Shown in pieces: positions 1 to 64,000 of a DNA stretch of 64,000 nucleotides. Under the pieces are notes generated by a model. That model did no database searches, was not told the origin of the DNA, and was given only the letters and a program-made list of their open reading frames with translations. The stretch comes from Gammaproteobacteria bacterium (lineage in GTDB: Bacteria > Pseudomonadota > Gammaproteobacteria > SZUA-229). The stretch lies in assembly GCA_029882395.1 (NCBI GenBank), contig JAOUKT010000003.1, positions 1 to 64,000 on the forward strand, written 5' to 3'. A program made the translations under genes and the position numbers. How positions within the stretch are numbered: position 1 is the stretch's first letter; every line of letters starts with the position of its first letter.

Positions 1-99
1 CATTGAGAAGCCAGCTGCCATCCACATAACCAATGCACCCATTACTAAGAAGTAAAACGTGTCCATTGCATACTGAAGTTCGAAAATTTGATTTTCCAC
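1..99 (-). CDS. amtB: Ammonium transporter (Amt family), N-terminal fragment
   Basis: This is the first 33 codons of an ammonium channel; the gene runs off the left edge. It starts at a GTG preceded by AAGGGGG at good spacing. The visible residues include DTFYFLVMGALVMWMAAGF, the opening of the first membrane segment of Amt proteins. Amt proteins are inner-membrane channels that conduct ammonium or ammonia and are blocked by GlnK. The gene lies 18 bases downstream of glnK on the same strand, the usual glnK-amtB operon, so the sigma-54 promoter at 560-576 should drive both. Only the N-terminus is seen; family assignment rests on that and on the glnK linkage. Confidence 0.85.
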   Translation of the reverse strand, partial: MENQIFELQYAMDTFYFLVMGALVMWMAAGFSM

Positions 100-117
100 T
101 TTATAAGCCCCCTTAAT

Positions 118-522
<405 letters not shown>

Positions 523-559
523 CTAATTTAATTACCGGGCTCTCCTGTAACAGAAACAA

Positions 560-576
560 TGCAGAAAGCAGGCCAA
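560..576 (-). promoter_or_regulatory. Sigma-54 (RpoN) promoter of glnK-amtB
   Basis: On the minus strand the sequence reads TTGGCCTGCTTTCTGCA. The invariant GG (574-573) and GC (562-561) are separated by exactly 10 bases, as required for -24/-12 elements. It departs from the consensus TTGGCAC-N5-TTGCA mainly at the end of the -24 box. The predicted start is near 549, giving a leader of roughly 90 bases to glnK. Two NtrC-like dyads lie further upstream. Confidence 0.75.
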
Positions 577-637
577 CTTAAAAATACCTATAAAATCAAC
601 CAGATAAAACAATGACATGTTAAAAAAATGTTTATTT

Positions 638-652
638 GCACGCGATTGGTGC
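638..652. promoter_or_regulatory. NtrC (GlnG) binding site, promoter-proximal
   Basis: GCAC-N7-GTGC dyad within TGCACGCGATTGGTGCG, a near match to the NtrC consensus TGCAC-N5-TGGTGCA. Its centre is about 70 bases upstream of the -24 GG of the glnK sigma-54 promoter, a normal enhancer position. Confidence 0.7.
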
Positions 653-678
653 GGCCTAAGCTGATGATTTTCACCTGC

Positions 679-693
679 GCACCATGCTGGTGC
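679..693. promoter_or_regulatory. NtrC (GlnG) binding site, distal
   Basis: Second GCAC-N7-GTGC dyad (CGCACCATGCTGGTGCG). Its centre is 41 bases from the proximal site, about four helical turns, so two NtrC dimers would sit on the same face of the DNA. Paired sites are typical of NtrC enhancers. Confidence 0.7.
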
Positions 694-1033
694 GAGATGA
701 TGTGGCTGTAATGGGGTTTGATAAAAAGCGCTTATTCAGTTCTGACAACTTCGTAACGATATAAAACAATTTATGTTTTCACTACAGAGAGCACAAGCAA
801 GGTATTTTGATTTTAGAGTCTGGTTTCGCTAATTTATCAGGTATTCAATTTAGCTGTTACTGATCGTTTATATCGATCCATGTTGTTATTGTGCCGGCTC
901 ATATAAAAGCTTTTACAGTTTATATTTTTTATCTGCCAAGCTGCCTGTTTAAGAACACATCGGTATTTTTGTTTTTTTAATTTGAAAAAATCATCAAGGA
1001 TGGATATAAAAAAGGGGGGATTTGTCATTGCAA
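694..1033. other. Intergenic stretch, nothing recognised
   Basis: About 340 AT-rich bases between the glnK enhancer and the terminator of the porin gene. A 71-codon open frame on the minus strand (837-1052) overlaps the terminator and has no recognisable features, so I do not call it a gene. No RNA gene or repeat was seen. Confidence 0.4.
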
Positions 1034-1069
1034 CAAAAAAAAAGGGCGCCAATACTGGCGCCCTTTTTT
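1034..1069 (-). terminator. Rho-independent terminator of the TorF porin gene
   Basis: Perfect 8-bp stem GGGCGCCA/TGGCGCCC (1044-1051 with 1056-1063) and a 4-base loop. On the minus strand it is followed by a long T run. A T run also follows on the plus strand, so it could work in both directions. It lies about 30 bases beyond the stop codon of the porin gene. Confidence 0.9.
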
Positions 1070-1096
1070 GAATAGCGAAATCTATTCTTGCAAAGA

Positions 1097-1747
1097 TTAT
1101 TTGCTGATCGGCAATGAATACGAAACAACAAACAATGAGGCCAGCGCAGGATCGCCCGTAGCAGCATCATCATCGTTAGGGAAGCTCATTGTCAGCGTTA
1201 ATTCATTTGATGCGGCAAAGCTGACATCAAAGTGAGAGGTATCACCACCGACAGCATCGGTTGCGTTCATGCCGTAAGTGAAGCTGACATCACCAATCGC
1301 GTAACCTAATGTTGTATAAGTATAACCATCACCTGATACCAGGCCTAATGAAACATCCATATATCCGAGACCCAGTGCCGTTTCGGTAGCCGCTTCAGCG
1401 CCATAAGATTGTGGATAGTCAATCGACCAGTAACTCAGGTCATATGAAAAACCTGATACTTCACCGGCATAACCCAACCAGGCATCAAATTCATAACCGC
1501 CGCCATCTGTCTCGTTACTGCCAATACCGCTTGATGCCCAGACACTGGCATAAGCACCCGATGCATGTGAATAATCCGCACCGCCTGAAACCGCAGGGCC
1601 GTTACTTGCATCAGTACCACGGAATAAGTACATGGAAGACACAGCGGCGTTATAACCGAACTCTGCGTTAGCAGTAGTCGGTGCCATTGCAGGAATGGCT
1701 AAAACGGCTGCCGCCGCTAAGGCTTTAAGATTTGTAGTCAGTTTCAT
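1097..1747 (-). CDS. TorF family putative porin
   Basis: A 216-residue outer-membrane protein with a clear signal peptide (cleavage near TANA-EFGYN). The body is rich in aromatic and glycine beta strands, starting with YNAAVSSMYLFRGTDASNG, which is the hallmark of the TorF/TIGR02001 porin family. Homologues of about 215-250 residues are predicted beta-barrels of unknown substrate. An AGGAGAA-like Shine-Dalgarno precedes the ATG. It has its own sigma-54 promoter (1867-1884), an NtrC-like dyad and a strong terminator, and sits next to glnK-amtB. This suggests a role in nitrogen-compound uptake across the outer membrane. The family call is firm; the substrate is inference. Confidence 0.85.
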   Translation of the reverse strand: MKLTTNLKALAAAAVLAIPAMAPTTANAEFGYNAAVSSMYLFRGTDASNGPAVSGGADYSHASGAYASVWASSGIGSNETDGGGYEFDAWLGYAGEVSGFSYDLSYWSIDYPQSYGAEAATETALGLGYMDVSLGLVSGDGYTYTTLGYAIGDVSFTYGMNATDAVGGDTSHFDVSFAASNELTLTMSFPNDDDAATGDPALASLFVVSYSLPISK

Positions 1748-1866
1748 TTTATTTAATTCTCCGAGTTAGGCATAGTTGCCCGCTTTATTGAGTTTACAAA
1801 CCATAATCATTTTCTGAACTCATCGTGCTGTCATGCCGGATAATGATCATGGATTGAATTTGATAA

Positions 1867-1884
1867 TTGCAACTGCCATGCCAA
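1867..1884 (-). promoter_or_regulatory. Sigma-54 (RpoN) promoter of the TorF porin gene
   Basis: The minus strand reads TTGGCATGGCAGTTGCAA, an almost perfect -24/-12 sequence. GG is at 1882-1881, GC at 1870-1869 and the spacing is exactly 10 bases. The predicted start is near 1857, about 110 bases before the porin ATG. Confidence 0.85.
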
Positions 1885-1947
1885 CTAATTTAAGTTAATA
1901 AAAACAATACGTTAAACACAATGGTGATAATTTAACCGTATCGTCAA

Positions 1948-1962
1948 GCACCAAATCAGTGC
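1948..1962. promoter_or_regulatory. NtrC-like binding site upstream of the TorF porin
   Basis: GCACCAAATCAGTGC has the GCAC-N7-GTGC symmetry of the two glnK-side NtrC sites. It is centred about 75 bases upstream of the porin's -24 element. No second dyad was found. The rest of the 304-base gap (1748-2051) holds only AT-rich sequence and an imperfect hairpin near 1992-2030. Confidence 0.55.
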
Positions 1963-2051
1963 AACAATGTTGCTGTTTTTGCCTTTTTATGGGGCTGCCG
2001 GCTGATATTTTCTTAAATATCGGCGGCTTTCAATTACTGTGTTGGTTTTGC

Positions 2052-3224
2052 TCATTTATTATGCGTTCGCACCCAGTCGGTTAGCTCTGCTGCCGGCATT
2101 GGTTTCGCAATGTGGTATCCCTGGCCAATGTTGCAGCCTAGCCCGGCCAGGCTCTTTTGAATTTCATCGCTTTCAATGCCTTCAGCAACCACCGTCATAT
2201 TCAGTTTATGCGCCAGCATGACGCAGGTTTCGACAATTGAATATGCATCCGCATCAGCAATCATGTGTTTGACAAAGCTCATGTCGATTTTTAATTCTGT
2301 GAAGGGAACCCGATGCAATAACACCAGTGATGAGTTGCCGGTGCCAAAGTCATCTATTGATAAACCAAAACCTTTCATGCGCAAGCGGGTCAGTATATCG
2401 AGTGAGGTTTTTAGTTCGCCCATCAGTGCGCTTTCTGTTATTTCGAGCATAATCGAGCCCGGGTTCAAGCCGTGATGGTTGATCTGTTCTGTTAACTGTT
2501 CGGGCAGCGATAGACTGGTGATATTTTTGGCGGAAACATTCACCGACACCGTTATATTCAGGCCCTGGGTTTTCCAGATATTGCTCTGATGAATGGCCAT
2601 ATTAATAATGCTGGTTGTGAGTTCATCCATCATGCCTTCTGCTTCAGCCAGCGCGATGAACATGGCGGGTGTAATCAGCCCTTTTGTGGGGTGTTGCCAG
2701 CGGACCAGTGCTTCTACGCCAGCCAAAGCATTGTTGTCTAACGCGATTTGTGGCTGATAAAACAGGATCATTTGCTGGCTTTTAATGCCTTCTAGTAACT
2801 CCTGTGCGGTTATCGTTTCCTGCTGCAGCCCAATCGGATACGGAATGTCATGATCAGCCAGATCGATTGTCGATAACATGTTAATGAAAACGGAAATCTG
2901 TAACGGTTTGGTGAGACTACCGACAACATTGAGATGGTGCTCTTCTGCCAGTTTTACGGCTGAATGCAACACGCTGGCGTCATAACCGCTGACCAGGATC
3001 AGGTGTATCTTATGGCCGGCTTTACCCAGTTGGCGAATGACTTCGACGCCATCCATAGTCGGCATATTAAGGTCCAGCACCATCACGTGATAGAACAGGC
3101 CCTGATCAAAATACTCCCGGGCATCATTACAAACCGTTGTTTCAAAGCCCGCTGCTCTTGCCGCAGCGCCTAATAAATTAGAGAACTGCGTGTCGTCGTC
3201 AATGACTATCAAATTATTATTCAT
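2052..3224 (-). CDS. Response regulator with EAL c-di-GMP phosphodiesterase domain
   Basis: A 390-residue two-domain protein. Residues 1-125 are a receiver: acidic pocket D9-D11, phospho-acceptor D51 in VLDLNMPTMDG, and conserved K in LTKP. Residues 140-385 are an EAL domain with the catalytic motifs intact: EALVRW, SVNVSAKN, EITES, DDFGTG, the catalytic Lys, AEGIES and GQGYHIAKP. It should hydrolyse cyclic di-GMP when its receiver is phosphorylated. No partner histidine kinase lies beside it. It follows the BIG_2 lipoprotein gene by 70 bases on the same strand and may be co-transcribed with the MFS/barrel/lipoprotein genes. Activity is inferred from motifs. Confidence 0.88.
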   Translation of the reverse strand: MNNNLIVIDDDTQFSNLLGAAARAAGFETTVCNDAREYFDQGLFYHVMVLDLNMPTMDGVEVIRQLGKAGHKIHLILVSGYDASVLHSAVKLAEEHHLNVVGSLTKPLQISVFINMLSTIDLADHDIPYPIGLQQETITAQELLEGIKSQQMILFYQPQIALDNNALAGVEALVRWQHPTKGLITPAMFIALAEAEGMMDELTTSIINMAIHQSNIWKTQGLNITVSVNVSAKNITSLSLPEQLTEQINHHGLNPGSIMLEITESALMGELKTSLDILTRLRMKGFGLSIDDFGTGNSSLVLLHRVPFTELKIDMSFVKHMIADADAYSIVETCVMLAHKLNMTVVAEGIESDEIQKSLAGLGCNIGQGYHIAKPMPAAELTDWVRTHNK

Positions 3225-3294
3225 AACCTAATAGTCTAGTAGAACCGCCTTAGGTTTTCTTATTCAAATCCCGACAAAAGCGTAAAAATACAAA

Positions 3295-4503
3295 CTAGGG
3301 TACGACATACACGGTAATGTCTGCTGTTTCACCGGAAAAGCTCGCCACGACTTTTCCAAAACCCAAGGCGTCGGCTGTGACTAAACCAAAGCTGTCTACG
3401 CTAATGGCGACACTGCCGCTATCGACAGACCAGCTCACCTGGTCCGTGACATCAACAGGTGTTTGCGGGTCACTGACATAGTAGGCCGTCGCTGTCATCT
3501 GCTGGGTACTGCCCAGAGTCAGTTCAAAACCTAACGGCTCTGGCCCAATTTCAAATGCACTGATGTTGTTCACATCAACCGTGACCGTGCTGGAAACTGG
3601 CAAGATTGTGCTGCCACAGGCCGCTGTTATCGTTGTGGTACCAACGGCCAGTGCGGTTACTATACCGTCGTTATTGGCGAAGTCAGCTACGCTGGGAATG
3701 CTGCTTTGCCAGTTTGCCGCGGCTGTAATATCAGGCTCAGTCTCGCTGCCATAATCGGCCGAGAGTACAAAGCTCTGCTCGCTGCCGACGGTGAGCGTGA
3801 CCGCCGCGGGCGACAATGCCATGCTGGTAATGTCGTCGACCAGCGTGACGGCGGCAGCCGGGCTGCTGATGCCCAACGTTGCCGTCACATTGGTGGCCAC
3901 CACATCATAGTGGGTGATTGATGGCGGCGTGCTGTCGCTGACTAGCGTAGCGCCTGCGGTGGTCGTGCTCCAGCTTACCGCCGGGGTGATATTTCGCAGA
4001 CTGGCATCATCATAAGTGGCCATGGCCTTCAATGGCAGCGGCCGGCAGACACTGGTTGTTAAATCCTCTGTTAGCGTGTCCGCTTTGACTTCTATAGAGA
4101 CCAGTGCTGCTGAAGAAAACGTCACATCCATGCTGGCAGAAAAACCTGACAGCGTCGCGGTAACGGTGACCATGCCATCTTGTGATATCGACTGTAACAG
4201 TCCCGTGGCACTGATGAAGGCCAATGAAGCATCGTCCACTGACCAGCTGACCATTTCCGACAGATCAATCGTGGTATTTTGTGAGGTAGTGCCGGTGACG
4301 GTGATTTGCTGGTTCTCGCCTGTGGTTATCACTGTGTTTAAGGCGCTGATACTGATGGATTGCACATCATTAAATTCAACGATCAGCGATTCATATAATG
4401 GCCGGGGATCACCACTGCTGCAGGCTAACAACAGGCTTAATACACCGGCCGCTGGCAGGTAACGAAAAAGCAGGACGTTTAACCATCGATTAATCAAATA
4501 CAT
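3295..4503 (-). CDS. Lipoprotein with Ig-like (BIG_2) repeats
   Basis: A 402-residue predicted lipoprotein with a hydrophobic N-terminus and lipobox LLAC (Cys28). The rest is about four Ig-like repeats of the BIG_2 type, recognisable by phrases such as VSWSVDDAS...ATGLL, NWQSSIPSVA...GIVTALAVGTTTITA and VSWSVDSGSVAISVDSFGLVTA. BIG_2 domains are found in surface adhesins and polysaccharide-associated proteins. Its start overlaps the end of the upstream barrel gene by 14 bases, so the two are translationally linked. The repeat type is the same as in the giant lipoprotein at 7184-13639, but it is short and more divergent. Partner and ligand are unknown. Confidence 0.75.
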   Translation of the reverse strand: MYLINRWLNVLLFRYLPAAGVLSLLLACSSGDPRPLYESLIVEFNDVQSISISALNTVITTGENQQITVTGTTSQNTTIDLSEMVSWSVDDASLAFISATGLLQSISQDGMVTVTATLSGFSASMDVTFSSAALVSIEVKADTLTEDLTTSVCRPLPLKAMATYDDASLRNITPAVSWSTTTAGATLVSDSTPPSITHYDVVATNVTATLGISSPAAAVTLVDDITSMALSPAAVTLTVGSEQSFVLSADYGSETEPDITAAANWQSSIPSVADFANNDGIVTALAVGTTTITAACGSTILPVSSTVTVDVNNISAFEIGPEPLGFELTLGSTQQMTATAYYVSDPQTPVDVTDQVSWSVDSGSVAISVDSFGLVTADALGFGKVVASFSGETADITVYVVP

Positions 4504-5047
4504 AACGTAATCCTAACTGCACACTGCTAATAGTTAACTCGGCCTGATCGTAATGCACCAGGTAATCAAAATGCAATCGTAAGCCTGACTTGTTAAAGAT
4601 CTTTTCTTCAAAACCAAGGCCGAGGCTCAAATCTGAATATTGCTCATCTGCCTGTATGCTGGTGCCAGTCATGATCAGGTTTAGTTCGGAGTAACCCAGC
4701 ATCAGGTATGTGTTTACATTGCTGTTGATCACCGAGCCATAGCGCAGCAGCACACTGCTCAGTGTTTTCACTTCTGCTGTTACGGTGGAGACGGCATCAT
4801 CGGATGCTGAAACAGCCTGTGAGACTTCAACACTAAAACGGTCGGTAAATTGCCAGCCCAGGCCCAGCTGTGATAATTGCGGCTTGAACTCCTGATCGGC
4901 GATGGCTACGCTGCTCTGAAGATGGGACACATCAACAAAGAAACCGCTGGCATGCACATTAAATGCTGAGATCATGACGATAAATGCCAATATTTTTCTA
5001 AACCAAAAGGTCCTGGTTTGAACCCGCTTACACTCAAAAATTTTCAT
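4490..5047 (-). CDS. Small outer-membrane beta-barrel protein (OmpA/OmpW-like fold)
   Basis: A 185-residue protein with a signal peptide (hydrophobic segment LAFIVMISAFNVHASG, cleavage after HASA-like position). It is followed by alternating beta strands: GWQFTDRFSVEVSQAV, SVLLRYGSVINSNVNTYLMLGYSEL, LSLGLGFEEKIF, LRLHFDYLVHY. The chain ends in VQLGLRYVFD, close to the aromatic C-terminal signature of outer-membrane barrels. The size suits an eight-stranded barrel. It lies between the MFS gene (3-base gap) and the lipoprotein gene (14-base overlap), so all three are probably one operon. Specific function unknown. Confidence 0.7.
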   Translation of the reverse strand: MKIFECKRVQTRTFWFRKILAFIVMISAFNVHASGFFVDVSHLQSSVAIADQEFKPQLSQLGLGWQFTDRFSVEVSQAVSASDDAVSTVTAEVKTLSSVLLRYGSVINSNVNTYLMLGYSELNLIMTGTSIQADEQYSDLSLGLGFEEKIFNKSGLRLHFDYLVHYDQAELTISSVQLGLRYVFD

Positions 5048-5050
5048 TAA

Positions 5051-6241
5051 TTAACCTTCTTCAATCTTAATGCGGCCGACTTCATTATTTTGTTTCAGCT
5101 TGATCCAGAGCAGCGACATCAAAATAACGGCGATTAATGGTATCACACCCAGATTAACAATTTGCCAGCCATAATTGTGTTGTAAATAGCCGGCTGTTAA
5201 GGCTGCCAGGGTGACGGCTGCAAACACGCTAAAATCATTGAAGGCCTGGGCCTTGGCTTTTTCACTTTCTTCATAGGCATAGGTCAGTAAATCGGTTGCG
5301 CCGATAAATAAAAAATTCCAGCCGATTCCAAGGCACAACAATGCAAACCAGTAATGCCAGAGCGATATACCGAGCAAGTTACCGGCCACCGCCATCATTA
5401 ATAGAAGAGTGCCTGTGAGCATTATATTCACCACGCCGTATCGGCTTATTAAGCTGCCGGTAAAAAACGAGGGCGCAAACATTCCCAGCACATGCCACTG
5501 TATAACAAACGCCGTATCATTGAGGCTGTGATGGTGACTCATCGCCAAGGGTGTTGCCGTCATCACCAGCGACATCACCGCATAACCCAGCATGCCGCCA
5601 ATCACGGCGACGATAAAGACCGGTTGTTTTATGATCACTGACAGCGGCCTTGATAAGCTTGTTTCTTTGATGTCGGCGATTCTTCGGGGTAAATCAGTAA
5701 AACTGAGAATAATAAAGGTCAGTACATATAACAGACATATAATCGCATAACTGCCTGCAAACTCGGCATTTGCTACAGAGTCATGTGTCCAGCTGGCAAT
5801 ATTAGGCCCCAGGATAGCGGCCACGACACCACCGGCCATGACATAAGAAATGGCCCGGCTTTTTAAAGTCGCGCTGACCACATCAACAGCCGCAAAACGG
5901 TAATAGTTTCCAAAGCCGTTAAACATACCAATCAACACCGCTCCCAGACAGAACAACCAGAAGTCCGCCTGAAAAATAGCAAAGGTTGCTATCAAACCAC
6001 CGATCAAACCTATCATGCTGCCGAGTAAGAATCCGCCACGGCGGCCAAGTTTATCCATCAGCAATGATGCCGGAATGCTCGCCAGCATCGTCGCTAAGAA
6101 CTGCAGTGCCAGAGGCAGTGTCGCCAGCGAAGCGTCTTTAGCCAACATAACACCGACCAGAGCCGATGTTGTTACCAATAAGGCATTGTTTGTCATCATT
6201 AATGACTGACAACTGGCCAGTAACCATATATTTTTATTCAT
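5051..6241 (-). CDS. MFS transporter
   Basis: A 396-residue inner-membrane protein with about 12 hydrophobic segments. It has the MFS loop 2-3 motif in MDKLGRRGGFLLG (residues about 62-75), and a second-half counterpart around SRYGVVNIML. Length is typical for single-gene major facilitator exporters. It is the first gene of a probable operon with the barrel and the lipoprotein. It is divergent from a Crp/Fnr-type regulator across a 91-base gap, a layout often meaning local regulation. Substrate cannot be read from the sequence. Confidence 0.88.
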   Translation of the reverse strand: MNKNIWLLASCQSLMMTNNALLVTTSALVGVMLAKDASLATLPLALQFLATMLASIPASLLMDKLGRRGGFLLGSMIGLIGGLIATFAIFQADFWLFCLGAVLIGMFNGFGNYYRFAAVDVVSATLKSRAISYVMAGGVVAAILGPNIASWTHDSVANAEFAGSYAIICLLYVLTFIILSFTDLPRRIADIKETSLSRPLSVIIKQPVFIVAVIGGMLGYAVMSLVMTATPLAMSHHHSLNDTAFVIQWHVLGMFAPSFFTGSLISRYGVVNIMLTGTLLLMMAVAGNLLGISLWHYWFALLCLGIGWNFLFIGATDLLTYAYEESEKAKAQAFNDFSVFAAVTLAALTAGYLQHNYGWQIVNLGVIPLIAVILMSLLWIKLKQNNEVGRIKIEEG

Positions 6242-6291
6242 AGTCCCTGATATTAGCTATTTGAATTAAGTAAACCTTAAGCTTTGTTCTT

Positions 6292-6320
6292 TATAACTTA
6301 ACTACCTACTGTTAATTATA
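6292..6320. promoter_or_regulatory. Imperfect dyad between the MFS and Crp/Fnr genes, candidate operator
   Basis: TATAACTTAAC and GTTAATTATA form an inverted repeat with one unpaired base, 8 bases apart. It sits just upstream of the regulator start at 6333 and within the divergent control region. It could be the binding site of the adjacent Crp/Fnr-type protein. AT-rich dyads also arise by chance. Confidence 0.3.
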
Positions 6321-6332
6321 GGCATAACCATT

Positions 6333-7028
6333 ATGGCTAATAAAGAAACAGCCCTATCATACACAGAAGACCTTGAGAGTCACTTATTCTCACTCTACCC
6401 TGAGCTGCAGAAAATTGAGCCGCAATGCTGGTTTAAATTGATTTCGCAAAGCCTGTTCTTTCATGCACCGCCTCAGGCAATCTTGCATACGCTGCCCGGA
6501 CCCTACAATCATTTTTTGTTGCTCATTGAAGGCAGTAGCCGTGTTTTTCAAAGCGATGAGAATAAACGTGAAGTCACTTTTTATCGTAACCACCCCGGTG
6601 ATATTTGCCCGCATAACCTCGACACTTTATTTAATGCACAACAGTCTGATGCTTATGTTCAGGCCGATACCGCAATCCATGCGCTGCAAGTTTCTTCAAA
6701 AGCCTTTCATCTGGCATTACAGGAGTCGGATATTTTCAGGCGCTTTATATTCTCGCGCATGAGTTCACGCTTTAATGAATTAACAAGCACGTTAGAAAGT
6801 ACTGTTTTTAAAAATCTCGATTCTCGTTTATGTCTGTTATTAAACAAATTATTTAAACAGTCGGTTAATAACAGCCTGAGCATTACCCACCAGCAACTGG
6901 CCAACGAGATAGGTACGACACGGGAAGTTGTCAGCCGGAGTTTAAAAACACTGGAAAAGAAAGGTTACATAAAAATGAATCGTGGCCAGTTGATCATGAT
7001 GTCAGAAGACAAGCTGACACCGTTATAG
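6333..7028 (+). CDS. Crp/Fnr family transcriptional regulator
   Basis: A 231-residue regulator. An N-terminal cyclic-nucleotide-like beta-roll (about residues 30-145) is followed by a dimer helix. The C-terminal winged helix has a clear recognition motif, ITHQQLANEIGTTREVVSRSLKTLEKKGYI. The four-cysteine cluster of FNR is absent and the cAMP-contact residues of CRP are not evident, so the effector is unknown. It is the only plus-strand gene in the left 23 kb, divergent from the MFS operon. Its probable target is that operon and itself; this is inference from layout. Confidence 0.85.
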   Translation: MANKETALSYTEDLESHLFSLYPELQKIEPQCWFKLISQSLFFHAPPQAILHTLPGPYNHFLLLIEGSSRVFQSDENKREVTFYRNHPGDICPHNLDTLFNAQQSDAYVQADTAIHALQVSSKAFHLALQESDIFRRFIFSRMSSRFNELTSTLESTVFKNLDSRLCLLLNKLFKQSVNNSLSITHQQLANEIGTTREVVSRSLKTLEKKGYIKMNRGQLIMMSEDKLTPL

Positions 7029-7183
7029 CCATCATGCTTTCTTTAAGGTCTGATTAAGCGCACTCAGTTACCCGATCTGGTAAAAAAAACCCTCCCTGTT
7101 ATTCCGCAGGCTTTATCAGCCGTGCTCAGGCTTTTCTTTCGCTGCACCGCAATACTCACCGGTGTCAGTCTTTCACTTCGAGC

Positions 7184-10100
7184 CTAGGGTGTATAACTTG
7201 CTAAAAAGGCGAATAATGTGCTGGTACTGACATCTGCTAATGTGAAACCGGCTTGCACGCCATTGTCTACAATATCGCTATCTAATGTGAAAATAGCCCA
7301 GGCATAGCCACCAGCAGCCAGATTACCGCCATTAAAATTAAGCCCCGAAACCGGCGTTATTAAATCAGTGCCGCCATTAACAATATGATATGAAAAAATC
7401 TTAAAATTGCGATTGGATACGTTCTGCATAGTAACGCCAAAAGAACTGCCCGCTAAATACTGCCCATTGCTGTACAGCGATTCTGAAAAAGCTGTTCGTG
7501 TTAACACATTGGCAAAGTTATCGGTGGCGTAAATATTAGTAGTGCTCTCAAAACTGCTGCCTTGCAACTGCGCCTTAACACTAATAAAGCCAATATTTGT
7601 AGAAGTGATGGTGAGAGTTGCCACACCACCTACAGTGCCTACTGTTGTAGGCGTATCAATCCCATTATCAGTTACCGTAAAGTCTATCAAGGTGCCATCG
7701 GCAATCACACCACTGGCATCTGCCGGTTGCACCGTCACACTAACCACTGAGCTGTCGACGTTGTTATTCAATATTACGTTTGGCGAGGCATGCGCACTAA
7801 TGCCGATCGGTTCATCGGGCCGCAATTGCACTGTTAGGCTTAAAGCCGAACTGTTGATAGTGTTTAGCGTAGCGGTGATGTCTGAGACACCCGCGCTGTA
7901 ACCGAACGCTCCACCTTTGTTCTCGCTAACATTGCTGATAACGGCAACCGCATTATCACTGCTCTGCCAGGTCACGTCTTTTGTAATGTCCTGAGTGCTG
8001 GCGTCTGAATAGGTGCCTGTCGCGGTAATGGCTAGTGCTTCACCTACCACTATCTGTGTTTTAGCCGCTGTTAATGCGATCGATGACAAGGTGGCTGGTG
8101 TCACCGTCAGGCTGCTGTTATCACTTACCCCGCCATGACTTGCACTGATTAAAGTAGATCCGGCATTATGCCCGAACACCACGGCCTTAGTATCCGCATC
8201 ATTACTTATCGTCGCTGTGGCTGGCGTTGCACTGGCCCAGATCACGTCCTGGCTAATATCCCGGCTTTCACCGTCTGAAAAAAGACCGCTGGCGCTATAT
8301 TGGAACTGAGTACCTTTTGCGATTGATATAGCTGTCTGCTCGATACTGATGCTGCTGAGTGTTGCTGCATTGACATTCAGGCTGGCAAAGCCAAATACAC
8401 CTCCGCTTTCGGCGCTAACGGTTACATTACCCGCACTATAAGACTGGATAGTTGACTTCAGATTATTGTCACTGGCAGCAACCGCTAAATTGGAGCTGTT
8501 CCAGCTCACCTGCTCGGTGATGTCATTGGTCGAACCATCTGAATAATGCCCGATTGCGCTGTAGCGCTGACTAAAGCCGGTGCTAATGGTTGCCGCATTC
8601 GGGAAGATTTCAATACTGTTTAAAACCACGGTTGACACATTGAGCGCTTTATTGCTCAACACCGAACCAAGTTGCGCACTGATGGTGGTATCACCACTCA
8701 GCAGTGTGGTGCACAGGCCTTTAGTCGTGGCGCTGTTATCAATCGTTGCAACTGCGGCATTCGATGAAAACCAGGTCACAAAATTGGTGATATCCTGAAT
8801 AGTATTATCAGTATAAATACCCGTTGCGGTGAACTGCTGAGCCACACCTAAAGGCAGGCTTTGCTTAAGCGGTGTGATTTCAATAGCCATCAGCACAGCT
8901 GATGTTACCGTCACGCTCTGCGTCACACTTAAGCCATTATAAATAGCAGTAACAGTCGCTGTTCCGATACCATGACTATCAAGCAAACCATTCGCATCGA
9001 CACTGACTACTGACAGATCATCGCTCTGCCAGACCGCCTGAGTCGTCACCAGCTGGCTGTCAGAATTACTATAAATCGCTGTTAGCTGTAACTGTTGACT
9101 ACTGCCTAAGGACAGGCTGGCGTTTAATGCACTCATCTCTAATAGATCGAGAGTGGCGTCGGTTACACTAATCGTCGCGATGCCATTAATGCCATTTAAT
9201 GAAGCGGCAATTGCTGTACTGCCTACCGATTTAGCGATGAAGGCTCCGGCTGCGTTATTAACGGCTTCAGCAATCAGGCTGTCATCCACATACCAGCTCA
9301 CTTGCTGTGTTATATCCTGTGTCGAGTTATCACTGTAATAACCGGTGGCCACAAACTGATATTCCACTCCCTCGGCGATCGAAGTGATCGATGGTGTGAC
9401 ACTGATAGAGGTTAAAATAGCTGCCGTCACTGTAATGCTGGCCGCGCTATTCTTGCCGGCTAAGTGCGCACTAATGCTTACCTCGCCCGTAGCCAGACCT
9501 GTGACGATACCGCTTGATGATACTTGCGCAATCATCAAATCACTCGATAGCCAGCTCACCTGCTCGGTTATGTCCTGACTGGTCTGATCCGAATAAATAC
9601 CGGTGGCCTGCAGGCTGACACTGGTACCGTTTGCAATCGAAGACGATGTGGGTGAGACACTGATTGATGATAATGTCGCTGCAGTAACCGTTATGCTAGC
9701 AACACCGGTCTGACCACTGAGGCTGGCACTGATCGTTGCGGCACCCTCAAGATTGGCCGTAACCTGACCGCCAGGCGCGACTTCGGCAATTGTCGCCGCA
9801 CTCGATTGCCAGCTAACCTCAGCGGTTATGTTCTGAGTGCTTAAGTCGGTATATACACCGATTGCCTGCAAGCTGAGATGGCTGCCTTTTGCTATTGCGC
9901 TGACGCCCGGGGTCACTGTAATGGCATTCAGAGTTGCCGGGGTTACACTGACAATAGAAACACCGCTTACGCCATCTAAACTGGCACTGATGCTGCTCGC
10001 ACCAACAGTCAAAGCCGTGACCTTGCCTGCTGGTGTTACCTCTGCAATCACTGGATCTGCCGACTTCCAGTTCACCTCTGCGGTGATATCCTGACTGCTT

Positions 10101-13100
10101 TGATCAGTGTAAATACCGGTAGCCTGCAAACTGACACTGGTGCCATTGGCAATTGAAACCGAACCTGGTGTCACACTAATCGACACTAAGCTGGCCTCTG
10201 TCACCGTAATGGCCGCGATACCGCTAACGCCATCCAGGCTGGCATTAATATCTGCCAGGCCCTGACTGTTTGCCGTCACCACGCCTGCGATTGTGACTTC
10301 GGCAATCACATCACTTGTCGATTGCCAGCTGACCTTATCGGTTAAATCCTGCGTGGTCTGGTCAGAATAGTACCCCGTTGCCTGCAGCTTCACGCTGGTG
10401 CCTTTGGCAATAGAGACGATCCCCGGTGTCACGCTGATTTCATCTAAGGTCGCACCGGTGACCGTAATAACAGAAGCGCTGCTTATGCCCTGATAACTCG
10501 CACTGATGTTCACACTGCCAATAACAAGCGCGGTGACCTCGCCCGTCTGTGTTACTTCTGCCGCTGCACTATCGGATATCCAGCTGACCTTGGTTGTTAA
10601 ATCCTGTGTGCTCTGGTCCGAATAGTGACCTGTCGCCTGCAGCTTCACGCTGGTGCCTGCTGCCAGTGACTTCACGCCCGGCGTCACACTGATAGAATCT
10701 AAGGTCGCCGGCGTCACCGTGACAACCGAAACACTGCTTTTACCCTGATAACTCGCGCTGATGTTTGCCGTGCCGATAGCAAGTGCGGTGACCTCACCCG
10801 TCTGCGTTACTTCTGCCGCTGCACTATCGGATATCCAGCTGGCCTGATCGCTTAAATCCTGTGTGCTCTGATCCGAATAATAACCTGTCACCTGCAGCTT
10901 CACGCTGGTGCCTGCTGCCAGTGATTTCACGCCCGGGGTAATGCTGATCGAGTCTAAGATCGCCGGCGTGACTGTAATCACAGAATCACCTGTAAAACCA
11001 CCCATGCTCGCACTGATATTAGCCGTGCCGATAGCAAGCGCGGTGACCTCACCCGTTTGCGTTACTTCTGCCGCTGCACTATCAGATATCCAGCTGACCT
11101 TATCAGTTAAGTTCTGAGTACTTTGATCGCTATATATACCAGTAGCAGCTAATACAGCACTGGTGCCGTTAGCCAGAGAAACGGTTCCCGGCGTCACACT
11201 AATGCCATTTAATGTCGCTGCTGTGATGGTGATTACTGAAGTGCCGTTTATGCCCCCCAGGCTAGCGCTAATATTTGCACTGCCAATAGCAAGGGCGGTA
11301 ACCCTGCCTAACGGAGTGACTTCTGCAGCCACATTATCCGATTGCCAGCTAACCTTAGTGGTTAGATCCTGCGTAGTCTGGTCTGAATAAATACCAGTTG
11401 CCTGTAAAACAACATCGGTTCCTGCTGCGACAGAAACCACGCCCGGCGTGACACTGATCGAGCTTAAGGTGGCAGGTGTGACCGTAATGGCCGATACACT
11501 GCTCTGGCCACCTAAGCTCGCTGTGATATCGGCGGGCCCTATGCTATTAGCGGTAACCAGGCCAGCCTGAGTCACTTCAGCTATCGCATCGTTGGTCGAT
11601 TGCCAGCTCACCTGATCGGTTAAATCCTGCGTGCTCTGATCAGAATAGTGACCTGTCGCCTGCAGCTTTGTGCTGGTACCTGCTGCCAGCGCTACCACGC
11701 CCGGGGTCACGCTAATTGCATCTAAGGTCGCTTCGGTAACCGTAATTGCGGAAACAGCTATAAAACCCTCTAAGCTCGCACTGATATTAGCCGTGCCGAT
11801 AGCAAGCGCGGTGACCTCACCCGTCTGCGTTACTTCTGCCGCTGCACTATCGGATATCCAGCTGACCTTGGCGCTTAAATCCTGGGTGCTTTGATCGGTG
11901 TAAATGCCGGTCGCGACCAGTACCTCACTGGTGCCATTAGCCAGAGACACCAGACCTGGCGTTACGCTAATGCCATTTAAAACGGCTGCTGTCACCGTGA
12001 TCAATGAAGAACTACTGAAGCCATCAATGCTGGCGGTGACACTGCTGCTTCCGATGCTCAGGCCAGTCACCAAACCAGAGGCCGAAACATTAGCTATATC
12101 ATTATTGGACAACCAGCTGACCTGATCGGTTAAGTCCTGAGTGCTCTGATCGGTATAAACACCGGTTGCAATCAGTGCCTTGCTGGTACCACTGGCAATC
12201 GAGACAACGCCGGGGGTCACGCTAATGCTGCTTAAAGTGGCATCTGTAACAGTGATAATGGCGGCATTACTGCTAACACCTCCAATACTGGCGCTAATAC
12301 TGGCGCTACCTAAACTAAAGCCTGTCACCAGTCCCGAGACGGAGACATCAGCGATTGCAGGACTACTCGACGACCAGTTTGCCTGATGGCTTAAGTTCTG
12401 GGTCGTCTGGTCTGAATAAACACCGGTCGCGATCAAAGCTACATTGGTGCCATTAGCTATCGACTTCACACCCGGGGTCACACTCATCGATACCAATATG
12501 GCATCCGTCACTTCAACCTGCGATGTGCCTGTAATGCTACCGGAGCTCGCACTAATCGTGGCCGTGCCGATGCTTTTAGCTGTCACCAGACCAGTAACGA
12601 CATCCGCATTAGGCGAATTAGACTGCCAGTTCACAGTATCGGTTAAATCCTGCGTTGTGTTATCGGTATAGATACCCGTTGCAATTAACGCCACGCTGGT
12701 GCCATTGGCTATCGAAGGTTTGCCGGGTGTGACGCTTATCAGTGTTAACTCGGCTTCGGTCACTGTCACCGTTGAGGCACCACTAATACCACCCAGGCTG
12801 GCACTGACGCTGCTGCTACCCGTGTTTATCCCTGTGACCAGACCCGATGCGCTGACTCTAACTTTTAGACTGTCATTTGACTGCCAGCTGACCTGACTTG
12901 TCAGGTTCTGAGTGCTTTGATCTGAATAGACACCGCTTGCCTGTAAAGCAATGCTGGTGCCTTTAGCAATGGATGCCGCAACTGGGGTGACGTTAATCGA
13001 GACTAATACAGCCGAAGTAACGGTGACTGATGAGCTGCTAATGAAATCACCCATACTGGCACTGATATCAACCAGGCCCTGGCTGTTAGCTGACAGCTGC

Positions 13101-13639
13101 CCTTGTGTATTAACAGTGGCTATCGCTGCATTTGACGACAACCAGCTGACATCGCTACTGATGTCCTGAGAGGTTTGGTCCGAGTAGGTGCCGGTGGCCG
13201 TTAGCGCGAGACTTGTGCCATTAGCGATGGAGACCGTACCGGGGGAGACTACAAGCGACACTAAGGTGGCTGAGGTAATGGTAATCGAGGTCGTATTACT
13301 CACCCCGTCAAGACTGGCGCTAATATCGGCCACGCCCTGACTATTACCGCTCAGTTGGCCTGACGCACTGATATCGGCAACAGCGCTATCACTCGACAGC
13401 CAGCTAACATCACTGCTGATATCCTGTGTACTTTGGTCAGAATAAGTACCGGTTGCCTGCAGGCTAACACTGGTGCCGCTGGCGATGGACACCTCTGCCG
13501 GCGTGATACTGATAGAATCTAATGTCGGTGTAGATGGGCCGGATGAACCTGAACTGCCGCAGGCGCTCAGAAATAATAACCCGATTAGCGCCAGACTAGA
13601 GTGGGTTTTATATGTAAAAAATGCCGATAGAAATTTCAT
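7184..13639 (-). CDS. Giant lipoprotein with about 22 tandem BIG_2-like Ig repeats
   Basis: A 2151-residue predicted surface lipoprotein. The N-terminal signal ends in lipobox LSAC (Cys27), followed by a Ser/Gly linker. From about residue 39 to 1940 there are about 22 repeats of 84-90 residues. Each opens with a T-L-x-S-I-S-V-T-P phrase, continues TGxYSDQSTQDLT...VSWxSxxxxxAxV and closes with GxxxISASxxGxxxxxxITVTxA. Repeats 1-16 are close copies and repeats 17-22 are more diverged. A BIG_1-like segment and a unique C-terminal domain of about 110 residues follow (after FANVLTRTAF). There is no visible sortase, autotransporter or type I secretion signal. Such proteins often act in adhesion or as extended stalks; here function is unknown. 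Confidence 0.85.
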   Translation of the reverse strand: MKFLSAFFTYKTHSSLALIGLLFLSACGSSGSSGPSTPTLDSISITPAEVSIASGTSVSLQATGTYSDQSTQDISSDVSWLSSDSAVADISASGQLSGNSQGVADISASLDGVSNTTSITITSATLVSLVVSPGTVSIANGTSLALTATGTYSDQTSQDISSDVSWLSSNAAIATVNTQGQLSANSQGLVDISASMGDFISSSSVTVTSAVLVSINVTPVAASIAKGTSIALQASGVYSDQSTQNLTSQVSWQSNDSLKVRVSASGLVTGINTGSSSVSASLGGISGASTVTVTEAELTLISVTPGKPSIANGTSVALIATGIYTDNTTQDLTDTVNWQSNSPNADVVTGLVTAKSIGTATISASSGSITGTSQVEVTDAILVSMSVTPGVKSIANGTNVALIATGVYSDQTTQNLSHQANWSSSSPAIADVSVSGLVTGFSLGSASISASIGGVSSNAAIITVTDATLSSISVTPGVVSIASGTSKALIATGVYTDQSTQDLTDQVSWLSNNDIANVSASGLVTGLSIGSSSVTASIDGFSSSSLITVTAAVLNGISVTPGLVSLANGTSEVLVATGIYTDQSTQDLSAKVSWISDSAAAEVTQTGEVTALAIGTANISASLEGFIAVSAITVTEATLDAISVTPGVVALAAGTSTKLQATGHYSDQSTQDLTDQVSWQSTNDAIAEVTQAGLVTANSIGPADITASLGGQSSVSAITVTPATLSSISVTPGVVSVAAGTDVVLQATGIYSDQTTQDLTTKVSWQSDNVAAEVTPLGRVTALAIGSANISASLGGINGTSVITITAATLNGISVTPGTVSLANGTSAVLAATGIYSDQSTQNLTDKVSWISDSAAAEVTQTGEVTALAIGTANISASMGGFTGDSVITVTPAILDSISITPGVKSLAAGTSVKLQVTGYYSDQSTQDLSDQASWISDSAAAEVTQTGEVTALAIGTANISASYQGKSSVSVVTVTPATLDSISVTPGVKSLAAGTSVKLQATGHYSDQSTQDLTTKVSWISDSAAAEVTQTGEVTALVIGSVNISASYQGISSASVITVTGATLDEISVTPGIVSIAKGTSVKLQATGYYSDQTTQDLTDKVSWQSTSDVIAEVTIAGVVTANSQGLADINASLDGVSGIAAITVTEASLVSISVTPGSVSIANGTSVSLQATGIYTDQSSQDITAEVNWKSADPVIAEVTPAGKVTALTVGASSISASLDGVSGVSIVSVTPATLNAITVTPGVSAIAKGSHLSLQAIGVYTDLSTQNITAEVSWQSSAATIAEVAPGGQVTANLEGAATISASLSGQTGVASITVTAATLSSISVSPTSSSIANGTSVSLQATGIYSDQTSQDITEQVSWLSSDLMIAQVSSSGIVTGLATGEVSISAHLAGKNSAASITVTAAILTSISVTPSITSIAEGVEYQFVATGYYSDNSTQDITQQVSWYVDDSLIAEAVNNAAGAFIAKSVGSTAIAASLNGINGIATISVTDATLDLLEMSALNASLSLGSSQQLQLTAIYSNSDSQLVTTQAVWQSDDLSVVSVDANGLLDSHGIGTATVTAIYNGLSVTQSVTVTSAVLMAIEITPLKQSLPLGVAQQFTATGIYTDNTIQDITNFVTWFSSNAAVATIDNSATTKGLCTTLLSGDTTISAQLGSVLSNKALNVSTVVLNSIEIFPNAATISTGFSQRYSAIGHYSDGSTNDITEQVSWNSSNLAVAASDNNLKSTIQSYSAGNVTVSAESGGVFGFASLNVNAATLSSISIEQTAISIAKGTQFQYSASGLFSDGESRDISQDVIWASATPATATISNDADTKAVVFGHNAGSTLISASHGGVSDNSSLTVTPATLSSIALTAAKTQIVVGEALAITATGTYSDASTQDITKDVTWQSSDNAVAVISNVSENKGGAFGYSAGVSDITATLNTINSSALSLTVQLRPDEPIGISAHASPNVILNNNVDSSVVSVTVQPADASGVIADGTLIDFTVTDNGIDTPTTVGTVGGVATLTITSTNIGFISVKAQLQGSSFESTTNIYATDNFANVLTRTAFSESLYSNGQYLAGSSFGVTMQNVSNRNFKIFSYHIVNGGTDLITPVSGLNFNGGNLAAGGYAWAIFTLDSDIVDNGVQAGFTLADVSTSTLFAFLASYTP
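7826..13525 (-). repeat. Tandem repeat array inside the giant lipoprotein gene (about 255-258 bp units)
   Basis: About 22 coding repeats with a period near 255-258 bases. Near-identical blocks begin on the plus strand with GCGGTGACCTC at about 10530, 10785, 11040 and 11808, that is at exact multiples of about one repeat. These correspond to repeats 12, 11, 10 and 7 of the protein and share the phrase WISDSAAAEVTQTGEVTAL. Such identity in non-adjacent copies points to recent duplication or gene conversion. Confidence 0.85.
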
Positions 13640-13770
13640 CCTGAACTAACCTGCTACAACGATTAAAGCTTGTTACAAAAATGTAAAAACCACATTTAAT
13701 CTCAAGTATAGGGAAATCAAAAACCAAATCACAGGCTTCTTTTTTAAGCTGTAAAATTCTTCAACGCTTT

Positions 13771-13802
13771 AAAAAAGGCTATAAGTTAAATCAATAACTT
13801 AT
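13771..13802 (-). terminator. AT-rich perfect inverted repeat, possible terminator of the P-type ATPase gene
   Basis: ATAAGTTA (13781-13788) and TAACTTAT (13795-13802) are perfect inverted copies around a 6-base loop. On the minus strand the hairpin is followed by AGCC and a run of six T. It lies 27 bases beyond the ATPase stop codon. The stem is weak because it is AT-rich, so it might instead be an operator for the giant lipoprotein gene that starts at 13639. Confidence 0.4.
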
Positions 13803-13828
13803 ATTTCAAGTTAATTTCATTTAGCTCG

Positions 13829-16537
13829 TCAATAACGGTCAGGCTCCTGTTTATGCGCCAAACGCCGGCGCAATGATAATTTATAAAGCTCCGATACAAA
13901 TAACAGTGACAACGCCAGCATGAAATAGCTAAACCATTGATCGACGCTCACCGGCTGTAACTTAAGCACATCACTCAAGGTCGTCAGCTGCATAGCGGCC
14001 ACCTGCAATACCTGAGCACCGACCACACTGAGCAAAACAAACATATTTCGCAGCGGATTTTGCAACAACACCGATTGTGTCTCTGAGCGGGAGTTAAAGA
14101 CATGGATGTTTTCAAACATAACCATTAGTAACAAGGTCCCGTTTCTGGCCGCCTCAACAGTCATGCCTGTATTCAACAAATAATAAAAGCTGATAAACGA
14201 TACTAAGCCCATGACTATAGCGGCCAGCACTACCCGCTCTATCATAAGCCGGTTAAAAATGGATTCTTCTGGTTTTCTCGGCGGTTTTGTCAGTTCATCA
14301 CCTTCCCCTGGTTCAAATGCGAGTGCCACATCCTGAATGCCATTTGTCACCAGGTTGAGCCACAATAGCTGCACCGCTGTCAGCGGAATCGGTAAGCCAA
14401 ACAATAACGCAAGAAAAAATAAAATGATTTCACCGGCACCGGTTGATATCAACAAGTGAATCACTTTGCGCACATTGCTATAGGCTATACGGCCTTCTTC
14501 TATACCTGCCACAATTGATGCAAAATTGTCATCCGTTAAGATAATATCAGCAGTCTCGCGTGCCACCGCTGTACCGGCTTTGCCCATGGCAACACCGACA
14601 TGCGCCGCCCGTAATGCCGGTGCATCATTGGCGCCGTCGCCGGTCATCGCAACAAAATGGCCGCTCTGTTGTAAACCGGTGACAATATCCAGTTTCTGGT
14701 GCGGTTCCAGTCGTGCATAGACACTTTTATCTTTAATTAGCTCAATCTGCTGATCAGCTTGAGTGGTCAATAGCAGCAGATCTTTTGCTGTCATTATCTG
14801 ATCAATGCTTTGTGCCAGACCTAATTGTTTTGCAATCGCAAAAGCGGTTGTCGGGTGATCACCGGTTAACATGGCCACTTTAATGCCTGCCTGATGACAT
14901 GATTCTATCGCGGCAATTGATTCTGTTCTTAACGGATCTATCATGCCCACTAAACCCAGAAAATTAAGCCCCTGCAGATCGTTTTCATGCAGTTCATTAT
15001 TAATCAGTGGTGAAATCACTGCACTGGCGCCCGCCAATACCCGGTAGCCCTGTTGTGCCATCTGCTGGGCCTGGTTGAATATCAACTCAGGTTCAATATG
15101 CTGCATACCGTTTGCTGTGTTCATCGAGCGGCACATTGCAACAACGCTTTCAACCGCGCCTTTGACAAACACATGGCTGGCATAATCATGCTGGTGCAAT
15201 GACGCGCTGTAACGAATAGATGACTCAAAAGGAATCTGTGCCACAGGCTGCCAGCTTTGAATCAGGCGCTCTCTTTGCAGGCCCAGATTATGTGCCAGCA
15301 CCAGTAAAGCCACATCAACACTGTCGCCATGAGATATCCAGTCGCCGTCACGCTGACCTAAGAAGGCTTCATTGGCCATTGCACAGGCCATCGCTAACTG
15401 CGCCAGCATTTCGCTTTGTTGTTGTGAGATGGTACTCGCGATTAATTCACCTGAGTCGGTGTTGATCACCCCCGGGCTGGGCAATATAAAAACAGGCTCT
15501 GCGGGCAAGCCAACAGACTCAACGCTGATTTCATTGCGCGTTAAAGTGCCTGTCTTGTCTGTCGCAATGAAGGTTGCCGAACCTAAGGCTTCCACCGCGA
15601 CAAGGTTTCTGGCGATCACATTACGCTTCGCCATACGCCGTACTGAGATGGCCAATGCAATCGTAATCGCCACGGGAAGGCCTTCAGGAATGGCCGCAAC
15701 CGCGAGCGCGGCGGCCAGCAATAAGACTTCGAACCATGGCATCCCCTGATACAAGACCACCAGAGCAATCAGTACAGTGACGCTTCCCATCAGCCAGGTT
15801 AGTTTCAAACTAAAACGTTCCATGCGTAACAGCAAAGGCGGTTTTGCTTTTTTACTTTGCATCACATCTTTTGCGATTTTACCCAGCTCTGAATCCAGTG
15901 CCGTGGCGCTAACCACACCCGTCGCCCTGCCATGAACCACCAGAGTGCCTGAAAACACCATGTTTAAACGGTCGGCCACTACGGTTTCAGCAGCAAAAAC
16001 CTTTTCTGCATTTTTTTCAACGGCTATTGATTCGCCCGATAAAAGCGACTCATCAATTCTTAGCACCTGGCCATTTATCAGGCGCAGGTCGGCAGGCACC
16101 ATGTCGCCGGATTCAAGCATGACGATATCACCCGGCACCAGCTCTTCAGCATTGATTTCATAGGCCTCGCCGGCTCTTAACACCCGGGCCTGGTTTGATA
16201 CCAGAAGATGCAGGGATGCCGCACCGCGTTCAGCTGAAATTTCCTGAGCCGCACCGATAACGGCATTTAAAAATAAAACCACAAATATAAAAATACCATC
16301 CGTGTATTCGCCGATGGCAAATGAAACTAAAGCAGCCAGTAAAAGCACGTAAATTAATGAACCAAGGAACTGCCTGAAAAACACTTTTATATAGTTACTG
16401 CGTGCAGCCGGTGGCAGTCTGTTTAAACCATATTTTAGCAGTCGTTTTTTTGCATCATCATGCTCAAGGCCGTTGACTGAAGAGCCTAACTCTCTCAGCA
16501 CGGCCTCTGCTTTGACACAATGAAAACACACTGCCAT
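13829..16537 (-). CDS. P-type cation-transporting ATPase (P2 type)
   Basis: A 902-residue membrane pump with the full P2-type layout. It has an N-terminal cation-ATPase domain, actuator motif DESLLSGES, TM4 PEGLPVAIT and phosphorylation motif DKTGTLT (about residue 325). The hinge TGDGANDAPALRAAHVGVAMG and a C-terminal membrane bundle of six segments follow. The PEGLP motif and length resemble bacterial Ca2+ or monovalent cation pumps. TM6 reads NLVTNGIQDVALAFE where Ca2+ pumps have NLVTDG, so ion specificity is uncertain. The N-terminus has CFHC. It stands alone, with no regulator or accessory subunit beside it. Confidence 0.88.
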   Translation of the reverse strand: MAVCFHCVKAEAVLRELGSSVNGLEHDDAKKRLLKYGLNRLPPAARSNYIKVFFRQFLGSLIYVLLLAALVSFAIGEYTDGIFIFVVLFLNAVIGAAQEISAERGAASLHLLVSNQARVLRAGEAYEINAEELVPGDIVMLESGDMVPADLRLINGQVLRIDESLLSGESIAVEKNAEKVFAAETVVADRLNMVFSGTLVVHGRATGVVSATALDSELGKIAKDVMQSKKAKPPLLLRMERFSLKLTWLMGSVTVLIALVVLYQGMPWFEVLLLAAALAVAAIPEGLPVAITIALAISVRRMAKRNVIARNLVAVEALGSATFIATDKTGTLTRNEISVESVGLPAEPVFILPSPGVINTDSGELIASTISQQQSEMLAQLAMACAMANEAFLGQRDGDWISHGDSVDVALLVLAHNLGLQRERLIQSWQPVAQIPFESSIRYSASLHQHDYASHVFVKGAVESVVAMCRSMNTANGMQHIEPELIFNQAQQMAQQGYRVLAGASAVISPLINNELHENDLQGLNFLGLVGMIDPLRTESIAAIESCHQAGIKVAMLTGDHPTTAFAIAKQLGLAQSIDQIMTAKDLLLLTTQADQQIELIKDKSVYARLEPHQKLDIVTGLQQSGHFVAMTGDGANDAPALRAAHVGVAMGKAGTAVARETADIILTDDNFASIVAGIEEGRIAYSNVRKVIHLLISTGAGEIILFFLALLFGLPIPLTAVQLLWLNLVTNGIQDVALAFEPGEGDELTKPPRKPEESIFNRLMIERVVLAAIVMGLVSFISFYYLLNTGMTVEAARNGTLLLMVMFENIHVFNSRSETQSVLLQNPLRNMFVLLSVVGAQVLQVAAMQLTTLSDVLKLQPVSVDQWFSYFMLALSLLFVSELYKLSLRRRLAHKQEPDRY

Positions 16538-16793
16538 CGTTCATCCCTTATTCAATGTACTGATGTTTCTAATAAAGTGGCTACCTGCCTGTAACAACTC
16601 TACTTTAAACCGATACCCGTATTGAGTAAAATTCCTACACTTTTTTGTTGCCGGACATTATTTTTATCTTCTGTTTCATTGACCAGCTTCAGGCTATTGA
16701 ATAATTTGAGACTAGTTCAATAACGCCGGCATACTATAAAATGAATTTGTATTTTTATTATTAATGGTCGCTTTTAAACGTTTTTAAGCTGGC

Positions 16794-17201
16794 TCAGTCC
16801 AATGCGCCCTCGGGCATTGCCTGAAATGACGGAATATCTTTTGAAGGTTCATGCCATGCCGCTTTTGAGTCAACATTTGCATGGGCAATGGCTCGTGCAT
16901 TATGCTCGCTGTCAACACTTGATAACGCAACACTTAAATACAGACTTTTGTCCGGTGCATAATTCATCAGCCTTGAACCACACACTGAACAAAAAGCTCT
17001 GATACCACCATGGCCTGAGTATTCTTTTAGCTGCTGCTCTCCTCTGATAAATTTTAAACTCTTGCCTTTAGCGAACGCCTGGGTTGCAAAAGCCGCACCA
17101 TGCGATTTTCTACACTGTGAACAGTGGCAGTTAAACACTTTTTCAAATAAAGCTTCAACTTCATATTCGATGGCGCCACACAAACAGCTTCCTTTAATCA
17201 T
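16794..17201 (-). CDS. GFA family protein (glutathione-dependent formaldehyde-activating-like)
   Basis: A 135-residue zinc-binding protein of the GFA/CENP-V fold. The cysteine pattern is complete: CLCG near the start, CHCSQCRKSHG about residue 25, and CSVCGS about residue 72. Members are small beta-rich proteins; some promote formation of S-hydroxymethylglutathione from formaldehyde and glutathione, but most are untested. It is followed by VOC, methyltransferase, dioxygenase and MAPEG genes, all on the minus strand. The family is clear, the substrate is not. Confidence 0.88.
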   Translation of the reverse strand: MIKGSCLCGAIEYEVEALFEKVFNCHCSQCRKSHGAAFATQAFAKGKSLKFIRGEQQLKEYSGHGGIRAFCSVCGSRLMNYAPDKSLYLSVALSSVDSEHNARAIAHANVDSKAAWHEPSKDIPSFQAMPEGALD

Positions 17202-17274
17202 GTGTTAATCCTTTTTATAAATTGACTTCGATAAATGACCGCATATAACGGCTTTTAAAAAACAACGCTGGTGT

Positions 17275-17631
17275 TTACTTTTTATCAGACCAGACAGCAA
17301 ATTCATTGCCACTGGGTTCAGTAAAATGAAATCGCTGACCGCCTGGAAAAGAAAATATATCCTGTACGATAATGCCTCCAGCCTGTTTTATTTTGTTTAA
17401 CGTTGCGTTTAAGTCATCACTATAAAAAACGATCAGTGCTGAGCCTTTTGCAGCATCGGCATTTAAGTCTGCCTTGTAAAAGCCACCATCAAGCCCCTGA
17501 TTATCGAATGCTGTATATTCATCACCGAAATCTGTAAATGTCCAGCCAAAGGCTTTGCTAAAAAAGTCTTTTGTTTTTGCAAGGTCTCTGGCAGCATATT
17601 CAACGTAATTGATTTTTTCGTGTCTATTCAT
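17275..17631 (-). CDS. VOC family protein (glyoxalase/bleomycin-resistance fold)
   Basis: A 118-residue single-domain vicinal-oxygen-chelate protein. It opens INYVEYAARDLAKTKDFFSKAFGWTFTDFG and closes FPGGQRFHFTEPSGNEFAVWSD, both characteristic of the family, with the final metal-ligand Glu position in PSGNEFAVW. Such proteins include isomerases, dioxygenases and drug-binding proteins. No operon partner gives the substrate. It is separated from the GFA gene by 73 bases. Confidence 0.88.
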   Translation of the reverse strand: MNRHEKINYVEYAARDLAKTKDFFSKAFGWTFTDFGDEYTAFDNQGLDGGFYKADLNADAAKGSALIVFYSDDLNATLNKIKQAGGIIVQDIFSFPGGQRFHFTEPSGNEFAVWSDKK

Positions 17632-17672
17632 TGGAAAGTCCTTTTTTTTAAATCAGTTAATAAGCAAATGTT

Positions 17673-18350
17673 TTAACATTTTTTTATTCCGCTAAAGATT
17701 ATTGATGCCGCTTTTTGTGTCTTCGGGTGTATTGGCTCATCGATATGCAGTAGTTTCATCCCGTTGTTCAGATACAACAATTTCCATGCCTTCAGGCTAC
17801 GACAATACCACGGTGCTGGCTGACTGAAGTGCTCATTAAAACCGGCCCATGATCCTTGTCGCCAGCCATCGTTATAATCACCATCCGCCAAACCGACTTG
17901 CGGATGTAGGGTTTGCACTATGAACGCACCGCCTTTATTTAGCAATGAAGGCACTTGTGCAAAAAGATGTGTAACTGAGTCGTCTCCTAAAAGAGAAAAA
18001 TTACAAACAACCACGTCAAAGCTTTCTTTTAGCCTGTCCTGAGTTATCGCTTTATAGCTTAAGCATTTAAACCTGCCAACAGCCTCTTTCTGTGCTGCTG
18101 CTATTAACTCTGGCACCGCATCCAAGCCCAGCGCCTTTATACCCGTCTTCTCCAACTCACGCACTAACCAGCCCTCACCACATCCTGCATCAAGTACCGT
18201 TGCCGGCTGCCGGCTAGTGATTGCGTTGACAATGGCTTTATTGGTCACCAGTAAACGGCTTTCTATCTCATCTTCTCGTATTGCCTTTATCCAGCATCGG
18301 GCATTGGTTTTCCACGAGTCTATAATCTCCTCATCATTAAAGTGAGTCAT
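17673..18350 (-). CDS. Class I SAM-dependent methyltransferase
   Basis: A 225-residue methyltransferase. The SAM-binding glycine motif is VLDAGCGEGWLVREL (about residue 60), the acidic strand-2 residue is in ALGLDAVPEL, and motif IV-like FDVVVCNFSLL follows. I start at the ATG giving MTHFND, which has GGGAAAG upstream, rather than the TTG one codon earlier. Its last third (GFNEHFSQPAPWYCRSLKAW) resembles small-molecule or quinone-type methyltransferases, but I cannot assign a substrate. The gene overlaps no neighbour. Confidence 0.85.
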   Translation of the reverse strand: MTHFNDEEIIDSWKTNARCWIKAIREDEIESRLLVTNKAIVNAITSRQPATVLDAGCGEGWLVRELEKTGIKALGLDAVPELIAAAQKEAVGRFKCLSYKAITQDRLKESFDVVVCNFSLLGDDSVTHLFAQVPSLLNKGGAFIVQTLHPQVGLADGDYNDGWRQGSWAGFNEHFSQPAPWYCRSLKAWKLLYLNNGMKLLHIDEPIHPKTQKAASIIFSGIKKC

Positions 18351-18379
18351 CAATCTTTCCCTGTATCATCAGATATCCG

Positions 18380-19183
18380 TTACCATATAAATGCACTCGT
18401 CGTTTTACCTAATACGTTTCCTGCAAATGCCAGCTTAGCCGGCGTGTTGGTACAGCCATAACAAACATGCAGCGGCATTAAATGTTCTTCACTGGGGTGG
18501 CAGTATCTTGCAAACGGTGCATTACTCCATGACAGCAAATCCTGCTTCCGCTGGCTTTCTGTTATTTTATCGTTTGTACAAACGTCTCTTAACCAGTGCT
18601 CAAATGCCAGGTTTTTTTCATCCGCCTCTGCATTGCCAGGGTGAAAAAATGCTGCCATATTGTGAAAGCTAAAACCTGAGCCCAATATCAGTATATTGTC
18701 ATCTCTCAGTGATGATAAGGCTTTGCCGATATCGATATGCTTTTGTGGGTCAAGCTCATTTAATAACGATATTTGCACACAGGGTATCTGCGCAGCTGGA
18801 AACATAATTTTTAACGGCACAAAGACGCCGTGATCAAAACCACGCTGATTATCTAATCTGACGTCAATGCCACTACTTGTCAGTAATGCGGCCATTTTTG
18901 CAGCCAGCTGTGGACTTCCTTTTGCGGCATATTCGATCTCATAGGCCTTATCGGGAAAGCCACTATAATCGTAAAGCAAAGGCGGCTTCTCTGCGCCTGT
19001 GATCGTCACCGTTGTTTCTTGCCAGTGCGCGCTAATCACCACTATGGCCGATGGCCGGACCAGTTTGCGCGAGATAGCCTTTAGAAAAGCGACCATTTCT
19101 TCGTGAGCCTTATCCGCCAGCAAAGGCAAAGGACCACCGCCGTGTGGTATGAACAGAACCGGGCTTTGTACAGGCTTCATCAT
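18380..19183 (-). CDS. Extradiol ring-cleavage dioxygenase, class III (DODA/LigB, YgiD-like)
   Basis: A 267-residue non-haem dioxygenase-like protein. The expected metal-ligand histidines are visible: FIPHGGGPLPLL near the start, VVISAHWQE about residue 52, and FDHGVFVPLKIMFP about residue 117. HPSEEHLMPLHVCYG follows near the C-terminus. The family includes E. coli YgiD (a 4,5-DOPA extradiol dioxygenase) and plant DODA. Length matches YgiD (about 262-271). The physiological substrate in bacteria is usually unknown. It lies 29 bases upstream of the methyltransferase. Confidence 0.9.
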   Translation of the reverse strand: MMKPVQSPVLFIPHGGGPLPLLADKAHEEMVAFLKAISRKLVRPSAIVVISAHWQETTVTITGAEKPPLLYDYSGFPDKAYEIEYAAKGSPQLAAKMAALLTSSGIDVRLDNQRGFDHGVFVPLKIMFPAAQIPCVQISLLNELDPQKHIDIGKALSSLRDDNILILGSGFSFHNMAAFFHPGNAEADEKNLAFEHWLRDVCTNDKITESQRKQDLLSWSNAPFARYCHPSEEHLMPLHVCYGCTNTPAKLAFAGNVLGKTTSAFIW

Positions 19184-19201
19184 CGTTAATATTCTACCCG
19201 A

Positions 19202-19624
19202 TTAGGTTATCCGGTAAGCAATGATGACCCACATTGTCCAGAGTATAAGACTGCTAATAAGGTATGCATAAAAGCGGTGCATCACCTGATTGTAGGTAAT
19301 ATGAATAATGCTGTGCAGGTATCTAAACACTACATATAAAGCAGCCAGAATCAGCATCAGCTGATCGGCTGTCCGGGTTATATATAGTGTGATTATTGCC
19401 AGATAAAACAATACCGGCATTTCAAACTGATTACTGAAGTTATCTGATACGGCGGCGACAGATTTGAGCAGTCTGGCTGCATCTGCTGAATTGCATAACG
19501 CTTGCGCGTTAATATTTTTTTTTCTCATCTCGGCTATTCTGGTTTGATACATCACCAGCCAGACAATGGCTGTTAATAAAACCTGAGCAAGCAGAGGTAA
19601 TAATATAAGCTGCGTGAGACTCAT
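19202..19624 (-). CDS. MAPEG family membrane protein
   Basis: A 140-residue protein with four hydrophobic segments. The start at 19624 is chosen because GGAG precedes that ATG; a longer TTG start (19663) has no ribosome site. The central segment SDNFSNQFEMPVLFYLAIITLYI and VVFRYLHSIIHITYNQVMHRFYAY carry the MAPEG hallmarks: NQFE, and RYLHS followed by an N..RF motif. Eukaryotic MAPEG enzymes use glutathione; bacterial ones are mostly untested. It lies just upstream of the DODA gene, 18 bases away. Confidence 0.85.
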   Translation of the reverse strand: MSLTQLILLPLLAQVLLTAIVWLVMYQTRIAEMRKKNINAQALCNSADAARLLKSVAAVSDNFSNQFEMPVLFYLAIITLYITRTADQLMLILAALYVVFRYLHSIIHITYNQVMHRFYAYLISSLILWTMWVIIAYRIT

Positions 19625-19832
19625 TAGACGGGCTCCATTAATTCTAATGACTTTATTTGGCAATGCTAATTGTGGTTGCCAGTGATCTGTTGGCTATTAT
19701 TTTTTTAGTATAACGTCTCATTTATATGAGCCAACATATCATAACTATTTTTAAGCTTGCCGACATCAAAATACAGTTATGCCCTTATTCTTTGGCCACT
19801 TTTCATAACCAAAGATCTCTTCAGAACAGTCC

Positions 19833-19952
19833 ATGTATTGGCTTTACTTAAACACGTTGTTGAATGCAGTTCGTCACTGTGCATATTTTACAGGTCATGA
19901 TACAGGTTCAGAGCTGAAACGGGTAATGCCGGGCATTGAAAAAGCAGCCTAA
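19833..19952 (+). other. Possible 39-codon small ORF in the MAPEG-mnmE gap
   Basis: The only structure in the 360-base gap 19625-19984 is a short plus-strand frame: MYWLYLNTLLNAVRHCAYF then TGHDTGSELKRVMPGIEKAA. The frame also reads through upstream codons to a stop at about 19804, so it may be a remnant of a longer gene. No good ribosome site precedes the ATG. It could be non-coding. Confidence 0.2.
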
Positions 19953-19984
19953 GTTTAGAGCTGTTTTTGATATACACAAACGCC

Positions 19985-21325
19985 TTATTTACCGATACAA
20001 AAACTACTAAATATTCTGCCCAGCAAGTCATCACTGGAAAATTCGCCGGTGATTTCGGCTAACGCATTTTGAGCTGTTTTCAGTTCTTCGGCGATGAGCT
20101 CTCCGGCCTGGATGGTTTTCAGGTTTTGTTGCGCGGCCATAATGCTTTGCCGGGCTGTGTCGAGTGCGGTTAAATGGCGGCGACGCGCCATGAATTGACC
20201 TTCTGTTGATTGTTCGAAGCCCATGCATTGTTTGAGGTGTGTCTTTAACAGATCGATGCCTTCGCCGGTTTTGGCCGATAAGGCTATTTGGGTTGCTTTA
20301 TCGTCTTGCGTAATGCCGGCAATCTCACCACTGATATCAATCTTATTGTAAATTCTTGTTATTTCGATACTTTTAGGCAGGTTTTCGATGAGTTTGTCAT
20401 CATTTGACTGCTGTTGATCAACGACCAGTAAAATTCTGTCCGCTTTTTCGATTTCTAACCAGGCCCGACGCACACCTTCTTGTTCTACCGGGTCGTCTGT
20501 CTCTCGCAAGCCTGCGGTATCAATCACATGCAACGGCATGCCATCAATCTGGATATGCTCACGCAATACGTCACGGGTCGTGCCTTCGATGTGAGTAACT
20601 ATCGCAGATTCACGCCCGGATAAGGCATTCAGCAAACTCGATTTGCCGGCATTGGGGCGCCCGGCGATGACCACGGTCATGCCTTCGCGCAAAAGGCTGC
20701 CCTGGCGAGCTGATGCCAAAACCTGGTCAATGCTATTCATCAGGCTGTCTAGCTCATCGCTAACATGCGCATCGGCTAAAAAATCGATTTCTTCTTCCGG
20801 AAAATCCAGTGCGGCTTCTACGTAGATCCTAAGCTGTATCAATTGCTCGAGTAGATCGGTAATCAGCGTAGAAAACTCACCCTGCATTGAACGCACTGCG
20901 GCTCGCGCTGCTTCTGTACTGTCGGCCTCAATTAAATCGGCGATAGCCTCGGCTTGTGCCAGATCAATTTTATCATTTAAAAAAGCGCGTTCTGAGAATT
21001 CTCCGGCATGGGCAATGCGTGCACCCAGCTCACAAACTCGGCTCAAAAGCATATCCATAACGACCGGGCCACCATGACCCTGCAGTTCTATGACATCTTC
21101 GCCTGTAAAAGAGTGTGGCGTCTTAAAATACAATGCGATACCGCGATCAATCACCTCATGATTGCGGTCATAAAAAGGGCAATAATCGGCATTGCGTGGC
21201 GTTGGTGTTTTTTTGAGTATTTTATCGGCAATTTCGAGGCATTTAGGCCCCGATATTCTGACGATACCTACCCCACCACGGCCTGTAGGGGTCGCGATGG
21301 CGGCTATGGTATCAGTAGATTCCAT
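19985..21325 (-). CDS. mnmE: tRNA modification GTPase MnmE (TrmE)
   Basis: A 446-residue enzyme that works with MnmG to make 5-carboxymethylaminomethyl-type modifications on wobble uridine of certain tRNAs. Visible parts: an N-terminal tetrahydrofolate-binding domain opening with [22 protein letters not shown], a G domain with GRPNAGKSS (about residue 220), DTAGLRE and NKID, and the invariant C-terminal FCIGK. Length matches the family (about 450). It lies 26 bases downstream of yidC on the same strand, the usual end of the rpmH-rnpA-yidD-yidC-mnmE block. mnmG is not in the window. Confidence 0.97.
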
Positions 21326-21351
21326 CAGTGACGGGCTTTCGAATTGTGCTG

Positions 21352-23034
21352 CTACTTATCTGCGCCCGCTTCAATGCGCTTGGTAATAATATATTGTTGG
21401 GTAATCGATAATATGTTGTTGACTACCCAGTACAGAACCAGACCCGAAGGGAAGAAGGCAAAGAACACGGTGAAAATAATCGGCATGAACTGGAATACTT
21501 TCTTTTGAATAGGATCCATTGGTGCAGGGTTTAATTTAAACTGCACAAACATTGAGATACCCATCAGCAATGGCAAGATGAAGAACGGGTCTTTTTCTGA
21601 CAGGTTATCCAGCCACAGCATAAACGGTGCATTACGCATTTCGACACTTTCTAGCAGTACCCAATATAACGCGATAAAGACCGGAATTTGCACTAACATC
21701 GGGAAACAACCACCAAGCGGGTTAATTTTCTCTGTTTTGTACATTTCCATCATGGCTTTGCTCATGGCCTGGCGGTCATCACCAAATCGCTCTTTCAGTG
21801 ATTTAAGACGCGGTCCAAGTTTGCGCATTTTAGCCATTGAGCGGTAACTGGCTTCTGATAATTTATAAAAAATCAGTTTTACGGTAATGGTCAGGAAGAT
21901 GATAGCCCAGCCCCAGTTACCAAAGAAATCAAAGAAGAATTCCAGCAACCAGAACAAAGGTTTGGCGATAATCGTCAGAAAGCCATAATCGACGGTTAAT
22001 TCCAGACCCGGTGCAATCGCTTCGAGCTGGTGCTGTAATTTAGGTCCCACCACCAACTTGCGACTAAACTCACCTGTTTCACCTGCTTTGATATTCAGTG
22101 CGGAAGAACGCAAACCCAACATGTAGCGGTTATCACCGGTTTGCTTGGCATAATAGAAGTTATTTTCTTCTGCATCCGGTACCCAGGACGCAAGGAAATA
22201 ATGCTGGATCATCGCTACCCAGCCGGCTTTGAAGGTAGCTGAAGAATCTATATCAAGACTCTTGTTTGCCATGTCAGAAAAATCAACTTTTGAATATTTG
22301 ACTTCTTCGTTATAAATAACGCCACCGGTATAGGTGTAGATGAACTGGTTATCTTTGGACTGCGGCTCTGCCATGATTAACTGGCTGTACTGGCTACCAT
22401 TCCAGTCAGACGCTGGTGTGATTTTATGGCTAACAGCAATCTCATAACTGCCCCGTTTGAAGCTGATGCTTTTCACAAAACGGTCGCCTTGTTCAGACTG
22501 CCAGAACAAATTGACTACAATTTCATCCTGCCCGTCTTCTAAGCTGTAACGACTTTGCTCCGCATGATAAAGCGTATGATGTGACGGTGCCTTTGATGCG
22601 GCAGATACCAAACCCGATTGTGCTATCGAAAACTTATCAAATTCCCCACCCATTAACAGGAACGGTTCATCTGAATCGGCATCTTGTGGGTAATCAATCA
22701 GTTTGACCACGCTGAAGTCACCGCCGCGCGTATCAATCTCTACTATTAACTTATCCGTAGTAACAGTCACCCGTTGTTGCTCGGCTTTGGCTGCTAATGC
22801 TGACATCTCGGGCATGCCTTTGCTGTCCGGCATTGGCATGGCTGCTGGCATATCATCGGCAACAGGCTTGGCGGCGCCCGGTACATCACTCGCTATTGTT
22901 GAAGCGTCTTTTGCAGTGGATTGATTGCTGATGGCCTGTTCTGGCTGTGGGCCATAATCTTGCTGCCAGCTGCCCCATAATAAAAACAACAACATGGCCA
23001 GAGAGATATATAAAAGTGTGCGTTGATTTTCCAT
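21352..23034 (-). CDS. yidC: Membrane protein insertase YidC
   Basis: A 560-residue inner-membrane insertase. It has an N-terminal anchor ([24 protein letters not shown]), a large periplasmic domain of the gammaproteobacterial type (about residues 60-340), and the conserved core. The core contains [20 protein letters not shown], the cytoplasmic loop [19 protein letters not shown] and three more membrane segments ending with [14 protein letters not shown]. It inserts proteins alone or with SecYEG. It follows yidD by 54 bases in the origin-proximal block. Confidence 0.97.
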
Positions 23035-23088
23035 CAGTCTGATTCTTCTTTTGTCTGCAAATAACTGTTAAAACAGTTTTATAGTGAA

Positions 23089-23331
23089 TTAATGTTTGTG
23101 CTTACAGCTGTGTTTATGCTCCGGTACCGGATCATAACCCCCTTCATGCCAGGGGTGACAACTAAACAAACGTTTTGTGGCTAACCAGCTACCTCGCAAA
23201 ATACCATGATTTTGCAATGCTTCGATAGCATAACTTGAGCAGCTGGGCGTAAAACGACAATGCTGTCCCAATACTGGACTCAGCACAATCTGATAAGCAC
23301 GAATGATATATATAAAGAGTCTACGCATCAT
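23089..23331 (-). CDS. yidD: Membrane protein insertion efficiency factor YidD
   Basis: An 80-residue protein of the YidD (COG0759) family. Signature residues are [27 protein letters not shown] and a later [13 protein letters not shown]. YidD helps YidC-dependent insertion. Its start overlaps the end of rnpA by 11 bases, as commonly found, so it is translationally linked to it. A second ATG one codon later is an equally possible start. The C-terminus is rich in His and Lys. Confidence 0.95.
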
Positions 23332-23695
23332 CAGCTACCCCGGGTTCGGTCTTGCTTAACTTGTTCCACAGTTTATTAAACGATGCGTTCAATTCTTTAT
23401 TGCCTGCTTTTACGGCACTGGGCCTGGCCAGGACAACAAAATCGGCATACTGCAGTTGAAGACGTTTTAAGCGAAAGGTTTCTCTAGCCAGGCGTTTGAT
23501 ACGGTTTCGCTCAACAGCATGTTTTGATACTTTTTTTGATATTGCCAGCCCTAACCGAGGTTGATTAAGGTCATTTGCGGTGTAGAAAACCGTCAAATGG
23601 CGGTCACTCGCTTTTTTCGCAGCATTAAACACACGTTTAAACTCTGCAGGCTTTAAGAGCTTTGCGCACTTGGGAAAGTGCGCATTAGCGGTCAT
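23321..23695 (-). CDS. rnpA: Ribonuclease P protein component
   Basis: A 124-residue basic protein that assists the catalytic RNase P RNA in trimming tRNA 5' ends. The family signature around [14 protein letters not shown] is present (about residues 62-76). The start is taken at the ATG; a TTG one codon earlier is also in frame. It is flanked by rpmH upstream and yidD downstream, the nearly universal order next to the origin. Confidence 0.95.
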
Positions 23696-23721
23696 CAATA
23701 TCTCTAACTATTATAAAGATA

Positions 23722-23856
23722 TTAAGCCGTTAAGCGCTTACGGCCTTTTGCACGTCTCGCTTTTACTACAGCACGACCACCTTTAGTTGCCATGCGAGCG
23801 CGATAACCATGTGTACGAGCACGTTTAATACGGCTAGGTTGAAATGTTCTTTTCAT
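23722..23856 (-). CDS. rpmH: 50S ribosomal protein L34
   Basis: A 44-residue, strongly basic ribosomal protein read from [19 protein letters not shown] through to GRKRLTA. Length and sequence match L34 closely. It is the first gene of the minus-strand block that continues into rnpA, yidD, yidC and mnmE. The gap of about 300 bases to dnaA holds its promoter and that of dnaA. Confidence 0.97.
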
Positions 23857-23946
23857 ATCACTGATATCCAGATAGAGCTATAAAATCGAACCGCGGATTT
23901 TACTTGCTCCAGCTAGTAAATGCAAAGCTTTATTGGTGCTTTTAAC

Positions 23947-23989
23947 TTATCCACAATATATCAAAAATACGCATGATATCTGTGGATAA
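23947..23989. other. Pair of perfect DnaA boxes upstream of dnaA
   Basis: TTATCCACA at 23947-23955 (plus) and TGTGGATAA at 23981-23989 (minus) are both perfect 9-mers in inverted orientation, 34 bases apart. They lie in the 306-base rpmH-dnaA gap, which is otherwise AT-rich with no other structure I recognise. They may mediate dnaA autoregulation or form one half of a two-part origin. Confidence 0.85.
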
Positions 23990-24162
23990 CTTTCCCCCGG
24001 AAGGCTAAAATAGCGGCCTGATCTTTTTAGGCTGGCGATGCCATGACAGCTTATTCTCTTTCTCTTATAAGATCATTTTCATTTTTTACAGATCACACTG
24101 TAATGCTTCTTGTTTGTCATCACTAATGATTTCAGCTTGGAGCTTTTGGGGGAACATCCACA

Positions 24163-25548
24163 TTGTCCGACACTATCTGGCTTGCGTGTTTACAGGCACT
24201 TGAAGACACGCTGACCGAGCAACAACTCAATACCTGGATTCGTCCATTACATGCCATTGAAGAGAATAATGGCCTGAGCTTGCTGGCGCCTAACCAGTTT
24301 GTTTTAAACTGGGTTAAAGGTAATTACTTTACGCAGATACAAACCATTGTGAAAAAAGTTACTGAATCTGAGGATTTTTTGGTTAATTTAGCCATAGGCA
24401 GCCAAAAAAAATCCGCTATAAAACGTGAATTTAACAGGGATTTGCCCGATAGCCTGGCAGAGAAATTACAACAGGTCACACGCACACAGATCACTGAGTC
24501 TAATCTCGATATCCCTGCAGCAGGCTTCGTTTCTAATCTCAATCCGAATTATACCTTTGAACAATTTGTTGAAGGCAAATCTAACCAGTTAGCCTGTGCG
24601 GCTGCCAAGCAGGTCGCGGAAACGCCCGGACAGGCTTATAACCCTTTTTTCATCTATGGCGGTGTAGGTCTGGGTAAAACCCATTTAATGCACGCAATAG
24701 GTAACCAGATTTTAGAAACTAACCCTAACGCTAAAGTGGCCTATCTGCACTCTGAGCGTTTTGTCTCTCATATGATTAAAGCGTTGCAACATAAAATGAT
24801 CGATGAGTTTAAGCAGTATTATCGTTCACTGGACGCATTGTTAATCGATGATATACAGTTCTTTGCCCGTAAGAACTCTTCACAAGAAGAATTTTTTCAT
24901 ACCTTCAATACTCTGCTTGAAGGCAACCGGCAGATTATTTTAACCTGTGACCGTTACCCAAAAGAGATTGATGGCCTGGAAGACCGCCTTAAGTCCCGTT
25001 TTGGTTGGGGATTAACACAGGCTATAGAACCCCCCGAACTGGAAACACGAGTTGCTATCTTGCACAAAAAGGCAGAAGAACATGGCCTTGTGATCCCGGA
25101 CGATACGGCTTTTTTCATCGCTAAGCGCATCCGTTCTAATATTCGTGAACTTGAAGGGGCTTTGCGCCGAGTCAGCGCAACGGCCCGTTTTACCGGCAGC
25201 TCAATTAATATCGAATTTGCAAAAGAAGCATTAAAAGACCTGATTGCACAACACGATAAACAGGTCACCATTGAAAACATTCAAAAGACCGTGGCGGAGT
25301 ATTTTAAAATCCGTATTTCAGATTTATTATCCAACCGTCGCAGCCGCTCCATTACACGACCTCGACAAATGGCCATGGCGTTATCAAAAGAATTAACGAA
25401 CCACAGTTTGCCGGAAATAGGCGCCGCTTTTGGTGGCCGCGATCATACAACGGTTATTCATGCCTGTAAGAAAGTGGTCGAGCTCAGAGAATCGGATATG
25501 CGCATAGATGAAGACTATAAAAACCTTTACCGCATATTAAGTACCTAA
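24163..25548 (+). CDS. dnaA: Chromosomal replication initiator DnaA
   Basis: A 461-residue AAA+ initiator. Domain I starts [21 protein letters not shown]. The ATPase core has Walker [10 protein letters not shown] (about residue 166) and Walker [11 protein letters not shown]. The C-terminal DNA-binding domain has the signature [14 protein letters not shown] (about residue 424). The start is a TTG preceded by GGGGGA about 10 bases upstream, giving [10 protein letters not shown]; a weak start codon is common for dnaA. DnaA boxes lie both upstream and downstream, consistent with origin linkage and autoregulation. Confidence 0.97.
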
Positions 25549-25833
25549 GCGTTTAAAAAAAGCCATCCGTACTACTTCAGCAGAAGGCTTCGGGATATAA
25601 TGTGATTTGCTTGTGGATAAACGCTTAACGAAGACGGTATAAAATGATGACTTAAAGTTATCCACATGTTGTTTGCATTATACTCGCAACTTAATGGCAC
25701 TTTATTAGACTGATATTTGCACGCTAAGCGACTGAGATATAACACAAATTCTGAGTTATCCCCGAATTTAAGGGATACTTATTACTACTACTATTTTTAT
25801 ATAAAAAAACAAATTATATTAATAAGGTAAGCT
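25549..25833. other. oriC: Probable oriC (dnaA-dnaN intergenic region)
   Basis: The 285-base gap has DnaA boxes TGTGGATAA (25612-25620, minus) and TTATCCACA (25658-25666, plus), both perfect, and TTATCCCCG (25756-25764), imperfect. Fourteen bases further comes TTATTACTACTACTATTT (25779-25796). On the opposite strand it reads as six consecutive DnaA-trios, 3'-[G/A]A[T/A]-5'. An almost pure AT stretch to 25827 follows, a natural unwinding element. Box, trios and AT-rich DNA in this order match the known basal unwinding system. Strand bias of genes switches here too. Confidence 0.8.
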
Positions 25834-26934
25834 ATGAAACTTTCAATTCAAAGGGACGACCTCTTAAAACCCCTGCAACAAATAATTGGTGCTGTCGAAA
25901 AAAGACAAACAATGCCTGCGTTGTCTAATGTATTAATCCAATGCAATTCACAAGATTTGTCTTTAACAGCCACTGACCTGGAAATTGAATTGGTTTCAAA
26001 AATCAGTGTGATGAGCGATGAAGCAGGTGAAACCACATTGCCCGCTAAAAAGCTGCTGGATATCTGCAAATCATTATCGGATGACGCGCAACTGACGATC
26101 ACTCTGGACAAAGACAAAGCTATCGTTAAATCAGGCCGCAGTCGTTTCTCATTGGCAACATTACCTGCGTCAGACTTCCCTTCTCTTGAAGAGCTTACTG
26201 CTACGGTCAGCTTTAGCATTACCCAAAGCCAGTTTAAAACCGTGATTGAAAAAACAGCCTTTGCCATGGCGCAGCAGGATGTTCGTTATTACCTGAATGG
26301 TTTGTTATTTGACCTCAATGCTGAAGGTATTCGCTCAATTGCAACCGATGGCCACAGACTGTCATACAGTGAACAACTGGCCAGATTGAATATTTCAGAA
26401 AACATGCAAGTCATCATTCCCCGAAAAGGTATCTTAGAACTCAGCCGGTTGCTGCAACATAATGATGAAAATGTCGACATCAGCATTGCTAAAAACCATA
26501 TACGGGTCACTATCAACAATATTACCTTTACCTCCAAGCTTATTGATGGCCGTTTTCCAGACTACACACGTGTTATTCCCGAGAAAGGCGACAACCTGCT
26601 TGTGATCGATAGAAATGAGTTTAAACAAGCGCTGGTCAGGGCTTCGATTTTATCGAACGAAAAGTTCAGGGGTATTCGACTGTTGTTAAGCAGTACCATT
26701 ACTAAACTGCAATCACATAATCCAGACCATGAAGAAGCCGATGTCGAACTAGAGGCACAGTATCAGGGTGATGATATCGAGATAGGCTTCAATGTGAATT
26801 ACATGTTAGATGTGCTTAATGCCAGTTCATCCGATCAGGTACACATCAGTCTACAAGACTCGAACAGTAGTTGCCTGGTGCAATACCCGGATGATGATCA
26901 TTCTAAATACGTCATTATGCCAATGCGTTTATAG
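25834..26934 (+). CDS. dnaN: DNA polymerase III subunit beta (sliding clamp)
   Basis: A 366-residue clamp of the standard length, forming a ring dimer around DNA that tethers polymerase III. It opens MKLSIQRDDLLKPLQQIIGAVEKRQTMPALSNVL and closes with the conserved YVIMPMRL that lines the hydrophobic partner-binding pocket. Three similar domains of about 120 residues are expected. TAAGG lies upstream of the ATG. It is followed by recF 38 bases later. Confidence 0.97.
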   Translation: MKLSIQRDDLLKPLQQIIGAVEKRQTMPALSNVLIQCNSQDLSLTATDLEIELVSKISVMSDEAGETTLPAKKLLDICKSLSDDAQLTITLDKDKAIVKSGRSRFSLATLPASDFPSLEELTATVSFSITQSQFKTVIEKTAFAMAQQDVRYYLNGLLFDLNAEGIRSIATDGHRLSYSEQLARLNISENMQVIIPRKGILELSRLLQHNDENVDISIAKNHIRVTINNITFTSKLIDGRFPDYTRVIPEKGDNLLVIDRNEFKQALVRASILSNEKFRGIRLLLSSTITKLQSHNPDHEEADVELEAQYQGDDIEIGFNVNYMLDVLNASSSDQVHISLQDSNSSCLVQYPDDDHSKYVIMPMRL

Positions 26935-26972
26935 ACTCTGAGCATCAGACAACTGTCCTCTCAGCGACTAAG

Positions 26973-28052
26973 ATGAGCCTGCTCTATCTGGAAGCAGAAG
27001 GTTTCCGGAATATTCAACAGTTGGCCATTGAACCTGGCCCAACTGTTAATTTAATCTACGGAGCCAATGCTTCTGGTAAAACCAGCCTCCTCGAAACCAT
27101 TTACTTCCTGTCTCACGGACGCTCTTTTCTTACCCCAAAAATCAAAGATATTATGAATGTGAACGCAGATCGCATGCATATCTTCAGTAAGCTGTTAACT
27201 GACCACAATACTGTGATGCCTGCCGGAATACTTCACAACAGACAAAAACGTCTGATTAAGTTGAATGGAGAAAAAATTAATCGGCTCTCCGAACTCGCCA
27301 TTCAATTACCTGTTATTGCTCTGCACCCGGAAAGCCATCAACTGGTATCGGGCGCACCAAAACAAAGACGTCAATTCATCGATTGGGGATTGTTCCACGT
27401 GGAACACAGTTTTTATATTACCTGGCAGCGATACCAAAAAGCACTGAAACAACGTAATGCCGCATTACGCTCAAGGCAATCACCAAAAGTATTTCAGGTA
27501 TGGGAACAGCAGATAACCGAAGCTGCCAGCGTTATCGATAGACAGAGGACAGAATACGTTAACTCGCTACAGCTATTATTAAACCAATATCAGTCATTAT
27601 TATTTAACGATAAAGAAATCGTGATCGACTATTACCGAGGCTGGAACAGGGATATTGATCTCGCTATTGTATTCGAGCAGGGCTTGAAAACAGACCGAGA
27701 AAGAGGCTTTACCCATGCTGGTCCCCACCGGGCAGATTTACGCTTTAAAATTAACGGATTAAATGCAGAAACCGCAGTTTCAAGAGGTCAGCAGAAGACT
27801 TTAGTGGTATTATTACGCTTGCTGCAAGGTTTATTATTTAATCAGGCTACCGATAAAAACAGTGTTATTTTATTTGATGATTTACCGGCGGAGTTGGATA
27901 GCCTGCATCGTCAAAAAATATTAAAAATGATGTCCGAATTACCTGCGCAATTATTTATTTCCTCGATTGAGAAAACAGCGGTGGATTTGTCATTATGGTC
28001 AGAACAAAAGATGTTCCACGTGGAACAAGGCACTGTTTCTGAAAAGACCTAA
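26973..28052 (+). CDS. recF: DNA replication and repair protein RecF
   Basis: A 359-residue SMC-like ATPase that helps load RecA at gaps. Walker A is YGANASGKTSLLE (about residue 30; Ala-Ser replaces the more usual Gly-x). The ABC signature SRGQQKTLVVLLRL and Walker B VILFDDLPAELD are in the last third. Length matches the family (357-360). Two perfect parS palindromes lie inside the reading frame, encoding FHVEH near residue 142 and FHVEQ near residue 349. Confidence 0.96.
   Translation: MSLLYLEAEGFRNIQQLAIEPGPTVNLIYGANASGKTSLLETIYFLSHGRSFLTPKIKDIMNVNADRMHIFSKLLTDHNTVMPAGILHNRQKRLIKLNGEKINRLSELAIQLPVIALHPESHQLVSGAPKQRRQFIDWGLFHVEHSFYITWQRYQKALKQRNAALRSRQSPKVFQVWEQQITEAASVIDRQRTEYVNSLQLLLNQYQSLLFNDKEIVIDYYRGWNRDIDLAIVFEQGLKTDRERGFTHAGPHRADLRFKINGLNAETAVSRGQQKTLVVLLRLLQGLLFNQATDKNSVILFDDLPAELDSLHRQKILKMMSELPAQLFISSIEKTAVDLSLWSEQKMFHVEQGTVSEKT
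27391..27406. other. parS: parS centromere site 1 (inside recF)
   Basis: TGTTCCACGTGGAACA is a perfect 16-bp palindrome identical to the Pseudomonas-type parS bound by ParB (Spo0J). It is 1.6 kb from the proposed oriC, where ParB-parS complexes are expected. parA and parB are not in this window. Confidence 0.9.
28012..28027. other. parS: parS centromere site 2 (3' end of recF)
   Basis: A second perfect TGTTCCACGTGGAACA, 621 bases from the first. It overlaps the last codons of recF (residues about 347-352). Two exact copies of this 16-mer in one kilobase near the origin make chance very unlikely. Confidence 0.9.
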
Positions 28053-28060
28053 TGATCTAA

Positions 28061-30502
<2,442 letters not shown>

Positions 30503-30583
30503 AAAGACTAAATTTGGTGTTGTTTAGTGCTTAAGCTTTGCGGCTGAGCATTAAGCGACAGTAATAAACTGGAAAAAATACGT

Positions 30584-32623
30584 ATGAACCCCCTGCTGAA
30601 TACGGATGCCTTGCCTGCATTCAGACACCTGCAATCTGAGAACATCGTGCCTGCGATAGAACAGGTGCTAAAAGAAAACAAACTACAAATAGAGCGTTTA
30701 TTACAGCAAGACAGTTATAGCTGGGCTAACCTGATTGTGCCCTTACAACAGATGGACTCCCGTTTAAGCCGGGTTTGGTCACCTGTTCGGCACTTGAACT
30801 CGGTGATGAATAATGAGCGCTGGCGCAAGCAGCATGATAAGTGTTTGGCAATGCTGAGCAGCTACCATACTGAATTGTCACAAAATAAAGCGCTCTTTAA
30901 CGCCTATAAAAGCCTGTATGACAGCGAGCAGTTTGACACATATAACACTGCTCAGAAGCAGTGCATAAGGCACGCATTAAGAGATTTTGAGCTGGGTGGT
31001 GTTGCATTAGAGGCGGATAAACAGAAACGTTTTAAAGAAATAAAAGAGTTACTGTCGCAGTTAACCAATACATTTTCTCAAAATGTTATGGATGCAACCA
31101 AGCAGTGGAAAAAACTAATAACGGATAAAAATGAATTAACAGGCTTGCCGGACTTTGCCCTGGATATGCTAAACCAAAATGCAAAGGCTAAGAATAAGAC
31201 GGGATATTTATTAGGCCTGGATTTCCCTTCCTTTAATGCAGTGATGACCTACGCGGATAATCGCTCATTACGTAAAGAAGTGTATTTAGGTTATGTCACC
31301 AGAGCGTCAGAAATAAAAGATAAAAATGCGAAAAATAAATGTTTCGATAACACGGAAGTGATAAAAGATATTCTGGAAGCGCGTTTAGTGATTGCAGAAT
31401 TATTAGGTTATAAGAATTACGCAGAAGTATCGCTGGCCAAAAAAATGGCCAATTCAACAGAAGAAGTTTTAACTTTTCTAAACGACTTAAATAATAAGTC
31501 ACATGCAAAAGCCGTTGAAGAATTTGAAGAGCTCACAGCGTTCGCAAAAGAAACGCATGCATTAGAAAAACTGCAAGCCTGGGACAGCGCTTATTATGCA
31601 GAGAAGTTAAAAAACAAACGTTACCAGTTCAGTCAGCAGGAGTTGAAGCCGTACTTCCCTGCTTCAACGGTATTAAAGGGTTTGTTTGAAATCGTAAGCA
31701 GGCTCTATGGTATTGATATTAAAGAGAATAATACTATTGAGACCTGGCATGATGATGTTTTGTTTTTTGATATTGTCGATGCAGATAATACATTGCGTGG
31801 CCAGTTTTACCTGGATCTTTACTCACGTGAGAATAAACAAGGCGGCGCCTGGATGGATGAATGCGTTAGCCGTATGCAAGTAAATGAACACATACAAGCA
31901 CCGGTAGCCTATCTGGTTTGCAATTTAACCCCTCCGGTTGGTGATAAGCCGGCTTTGTTTGATCACAATGAAGTTACCACTTTATTCCACGAATTCGGTC
32001 ATGGTTTACATCATATGTTAACGCAAGTTAATGAATATGATGTTTCGGGTATTAATGGTGTTGAATGGGATGCCGTGGAGTTACCCAGTCAGTTTATGGA
32101 AAACTGGTGCTGGCAAAAAGAATCACTGGAACTGATTTCTGGTCATTATGTAAGCGGTGAAAAAATTCCTGAAAAACTCTTTACTAAAATGCTCAGCGCC
32201 AAAAACTACAGGGCTGCATCCAACATGGTGCGTCAGCTTGAACTGGCATTGTTTGATTTTGAGTTATATACAAATTATGCAACGCCTGGTTATGAAGGCG
32301 TGCAGCAAACATTAGATGCTGTGCGTGCACGCGTCACTGTTCAGCCTGCCGTGGCTGAAAACCGGTTTCAAAACAGCTTTTCACATATTTTTGGTGGCGG
32401 TTATGCAGCGGGCTATTACAGTTATAAATGGGCTGAAGTCCTGTCTGCCGATGCGTTTTCCATGTTTGAAGAGAACGGTATTTTTGATAAAAAAACCGGT
32501 AAAGCGTTCTTAAATAACATACTGGAAAAAGGTGGTTCTGAACCGGCAGCTATATTGTTTAAGAAGTTCAGAGGCAGAGAACCGGACAGCGATGCACTGC
32601 TGCGACACTGTGGTTTAAAATAA
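30584..32623 (+). CDS. prlC: Oligopeptidase A (M3 family metallopeptidase)
   Basis: A 679-residue cytoplasmic zinc peptidase, nearly identical in length to E. coli PrlC (680). The zinc site is TTLFHEFGHGLHHML (HEFGH, about residue 468), with the third ligand Glu downstream in GINGVEWDAVELPSQFMENW. It degrades oligopeptides such as cleaved signal peptides. It follows gyrB after 81 bases on the same strand. Confidence 0.95.
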   Translation: MNPLLNTDALPAFRHLQSENIVPAIEQVLKENKLQIERLLQQDSYSWANLIVPLQQMDSRLSRVWSPVRHLNSVMNNERWRKQHDKCLAMLSSYHTELSQNKALFNAYKSLYDSEQFDTYNTAQKQCIRHALRDFELGGVALEADKQKRFKEIKELLSQLTNTFSQNVMDATKQWKKLITDKNELTGLPDFALDMLNQNAKAKNKTGYLLGLDFPSFNAVMTYADNRSLRKEVYLGYVTRASEIKDKNAKNKCFDNTEVIKDILEARLVIAELLGYKNYAEVSLAKKMANSTEEVLTFLNDLNNKSHAKAVEEFEELTAFAKETHALEKLQAWDSAYYAEKLKNKRYQFSQQELKPYFPASTVLKGLFEIVSRLYGIDIKENNTIETWHDDVLFFDIVDADNTLRGQFYLDLYSRENKQGGAWMDECVSRMQVNEHIQAPVAYLVCNLTPPVGDKPALFDHNEVTTLFHEFGHGLHHMLTQVNEYDVSGINGVEWDAVELPSQFMENWCWQKESLELISGHYVSGEKIPEKLFTKMLSAKNYRAASNMVRQLELALFDFELYTNYATPGYEGVQQTLDAVRARVTVQPAVAENRFQNSFSHIFGGGYAAGYYSYKWAEVLSADAFSMFEENGIFDKKTGKAFLNNILEKGGSEPAAILFKKFRGREPDSDALLRHCGLK

Positions 32624-32647
32624 AAAATTTGTTTTGAAGATATCAAT

Positions 32648-34117
32648 ATGAAATATAAAGACCTCAGAGATTTTATTGCTCAACTGGAAAAAATAGGAGA
32701 GCTAAAGCGCATTACCCAGCAAGTTGATGCCAATTTAGAAATAACAGAGATTTGTGACCGCACCTTAAGAGCCGGGGGACCGGCGCTGTTGTTTGAAAAC
32801 GTAAAAGGTTCTGATGTGCCATTGCTTGGTAATTTGTTTGGTACCACCCGTCGTGTTGCGCTGGGTATGGGTAAAGAGTCAATTGCGGCTTTACGCGAGC
32901 TTGGCGAGTTACTGGCCTTTTTAAAGGAACCTGAGCCGCCAAAGGGCATGCGGGATGCCTGGGAAAAGCTGCCGGTATTCAAGCAAGTTTTGAATATGGC
33001 ACCAAAAGTCATTAAAAATCCGCCCTGTCAGAACGTTATCATTGAAAAAGACGAAGTGGATTTATCTAAGCTGCCGGTACAAACCTGCTGGCCGGGCGAT
33101 GCAGGGCCGTTAATCACCTGGGGCCTGGTGATCACACAGGGGCCTGAAAAACCAAGACAAAACTTAGGCATCTATCGCCAACAAGTGATTGCAAAAAATA
33201 AAGTCATCATGCGCTGGTTATCGCATCGTGGCGGAGCACTGGATTACCTGGAGTTTCAAAAGAAAAATCCCGGCGAACCGTTTCCGGTAGCTGTTGCCCT
33301 GGGTGCTGATCCCGGCACTATTTTAGGCGCGGTAACGCCGGTACCCGATTCATTATCGGAATACGCCTTTGCAGGTTTATTGCGGGGCGAAAAAACAGAG
33401 GTCTCAAACTGCCTGTTAAGTGATTTACAGGTTCCGGCGTCGGCTGAGTTTGTGCTGGAAGGTTTTATTTATCCGAATGAAATGGCTGATGAAGGCCCTT
33501 TTGGCGACCACACGGGATACTATAATGAAGTCGACCAGTTCCCTGTTTTCACCATAGAAAAAATAACACACCGGAAAGAGCCGATTTACCACAGCACCTA
33601 TACTGGGCGTCCACCCGATGAACCGGCGATATTGGGAGAAGCGTTAAACGAGGTCTTTGTGCCTATTTTGCAAAAGCAGTTCCCGGAGATTGTTGATTTT
33701 TATCTGCCGCCAGAAGGCTGTTCTTATCGCGTGGCAATTGTTAGCATGAAAAAACAATACCCGGGCCATGCCAAGCGAGTAATGATGGGTGTGTGGTCGT
33801 TTTTGCGTCAGTTTATGTACACCAAGTTCGTGATTGTGGTGGATGATGATGTTAATACCCGTAACTGGCAGGATGTGATCTGGGCGATGAGCACACGAAT
33901 GGATCCGGCACGGGACACATTGCTGATCGAAAATACGCCTATAGATTACCTTGATTTCGCTTCACCGGTTTCCGGGCTCGGCTCCAAAATGGGTATGGAC
34001 GCGACTAATAAGTGGCCTGGGGAGACCGACCGCGAATGGGGTGAACCTATAGTCATGGATGCATCGGTGGTCGATAAAGTCGATGCAATCTGGGAAAGTT
34101 TAAACATAGATATTTAA
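32648..34117 (+). CDS. ubiD: 4-hydroxy-3-polyprenylbenzoate decarboxylase UbiD
   Basis: A 489-residue prenylated-FMN decarboxylase for ubiquinone synthesis. Recognisable motifs include [27 protein letters not shown] near the N-terminus and [15 protein letters not shown]. The catalytic region [22 protein letters not shown] with its essential Glu and Arg neighbourhood follows. It needs the cofactor made by UbiX. Together with ubiE, ubiJ and ubiB elsewhere in the window it indicates ubiquinone-based respiration. Confidence 0.96.
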
Positions 34118-34174
34118 GCGCGGCTGCAGGCAGTCCAGAGTTAAGGCTTAAATTCAATTCATGGGGCTAGAGAA

Positions 34175-34546
34175 ATGAAAATCATAGTTAACATCGTATT
34201 GTTAGTCATCATAGCAGCAGCAGGTTATTACGTTTATCAGCAGAATATGGATGAACTGAACGCGACACTGGATAATGTAAAAAGCATGTCGGTTGACAGC
34301 ATGACGGATGTGGTCATGGAAAAAGTAAAGACGATTAGCTCAGATGAGTTAATCGATTTAGCGCTGGATAATAAAGAAGAGCTGCTTGAGCTAATGCGCC
34401 AGCAAGATATCTCTGTCGAAAATTTAGACATGCAGCAGTTAAAAGCTAAGCTTGAAGAGAGCGGCGTGAAGCTGGATGAAATCGATCTGAATGAGCCAGC
34501 CTATCAAGACAAACTAAAAGAAATGCTCAATAGCCTTAAACAATAA
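34175..34546 (+). CDS. Small membrane-anchored hypothetical protein
   Basis: A 123-residue protein I do not recognise. Residues 1-21 form one hydrophobic helix (IIVNIVLLVIIAAAGYYVY). The rest is acidic, heptad-like and helical, with many Asp/Glu and Leu/Met (MDELNATLDNVKSMSV, LDNKEELLELMRQQ). This suggests a single-pass protein with a charged coiled tail, in the periplasm if the N-terminus is inside. GGGGC-type sequence before ATG is a modest ribosome site. It follows ubiD by 57 bases, perhaps in the same transcript. Confidence 0.65.
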   Translation: MKIIVNIVLLVIIAAAGYYVYQQNMDELNATLDNVKSMSVDSMTDVVMEKVKTISSDELIDLALDNKEELLELMRQQDISVENLDMQQLKAKLEESGVKLDEIDLNEPAYQDKLKEMLNSLKQ

Positions 34547-34620
34547 GCAGCAGTACCCGGCTCTTACGCCAGGCTTGCAAACTCGCTGATAAATTAACGC
34601 CTGTGCAGACTTAAACTGTG

Positions 34621-34652
34621 AAAACTAGATGGCCGGCTATAAAGCCGGCATC
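34621..34652 (-). terminator. Hairpin between convergent genes, likely terminator
   Basis: GCCGGCT (34632-34638) pairs with AGCCGGC (34643-34649) around a 4-base loop, extended by three more pairs with one bulge. On the minus strand it is followed closely by a TTTT. It sits about 20 bases beyond the stop of the epimerase gene (34671) and 75 bases past the hypothetical gene, so it may serve either. Confidence 0.5.
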
Positions 34653-34670
34653 AGTGCCAGCGAAGACGAA

Positions 34671-35543
34671 TCAGCCGGCTTGTTTTAAACAATGCAGAAT
34701 GCCTTTGTTAATGTTTTCAAATTTAAAAGCCGGTTGTAACTGGCGCTTGAGTTTGGTGATATCCAGTCGTTTAGATTCATGCAAATAACTCAAATAAGCC
34801 GGACTGTAATAATGCTCAGCTTCTTGCATTGATATTTGCTTGTTCCGCTGCTGACCAGTCAGATCCGACAATAACCAGGCATGCTCGGTTGTGGTGCTGG
34901 CATGACCATCACTGACGTTGTAAATTTCAAGCGTTTTCGCCGGCTTTTGCCCGGCACAAAGACAGACTGCCACCAGGTCATCTAAATGTATACGATTGGT
35001 ATAAGGTGCGGAGTCTGCCCTGATCACGGGCTTTGAATTGGCGATAATGCGTTGTCTATTGATTGTCTTGGCCGAGTAAATGGCAGCACAGCGTAAAATC
35101 GTTACCGCTGTCGCAGTCAGCGTGTTGAATTGCTGCAGTTGATGCTCTGCATCAAGTCGCCTTTTGGCACGAGCAGTTGCAGGCCGCAGCGCAGCCGTTT
35201 CAGTGACTAACGCCCCTTTGCAATCACCATAGACACCGCTGGTGCTGATATAGATGATATGAGCGACCCTGTGTGCTTGCAGATAAGCCAGCAAGGTACG
35301 CAGTCTTTGATCGCTTAAATCAGTATCCGCAGGCGGCGCAAAATAATAAAGCGTGTCAATATCAGGCGGAAGACGGATAACGACGGCAGCAGAATCAAGA
35401 TCGGCGATCTGGTGGTCGTGGTGTGAAGACAGGCAGGCGTGCTGGCTTCTGCTGACAGTAGTGACGTGCTGATCATGTTGAATGAGCTGTTGGCAGAGCT
35501 CGGTACCCAACTGGCCATAACCAATAATAACGGTGTTTTTCAT
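34671..35543 (-). CDS. NAD-dependent epimerase/dehydratase family protein (YeeZ-like)
   Basis: A 290-residue atypical extended short-chain dehydrogenase. The dinucleotide-binding motif is VIIGYGQLGTELCQQL at the N-terminus, and the active-site-like STSGVYGDCKG (about residue 103) resembles the YeeZ group. RIHLDDLVAVCLCA is typical of the substrate lobe. Substrate unknown. It is divergent from the ferredoxin reductase gene at 35608 across 64 bases. Confidence 0.82.
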   Translation of the reverse strand: MKNTVIIGYGQLGTELCQQLIQHDQHVTTVSRSQHACLSSHHDHQIADLDSAAVVIRLPPDIDTLYYFAPPADTDLSDQRLRTLLAYLQAHRVAHIIYISTSGVYGDCKGALVTETAALRPATARAKRRLDAEHQLQQFNTLTATAVTILRCAAIYSAKTINRQRIIANSKPVIRADSAPYTNRIHLDDLVAVCLCAGQKPAKTLEIYNVSDGHASTTTEHAWLLSDLTGQQRNKQISMQEAEHYYSPAYLSYLHESKRLDITKLKRQLQPAFKFENINKGILHCLKQAG

Positions 35544-35607
35544 GGTTTAATATTTATCTCAAATAAGCGACAATACACGCCTTATTAGGGTTTGCAGAGT
35601 ATATTAC

Positions 35608-36642
35608 ATGAGTTTTAAGGTCGCATTAAAGCCAAGTGGTCATGAGTTTGAGATTAAAGAGCATGAATCGATTCTCGAGGCCGGTCTGAATCATGGTTTA
35701 TCACTACCCTATGGTTGCCGTAATGGTGCCTGTGGTGCCTGTGCCGGCCAGTTGATCAGTGGCCAGGTTGATTATGCCGATCGCAATACCTCCTGTTTAA
35801 GCGAAGCAGACAAAGCCGCGGGCAAGGTTTTATGCTGCCAGGCCAGAGCCGTTGCTGATGTGGTACTGACTATCAAGGAAATCAGCAGCAGTGCAGAAAT
35901 AAAGCCGAAGATTATGCCAGCACGGGTGATTAAACTTGAAAAGCTGTCGCACGATGTTATGCAGCTTGAATTAAAGCTGCCAGAAAGCCAACGTATGCAA
36001 TTTCTGGCAGGGCAGTATATAGAAGTTTTGTTAAAGGGCGGTAAACGCCGGGCCTTTTCAATTGCCAATGCGCCGCATCAGGATGAAGTCATTGTCTTGC
36101 AGATACGTCATGTGTCGGGTGGCTACTTCAGTGACCATGTGTTTAATGAAATGAAAGAAAAGGCCCTGATCCGTATTGAAGGCCCCTTCGGTGGTTTTTA
36201 TCTGGATGAAGAAAGTCAGCGCCCGGTGATTATGCTCGGCGGAGGCACAGGCTATGCGCCATTAAATGGCATGCTTGAACATGCCCATAGCCTCGAATTA
36301 AAAAATATGTTTCATCTGTTTTGTGGGGTTCGTGCTAAACGTGATCTTTACATGCAAGATCAGGCGCAGGCATTAACTGAAAAAATGCCTAATCTTGACT
36401 TTACAGCAGTACTGTCTGACACTGAAGAAGCCGATAACTGGCAGGGTGAGAAAGGTTTTGTACATGAAGCTGTATTAAAGCGGTTTGATGATCTGTCTGC
36501 TTTTGATATATACATGAGTGGGCCTCCTCCGATGGTGAACGCCGCCAAAGAGGCTTTTTTGAAACAGGGAGCAAAACAGGATCGCTTGTTTTCCGATGCG
36601 TTTGAATATTCAGCAGATGCGCAAGAGGCTAGTCAACAATAA
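35608..36642 (+). CDS. 2Fe-2S flavodoxin/ferredoxin reductase (CDP-6-deoxyglucoseen reductase-like)
   Basis: A 344-residue electron-transfer flavoprotein. The N-terminal plant-type ferredoxin domain has CRNGACGACAGQL and a distal Cys in VLCCQARA. The FAD domain has RAFSIANAP, and the NAD(P) domain has MLGGGTGYAPLNGM and a C-terminal YMSGPPPMVNAAKEAF. Databases often call this family CDP-6-deoxy-delta-3,4-glucoseen reductase, but the sugar pathway is absent here. In related bacteria it is found near ubiD, suggesting a general NAD(P)H-dependent reductase. Electron acceptor unknown. Confidence 0.85.
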   Translation: MSFKVALKPSGHEFEIKEHESILEAGLNHGLSLPYGCRNGACGACAGQLISGQVDYADRNTSCLSEADKAAGKVLCCQARAVADVVLTIKEISSSAEIKPKIMPARVIKLEKLSHDVMQLELKLPESQRMQFLAGQYIEVLLKGGKRRAFSIANAPHQDEVIVLQIRHVSGGYFSDHVFNEMKEKALIRIEGPFGGFYLDEESQRPVIMLGGGTGYAPLNGMLEHAHSLELKNMFHLFCGVRAKRDLYMQDQAQALTEKMPNLDFTAVLSDTEEADNWQGEKGFVHEAVLKRFDDLSAFDIYMSGPPPMVNAAKEAFLKQGAKQDRLFSDAFEYSADAQEASQQ

Positions 36643-36652
36643 GGACGTTGTT

Positions 36653-37066
36653 ATGACGATAATGAATGAAATAAACCATGAACAGTTATGCATTTATACA
36701 AACTGTTCAGGCAAGATGTGCATAAAAGATTTTGATGATTATTTTTCCCGAGTCTGGACGGTCTCTTCACATTTTGGATATAACGAATTATTTGATACCA
36801 CTCAGGGGGACTGGAGTGAATTCGATTTCAGTTATCTGTTTAATATTGCAAAAATGGCGAGTCAGTTAACGGCCATCGATCCGCGCTCAAAACTGGCCTG
36901 GGTTTTACCTAATTCCAAATTTAAAAAACTGACAGATTTTTATGTATCTTCTAAAAACATGATAACAACAGAGTCCCGTCAGCTAGAGGCGTTTTTTGAC
37001 CAGCAGCAGGCACTCGACTGGTTAGGTGTTATCAACCAGCCCTGTTATTATGCAGACAAAATTTAA
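36653..37066 (+). CDS. Conserved hypothetical protein, STAS/SpoIIAA-like, paralogue of 62090-62485
   Basis: A 137-residue protein. The start is the ATG with AAGGA 7 bases upstream, 10 bases after the reductase stop. It has CSGKM near residue 18, GYNELFD about residue 44, an AxLAW strand and a C-terminal QALDWLG. The same blocks occur, in order and spacing, in the gene at 62090-62485. The pattern (strand, helix with ELFD, hydrophobic strand, helix ending in WL) resembles SpoIIAA/STAS-like regulators in gammaproteobacteria; this fold call is a guess. Its 3' end overlaps hemY by 35 bases tail to tail. Confidence 0.7.
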   Translation: MTIMNEINHEQLCIYTNCSGKMCIKDFDDYFSRVWTVSSHFGYNELFDTTQGDWSEFDFSYLFNIAKMASQLTAIDPRSKLAWVLPNSKFKKLTDFYVSSKNMITTESRQLEAFFDQQQALDWLGVINQPCYYADKI

Positions 37067-38261
37067 GACCCTGCTGGTAAAACTTTTGTGCTTCAGCAGC
37101 CTCTTCTGTGTGTTCAAGTAGCAGCGCGATTTGTAAATAAGTATCTGCCTGTGGCTGGCTCGACAAGCTCGAATCAAAAAACAAACGTGCTTTGCCCCAA
37201 AGGTGTAGTATTGCGCAGATTTTACCGGCAGCCAGTAATAGAGCGGGCTGTTGAGGGTTTGACTTTAGCCACTTTTCACAGCTAACTAACAGTTCATGAT
37301 AATAAGTTTCATGGTTTGGGGTTTTTATGTCAGCAATAAACCGCGCATACAGTGTTATTAGCTTGTCATCCCACCGTTTGTTAAGCGTGTCACGCAGTAC
37401 CTGTTCGGCGCGTTTTAATTCATCATTACTTATCAGCTGTTTGGCATAAAGCAGAACAGTGTCAGCGTCTTTTTTCAGGTGTTTAGGCATGCCCTGCCAG
37501 ATTGTTTCAAGCTTTGCGATATCGCCGCGCTGGCCGGTCATATTTAAGTAACCGGAATAGGCTGTCTTTTCGGTTTTGATTAAGATATCTTCCGGTAATG
37601 ACTTTGACTGTCTCAAATCTTGTATTAGCGGGCATAAATGAGACCAGTCTTCCAGCTGCAGGTATGCACGTGACATTAAGCGCATCACAAATTCATGTTT
37701 TGGGTGCACCGCCATGAGCTGGTTTAAGGTCGCCAGCGCCATTTCATTTTGCTGATGAGAAAGCTGTAACTCGGCCTGAGTCAGGCCGATGGCTATGTCT
37801 GCATCAGGGTTAATATCATGAGCTTGTTTTAAATAGTTATCCCGTCGTGTATCGGCATGCAGTAATTGTGCTGCACGGGCAGCCAGCAGGTAATTTAAAA
37901 AAGAATTTTTATTGCCTGAAGCCTGTTTAATAAAATTATTCTCGGCTTTTTTGAAACGACCCTCTGAAAACTCTGTCAGCCCGGCGATCAGCCCGGCAGA
38001 AGATTTATTGTTCTGGTAATTTGAATATGAGCGCTTGAGAAAGACAGGCATCTTGATCAGTCTGAGTACCGATCGCAGTAAAACGTAACTGATAATAAAC
38101 AGCAGAATAATAAAAACGCTTAAAACAAAAACAGAAGTCTCGATGCTGAATGACTGATATTGAATCAGCACAAAACCGCTACCCTGTTGTTTTAGAAAAT
38201 AGCCGAGGTAAACCGCGGCGGCAATAAGCAGCAGAAATAAAAGACGTTTAATTATTTTCAT
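37032..38261 (-). CDS. hemY: HemY family protein (haem biosynthesis operon, tetratricopeptide-like)
   Basis: A 409-residue inner-membrane protein with two N-terminal hydrophobic segments (about residues 5-22 and 40-62), then a long helical domain with tetratricopeptide-like repeats. Gammaproteobacterial HemY shares this layout and is unrelated to the protoporphyrinogen oxidase of the same name. It is the last gene of hemC-hemD-hemX-hemY, overlapping hemX by 4 bases. Its molecular role is uncertain; it has been linked to handling of late haem intermediates. The name rests on operon position and topology. Confidence 0.88.
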   Translation of the reverse strand: MKIIKRLLFLLLIAAAVYLGYFLKQQGSGFVLIQYQSFSIETSVFVLSVFIILLFIISYVLLRSVLRLIKMPVFLKRSYSNYQNNKSSAGLIAGLTEFSEGRFKKAENNFIKQASGNKNSFLNYLLAARAAQLLHADTRRDNYLKQAHDINPDADIAIGLTQAELQLSHQQNEMALATLNQLMAVHPKHEFVMRLMSRAYLQLEDWSHLCPLIQDLRQSKSLPEDILIKTEKTAYSGYLNMTGQRGDIAKLETIWQGMPKHLKKDADTVLLYAKQLISNDELKRAEQVLRDTLNKRWDDKLITLYARFIADIKTPNHETYYHELLVSCEKWLKSNPQQPALLLAAGKICAILHLWGKARLFFDSSLSSQPQADTYLQIALLLEHTEEAAEAQKFYQQGLKFCLHNNRAG

Positions 38262-39421
38262 TGTTGGCTTTTACCTCGGTTTATATTCAATCCACTCTGG
38301 CCAGGATATGAGTTTGCATCTTTAATGGCCATAATTTTATGCAATAACTGCCAGGACGTGGTGATGTCGGGTAGCTCGGGTAACAGCGTGAGCTGAGATA
38401 ATGGCAGCAGTTCTTCTAACAGGGCCGCCACCCGGCTGTCCGTTTTCTCATAGTGCTGTGAAATGATAGCAACGGCTTTATTAATTTCAAACTGGAAAAC
38501 AGCTGTATTTTTGTTGATAAGTGCCAGTCGGGAGGCCTCAATACTCGATCGCAGGTTGCCACTGATGTCGTTTTTCTGGACCGGGGTGACGGCAGTATAA
38601 AGCTCGCGATTATGTTTTTTAATGGTGACCAGAGATTTGATGCGTGCCCAGAGAGGCGCAAAAAACGAATCGTCTGCAAAGGCGCTGAGGTCAATATCTT
38701 CAGAAGATTGGCGGTTATCAATAAGTGTCTGCTGCAGTGATTTAAAGGGTAGCTGGGTAATAGCCTGTGTCATATTATCTAGACTGAATGCGATGCTGTT
38801 GATATCCGGAAGCGGCAGCAGGTTTAACTGATAAATTTCAGATGCGATTTGTTTTCTGACCTTTAGCAGCCCGGGGTCAGACAAGTCCTGAAGCCGCTGA
38901 TTGGCAGATTTAAGTGCCGCCACCGTGGTTTTTATATCGCGCGCAATGAGCAGGCGCTGATTGGCCAGCGATAACAAATAGGAGACTTCGGCAAGCACCC
39001 ACTGACTCTGACTACGATGGCTGATATCAAATATATTTTGAGTGGTTTTAAGCAGCGTCTGTTGTGCATCGCTGAGCACTTTAATCTCTGCCTGCTGTTG
39101 TGTTATCAGCTGGGTAATTTCTGTCAGCTTGTCTTGCTGTTGCTGAATCATGAGGCTGGAATCTGATAATTGCTGAGATAGCTCAGTAAGGCTGGCTGAC
39201 TGTAAGGTGTTGGTGGTGCCGAGTTTGTTTAAGTTATTGTGTAAATCCATCCAGTAATAATAAGCCGCTGCAGATACGGCCAGGAGCACGAACAGCCCTG
39301 ACATCAGCGTGACGGCGCTGGAGGATTTCTTGCCAGATGTTTTTTGTTTGTCGCGAGTATTTTTGGTGTCAGTTTCAGCTACAGTAACGGGCTTATCAGT
39401 TGATGGTTCGGTTGAGCTCAT
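38258..39421 (-). CDS. hemX: HemX family protein (annotated uroporphyrinogen-III C-methyltransferase-like)
   Basis: A 387-residue protein. The N-terminal 40 residues are polar and Lys/Thr-rich; a single membrane helix follows (ALTLMSGLFVLLAVSAAAYYYWM about residue 36) and then a coiled coil (SLTELSQQLSDSSLMIQQQQDK). The rest matches the HemX family (YLLSLANQRLLIARD and a helical C-terminal domain). It lacks the SAM-binding features of true C-methyltransferases, so the common annotation is probably misleading. It overlaps hemD and hemY by 4 bases each. Confidence 0.88.
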   Translation of the reverse strand: MSSTEPSTDKPVTVAETDTKNTRDKQKTSGKKSSSAVTLMSGLFVLLAVSAAAYYYWMDLHNNLNKLGTTNTLQSASLTELSQQLSDSSLMIQQQQDKLTEITQLITQQQAEIKVLSDAQQTLLKTTQNIFDISHRSQSQWVLAEVSYLLSLANQRLLIARDIKTTVAALKSANQRLQDLSDPGLLKVRKQIASEIYQLNLLPLPDINSIAFSLDNMTQAITQLPFKSLQQTLIDNRQSSEDIDLSAFADDSFFAPLWARIKSLVTIKKHNRELYTAVTPVQKNDISGNLRSSIEASRLALINKNTAVFQFEINKAVAIISQHYEKTDSRVAALLEELLPLSQLTLLPELPDITTSWQLLHKIMAIKDANSYPGQSGLNINRGKSQQ

Positions 39422-40239
39422 GATTTAACATCCCGTTGAATTGATTTTTGTTGTTCTGTTGTTATCCTGATAATACAGTCGAGCATAGCATCATCTGTGG
39501 CATTATCGGCAGTCTCAATATGCTTAAAGCCAAGCTCACGGGCTTTTTGTGAACAGCGCAAGCTCGGAGTGATCAGTATTTTATCCAGTATCGCCGTGCG
39601 TGTATTGATGTCAAGCATCGAAAGCAGGTTCTCAAGCCCATGCTGGCTACTGACGGTGAGCACATCGAGGCGTTGAAAATCATTGTTCGATAATACCCTG
39701 TCAGCCGGCAGTCGTTGATATACGTCGAGGCAATCGACAGTGGCCTGTCGCTGCTCTAGCACGTCTTGTAAATGCGGCCTGCCCTGGCCGCCTCTGATAA
39801 TCAGTATTTTCTTGGCACGGATTTGTTGGGCTGAAAATTCAGCGCAATCTAGCAAAGCTTCACTATCAAAGCCGTTTTCAGGGCTGATGATGCTTTTGTC
39901 GGTATGTTGGGCCAGCGCCTTAGAGCTGGCTTGTCCGATGGCGGCTAGCACAGGTGATGTAAGCCTATGGGCGGTTTGTTTAAATAGTGCAAAGCCGTAT
40001 TCAACGGCATTTTTACTAATAAAGATCACATAGTCGTAATTATCTATCGCAGCGAGCAATGCAGCCTGAGACTCATTAAAGCAGGCTTTGATATCAATGC
40101 AAGGTTGATGCAGCGTGCTTGCACCTTGTGCTTGTAGCGAGTGGATCAGCTGCTGTGCCTGTTGCAATGGCCGGGTAACCAGAACACAAAGACCCGTTAG
40201 GGGTCTGTCACGCTGTGCTGTTAATAATAATTCACTCAT
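39418..40239 (-). CDS. hemD: Uroporphyrinogen-III synthase
   Basis: A 273-residue enzyme that closes hydroxymethylbilane with inversion of ring D. Family features are LCVLVTRPLQQAQQLIHSLQAQGA at the N-terminus, DYVIFISKNAVEYGF, and DVLTVSSQHGLENLL in the second lobe. Sequence conservation of HemD is always low, so operon position matters: it overlaps hemC by 1 base and hemX by 4. It follows hemC in the pathway. Confidence 0.93.
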   Translation of the reverse strand: MSELLLTAQRDRPLTGLCVLVTRPLQQAQQLIHSLQAQGASTLHQPCIDIKACFNESQAALLAAIDNYDYVIFISKNAVEYGFALFKQTAHRLTSPVLAAIGQASSKALAQHTDKSIISPENGFDSEALLDCAEFSAQQIRAKKILIIRGGQGRPHLQDVLEQRQATVDCLDVYQRLPADRVLSNNDFQRLDVLTVSSQHGLENLLSMLDINTRTAILDKILITPSLRCSQKARELGFKHIETADNATDDAMLDCIIRITTEQQKSIQRDVKS

Positions 40240-41177
40240 TATGAGACGTTAAGCATTCCCAGCTCTGATAAAATCTCCGCCGCGCCAGCTGTTAACAATC
40301 GTTCTGCCAGCTCAGCCCCCAGTTGTTCTGCCTTATCGGCAGGGCCTCTGATCTCATCAAAAACCACCCGGCTACCATCAGGCTTACCGACCAGACCCCG
40401 CAGATAAATCTCGTTAGCTTCTAACAAAGCGTAACCTGCTATCGGTACCTGGCAGCCCCCATTCAAGCCTTTATTTAAGGCCCTTTCTGCCTGCAAACGG
40501 ATAGCGGTTTGCGGGTGATTCAGAGGTGCTATCAAGCTTTCTATCGCAGTGTCGCCTTGTCGGCATTCAATACCAACCGCACCCTGGCCTACCGCAGGTA
40601 GTGACTGCTCAGGAGTAAGACTGTGGCGAATACGGTCTTCGAATTCGAGACGGATCAGGCCCGCAGAGGCAAGGATAATGGCGTCATACTCGCCATTGTC
40701 GAGTTTCGCTAACCGGGTATTCACATTGCCGCGTAAATCCAGCATTTCAGCATCTGGCATCATGGCTTTGATCTGTAACTGCCGGCGCAGGCTGGAGGTA
40801 CCGATGCGGGCATTAGCCGGTAAATCATCGAGACAGGCATAGTTATTTGAAACGAACGCATCGTGCGGGTTTTCGCGTTCCATGATCACCGACAGGTAGA
40901 GCCCCTGAGGAAAGTCCATGGGCACATCTTTCATTGAATGAACAGCGATGTCTGCCTGGCCATCGAGCATGCCCTGCTCCAGTTCTTTAACAAATAAACC
41001 TTTACCGCCAACTTTGGCCAGTGGTGCATCCAGTATTTTATCACCCTTAGTGACCATGGTGACCAGTTCAATCTGAAGCTCTGGGTGGTGCTGTTTTAAT
41101 TGCCTGGAGACTTCGTTTGCTTGCCATAAAGCAAGAGGCGATTTGCGAGTGGCGATACGGATAGTGTTCTTACTCAT
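40239..41177 (-). CDS. hemC: Porphobilinogen deaminase (hydroxymethylbilane synthase)
   Basis: A 312-residue enzyme that polymerises four porphobilinogens. It opens [18 protein letters not shown], has the catalytic Asp loop [12 protein letters not shown] and the arginine-rich [12 protein letters not shown]. The cofactor-bearing Cys is in [12 protein letters not shown] (about residue 241). Length is standard. It leads the hem operon and is divergent from the thioredoxin-like gene at 41268 across a 90-base gap that holds the promoters. Confidence 0.97.
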
Positions 41178-41267
41178 AGGTTATTCGTCATTTAAGCTAA
41201 AATATAGGAACTATTTTATGTAAAATTGCTCTCTGTTATAAGTCTTTGTTATTAAGAATGAGTGAAA

Positions 41268-41810
41268 ATGTCTAATAAAACTACTTTAAAGTCAGTCTTG
41301 GCTGCTGTTTTGGTTTCAATTATTGGCTTTCAGGCCCTGGTCTCTGATGCGGATGCCGATCAGGTGTTGATTGCCGAGGCGAGTAATTTGCAAAAAGATG
41401 GCATTACTGCCCAGCAAAAAGGCATACCCGTGTTGTTGGAATTCAGTATGCAGGGTTGTCCATTTTGTGAGCAGGTAGAGGAAGAAGTGCTAAAGCCGAT
41501 GTTAATTAGTGGCGATTATGACAACAAAGTAATGTTGCGTAAGGTGATGATTGACGAAGACACAGTGATAACCGACTTTAATGGTAAACGCATTACTTAC
41601 GAAGCATTAGCCAGCCGCTACAATGTTTTTGTAACGCCGACACTGGTCTTAGTGCATGGCAATGGCGCGGTGATGGGGCTTGAAATGGTTGGTGTTAGCT
41701 CGATTGATTTTTACGGTGCCTATTTAGACCAGGCTATCGACAGAGCATTAAACAAGATTTCAACCGCAGCAGAGCCCGTCAGGATCAGTGGTGGCTCGCC
41801 AGCATCTTAA
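41268..41810 (+). CDS. Periplasmic thioredoxin-fold protein
   Basis: A 180-residue protein with a signal peptide (LKSVLAAVLVSIIGFQAL, cleavage around DADA-DQ). The redox motif is MQGCPFCEQVEEEVLKP (CPFC, about residue 65). A later cis-proline segment VTPTLVLVHG is typical of the fold. It resembles SoxW/DsbC-like thiol proteins. The start could also be a GTG two codons earlier. It sits between algR and hemC, which are adjacent in Pseudomonas. Its 3' end overlaps the 3' end of algR by 26 bases. Partner unknown. Confidence 0.83.
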   Translation: MSNKTTLKSVLAAVLVSIIGFQALVSDADADQVLIAEASNLQKDGITAQQKGIPVLLEFSMQGCPFCEQVEEEVLKPMLISGDYDNKVMLRKVMIDEDTVITDFNGKRITYEALASRYNVFVTPTLVLVHGNGAVMGLEMVGVSSIDFYGAYLDQAIDRALNKISTAAEPVRISGGSPAS

Positions 41811-42525
41811 GTTTTTTACGAACTAATGCCAGATGACGGCGGCTGATCTCCAGTTTGTCGTCTATGCCATCGAGTAATATACAGTTTTGTCCGTTGCTGG
41901 TTTTCGTCATACCGACGATATAGCGGTCAGCAATCAGCGCATTTCGATGAATACGGGTAAAGCTATCGCCAAATTCTGTCTCAAGCGATTTTAAAGATTC
42001 TTCGATCAGGTATTCGTGGGCATCCGTTTTCATGGTCACATATTTGTGGTCAGCCTGAAAAAAACGGATGTCATCAACCGGAATTAACTCAAGACGGCCG
42101 CGAATTTTGACACACATCTGCTTGCGCACCGTGTCATCTTCAGCATTCAGTTCTTTGAGCTGAGCCCGTGTTGGCCTTCTGGCCGCATCCAGTGCCTCTT
42201 TTAGGCGCTCTTGCTTGATGGGTTTCAGCACATAATCGACAGCATGCGTACTAAACGCCTCAAGAGCGTGATCACTAAAGGCCGTGGTAAAGATAACAGC
42301 TGGCGGTTTTGATAACTTGCTCAGATGATGGGCTGTTTCTATGCCATCTATTCCGGGCATACGAATATCAAGCAGGATAATATCCGGTTTCAAGGCCTGT
42401 ACCTGGTGCAGAGCCTGTTCACCGTTTTCTGCTTCTGCGACGACCGTGTAGCCATCGAAATTGTCCATCAGTTGTCGAAGGCGCTTGCGTGCCAATGGCT
42501 CATCGTCAACAATTAATACATACAT
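41785..42525 (-). CDS. algR: LytTR-type response regulator AlgR
   Basis: A 246-residue regulator. Residues 1-118 are a receiver with D7/D8, phospho-acceptor D53 (LLDIRMPGIDG) and the Lys in VLKPIKQ. The C-terminal LytTR DNA-binding domain includes VDDIRFFQADHKYVTMKT and FTRIHRNALIADRYIVG. A strong GGGAGGAG precedes the ATG. The position algZ-algR-hemC between argH and the hem genes is that of Pseudomonas, where AlgR controls alginate and twitching. Targets in this organism are unknown. Confidence 0.92.
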   Translation of the reverse strand: MYVLIVDDEPLARKRLRQLMDNFDGYTVVAEAENGEQALHQVQALKPDIILLDIRMPGIDGIETAHHLSKLSKPPAVIFTTAFSDHALEAFSTHAVDYVLKPIKQERLKEALDAARRPTRAQLKELNAEDDTVRKQMCVKIRGRLELIPVDDIRFFQADHKYVTMKTDAHEYLIEESLKSLETEFGDSFTRIHRNALIADRYIVGMTKTSNGQNCILLDGIDDKLEISRRHLALVRKKLKMLASHH

Positions 42526-42546
42526 TCCCTCTAACTCCTCCCTTTT

Positions 42547-43596
42547 TTATTCAAAGGGTATATTTAACGTCACCGTATACAGTGGTGGGCCCTCATCGAT
42601 AGTAAAGCTGGCAGAACTTCCAAAAGCTAACATCAGTCGCTGGCGTATATTGTTTTGTGCCATCTGATTGCCTTTATGCTGGCTGTTTTGCTGTCTCTTT
42701 GACGGATTTGATACCGATATTATTAAACGCCTATTATGTTTATAGATGCGAATTTTAATAACGCCACCTTCCGGTAACGGTTCAACACCATGATATATGG
42801 CATTTTCTACCAGCGGCTGGATAGAAAGCGCGGGCAGTAAAATGTCTTTATCAAAGCGTTCTATCGCCCATTCAGGCCTTAAACGCGAACCAAGACGCAG
42901 TTGTTCTATCGCAAGGTAGCTGCGCACCAGCTTAATTTCATCGGACAGCTTATGGTCTGTGGTCTCGCGTAAACTGACCCTGAAGAGTTCAGCTAAATTG
43001 ATTATAGTCGTTTCAGCAGTATCTGGCTGGTCATGAACCAGACTGGCAATGGTATTCATGCTATTGAATAAGAAATGCGGTCTGATTCGGGCTTCCAGCG
43101 CTTTTAAACGGGTACGCGCTTCGGACATCTGGTTTAATTTCCAGTGGTGCTGAATGAAAAAATAACGCAGCAAGACCGCAATCACAATCGAGCTGATGGC
43201 CAGGTTTTTCAAGATAAACTGCTGATTCCAGCCGGTCGGATAAAACTGGGTCAGCGCGAACTCGTCGGCCAAGTAGGTGGTGATGATGCTAAAGCCGAGT
43301 GTGATTAATAAAACCAGCAAATAACTGATGATAGAAATAGCGACATTAGAAAGCCGGTTGAGAAGGCCTCCAAAAAGACAAAGCACGGCGGCACTGGTTA
43401 AGGCAATCCAGAGCATGAACAGCGAGGTGATAGAGAGCTGTTCCCAGAATTGATTATTGAAAGGTGCGCTATTTAAGCTCAGTACAATGGCCATCAGTTC
43501 CGTTACAATCAACAGTCTCAGGATAAAATGGATATCGCAAAAATTGGGTAAGTAGACCTCACCGGCATGCAGCTGTTGTTTGTTAGTTTTTCCCAT
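42547..43596 (-). CDS. algZ: Sensor histidine kinase AlgZ/FimS
   Basis: A 349-residue LytS-type kinase. There are about five membrane segments in the first 170 residues, then the His_kinase motif RIRPHFLFNSMNTIASLV with the predicted phospho-His. The C-terminal ATP-binding lobe has LPALSIQPLVENAIYHG. The start used gives MGKTNKQQLHAGEVYLPNFCD, which aligns with AlgZ N-termini; a longer ATG start 60 bases upstream exists but has no ribosome site. It lies 21 bases upstream of algR, its probable partner. Like other AlgZ proteins it may lack classic N-box features. Confidence 0.9.
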   Translation of the reverse strand: MGKTNKQQLHAGEVYLPNFCDIHFILRLLIVTELMAIVLSLNSAPFNNQFWEQLSITSLFMLWIALTSAAVLCLFGGLLNRLSNVAISIISYLLVLLITLGFSIITTYLADEFALTQFYPTGWNQQFILKNLAISSIVIAVLLRYFFIQHHWKLNQMSEARTRLKALEARIRPHFLFNSMNTIASLVHDQPDTAETTIINLAELFRVSLRETTDHKLSDEIKLVRSYLAIEQLRLGSRLRPEWAIERFDKDILLPALSIQPLVENAIYHGVEPLPEGGVIKIRIYKHNRRLIISVSNPSKRQQNSQHKGNQMAQNNIRQRLMLAFGSSASFTIDEGPPLYTVTLNIPFE

Positions 43597-43802
43597 AGAT
43601 GAATAATTATATCCTGAACTGCAGTCTACCAAGTAATTTCTTACTATAAAGCGCATTTTTGATTAAGCCACCTGTAATGTAGTACAAATGGTTAAATATA
43701 TAACGGTGATGGTGTTTTTCAGCAAAGTCAGTCGCAGAATGTCATGCTGTTAATGCACATCTGGTATACTTCAGCGCATTATTTTCAAAGCGATCGAACA
43801 TC

Positions 43803-45203
43803 ATGTCACAAGATTCAAATCAGGACAAAGATAAACTCTGGGGTGGCCGCTTTAGCGAGCCGACCGATGCCTTTGTTGAGCAATTTACGGCCTCAGTGAA
43901 TTTTGATCAGCGCATGGCGCTGCAAGATATAGCCGGTTCACGGGTTCACGCCCGCATGCTGAGCAAGGTCGGCGTGCTCAGCCAGAACGACTGCGATGCG
44001 ATTCAAAAGGGGCTGGATGAGGTTGAAAATGACATCGTCAGTGGCCGCTTCGAATGGTCTGTTGAGCTTGAAGACGTGCACATGAACATCGAAGCGGCGC
44101 TTACTGCGAAGATTGGTGACGCCGGTAAACGACTGCATACCGGGCGTTCGCGAAACGATCAGGTAGCAACGGATATCCGCCTTTACCTGCGGGAACAAAT
44201 CAACTTTATTGTGGCTGAGATACGGCGTTTACAATCAGGCTTACTGGATCTGGCTGAGCGGGAATTCGATACGATTATGCCGGGTTTTACGCATTTACAG
44301 GTCGCACAGCCGATTACCTTCGGCCATCACATGATGGCCTGGTTTGAAATGATGCAGCGTGATGCCTCGCGCATGATGGATTGTCAGGTTCGCATGAATC
44401 AATCGCCTTTGGGCGCAGCCGCATTAGCGGGCACCAGTTACCCGATCGACAGGGAATTTAGTGCCGAGCAGTTAGGCTTTGATCAGCCAACCCGTAATTC
44501 ACTGGACTCAGTCAGCGATCGTGATTTTGCAATCGAGTTTTGTGCCGCCTCTGCGCTGTTGATGACACACCTGTCACGCTGCTCTGAAGAGCTGGTGATC
44601 TGGTCGTCCGCGCAGTTTGATTTTATTGAGTTACCGGACAGGTTCTGTACCGGTTCATCCATCATGCCGCAAAAGAAAAACCCCGATGTGCCAGAACTGG
44701 TTCGCGGCAAAGTCGGCCGTGTCAATGGACACCTGGTTAGTTTATTAACCCTGATGAAGTCACAGCCGCTGGCGTATAACAAAGATAATCAGGAAGATAA
44801 AGAGCCGCTCTTCGATACGATCGATACCGTCCGCGGTTCACTGCGTGCATTTGCAGATATGATGCCTGCGATTACCTGTAAAAAAGACAATATGTATAAG
44901 GCGGCTAAGCAGGGATTTTCAACCGCAACCGATTTGGCCGATTACCTGGTTCGCAAAGGCCTGCCATTCCGCGATGCTCATGAAGTAGTTGGCAAAGCCG
45001 TGGCATTGGGCGTCGACACGGCCAAAGACCTGAGTGAAATGACACTGCCTGAGTTGCAGCAATTTTCAGATATGATTAGCGATGATGTGTTTGATGTGCT
45101 GACCCTGGAAGGTTCGGTTGCTGCCCGAAACCATATTGGCGGCACCGCGCCTGAACAGGTTAAAAAGGCCGTTGTTACAGGCCGTTTATTGATCCAGGAC
45201 TAA
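43803..45203 (+). CDS. argH: Argininosuccinate lyase
   Basis: A 466-residue enzyme for the last step of arginine synthesis, splitting argininosuccinate into arginine and fumarate. It opens [22 protein letters not shown]. The catalytic loop [12 protein letters not shown] is at about residue 282, and [19 protein letters not shown] at about 112. Length is standard (457-470). It is divergent from algZ over 206 bases, the same order as in Pseudomonas. Confidence 0.97.
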
Positions 45204-45206
45204 GGC

Positions 45207-45569
45207 TCAGCCCTGGTGGTCGGCTACTAGTAAAGCTTCGGGCACCTGGGTTTTAATCGCGGCTGATATTTCAAGTATCAGCCCGGGTACGGGTTTTATA
45301 GTGACCCATAAAAGATTCATTTTCATATTTAAATCCACAAAAATGATCGTTTCCTTATAATAATTTAATACCTTTTCAATCTGGTTCAAGGTGTTCTGAA
45401 TGTATTCATCTGACTGATGCTTGAGCTTTGGAATGATCATCATGAAATCGCTAAGGGGTTTGCCATCTTCATCACGAGTCGGCGCGATTTCATGCAAAGG
45501 TACCGCAGGGCCGACTTTTGTGCCGGCTTTGGGTTGGGTGTTGCCGCTTAAGCGAATATCATTGGCCAT
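45207..45569 (-). CDS. Conserved hypothetical protein
   Basis: A 120-residue protein I cannot name. The first 40 residues are polar and proline-rich, apparently disordered. A helix (SDEYIQNTLNQIEKVLNYYKE) follows, then beta segments (IIFVDLNMKMNLLWVTIKPVPG) and an ending helix. No signal peptide or membrane segment. The ordered second half looks like a real domain rather than a shadow. It converges with argH with only 3 bases between the stops. Confidence 0.65.
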   Translation of the reverse strand: MANDIRLSGNTQPKAGTKVGPAVPLHEIAPTRDEDGKPLSDFMMIIPKLKHQSDEYIQNTLNQIEKVLNYYKETIIFVDLNMKMNLLWVTIKPVPGLILEISAAIKTQVPEALLVADHQG

Positions 45570-45755
45570 GGTCTCTGCTCAATCTTTTGCCTGGTTCGAG
45601 CATAAAGCAGAAGACGCCCTGCTGGCTAGTGCATTGATCATGTTTTGTCTTTCAGCGATAAAACGAGATGACTGATTTGCAGCACTTTAAATCGATTTCA
45701 GCCAAACGGCCGGCATTAAGACGACTGTTTGCTGTTGCCGCTTAAACAGCTGGGC

Positions 45756-46427
45756 TTAGTTCAGTACTTTTTGCAGCCACTGACTAATGGCATCCAGCTC
45801 ATCCGGGCCAACGCCATGACCAATATCATAACTATGCCATTCCACCGGATAACCCATTGACGCCAGCTTGGCGTGTGATTTCTCTGCAACCGAATAAGCG
45901 ATGACCTCATCGACTTTACCGTGTGCCATGAAGATAGGCGTGTTTTTGTTCGCATCGTGTGCATTGTCAGGATAAGCATCGTGTGATGGCAGGTAGCTCG
46001 ATAGCGCCATGATGCCGGCGAGTTTACTGTGGTAGCGTAAACCGGTGTTCAGAGCAATCGCGCCGCCCTGTGAAAAGCCGGCAATGACAATGTTCTCAGA
46101 GGCAATACCGCGTTCGATTTCGGCTTCAATCAGCTGCATTAATGCCAGTGTTGAATCATTTATGCCTTCAAAGTCTTCCTGACGGTCAATATCGCTGCTG
46201 CGAATATCATACCAGCCGCGCATGACCTGATTTTTGTTAATAGTAATACGCTGAAACGGGGCATGTGGGAAAATGAAACGATAGGCAACGTTAGTGGGCA
46301 GCTTCAGCTCCGGCACAATGGCTTCAAAATCATGGCCATCGGCACCTAAACCATGTAGCCAGATAATGCTGTGGCTGGGTTTTTCGCCAGTAGAGCGCTC
46401 TATAAACTCAAGTTGTTGGATAGACAT
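45756..46427 (-). CDS. Carboxylesterase/phospholipase (alpha/beta hydrolase)
   Basis: A 223-residue serine hydrolase of the carboxylesterase/lysophospholipase group. Motifs are HSIIWLHGLGADGHDFEAIVPEL, the nucleophile elbow IAGFSQGGAIAL (Ser about residue 119), MAHGKVDEVI for the Asp, and DIGHGVGPDEL for the His. Length matches bacterial EstB-like enzymes (about 218-225). No signal peptide, so it is cytoplasmic. Natural substrate unknown. Confidence 0.92.
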   Translation of the reverse strand: MSIQQLEFIERSTGEKPSHSIIWLHGLGADGHDFEAIVPELKLPTNVAYRFIFPHAPFQRITINKNQVMRGWYDIRSSDIDRQEDFEGINDSTLALMQLIEAEIERGIASENIVIAGFSQGGAIALNTGLRYHSKLAGIMALSSYLPSHDAYPDNAHDANKNTPIFMAHGKVDEVIAYSVAEKSHAKLASMGYPVEWHSYDIGHGVGPDELDAISQWLQKVLN

Positions 46428-46540
46428 AATGGACTCGTCAGGGGTGATCGGTATTAAAGAGGCTGCATTTTGGTGGAAGTTAAGCCGCTTGGCAAGCCAC
46501 AGGGCTGTATTATGCAGTTGAATTAAGTAGAATATGCGCC

Positions 46541-46684
46541 ATGCTAAAAAAATACTGGATAGTCGGTCTGGGTTGGTATTTGTGCCTGGGACTGAGCGTG
46601 ATAATGGCTTTATCGTCCTGCGGTAAATCGGGCAAACTCTATTTGCCTGATGAAAAGGTCACTAGCATAAACAAACAGCAATAA
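46541..46684 (+). CDS. lptM: Small lipoprotein LptM (YifL-like)
   Basis: A 47-residue lipoprotein. A hydrophobic N-terminus ends in lipobox LSSC, followed by GKSGKLYLPDEKVTSI, which matches the CGxKGPLYLP signature of LptM (formerly YifL). LptM is reported to help maturation of the LptD LPS translocon. The location directly upstream of lysA and dapF is where it is usually found. GCC-ATG with weak ribosome site. The Pro-Gly residues of the usual GPLYLP are replaced by GKLYLP. Confidence 0.85.
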   Translation: MLKKYWIVGLGWYLCLGLSVIMALSSCGKSGKLYLPDEKVTSINKQQ

Positions 46685-46741
46685 GCATTATTTTCTGCTT
46701 CCGTTTCAGTCAACTCTCTTTGAATTGTTAAGGTTTTATCG

Positions 46742-47989
46742 ATGGATTTTTTTGAATACCGTGATGGCAATTTATTTGCCGAAGACGTCAATCTAAACGC
46801 GCTGGCAGAGACCTATGGTACGCCTGCGTATGTGTATTCGCGGGCAACGTTTGAACGCCATTACCGGGCGTTTGATGAGGCCTTATCGGCCGTGCCTCAT
46901 CTGGTATGTTATGCGGTAAAAGCCAATTCAAATATTGCGGTACTGAACTTGCTGGCGCGCCTGGGTTCGGGATTCGATATTGTCTCAGGAGGCGAGCTTG
47001 AAAGGGTGATAGCCGCCGGCGGTGATGCAGCCAAAGTGGTTTTCTCTGGTGTTGGCAAAAGCCGGGCAGAAATGCTGCGAGCGCTGGAAGTCGGCATTTA
47101 TTGTTTTAATGTTGAATCTGAAGCCGAGCTGGATCTGTTAAATGAGGTCGCGGCTGGTCTGGGCAAAAAAGCGTGTATATCGATCCGTGTGAACCCGGAC
47201 GTCGATGCTAAGACGCACCCGTATATTTCTACTGGCCTGAAAGACAACAAGTTTGGCATCGACATTAATGATGCTGAGCGTGTTTATCAACGCGCGACAA
47301 GCATGGACAATATTGAAATAATCGGTGTGGATTGCCACATCGGTTCTCAGCTGACCGAGGTCAAGCCGTTTATTGATGCTCTGGATCGGGTATTGGTGCT
47401 GATTGATAAACTCGACAGCGCGGGCATTTCGTTGAGCCATATAGACCTTGGTGGTGGATTAGGTATCCAGTATAAAGACGAAGTACCGCCCTCGCCGGCT
47501 GAACAGGCAACAGCTTTAGTGGCGAAACTAAAAAACCGCGGGCTTAAAGTGTTGATCGAACCGGGGCGAGCCATAGCGGGCAACGCAGGTGTTTTGCTGA
47601 CCCAGGTGATGTATTTAAAACATAACGATCATAAAAATTTTGCGATTATCGATGCGGCAATGAATGACCTGATGCGCCCCACTCTATATGGCGCCTGGCA
47701 GGACATTGTGCCGGTGCAACAAAACGCAGGTGCTACGAAAGTCTATGATCTTGTCGGGCCGATATGTGAGACCGGGGATTTTTTAGGCAAAGATCGTGAG
47801 TTAAATCTGCAACAGGGTGATATTCTGGCGGTTCGTTCTGCCGGCGCCTATGGTTTTACCATGAGCTCTAATTACAATACACGAGGCCGTGCAGTTGAGT
47901 TAATGGTTGACAAAGATCAGGTCCACATCGTGCGCCAGCGTGAACAAGCCGAGCAATTATTTAGCACGGAAAGCGTATTGCCGGATTAA
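46742..47989 (+). CDS. lysA: Diaminopimelate decarboxylase
   Basis: A 415-residue PLP enzyme for the last step of lysine synthesis. The PLP Lys is in VCYAVKANSN (about residue 59), the glycine loop is HIDLGGGLGI (about residue 237) and the substrate region is GPICETGDFLG (about residue 340). Length is normal. It is downstream of lptM by 57 bases and, further along, dapF supplies an earlier step of the same pathway. Confidence 0.97.
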   Translation: MDFFEYRDGNLFAEDVNLNALAETYGTPAYVYSRATFERHYRAFDEALSAVPHLVCYAVKANSNIAVLNLLARLGSGFDIVSGGELERVIAAGGDAAKVVFSGVGKSRAEMLRALEVGIYCFNVESEAELDLLNEVAAGLGKKACISIRVNPDVDAKTHPYISTGLKDNKFGIDINDAERVYQRATSMDNIEIIGVDCHIGSQLTEVKPFIDALDRVLVLIDKLDSAGISLSHIDLGGGLGIQYKDEVPPSPAEQATALVAKLKNRGLKVLIEPGRAIAGNAGVLLTQVMYLKHNDHKNFAIIDAAMNDLMRPTLYGAWQDIVPVQQNAGATKVYDLVGPICETGDFLGKDRELNLQQGDILAVRSAGAYGFTMSSNYNTRGRAVELMVDKDQVHIVRQREQAEQLFSTESVLPD

Positions 47990-48162
47990 TTGCATTTAGA
48001 CGTTTCTATTAGCGCTAAAGCCGGTGCATAATTAACGCTGTAGTGTGCTTTGGGCTTTTCACAGTGCAAGCACGGTGGCGGCAGGTTGAAGGCGCAAGAG
48101 AAAGCGTTAAGTCATTTTTAAGCCGCTACGCTGTTATTTCTCAAATCAGGGAGGGAGAGGAA

Positions 48163-48972
48163 ATGTCACGGATAATGACGCTAGTTATCTTTATTTCATA
48201 TCTGTTCAGCAGTGCCGCATTAGCGGCAGACAAAGAGTTTCCGGGTCGTGATATTTATCTTGGCACGCCTTATATTGAGCTGGCAGCATTCCATCAACAG
48301 TTTAAGTATTTTATAGTTGTGGATGTGCGTTCACATTATGAATATGAAACACTGCGTATTCTTGGCGCTATTAATATCCCCCTGAACTCCTCCGGCTTCA
48401 TCCCAAAAATGCAACAGCTTCGCGATAATAACAAAGCCAAAAAAATCATAGTCTACTGTAATGGCAAGACCTGCATGAAATCCTACCAGGCCGCCAGCAA
48501 GGCAAAAGCCAGGGGAATAGAAGGCGTGATTGTTTTTGATGCGGGCATTATGGATTGGGCCAGAGCATATCCTGCGCTAGCGGAGTTATTAGGAAAGTCG
48601 CCGGTTGATGCCAGCAAACTGATTAGCAAGGCGCGCTTTGACGAGCATTTATTGGCGCCGGATAAGTTTGCCGACATGACACAGGCCGCCGACGTCAGAG
48701 TACTTGATGTCAGGGACAGTGTTCAGCGTAGTGGCATGGGTTTATTTGTTGGCATTGAACATCAGGCGCCATTAGATGATAAAGAAAAACTGGAAAAACA
48801 TATTCAAACAGCACTGGACGAAAACAAAACCCTGTTGATTTATGATGAGTCGGGCAAACAGGTGCGCTGGCTGATGTATTGGCTAGAAGAAAAAGGACTG
48901 AAAAAGTATCTGTTTATGGAAGGCGGTGCACGGCTTTATTTTAAGCAATTAAAGGCAAGACTAAAGCGCTGA
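48163..48972 (+). CDS. Exported double-rhodanese-domain protein
   Basis: A 269-residue protein. The start is the ATG with AGGGAGGGAGAGG directly upstream; the longer frame has no such site. A signal peptide (IMTLVIFISYLFSSAALA) predicts a periplasmic location. The first rhodanese domain is normal: VVDVRSHYEYETLRILGAINI and active Cys in IVYCNGKTCMKS. The second (VRVLDVRDSV...LLIYDESGKQVRWL) has no Cys at the active position, so it is probably inactive. Substrate is unknown; sulfur transfer is inferred. It converges with the small gene at 48983. Confidence 0.85.
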   Translation: MSRIMTLVIFISYLFSSAALAADKEFPGRDIYLGTPYIELAAFHQQFKYFIVVDVRSHYEYETLRILGAINIPLNSSGFIPKMQQLRDNNKAKKIIVYCNGKTCMKSYQAASKAKARGIEGVIVFDAGIMDWARAYPALAELLGKSPVDASKLISKARFDEHLLAPDKFADMTQAADVRVLDVRDSVQRSGMGLFVGIEHQAPLDDKEKLEKHIQTALDENKTLLIYDESGKQVRWLMYWLEEKGLKKYLFMEGGARLYFKQLKARLKR

Positions 48973-48982
48973 TGGGCAGGGC

Positions 48983-49183
48983 TCAGCCCCTGGTGACATT
49001 GCAAAGCGTTTGCTGCCAATCTAAACGAGGCGCTGTTTTTTCAAGTTTAAGAATGCGGCCCACTTCGTTTTCATACCAGCTGATATGACTGAGATTAGGT
49101 TCTGTTTCATAGGCCCACCACTGCCCATCTGCGTCTTGTGCAATATAGTTTGCCCAATCCGGTAAGTCTGATGATAAAGTCAC
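48983..49183 (-). CDS. Small conserved hypothetical protein
   Basis: A 66-residue protein with a GTG start. It is strongly Trp-rich: DGQWWAYETEPNLSHISWYENEVGR. Patterns of this kind (WWAYExEP...WYENExGR) are a recognisable small family in gammaproteobacteria, of unknown role. No signal peptide. It converges with the rhodanese gene, with 10 bases between the stops, and is divergent from the gene at 49313. Confidence 0.6.
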   Translation of the reverse strand: MTLSSDLPDWANYIAQDADGQWWAYETEPNLSHISWYENEVGRILKLEKTAPRLDWQQTLCNVTRG

Positions 49184-49312
49184 AATAGTCTGGCTTTGGC
49201 AGCTGTCATAGAATAGCCGTTGTCATGTTAAGCCATATCGTTCGCTGGCGTTGGGCGTTATTAAATATATACTAACAAACATTCAATATCATGCTTTAAG
49301 AGGTAGCAAGCG

Positions 49313-50596
49313 TTGAAGTTCAATCGAATCATTTATTTATTTCTTTTTATGCTGTTGCTGCTTGCGGCTTCCGTTATCACAGCCGCACTGTATTCTATTG
49401 ACGACAATGCATTAGTTAGCTCGACCAGTGAACTGGTGACAGAAGAAATGGAGCAAATTAAAGGCATCCTTAGAGCAAATAATCCATCGACAATACTGGC
49501 CACCGGAAACAAAAAACTACAGCTTAGCAACGAACAAAGCAATCAATTACTGCGTTACGTAAACCAGGTCTATTTACCGGCATTAAGAGCCCGCTCCATT
49601 TTTGATAAAGACCGTGTGTATTTGAAAGCATCATATGAGTTACCGCAGAATCCGTTAGGGCGTTTTTTTAATATGGCCGTTTTAATTAAAATTGAATACG
49701 GCAAATACCTGGTGATTGAAAAAATTAACTTTGGCCGCCTCTCGGTACCCAGGTTTCTTATTAATATGGCAAGCCCCTATGTGTTAGATGTGATTAAAAA
49801 ACATTACGCCAGTTACGTTGCGCTCTGGGATCATGTTAAAAGAATTGATGTCAGCCGATCCGATATAACGCTGCATTATCAACTGGACAGAGCAGACCTC
49901 ACTAGCCTTAAAAAGATGGCCAGCGAGGCCCTGCTTGATGATGAGCTAAGAGCGCGCATTAATGCCTATCACGCTGAAATGGAGCAGATACTGGAACGCT
50001 TGCTGAGCAGAGAACAGTCGATTATTAATGTGATATCACCGCTGTTTAGCTTTGCTGAAAAACGCTCGCGGTTAAACCATCAGCCGGTTGAAGAAAACAG
50101 GATCGCATTGCTGACGCTGGGTGCTTATATGGTAGGCAAAGCACCGGCAAAATATACCAGTGATAAACCCGTTAAAGTGCTGAAGAAAATCAAGTTCACG
50201 CTGAAAGAGCGGGCTGATCTGGCGAAGCATTTTCTGGTAAGTGCGGCAATTAATGCCGTTTCAGATGCGGCCTGGTCAAATGCCATCGGCTTGCAAAAAG
50301 AGCTCAAAGACTCAGATGGCGGCAGTGGATTTAGTTTTGTCGATTTGATGGCCGATATTGCCGGTAACAAACTGGCAGCATTAGCTTTTGATGCCTCAAG
50401 TGCGGCCATGCTGCAGCAGCGTTTAAAAAACATCAACTCTGAGCAGGCAATAATGGGCGACATCAGTTATTTGCCCGAAGGTTTAACAGCGGCTGAGTTC
50501 AAAATGGAATACGGCAGCACCCGCAGTGAAGAATACACAGAAATGGTGCGCGAAATTGAAAGACGGTTATTGCTCTGCTCAGCGTATCAACGTTGA
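49313..50596 (+). CDS. Membrane-anchored hypothetical protein
   Basis: A 427-residue protein I cannot assign. It starts with TTG, preceded by AGAGG at normal distance. Residues 4-25 are one hydrophobic helix (IIYLFLFMLLLLAASVITAA). The rest is probably periplasmic: an alpha/beta segment with Arg/Lys-rich strands (about 90-190), a helical region with LLSREQSIINVISPLFSFAEKRS and an C-terminal helical part (LAKHFLVSAAINAVSDAAWS). The last region looks like a family-level conserved domain. It ends 3 bases before the DUF938 gene, so the two are probably co-transcribed. Confidence 0.7.
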   Translation: MKFNRIIYLFLFMLLLLAASVITAALYSIDDNALVSSTSELVTEEMEQIKGILRANNPSTILATGNKKLQLSNEQSNQLLRYVNQVYLPALRARSIFDKDRVYLKASYELPQNPLGRFFNMAVLIKIEYGKYLVIEKINFGRLSVPRFLINMASPYVLDVIKKHYASYVALWDHVKRIDVSRSDITLHYQLDRADLTSLKKMASEALLDDELRARINAYHAEMEQILERLLSREQSIINVISPLFSFAEKRSRLNHQPVEENRIALLTLGAYMVGKAPAKYTSDKPVKVLKKIKFTLKERADLAKHFLVSAAINAVSDAAWSNAIGLQKELKDSDGGSGFSFVDLMADIAGNKLAALAFDASSAAMLQQRLKNINSEQAIMGDISYLPEGLTAAEFKMEYGSTRSEEYTEMVREIERRLLLCSAYQR

Positions 50597-50599
50597 GCC

Positions 50600-51217
50600 A
50601 TGCTGTTTATGCATAAGCCCTTTGCCCAATCTTGTGAAGACAATAAACAGGTCATTCTTGAGCAGTTGAGAGAGCTGTTTGCCGGGGTCACAAGTGTGCT
50701 TGAGATTGGAAGCGGTACAGGCCAGCACGCGGTTTATTTTAGCCAGCATCTGCCGCATTTACAGTGGCAACCAACCGAGCTAAAAGCAAATTTGCCAGGG
50801 ATCCAGCAATGGATAGATGACGCGGCGCTGAGCAATATCCTGTTGCCACTGGAGCTGGATGTGATGCAGCAACCGGCCAGGCCGGCTGTTTTCGACGCCG
50901 TTTTTACTGCCAATACCCTGCACATCATGTCGATAAAACATGTCGAGGCACTGTTTGCGGCTTTAGGCCAGTGGTTGCGCCCGGGCGGTTTGTTTTGTTG
51001 TTATGGCCCCTTTAACAAAAACGGCGCGTTTAGCAGTGAGAGCAATGCGAATTTTGACCGCTGGCTTAAACAAAGAGACCATCTAAGCGGCATCCGCGAT
51101 ATGGCCGAATTAAGGACTTTTGCCAGTCAGCAGGCTATACGGCTGGTTGAGGATATTGAGATGCCGGTAAATAACAGATTGCTGGTTTGGAAAAAAGAGC
51201 CGGTAGCGTTTAACTAG
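50600..51217 (+). CDS. DUF938 family SAM-dependent methyltransferase
   Basis: A 205-residue protein. The SAM motif is VLEIGSGTGQHAVYFSQHLP (about residue 33), followed by WQPTELKANL and the motif-IV-like AVFTANTLHIMS. The family is DUF938, common in proteobacteria and of unknown substrate. It follows the membrane-anchored gene by 3 bases. Confidence 0.85.
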   Translation: MLFMHKPFAQSCEDNKQVILEQLRELFAGVTSVLEIGSGTGQHAVYFSQHLPHLQWQPTELKANLPGIQQWIDDAALSNILLPLELDVMQQPARPAVFDAVFTANTLHIMSIKHVEALFAALGQWLRPGGLFCCYGPFNKNGAFSSESNANFDRWLKQRDHLSGIRDMAELRTFASQQAIRLVEDIEMPVNNRLLVWKKEPVAFN

Positions 51218-51315
51218 CCCGCGGTCGCCGTGCAGATCACCACCGCACGTTTGAAGTCGCTTGTTTGCTTCAATATTTCTCATAAAAACAAGACCTTATA
51301 TGTTATATTTTGAGC

Positions 51316-52146
51316 ATGATTGTTAACTTCACAAAAATGCATGGGCTCGGTAATGACTTTATGGTGATTGATGCCATTAATCAAAGTCCTGTCTTAACGC
51401 CAGCGATAATAAAACAGTGGGCCGACCGCCACTTCGGTATCGGTTTTGATCAGTTACTGCTGGTGCAAAAACCTGAGTCAAGCTCCGCCGAGTTCTTATA
51501 CAGAATATACAATGCAGATGGCAGTGAAGTTGAGCAGTGCGGTAACGGAGCGCGTTGTTTTGCCCGCTTTGTAACGGAAAAAGGCCTGACTGAATCGGCA
51601 GATATTGCAGTCGAAACTAAATCAGGATTAATCCATTTGCGGCTGGTGAATGATGACCGGGTTGAAGTCGATATGGGGGCGCCGGAGATGAGGCCAGACG
51701 CGCTGCCGTTTATTGCCGAGCAGGCGTCTGTTGTTTATAAGATTGAGGTTGACGGATCGAGTCTTGAGATAGGCGCCGTTTCAATGGGAAACCCGCATGC
51801 GGTGATCAAAGTAGAGGATATTGCATCAGCACCGGTCAAACGTCTGGGACCGATGCTAGAGTCGCACCCTCGATTTCCAAATCGGGTGAATGTGGGTTTT
51901 ATGCAGGTTATAGATCGTACGCATATTCAACTGCGGGTTTATGAAAGAGGCGCGGGTGAAACACTGGCCTGTGGTACAGGCGCTTGTGCCGCGGTGGTAT
52001 CAGGCATCCAACGCGGTTGGCTTGATGAGGAAGTCGAGGTAAGCTTAGCCGGAGGAAAACTTTTAATACGCTGGCAAGGTGGCAACACACCGGTATTGAT
52101 GACCGGTTCAGCAACAACCGTATATGAAGGGCAGATAGCACTGTGA
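51316..52146 (+). CDS. dapF: Diaminopimelate epimerase
   Basis: A 276-residue cofactor-independent epimerase that converts LL- to meso-diaminopimelate. The catalytic cysteines are in [13 protein letters not shown] (about residue 74) and [11 protein letters not shown] (about residue 220). The opening [15 protein letters not shown] is typical. I start at ATG 51316 rather than the TTG two codons earlier. It precedes DUF484 and xerC, the usual dapF-DUF484-xerC order, with 4-base overlap to the next gene. Confidence 0.97.
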
Positions 52147-52844
52147 GCCAGCCATCGAATAAAACAAAAGTAAGTTCTGAGCTTGATGATCAGGCCGTTG
52201 CCGATTACCTTGAGCAAAATAAAGATTTTTTCAATCGACATGCCAATTTACTGAGTAAGCTGGATATCAACCACGAGAGTGGCGCAGCGGTATCACTGAT
52301 TGAAAGACAGGTGATCGTATTACGTGATAAAAACCAGCGTTTAGAAAGCAAACTCTATGAGCTGGTTTCTCTGGCCAGAGAAAATGAGCAGCTGAGTCGA
52401 AACATTCTGCAGCTGGTGGTGAACTTGTTGTGGAGTGATGATCTGGAGTCGTTATTAAGTTCAGTCGTCGATGCCATGCGCCATGAGTTTCAGGTCGATT
52501 ATGCCAGTGTGCATTTGATAACCGACGATAAATCGTTGTGCGATCAAATGCCGCAATGGTATCTGCATTCTGCCGACGAGCGTTTTGCCTCAATTCGTTC
52601 AGCGCTCGATAGCCGTCGCCCTTTATGCGGCCGGCTTAGCCAGCAGCAGATAGCCTGCCTGTTTGCAGAACACCATGAAGACATTCAGTCGGCAGCACTG
52701 ATCCCCTTGATCTCAGGCGCAGTATTGGGCTTTATTGGTCTGGGCGCGCAGAGCCCGGAGCGCTTTACCCCGGCAATGGCGACAAACTTTCTCAGCCAGA
52801 TTGGTGAGCTAGTCAGTGCTGCGATTGGTACTTACCACAGCTAA
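52143..52844 (+). CDS. DUF484 family protein
   Basis: A 233-residue protein with a GTG start overlapping dapF. The N-terminal helices ([24 protein letters not shown]) and the [32 protein letters not shown] coiled region are characteristic of DUF484. A GAF-like domain follows. It overlaps the start of xerC by 1 base, so the three genes are translationally linked. Function unknown; the operon suggests only co-expression. Confidence 0.9.
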
Positions 52845-53746
52845 TGGTGCTGCAGCAGCAAGTCAGCCGTTTTTATCAATACTTAGAAGCAGAAAAGCAG
52901 TACTCTGAGCACACTTTAAAAAACTACCGTCGTGATATCACTGCGTTTCTGAGCTTTTGTGATGATCAGTCGATAGCTGATTTTAACACACTCGATTCCG
53001 CACACATCCGCCAGTTTGTCGCAAACCGTCACCGTCAGGGGCTGGGGGGGCGGAGCATACAGCGCCTGTTATCAGCCTTGCGCAGCCTGTTTCATTTTCT
53101 AAATAAACAGCGGCTGTTAACGCATAATCCGGCCAAGGGTGTTCGCGCGCCTAAAGCTGCGCGAAAGTTACCGGAAGTATTATCGGTTGCGCAGTTAGAG
53201 CAGTTATTGGAACTGCCCGGTGACGATATCCTGAGCCTCAGGGATAAAGCGATGATGGAATTAATGTATGGCTGCGGCCTGCGTCTAACAGAACTGGTGT
53301 CACTGGACTTATCTCAGCTTGATCAACAGCAGCAACTGCTGAACGTCACAGGTAAGGGCAATAAACAACGTTATCTGCCTTATGGTGCAAAAGCCAGGCG
53401 CTCGCTAATCGACTGGTTAGCGGTACGCGCGCAAATCTCAGCAACAGCAGAAACCGCGGTCTTTGTTAGCAGGCGCGGTAGCCGCTTAAAACAAAGCAGT
53501 GTTCAGCAGCGTTTAAAAAAATGGGCTATAACACAAGGACTGGACGTCGAGTTGTATCCGCATAAGCTACGGCATTCATTTGCCTCACATATTTTAGAAT
53601 CCAGTGGTGATATCAGAGCGGTACAGGAATTATTAGGGCATGAAAATCTCAGCACGACCCAGATCTATACGCACCTTGATTTTCAGCATTTAGCAAAAGT
53701 GTATGATCAGGCGCACCCACGAGCCAGAAAAAAGAATAATAAATAA
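52844..53746 (+). CDS. xerC: Tyrosine recombinase XerC
   Basis: A 300-residue site-specific recombinase that resolves chromosome dimers with XerD at dif. The catalytic residues are visible: Arg in MYGCGLRLTEL, Lys in GKGNKQRYLP, HKLRHSFASHIL, LLGHENLSTTQIYTHLD with the nucleophile Tyr. Length matches XerC (298-300). It is distinguished from XerD by its dapF-DUF484-xerC context. Confidence 0.96.
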   Translation: MVLQQQVSRFYQYLEAEKQYSEHTLKNYRRDITAFLSFCDDQSIADFNTLDSAHIRQFVANRHRQGLGGRSIQRLLSALRSLFHFLNKQRLLTHNPAKGVRAPKAARKLPEVLSVAQLEQLLELPGDDILSLRDKAMMELMYGCGLRLTELVSLDLSQLDQQQQLLNVTGKGNKQRYLPYGAKARRSLIDWLAVRAQISATAETAVFVSRRGSRLKQSSVQQRLKKWAITQGLDVELYPHKLRHSFASHILESSGDIRAVQELLGHENLSTTQIYTHLDFQHLAKVYDQAHPRARKKNNK

Positions 53747-53776
53747 ACCGGAATTAGCAGGCCCTGTGAGCAGCAG

Positions 53777-55828
53777 GTGAGAGGGAGTTGTGACATTAGT
53801 TTGTTAAAAAAAGATCAGATTCGTTTTCTTTATGATCAGGCATATACTGCTAACATTGCATTATTAGCTGTCGGCATGCTGGTACTGGGCGCTTTTGTTT
53901 TTGAAGGCGAACGCCGTTTTATCGGCTGGTTTTTTCTGCTGTTTGTGCTGGTTGCAGCCGTCAGGCTTTTTTTAGCAAAATCCTTCTTTAGTTCGGCAAC
54001 AACAGATATCGAGAAATGCGCAAGCCATTACGTTGCCGCCAGCTTTTTTATGGGCCTGCTCTGGGGCTTATTATCACTGGTCTATTACGATTTACAAAAT
54101 AATGAATTACGTATATTTCTGACAATTGTTAATCTTGGTCTGATCACCGCAGGCATCGGCTCACTGGCCGTCTGGATGAAAGCGTATCTGGCATATAGCC
54201 TGCCTCAATTAATAGCTTTAATGCTGGTCTATATATTCAATGACAGTATATACGTGGCGATATCTGTCTTGTTATTTGCAGGGTTCATGATTAAGGTCGC
54301 GCTCAATTCCAATATAAACTTTAAGCAGGGCCGTTTATTGATCGAGGAAAATACCCGATACATAGAAAACATGGATGTCGAGATAGAAAGCCGCAAACGC
54401 GCCCAGCTGGAATTAGAACAATATCAACACGAATTAGAAGCCGTTGTGAAAGAGCGTACCAGAGAGTTATTAGACATCAATGGCGACCTTAAAGAACAGA
54501 TTGAAAAAAGAAGGAAAGTGGAAGAAGATCTGGAGTACCTGGCCTATTATGATGTATTGACCGATCTACCTAACCGCTCATTATTAATCGAAAGGATAAA
54601 ACAGGCGATTAACAAGGCAAAGCGGCAAGGTTCTTTATTCGCCGTGCTGTTTTTAGACCTGGACCGGTTTAAAGCCATTAATGACAGCCTGGGTCATGAC
54701 GTCGGCGACCAGTTAATTAAAGAAGTCGCCGCGCGATTAAAACTACTGTTAAGAGAGACCGATACCATAGCCAGAAATGGCGGTGATGAATTTGTTATTC
54801 TGATTGAAAACCTAAAGGATGTCAGGGAAGCCTTTACAGTGGCAGAGAAAGCGATTCATTGCATTAGTGAACATTTTCTGATTGCAGGCCATGATGTCCA
54901 TATCGGTGCCAGTATTGGCATTTCTATTTATCCGTTAGACGCTGATAATGAGATGGATTTGATAAAAATGTCTGACACAGCGATGTACTGTGCCAAAGAA
55001 CGGGGTAGCAATCATTTTGAATTTTATTCAAACGAAATGTCACACCAGATACGCGACCGGCTGGAGCTGGAAAACGCCTTAAGATCAGCGATAAAAAATG
55101 ATGAGTTTTTCATGGTTTATCAGCCACAGGTCAATACACACAGTGCACAGACGACCGGACTAGAAGCTTTATTGCGTTGGCATAGCCCAGATCTGGGCTT
55201 GGTCTCACCATCCCGCTTTATTCCCGTACTGGAAGAGACCGGCATGATTTATCCCGTAGGAGAGTGGGTAATTTTACAGGTGATTGATTTTATCAAATCA
55301 GGAAAAGCCAGGCAGGCAAAAGTGTCCATTAACTTGTCCGCGTTGCAGTGTTCAGTCAAAAAATACAGTGAAAAGATAAAACACCATATCGAAACCAGCG
55401 CCATTGATGCGCAACAAATCGAGTTTGAAGTCACAGAATCCGTGTTAATCAATGATTTTAGAAAAACAGAAATGTTTTTGACAGAAATCAACAAGTTGGG
55501 GTGCACGATTGCACTCGATGATTTCGGAACAGGTTATACTTCGTTCAGTTACCTGGCAAAACTGCCGATTGATGTGATTAAAATTGACCGCTCTCTGCTG
55601 GCCGGTATCGACAAAAACAAGACATTGCAAGACATCGTATTGGCAATAGTGACAATGTGTCAGAGCCTGGGCATAGAGAATGTGTTCGAGGGTGTTGAAA
55701 CGGAAGCAGAACTGAATATCGTCAGGCGGCTGAATGGAAAAATCATTCAAGGTTATTTTTATAGCAAACCTTTGAACGAACAAGAGATAGAAAAGTGGTT
55801 TCAAGAAGACAAATACTTAGTTAATTAA
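53777..55828 (+). CDS. Membrane GGDEF-EAL c-di-GMP signalling protein
   Basis: A 683-residue protein. About six membrane helices fill residues 20-185, then a coiled coil (IEKRRKVEEDLEY), a GGDEF domain and an EAL domain. GGDEF is intact (ARNGGDEFVIL), with the inhibitory-site RETD five residues before it. EAL is also intact: GLEALLRW, FEVTESV, LDDFGTGYTSFSYL, VFEGVETE, IQGYFYSKPL. It may make or degrade c-di-GMP. The GTG start is uncertain. It follows xerC by 30 bases and may be co-transcribed. Signal sensed is unknown. Confidence 0.9.
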   Translation: MRGSCDISLLKKDQIRFLYDQAYTANIALLAVGMLVLGAFVFEGERRFIGWFFLLFVLVAAVRLFLAKSFFSSATTDIEKCASHYVAASFFMGLLWGLLSLVYYDLQNNELRIFLTIVNLGLITAGIGSLAVWMKAYLAYSLPQLIALMLVYIFNDSIYVAISVLLFAGFMIKVALNSNINFKQGRLLIEENTRYIENMDVEIESRKRAQLELEQYQHELEAVVKERTRELLDINGDLKEQIEKRRKVEEDLEYLAYYDVLTDLPNRSLLIERIKQAINKAKRQGSLFAVLFLDLDRFKAINDSLGHDVGDQLIKEVAARLKLLLRETDTIARNGGDEFVILIENLKDVREAFTVAEKAIHCISEHFLIAGHDVHIGASIGISIYPLDADNEMDLIKMSDTAMYCAKERGSNHFEFYSNEMSHQIRDRLELENALRSAIKNDEFFMVYQPQVNTHSAQTTGLEALLRWHSPDLGLVSPSRFIPVLEETGMIYPVGEWVILQVIDFIKSGKARQAKVSINLSALQCSVKKYSEKIKHHIETSAIDAQQIEFEVTESVLINDFRKTEMFLTEINKLGCTIALDDFGTGYTSFSYLAKLPIDVIKIDRSLLAGIDKNKTLQDIVLAIVTMCQSLGIENVFEGVETEAELNIVRRLNGKIIQGYFYSKPLNEQEIEKWFQEDKYLVN

Positions 55829-55852
55829 TAAAAGTGAATTATTGGGGGATGT

Positions 55853-56083
55853 ATGCATTTTGACCAGGATCTGTTAGAAGAGATGAAGGTATTGTCATGT
55901 TTTGATTTGGCAAACCTGCAAACCGGAATTAAGGTGCATTCAGATGCGCTGGAATCTAAAATTGCAGCCACCGCCCGTTTGTTTGATAAAGGCCTGGTAA
56001 GTCAGAAAGACGGCGGTTATCTGACGGAACGAGGGCAGATTGCGGCCGAACATTTACAGCATCTATCGGGTGTTCTTGATTAA
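55853..56083 (+). CDS. TIGR02647 family protein (small, DNA-binding-like)
   Basis: A 76-residue protein with a strong GGGGG ribosome site. It reads FDQDLLEEMKVLSCFDLANLQTGIKVHSDA and KIAATARLFDKGLVSQKDGGYLTERG, with a winged-helix-like ending. This matches the TIGR02647 family, known in Pseudomonas and relatives. Function unknown. It lies 24 bases after the GGDEF-EAL gene. Confidence 0.8.
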   Translation: MHFDQDLLEEMKVLSCFDLANLQTGIKVHSDALESKIAATARLFDKGLVSQKDGGYLTERGQIAAEHLQHLSGVLD

Positions 56084-56199
56084 TGTTCACAGAAGTTTTC
56101 TACTGTTGGCTGTGATTTGTTGAGGTGATGCCTTAGAGCGGTCAGAGCTGCTGATTTGGCATATAACAGGCTATGGAAGAGTAGGGAGTTTTCGACTGG

Positions 56200-56436
56200 A
56201 TGAAATGTTTTTTTTGTAACAAAGCCGTCTTTGGTGCTGATGGCATTACGGTACCGGCTAAGGGTCCGGCACATCAAAAATGTTTTCAGGTAGACCAGGC
56301 GCTAAAAAGAACCTTTCAGTCACTCAATATCAGTGAGTTGAATGACGAAGAGCTGACCGATTTACTGGATCTGGTGTTAGCCGAGGTCAATATTCGTAAA
56401 AAACCAGCCGATGACGATGGAATAGAACTCTTCTAA
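56200..56436 (+). CDS. Small zinc-ribbon-like hypothetical protein
   Basis: A 78-residue protein. The N-terminal half has MKCFFCNKAVFGADG and GPAHQKCFQVDQ, a C-x2-C...H-x2-C arrangement that probably binds one zinc. The C-terminal half is an acidic helix (SELNDEELTDLLDLVLAEVNIRKK). It is short and probably cytoplasmic. I cannot name a family. It precedes hslV by 110 bases. Confidence 0.65.
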   Translation: MKCFFCNKAVFGADGITVPAKGPAHQKCFQVDQALKRTFQSLNISELNDEELTDLLDLVLAEVNIRKKPADDDGIELF

Positions 56437-56546
56437 GACCGGCATTATCAGCAATCAGCATTGCCGGCCTTGAATTACGCCGAATCGGGCATATTTTCAT
56501 ATTTCGTGTACAATTCGCAACCTGATGAAAATTTCTGGAGGCTCAA

Positions 56547-57092
56547 GTGCCCACCTTTCATGGTACGACGATTATATCTATCCGCCGCGGTAATTCTGTT
56601 GTTATCGGCGGTGATGGTCAGGTCACGCTTGGCGATACGGTAATGAAGGCCAATGCACGCAAGGTCCGCCGGCTATACCATAATAAGGTACTGGTCGGTT
56701 TTGCCGGCGCAACAGCAGATGCGTTCACGTTATTTGAGCGATTTGAAGGCCAGCTTGAAAAACATAACGGTCAACTGGTGCGTTCGGCTGTTGAACTGGC
56801 AAAAGACTGGCGAACAGACAAAATGCTGCGTAATCTAGAAGCCATGTTGATTGTTGCCGACAAGGAAGCCTCTTTGATCATCAGCGGTAACGGCGATGTT
56901 ATCGATACCGATGATGACTTGCTGGCGATTGGTTCAGGCTCGAATTATGCACGCTCGGCCGCAAGGGCTTTGTTTGATAATACGGACTACTCGGCCCGTG
57001 ATATTGTCGAAAAAAGCTTAAACATCGCAGGCGATATATGTATCTACACCAACCAGAATCTGACGATTGAAGAACTGGTTGACGGCGAATAA
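56547..57092 (+). CDS. hslV: ATP-dependent protease subunit HslV
   Basis: A 181-residue proteasome-like peptidase with a GTG start and GGAGG at proper spacing. It opens [29 protein letters not shown], with the catalytic Thr after the cleaved N-terminus (TT of GTTI). Length is about the usual 175-185. It forms the HslVU complex with the ATPase encoded 19 bases downstream. Confidence 0.96.
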
Positions 57093-57111
57093 TATTTTAT
57101 AGGTTTTGATA

Positions 57112-58440
57112 ATGTCATCCATGACTCCCCGTGAAATTGTTCAGGAACTGGACAAACACATTGTAGGCCAAAGCTCAGCAAAACGAGCGGTGGCTATAGC
57201 CCTGCGTAACCGCTACCGTCGGCAGATGGTAGCGGAAGAATTGCGCAATGAAATCACGCCCAAAAACATCCTGATGATTGGACCGACCGGAGTCGGCAAA
57301 ACCGAAATTGCCCGCCGACTGGCGAAGCTGGCTAATGCACCGTTTATAAAAGTAGAAGCAACCAAGTTCACTGAAGTCGGCTATGTTGGTCGCGAAGTTG
57401 ATACGATCATACGCGATCTTGTCGATATGTCGGTGAAAGAAGTGCGCGAAGCTGAAATGAAAAAAGTGCATTCGCTGGCTGAAGATAAAGTTGAAGAGCG
57501 CATTCTAAACGCATTATTGCCACCGCCGCGTGACTCCTTCGGTAATCCAGAAGTGGATGAAGATAACCGAACCCGAGACAAATTCAGAACCAAGTTAAGA
57601 TTAGGTGATCTTGACGAGCGTGAAATTGAAATTGAAGTACAGGCCGCTCAGGTTGGGGTAGAGATAATGGCGCCCCCTGGCATGGAAGAAATGACCAGCC
57701 AGTTGCAGGGCATGTTTCAGAATATGTCCAGCGATAGTAAAAAACTGCGCAAAATGACGGTTAAGCAGGCGCAAAAACTCTTGCTGGAAGAAGAGGCCTC
57801 GAAACTGGTGAATGAAGAAGACCTCAAACACCAGGCGGTTATCAACGCAGAACAAAATGGTATTGTCTTTATCGACGAGATCGACAAGGTCTGTCAGCGC
57901 AGTGAAACCAGCGGCAGCGATGTCTCTCGTGAAGGCGTGCAGAGAGATTTGCTGCCCCTGGTCGAAGGCTGCACGGTAACAACAAAATACGGCATGGTGA
58001 AGACAGACCATATTTTATTCATTACCTCGGGTGCTTTCCATGTCAGCAAACCCTCGGACCTGATTCCAGAATTACAGGGACGATTACCGATCCGTGTTGA
58101 ACTTGATGCTCTGGTGGCTGAGGACTTTATACGCATTCTGACAGAGCCTGATGCGGCACTGACAGTGCAGTATAAGGCGCTGTTGGCAACGGAAGACGTG
58201 AGCATTAACTTTACCGAGGAAGGCGTCGCTCGCATCGCTGAAGTGGCTTTCAGTGTCAATGAGAAAACTGAAAATATTGGCGCGCGCAGACTGCACACCG
58301 TCATGGAGCGTTTGCTCGAAGAAATATCATATGAAGCGGCGGATAAGCCGGGCACCTCAGTCAACATTGATGCAGCCTATGTTGACAGTTATCTCGGCGA
58401 TCTGGCTAAGGATCACGACCTGAGCCGGTATATATTGTAA
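57112..58440 (+). CDS. hslU: HslU ATPase subunit of HslVU protease
   Basis: A 442-residue AAA+ unfoldase. Walker A is [13 protein letters not shown] (about residue 57) and Walker B is [12 protein letters not shown] (about residue 252). The C-terminal tail DLSRYIL is the element that docks to HslV. I start at ATG 57112, preceded by AGG, rather than the TTG two codons earlier. Length matches E. coli (443). Confidence 0.97.
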
Positions 58441-58560
58441 AAAAAGTGAATAACTGCCCGCTTTTCAGGGCTAAGCAGAACGAGCGCTGTAAACAGATAC
58501 ATTACAACTTAAATTGATGAGACAGGTCGGCGCATAAACGCCGGCTTATCGGAGTAATAA

Positions 58561-58926
58561 ATGCCAAAACCAACGAATATTATGCTGCACAAAAAATCGC
58601 ATGTACTGGAATTAGAATTTGATGACGGCGCGACCTTTAAATTGCCCTGTGAATATTTACGTGTTTATTCACCGTCGGCAGAAGTCACCGGGCATGGCCC
58701 GGGCCAGGAAGTGTTGCAGCTGAATAAGGAAAGTGTGAACATTGATGCTATTGAGCCAGTCGGCCATTATGCCGTTAAGCTGGCATTTAGTGATAATCAC
58801 GATACGGGCCTGTATTCCTGGGATTATTTGTATGAGCTGGGCACCACGTACCAGGATAAATGGGCGAACTACCTCGAGCGCCTGAAAGCCGCCGGCCATG
58901 AAAGACAACAGGCCGAGAGCAATTAG
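58561..58926 (+). CDS. DUF971 family protein
   Basis: A 121-residue protein resembling the N-terminal domain of gamma-butyrobetaine hydroxylase: [33 protein letters not shown] and [27 protein letters not shown]. It often lies between hslU and ubiE, as here. Role unknown; related domains bind metal or take part in iron-sulfur assembly. It has GGAG just before the ATG. Confidence 0.9.
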
Positions 58927-58967
58927 ATCTGTGGCAAAGAGCGACAATAGCCCGTTTTAGGAAACAA

Positions 58968-59717
58968 ATGAAAAATAACGAAAAAACACATTTTGGTTTT
59001 GAGCAGGTCAATGCCGCCGACAAAGCTGGCAAAGTGGCCGAGGTTTTCCATTCAGTAGCAGACAAATACGATGTCATGAACGATGTGATGTCATTTGGTG
59101 TGCATCGCTTATGGAAACGTTTTACCCTGGCGCAGACCGGCCTCAAGGCTGGCCAGCGAGTGCTCGACCTGGCAGGGGGAACCGGTGATCTGGCTTTAAA
59201 AATGTCACGCATGGTGGGTGACTCCGGCGAGGTTGTGCTGTCGGATATCAATGGCTCAATGTTATCGAATGGTCGCGACCGGCTGACCGATGAAGGTGTC
59301 GCCGGCAATATTCGTTATGTTCAGGCGAATGCCGAGTGTTTGCCATTCCCGGATGATTATTTCGACTGCATTACCATGGCCTTCGGCTTACGTAATGTGA
59401 CCGATAAAGACATGGCCTTGCGATCAATGAACCGCATATTAAAACCGGGTGGACGTTTACTGGTACTGGAATTTTCAAAGCCGGTAGCACCGGGTCTGGC
59501 ACCGGTTTATGACTTCTATTCGTTTAAACTGTTACCGATGATGGGCAAAGTGATTGCTAATGACGAAGAAAGTTATCGTTATCTGGCGGAATCGATTCGC
59601 ATGCACCCGGATCAGGAGACCTTAAAGGCGATGATGCAGGAAGCCGGATTTGAGCGCTGTGATTACCATAATTTAACCGGTGGTATCGTCGCCTTGCATA
59701 AAGGCTTTAAACTGTAA
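58968..59717 (+). CDS. ubiE: Ubiquinone/menaquinone C-methyltransferase UbiE
   Basis: A 249-residue SAM-dependent methyltransferase for ring methylation in ubiquinone (and menaquinone) synthesis. It shows [23 protein letters not shown], and [34 protein letters not shown]. Length matches (about 250). It is followed by ubiJ and ubiB, a well-known order (ubiE-ubiJ-ubiB). Confidence 0.97.
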
Positions 59718-59779
59718 TCACCACAACAAAGCAGACAAGCCAGCAAGTTAAGAATGAGCTAAATGAGTGAAGCCTTGCA

Positions 59780-60424
59780 GTGAAACTACCTGAAGTCCTG
59801 ATAGCTACTCTGGAGAATGCGTTTAATCGCATTCTGGCACTGGACCCGGAAGCGGTCAGCCAGCTGGCGGCGATGCAAGGGCGCATCATCTGCCTCCAGC
59901 TCGACGCAATCAATGTGCGCCTGTATCTGTTGCCATCAGCTGCTGAGGTGATGGTGTTTGATGGCTTTGATGCCGCCGCCGATACTACCATCAGCGGCAC
60001 TCCACTTGCGCTGGCAAAACTGGGCATGGCGGAAGATAGCCAGGCCGAAATGTTTTCTGGCGAAGTCAAAATAAGCGGCGATCTAAAACTGGGCCGCCAG
60101 TTTAGTCGTTTACTGGCTTCACTGGATATCGACTGGGAAGAACAGCTTTCTAAAGTCACGGGTGATATGACGGCGCATACAGTTGCAAATATTGGGCGTT
60201 CTTTGTTCTCACTCAAAAAAAGAAACAGTGCTTCCATGAAGATGAACATGGGTGAATATTTACAGGAAGAAATCCATTATTTACCGAGCCGAAACGAAAC
60301 GGAAAGTTTCTTAAAAGATATTGATGATTTGCGAAATGATGTATCCAGGCTAAAAGCCCGTTTGCAGAAGATGGAACAAAAAAAAATACAAGATTCATCT
60401 GATACCAAGGTTGATAATAAATGA
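59780..60424 (+). CDS. ubiJ: Ubiquinone biosynthesis accessory factor UbiJ (SCP2 domain)
   Basis: A 214-residue protein with a GTG start. It has an N-terminal SCP2 lipid-binding domain (GVL-like strands [40 protein letters not shown]) and a coiled C-terminus ([20 protein letters not shown]). UbiJ with UbiK assembles the Ubi complex. Between ubiE and ubiB, overlapping ubiB by 4 bases. Confidence 0.93.
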
Positions 60425-62079
60425 TTCGCCCCTCCCAGCTGTTGCGTTTGCTGCGCATTAATTATGTCTTAATGAAACATGGCCTCGATGACATCGTATT
60501 TGAGATTCATTTGTTCAGGCCATTTCGTTTTATTTTGTTTTTAATGCCTTGGAACTGGGTGCCAAGAAAGCGGGCGCCACGCGGAGAACGTTTGAGGTGT
60601 GCGCTTGAAGATTTGGGGCCGGTTTTTATTAAACTCGGCCAGATGCTGTCAACACGCCGCGACTTGCTGGCTGATGACATTGCACAGGAACTGGCTCAAT
60701 TACAGGATAACGTGCCGTCGTTTGCAGCAGAGCAAGCCAAAAACATCATAGAAAAATCATTGAAGTGCAGTGTCAAAGAGGCTTTTTTACGTTTTGATGA
60801 TGAGCCTTTTGCTTCGGCCTCCATAGCTCAGGTACATGGCGCGCAGCTAGACGATGGCACCGAGGTGATTGTCAAAGTAGTGCGCCCTGGCATCAGCAAA
60901 GTCATAAAACGCGATGTTGCATTAATGTATGTGATTGCAGAATTAGCGGAACGGTATTCAAAGGTGGGTCGCCGCCTGCGAGTCATAGAAGTGGTGGCTG
61001 AATATGAAAAAACCATTCACGACGAGTTAAACCTGCAACGCGAAGCCGCTAACGCGTCTCAGTTGCGGCGGAACTTCAGTCAGTCTGCGGCATTATATAT
61101 TCCGGAAGTTTACTGGGACTATGTGCGTCGTGATGTCATGGTCATGGAGCGCATTTCCGGTATTCCGATTGGCCAGACAGATGCACTGATTAAGCACGGC
61201 GTAAACCTGGAGCGGCTATCTGAGCGTGGCGTTGAGATATTTTTTACCCAGGTTTTCAAACACAATTTTTTCCACGCGGATATGCACCCGGGCAATATTT
61301 TTGTAGACCTTAAAAATCCACAGAACGCACAATATATAGCCGTTGATTTTGGCATTGTCGGCAGTCTTAACGTCGAAGACCAGCGCTATTTGGCAGAAAA
61401 CTTTCTGGCTTTTTTCAAGCGCGATTATCAGCGTGTCGCGCAACTGCATGTCGACTCGGGCTGGGTGCCGGCCGATACACGGGTTGATGAATTTGAATCG
61501 GCGATTCGCAGTGTCTGTGAGCCAATTTTTGAAAAGCCACTGAAAGATATTTCATTTGGCCTGGTGCTTTTGGGGCTGTTTCAGACGGCGCAGCGTTTTA
61601 ATATGGAAGTACAGCCGCAGCTGGTATTGTTACAAAAAACATTGCTGAACATAGAAGGACTCGGCCGGCAGTTAAATCCGGATCTGGATTTGTGGAAAAC
61701 AGCAAAACCGTTTCTTGAAAACTGGATGGATGAACAGATTGGCACGAAAGCTATGTGGCGTGGCTTTAAAAAGAATCTGCCCTTCATCGCTGAAAAATTA
61801 CCGGAAATGCCGAACCTGATTTATGCGGCATTGAACCGGGCCGCAGAAGGTGAAAACCATGAGGCCCAGCAACGTGAGATGCGAGCGTTTAGAAAAGAAA
61901 TAGCACGGTCTAATCAAAAAACAGTGTCGACTATTATAGGTTCAAGTTTAATCATCAGTGCTTTTATTGTTTATAGCCTGAACCCTGTGAGCGGAGCATT
62001 GCTCTGGGGAGTGCCTGTGGTGTCCTGGATAAGCGGTGTCAGCGGCTCGTTAATTATCTATTTTGCGTTAAAAGAATAA
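60421..62079 (+). CDS. ubiB: Ubiquinone biosynthesis protein UbiB (ADCK-type kinase-like)
   Basis: A 552-residue membrane-associated atypical kinase-like protein. The KxGQ motif is [13 protein letters not shown] (about residue 75), the Ala-rich nucleotide loop is [12 protein letters not shown], the metal site is [17 protein letters not shown]. The last 45 residues are two membrane helices. The family supports UbiE/ubiquinone production, probably as an ATPase/kinase for lipid intermediates. Length matches E. coli (546). Confidence 0.96.
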
Positions 62080-62089
62080 GCCTGAAACA

Positions 62090-62485
62090 CTACTTGTTAG
62101 ATAGTCGCTCTGACAGCCATTCAAGCGCAGAGGCGCGGGACTGGAATTGGCCGAGTTCTCTTGAGACACCATTGGCCAGTGATTTAGCGGCAATGTAAAA
62201 CTCAGCGAGTTCTACATGCTGTTGAGTATAGGTTAAAAAGGCACATCGTGAATCCGGGTCGAGCATATAAAGTCCGGCTGCTTTTTGTGCAATAGTAATG
62301 AGATCGCCGAAACTGATATCAGAAAAATCTGAATCAGTAAGATCAAACAGTTCGCTGTAGCCATAAATAGAAGGTTCCAGCCAGACGGTATACTGATAGC
62401 TTTCGATTTCTTTTAACGTCATACGCCCAGAACATACGCTATGCACTAGGCGAAGATCGTGGTCTGGCGTTGAAGTAATTGGCAT
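62090..62485 (-). CDS. Conserved hypothetical protein, STAS/SpoIIAA-like, paralogue of 36653-37066
   Basis: A 131-residue protein. The start at ATG 62485 gives MPITSTPDH... with CSGRM at residue 18, exactly matching the paralogue. A longer frame with a TTG start adds 16 residues without a ribosome site. Shared blocks are CSGRM, GYSELFD, AxxAxxLxxLDPDSR and a terminal ALEWL. It is on the opposite strand to ubiB and faces it tail to tail with 10 bases between stops. Function unknown; a shared ancestor with the 36653 gene is clear. Confidence 0.7.
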   Translation of the reverse strand: MPITSTPDHDLRLVHSVCSGRMTLKEIESYQYTVWLEPSIYGYSELFDLTDSDFSDISFGDLITIAQKAAGLYMLDPDSRCAFLTYTQQHVELAEFYIAAKSLANGVSRELGQFQSRASALEWLSERLSNK

Positions 62486-62600
62486 AATTCGTCTTGGATA
62501 TTTTTCGGATAGTATATCAATTTTATGATTCAAATTATTGTTAAAAAATCAAATCACAGCCGCTGGCTGTGCGTAAGTTGTCGGGTAACGAAATAAGCTG

Positions 62601-64000
62601 ATGGATGTATCGAATATATTAAATGACCTAAATGAAGTGCAGCGTGAGGCCGTATCGGCCCCTGACCGCTCACTATTGGTACTGGCCGGTGCCGGCAGTG
62701 GCAAAACCAGGGTGCTGGTACACCGCATAAGCTGGTTAACGACGGTTGAAAACGTCTCGCCGTATAGTATTTTGGCGGTGACGTTTACCAATAAAGCCTC
62801 GGCAGAAATGCGCCAGCGCGTTGAAAAAATGCAAAGTCAGTCGATGGCAGGTATCTGGGTGGGTACTTTTCATGGACTGGCGCATCGTTTGTTAAGGAGT
62901 CACTGGCAGCAAGCAGGTCTTGTGCAAAGCTTTCAGATTCTCGATTCAGATGATCAGTTACGGTTAGTGAAAAGAGTGATACTTGCGCTGGAACTCGATG
63001 ACACACAGTGGCAGCCAAAACAGGTCCGTGGTTTCATTAATGCCTGTAAAGACGAGGGTGACCGGCCCCAGCATATTGCAGATAATGGCGACCCGGTACG
63101 CCGCCAGCTGGTAAGAATTTATTCAGCTTACGAAGCGGCCTGTAAAAGAGCCGGGGTGATTGATTTTGCGGAAATGTTACTCAGGTCGCTGGAGTTGCTG
63201 CGTGACAATAAAGACTTACTGGCACACTATCAGCAGCGGTTTCGTCACATATTAGTCGATGAGTTTCAGGATACCAATGCCATCCAGTATGCCTGGGTAC
63301 GCTTGCTGGTAGGCAAAGATAACAATATTTTTGTGGTCGGCGATGATGATCAGGCGATTTATGGCTGGCGTGGTGCGCGAGTAGAAAACCTGCAAAAATT
63401 CAGAAAAGACTTTCCGCAGACCCGAATTATAAAACTGGAACAAAATTATCGCTCAACGGCGACCATTTTATCCGCAGCCAATGCAGTGATTGGAAACAAT
63501 GGCGATCGCCTGGGCAAAAGGCTGTGGACGGCCGGCAGTGATGGCCAGCCGATCACCTACTATCAGGCCTATAATGAATTTGATGAAGCACGTTTTATCA
63601 TCGATAAGATTAAACAATGGGTGAGTGACGGTGAGTTGCGTGCTGATGTTGCCATTCTTTACCGATCCAATGCCCAGTCTCGTGTTTTTGAGCAGACACT
63701 CAATGCCGAACAGATACCGTATCGAATTTATGGGGGTTTGCGATATTTTGACCGCGCAGAAATAAAGGACTGCATTGCCTATTTACGGCTGATGAATAAC
63801 GTTCTTGACGATACGGCTTTTGAACGCATTGTTAATGTGCCGGCGCGCGGAATAGGTGGCCGGACGCTGGAAATTGTGCGCGAACGAGCAAAGACAGCAG
63901 AAATCACCATGTGGCAAGCTGCCGAACAGCTGATTAAAGAAAAAGCCTTAACCGCGCGGGCCGCTAACGCGCTGCAAAGTTTTCTCGACTTGATGGCTGA
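62601..64000 (+). CDS. uvrD: DNA helicase II UvrD, N-terminal two-thirds (partial)
   Basis: The first 466 codons of an SF1 helicase, cut by the right edge. It opens DVSNILNDLNEVQREAVSAP, then Walker A LAGAGSGKTRVLVHRI (about residue 30), TFTNKAS, FRHILVDEFQDTNAIQYAW (about 220), VVGDDDQAIYGWRG and LEQNYRSTATI. The start MDVSNILNDLN and the overall pattern fit UvrD rather than Rep. It unwinds DNA in mismatch and excision repair. It is divergent from the small gene at 62090. Confidence 0.95.
   Translation, partial: MDVSNILNDLNEVQREAVSAPDRSLLVLAGAGSGKTRVLVHRISWLTTVENVSPYSILAVTFTNKASAEMRQRVEKMQSQSMAGIWVGTFHGLAHRLLRSHWQQAGLVQSFQILDSDDQLRLVKRVILALELDDTQWQPKQVRGFINACKDEGDRPQHIADNGDPVRRQLVRIYSAYEAACKRAGVIDFAEMLLRSLELLRDNKDLLAHYQQRFRHILVDEFQDTNAIQYAWVRLLVGKDNNIFVVGDDDQAIYGWRGARVENLQKFRKDFPQTRIIKLEQNYRSTATILSAANAVIGNNGDRLGKRLWTAGSDGQPITYYQAYNEFDEARFIIDKIKQWVSDGELRADVAILYRSNAQSRVFEQTLNAEQIPYRIYGGLRYFDRAEIKDCIAYLRLMNNVLDDTAFERIVNVPARGIGGRTLEIVRERAKTAEITMWQAAEQLIKEKALTARAANALQSFLDLMA

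Follow-up and report, generated by a model that had tools for sequence, protein, structure and literature searches.

The gene torF, which precedes glnK and amtB in the 64 kb stretch of DNA that we analysed as a whole (hereafter, the window), probably encodes an outer-membrane channel that is switched on at low nitrogen. The best explanation, to which we assign a probability of about 0.62, is that torF belongs to the Ntr regulon as a monocistronic gene and that its product would form a channel in the outer membrane through which small nitrogenous solutes pass during nitrogen starvation.

To our knowledge, it is seldom asked how ammonium or urea crosses the outer membrane when these compounds are scarce, because general porins are assumed to be sufficient. 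The TorF family (TIGR02001) was detected in 197/370 sampled genomes of the class (about half), and it is often under apparent NtrC/sigma-54 control and paired with AmtB or Urt, which suggests a dedicated outer-membrane step.

Predicted promoters and transcription units of the torF-glnK-amtB locus

The features of the locus are collected in Table 1. Using a sigma-54 weight matrix built from the well-known consensus, with approximate frequencies, we scored both strands of the window; the torF site reached 18.9 of a possible 21.8, and the runner-up 15.4. The site, TTGGCATGGCAGTTGCA (minus strand, 1884..1868), is one mismatch away from TGGCACN5TTGC, and the near-perfect sigma-54 promoter claimed by the original prediction is the best-scoring of the window. 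Across the 3.29 Mb genome, TTGGCAYN5TTGCW showed nine matches, while the reversed control pattern showed none. Based on the position of the -12 element, transcription of torF is predicted to start near 1857.

Table 1. Features of the torF-glnK-amtB locus in the window
Feature	Position	Strand	Evidence or remark
amtB, 5' end, cut by contig end	1..99	-	full amtB after glnK in congener G035
glnK, PII protein, 112 aa	118..456	-	PF00543
Separate sigma-54 promoter of glnK-amtB, TTGGCCTGCTTTCTGCA	560..576	-	TTGGCCTG(N5)CTGCA-type site conserved across four species
Second NtrC-type dyad of glnK, GCACCAATCGCGTGC	638..652	-	motif match
NtrC-type dyad of glnK, perfect, GCACCAGCATGGTGC	679..693	-	motif match
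Rho-independent terminator after torF, hairpin GGGCGCC/GGCGCCC and T run	1034..1069	-	equivalent hairpin in each of the four congeneric species
torF, TorF-family putative porin, 216 aa	1097..1747	-	TIGR02001 and PF09694 matches; orthologue in congener G035
Sigma-54 -24/-12 promoter of torF, TTGGCATGGCAGTTGCA	1868..1884	-	top score of the window; position kept in three congeners
NtrC-type dyad of torF, GCACTGATTTGGTGC (torF direction)	1948..1962	-	centre upstream of the -24 element by about 73 bp

The NtrC-like dyad that had been claimed upstream of torF was likewise recovered. A genome-wide scan for its motif, GCACYN5GGTGC, yielded 13 places (control pattern: 0), including two before glnA, one in the glnA-ntrB gap, one at glnK and one at torF. 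Both rpoN and ntrC were found in the same genome. The promoter and dyad of torF are thus a real finding, far above chance.

The hairpin behind torF is possibly bidirectional, judging by its symmetry. The layout of a torF promoter with dyad, a terminator and a glnK promoter with dyad(s) is common to all four congeneric species, and it is retained although two of the congeners share only about 46-50% identity in torF. Because the terminator and the second promoter are kept in four species, we favour parallel regulation over a single operon: torF and glnK-amtB appear to be separate transcription units that would be fired in parallel, with readthrough possible.

Directly upstream of torF, at 2052-3224 (-), lies a gene for a response regulator with an EAL (c-di-GMP phosphodiesterase) domain, which occupies the same place in G035. 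Further along, the window encodes a smaller Big_2 protein (3295-4503) and a 2151-aa lipoprotein-like protein with many repeats resembling bacterial Ig-like domains (7184-13639, minus strand).

TorF loci in the same class

The survey covered 120 TorF loci from the class that includes the window's organism; the sample consists of the best-scoring TorFs, its loci are related to each other and some are cut by contig ends. In 74/120 of these loci, glnK was found on the same strand at most 1.2 kb downstream of torF, with a median gap of 74 bp. A sigma-54 score of at least 14 was obtained for 48/75 glnK-linked and 18/40 unlinked TorFs, compared to 5/501 other genes of these loci, which served as controls. 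Perfect matches to the GCAC-N7-GTGC dyad preceded 50/75 glnK-linked TorFs, 5/40 unlinked ones and 9/501 control genes. The original prediction depended on nitrogen genes and sigma-54 promoters being present at homologue loci, and both were found there in these numbers.

The distances between dyad and -24 element cluster near 74, 84, 95, 104, 115, 127 and 137 bp. This spacing shows a period of 10.5 bp (R 0.64), a value reached by 0/5000 jittered sets, and phasing persisted when each distance was counted once (Rayleigh p about 4e-4). The 73 bp measured at the torF gene of the window represents one of these phased classes. Such helical phasing would be expected if the DNA loops from a single helix face, and it would be hard to obtain without function.

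The sigma-54 promoter and dyad were absent in six of seven checked TorF paralogues of the window's family that are located away from glnK. In two congeners, another TorF paralogue lies in divergent orientation at a distance of 7-12 kb from the first (L061:15510-16148 and L063:15277-15918), without sigma-54 signals and with no obvious adjacent nitrogen genes. A third arrangement of the gene pair was observed at L165, L171 and L177, where torF is divergent from glnK at a distance of about 0.5 kb, with sigma-54 scores of 18.6-20.7 and dyads. The TorFs of L108, L128, L131 and L141 are 462-487 aa long and contain two TorF domains per frame; their sigma-54 scores range between 13 and 17, with no glnK in the stretch examined.

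NlmA-type and urea-transporter-linked TorFs

In Herbaspirillum seropedicae, the nlmA-glnK-amtB genes (formerly orf1glnKamtB) are NtrC-dependent and 21-fold induced, and NlmA was detected in membranes under nitrogen limitation (PMC3023670). In order to test whether NlmA is a TorF, we used the published H. seropedicae primer GlnKF1, located in the 5' flank of glnK, as a query. Among the 80 loci listed, which do not include H. seropedicae itself, the primer was exact in ten Herbaspirillum genomes, always within the 3' end of the gene directly before glnK. The nine of these genomes with a complete frame encode a TorF-like protein of 259-265 aa with a sigma-54 site and dyad upstream, and the three NlmA-type proteins that were scanned matched TIGR02001 at 166-172 bits. 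In viral contigs, the primer pattern matched unrelated genes only.

The association of TorF with glnK-amtB and its NtrC regulation is therefore already known from Herbaspirillum. In the literature searched, we found no paper naming the TorF family, and no mention of TorF in the nitrogen literature searched for Xylella, Burkholderia, Azoarcus and Pseudomonas stutzeri. The nitrogen regulation that the original prediction assumed torF to share with glnK-amtB thus has strong comparative support, in addition to published experiments for the Herbaspirillum relative (PMC3023670).

Besides the glnK-linked loci, several TorF genes away from glnK adjoin urtA, whose product is the urea ABC transporter's binding protein. 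In the 20 sampled UrtA regions of TorF-bearing genomes, torF was found beside urtA in ten cases, eight directly before it and two divergent (L348, L349), and 12/14 urt-linked TorFs showed a sigma-54 score of at least 14. A maximum-likelihood tree was built from 85 proteins; in it, all four TorFs from the genus of the window group with three urt-linked TorFs (bootstrap/SH-aLRT 100/99), which come from unrelated families (L358, L362, L364). NlmA falls in another supported clade, and the ordinary glnK-linked TorFs are also apart from the window clade. A FastTree analysis of 138 rows agrees with this grouping.

The sister species G036 harbours a compact fmdA-urtABCDE-amiE-(VWA-domain orf)-torF-glnK-amtB cluster (L062:10233-19838), encoding a formamidase (fmdA), an aliphatic amidase (amiE) and a von Willebrand-domain protein (orf), with urease nearby. 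Its urtA is also preceded by a sigma-54 site and dyad. What the VWA-domain gene contributes to this cluster is not obvious. Neither UrtA nor the urease alpha subunit was found in the window's genome (160 contigs, 94.6% complete), whereas the congeners G035 and G036 have both. This could reflect either loss or an assembly gap, and the window species may keep only the torF-glnK-amtB half.

These data bear on the alternative that torF is an orthologue of NlmA, with the known operon split into two units in this genus and a job tied to ammonium and AmtB only. It would fit the same gene order and strand, the 74 class loci that keep torF at most 1.2 kb before glnK, and a window genome with no detected urtA or urease; six of the 74 loci carry a second, internal sigma-54 promoter, so that splitting does occur elsewhere. 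However, the tree places the window clade with the urt-linked TorFs and apart from the NlmA-type clade, and torF adjoins the urt-amide cluster in G036, which makes this alternative unlikely. A simple split of an nlmA-type operon was favoured at first and was dropped after the trees placed the window TorF with the urt-linked TorFs. What the original prediction had missed is that this gene arrangement had been described before, that glnK would form a transcription unit separate from torF, and that this TorF subclade is otherwise encoded with a urea ABC transporter.

Proposed role and comparison with known systems

The window protein is a member of the TorF family, although its matches cover part of the protein only: 58.6 bits against TIGR02001 (cut-off 47.15; residues 8-159 only) and 55.4 against PF09694 (cut-off 24; E 1.1e-14; residues 25-154 only). 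The TorF core residues (Y..RG, G..D, Y...W.S, E.D, G, Y, E) are present, and an alignment of 37 rows, the window protein among them, contains 13 invariant columns. The orthologue in G035 shows 75% identity. The N-terminus is signal-peptide-like (MKLTTNLKALAAAAVLAIPAMAPTTANA/E), and the C-terminal residue is K, instead of the aromatic residue usual in barrel proteins.

We infer that TorF is an outer-membrane pore from the name of the family, its signal peptide, the C-terminus, which is barrel-like in most relatives, and the pairing with AmtB and Urt. Alternatively, it could be a nitrogen-regulated envelope protein that forms no channel, for instance a periplasmic or outer-membrane envelope modifier or a helper in AmtB/GlnK signalling. 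The literature searched contained no report of TorF channel activity, and the authors of the H. seropedicae study considered NlmA most probably periplasmic, as an assumption (PMC3023670). The atypical C-terminus of the window protein points the same way, as do AlphaFold2 models from 10-row alignments, in which the window TorF and a Herbaspirillum NlmA reached pLDDT values of 34 and 43, too low for a confident barrel. A profile search of the PDB with TorF gave no relative, the sole match being at chance level (E 0.35). On the other side, most relatives show a barrel-like C-terminal strand, with F as the last residue in 62/120 TorFs and an aromatic residue within the last four in 57/76 glnK-linked TorFs, and an outer-membrane pore would be expected to occur with inner-membrane uptake systems that are unrelated to each other, as TorF does with AmtB and Urt. 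We therefore consider a function other than a channel improbable.

Taking TorF as a nitrogen-starvation channel, the following mechanism can be proposed. When nitrogen is short, phosphorylated NtrC would bind the torF dyad and, via DNA looping, activate sigma-54 RNA polymerase at the torF promoter; the transcript would stop at the hairpin, and glnK-amtB would be transcribed in parallel, starting at a sigma-54 promoter of its own. The exported TorF would form a small beta-barrel in the outer membrane and admit small nitrogenous solutes to the periplasm, from where they could be taken up by AmtB (ammonium) or, in relatives, by the Urt ABC transporter (urea, short amides).

The NtrC/sigma-54 regulation of torF is the best-supported step and is strongly supported. 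While motif matches alone are no proof, the idea that the -24/-12 element and dyad arose by chance or serve another activator, torF not being nitrogen-regulated, can be dismissed as extremely improbable, since the motifs are kept in four species, rare in the genome and in control genes, and helically phased, and NtrC dependence has been published for Herbaspirillum (PMC3023670). Of the nitrogen-starvation outer-membrane channel originally proposed, the regulatory part is thus strongly supported by the comparative data, and the channel part stays an inference.

Natural candidates for the solutes would be ammonium, urea and short amides, which reduces the question of the TorF substrate to a few solutes that can be tested. 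In the window species, urea is not an obvious cargo, because no UrtA or urease was found in its genome. The closeness of the window TorF to channels linked to a urea transporter nevertheless makes the cargo of the family testable. Of greater interest is the wider pattern, in which TorF belongs to the nitrogen-starvation response and goes together with AmtB or Urt. Tentatively, and at slightly less than even odds, the family could represent the missing outer-membrane arm of this response: NtrC/sigma-54-controlled pores for ammonium, urea and short amides at low concentration, some branches with GlnK-AmtB and at least two with UrtABCDE, the window gene being of the urea/amide type.

Among known systems, a functional analogue can be found in Methylophilus methylotrophus, where fmdC presumably adjoins genes for amide and urea transport and formamidase. 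FmdC is described as a porin for short-chain amides and urea (Mills 1997, cited in PMC5877670). The likeness is that of an outer-membrane porin for small nitrogen compounds; FmdC differs in being amide/urea-induced, and it is likened here by function, with no claim of homology to TorF.

NlmA, as represented by sequenced Herbaspirillum relatives, resembles the window TorF in that its gene belongs to the TorF family, precedes glnK and amtB on their strand and has a sigma-54 promoter and NtrC dyad. In Herbaspirillum, however, only about 15 bp separate it from glnK and the genes form one operon, whereas a terminator and a second promoter lie between them in the window; moreover, the two proteins show about 30% identity and fall in separate clades. 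The window TorF thus resembles NlmA in its regulation, yet appears to differ in operon structure and orthology, and for these two reasons we do not file it as NlmA. The urt-linked TorFs of L358, L362 and L364 differ in their surroundings, since the neighbour in the window is glnK-amtB and no urtA was detected in its genome, but they share with the window TorF the same clade, the same sigma-54 control and a similar C-terminus.
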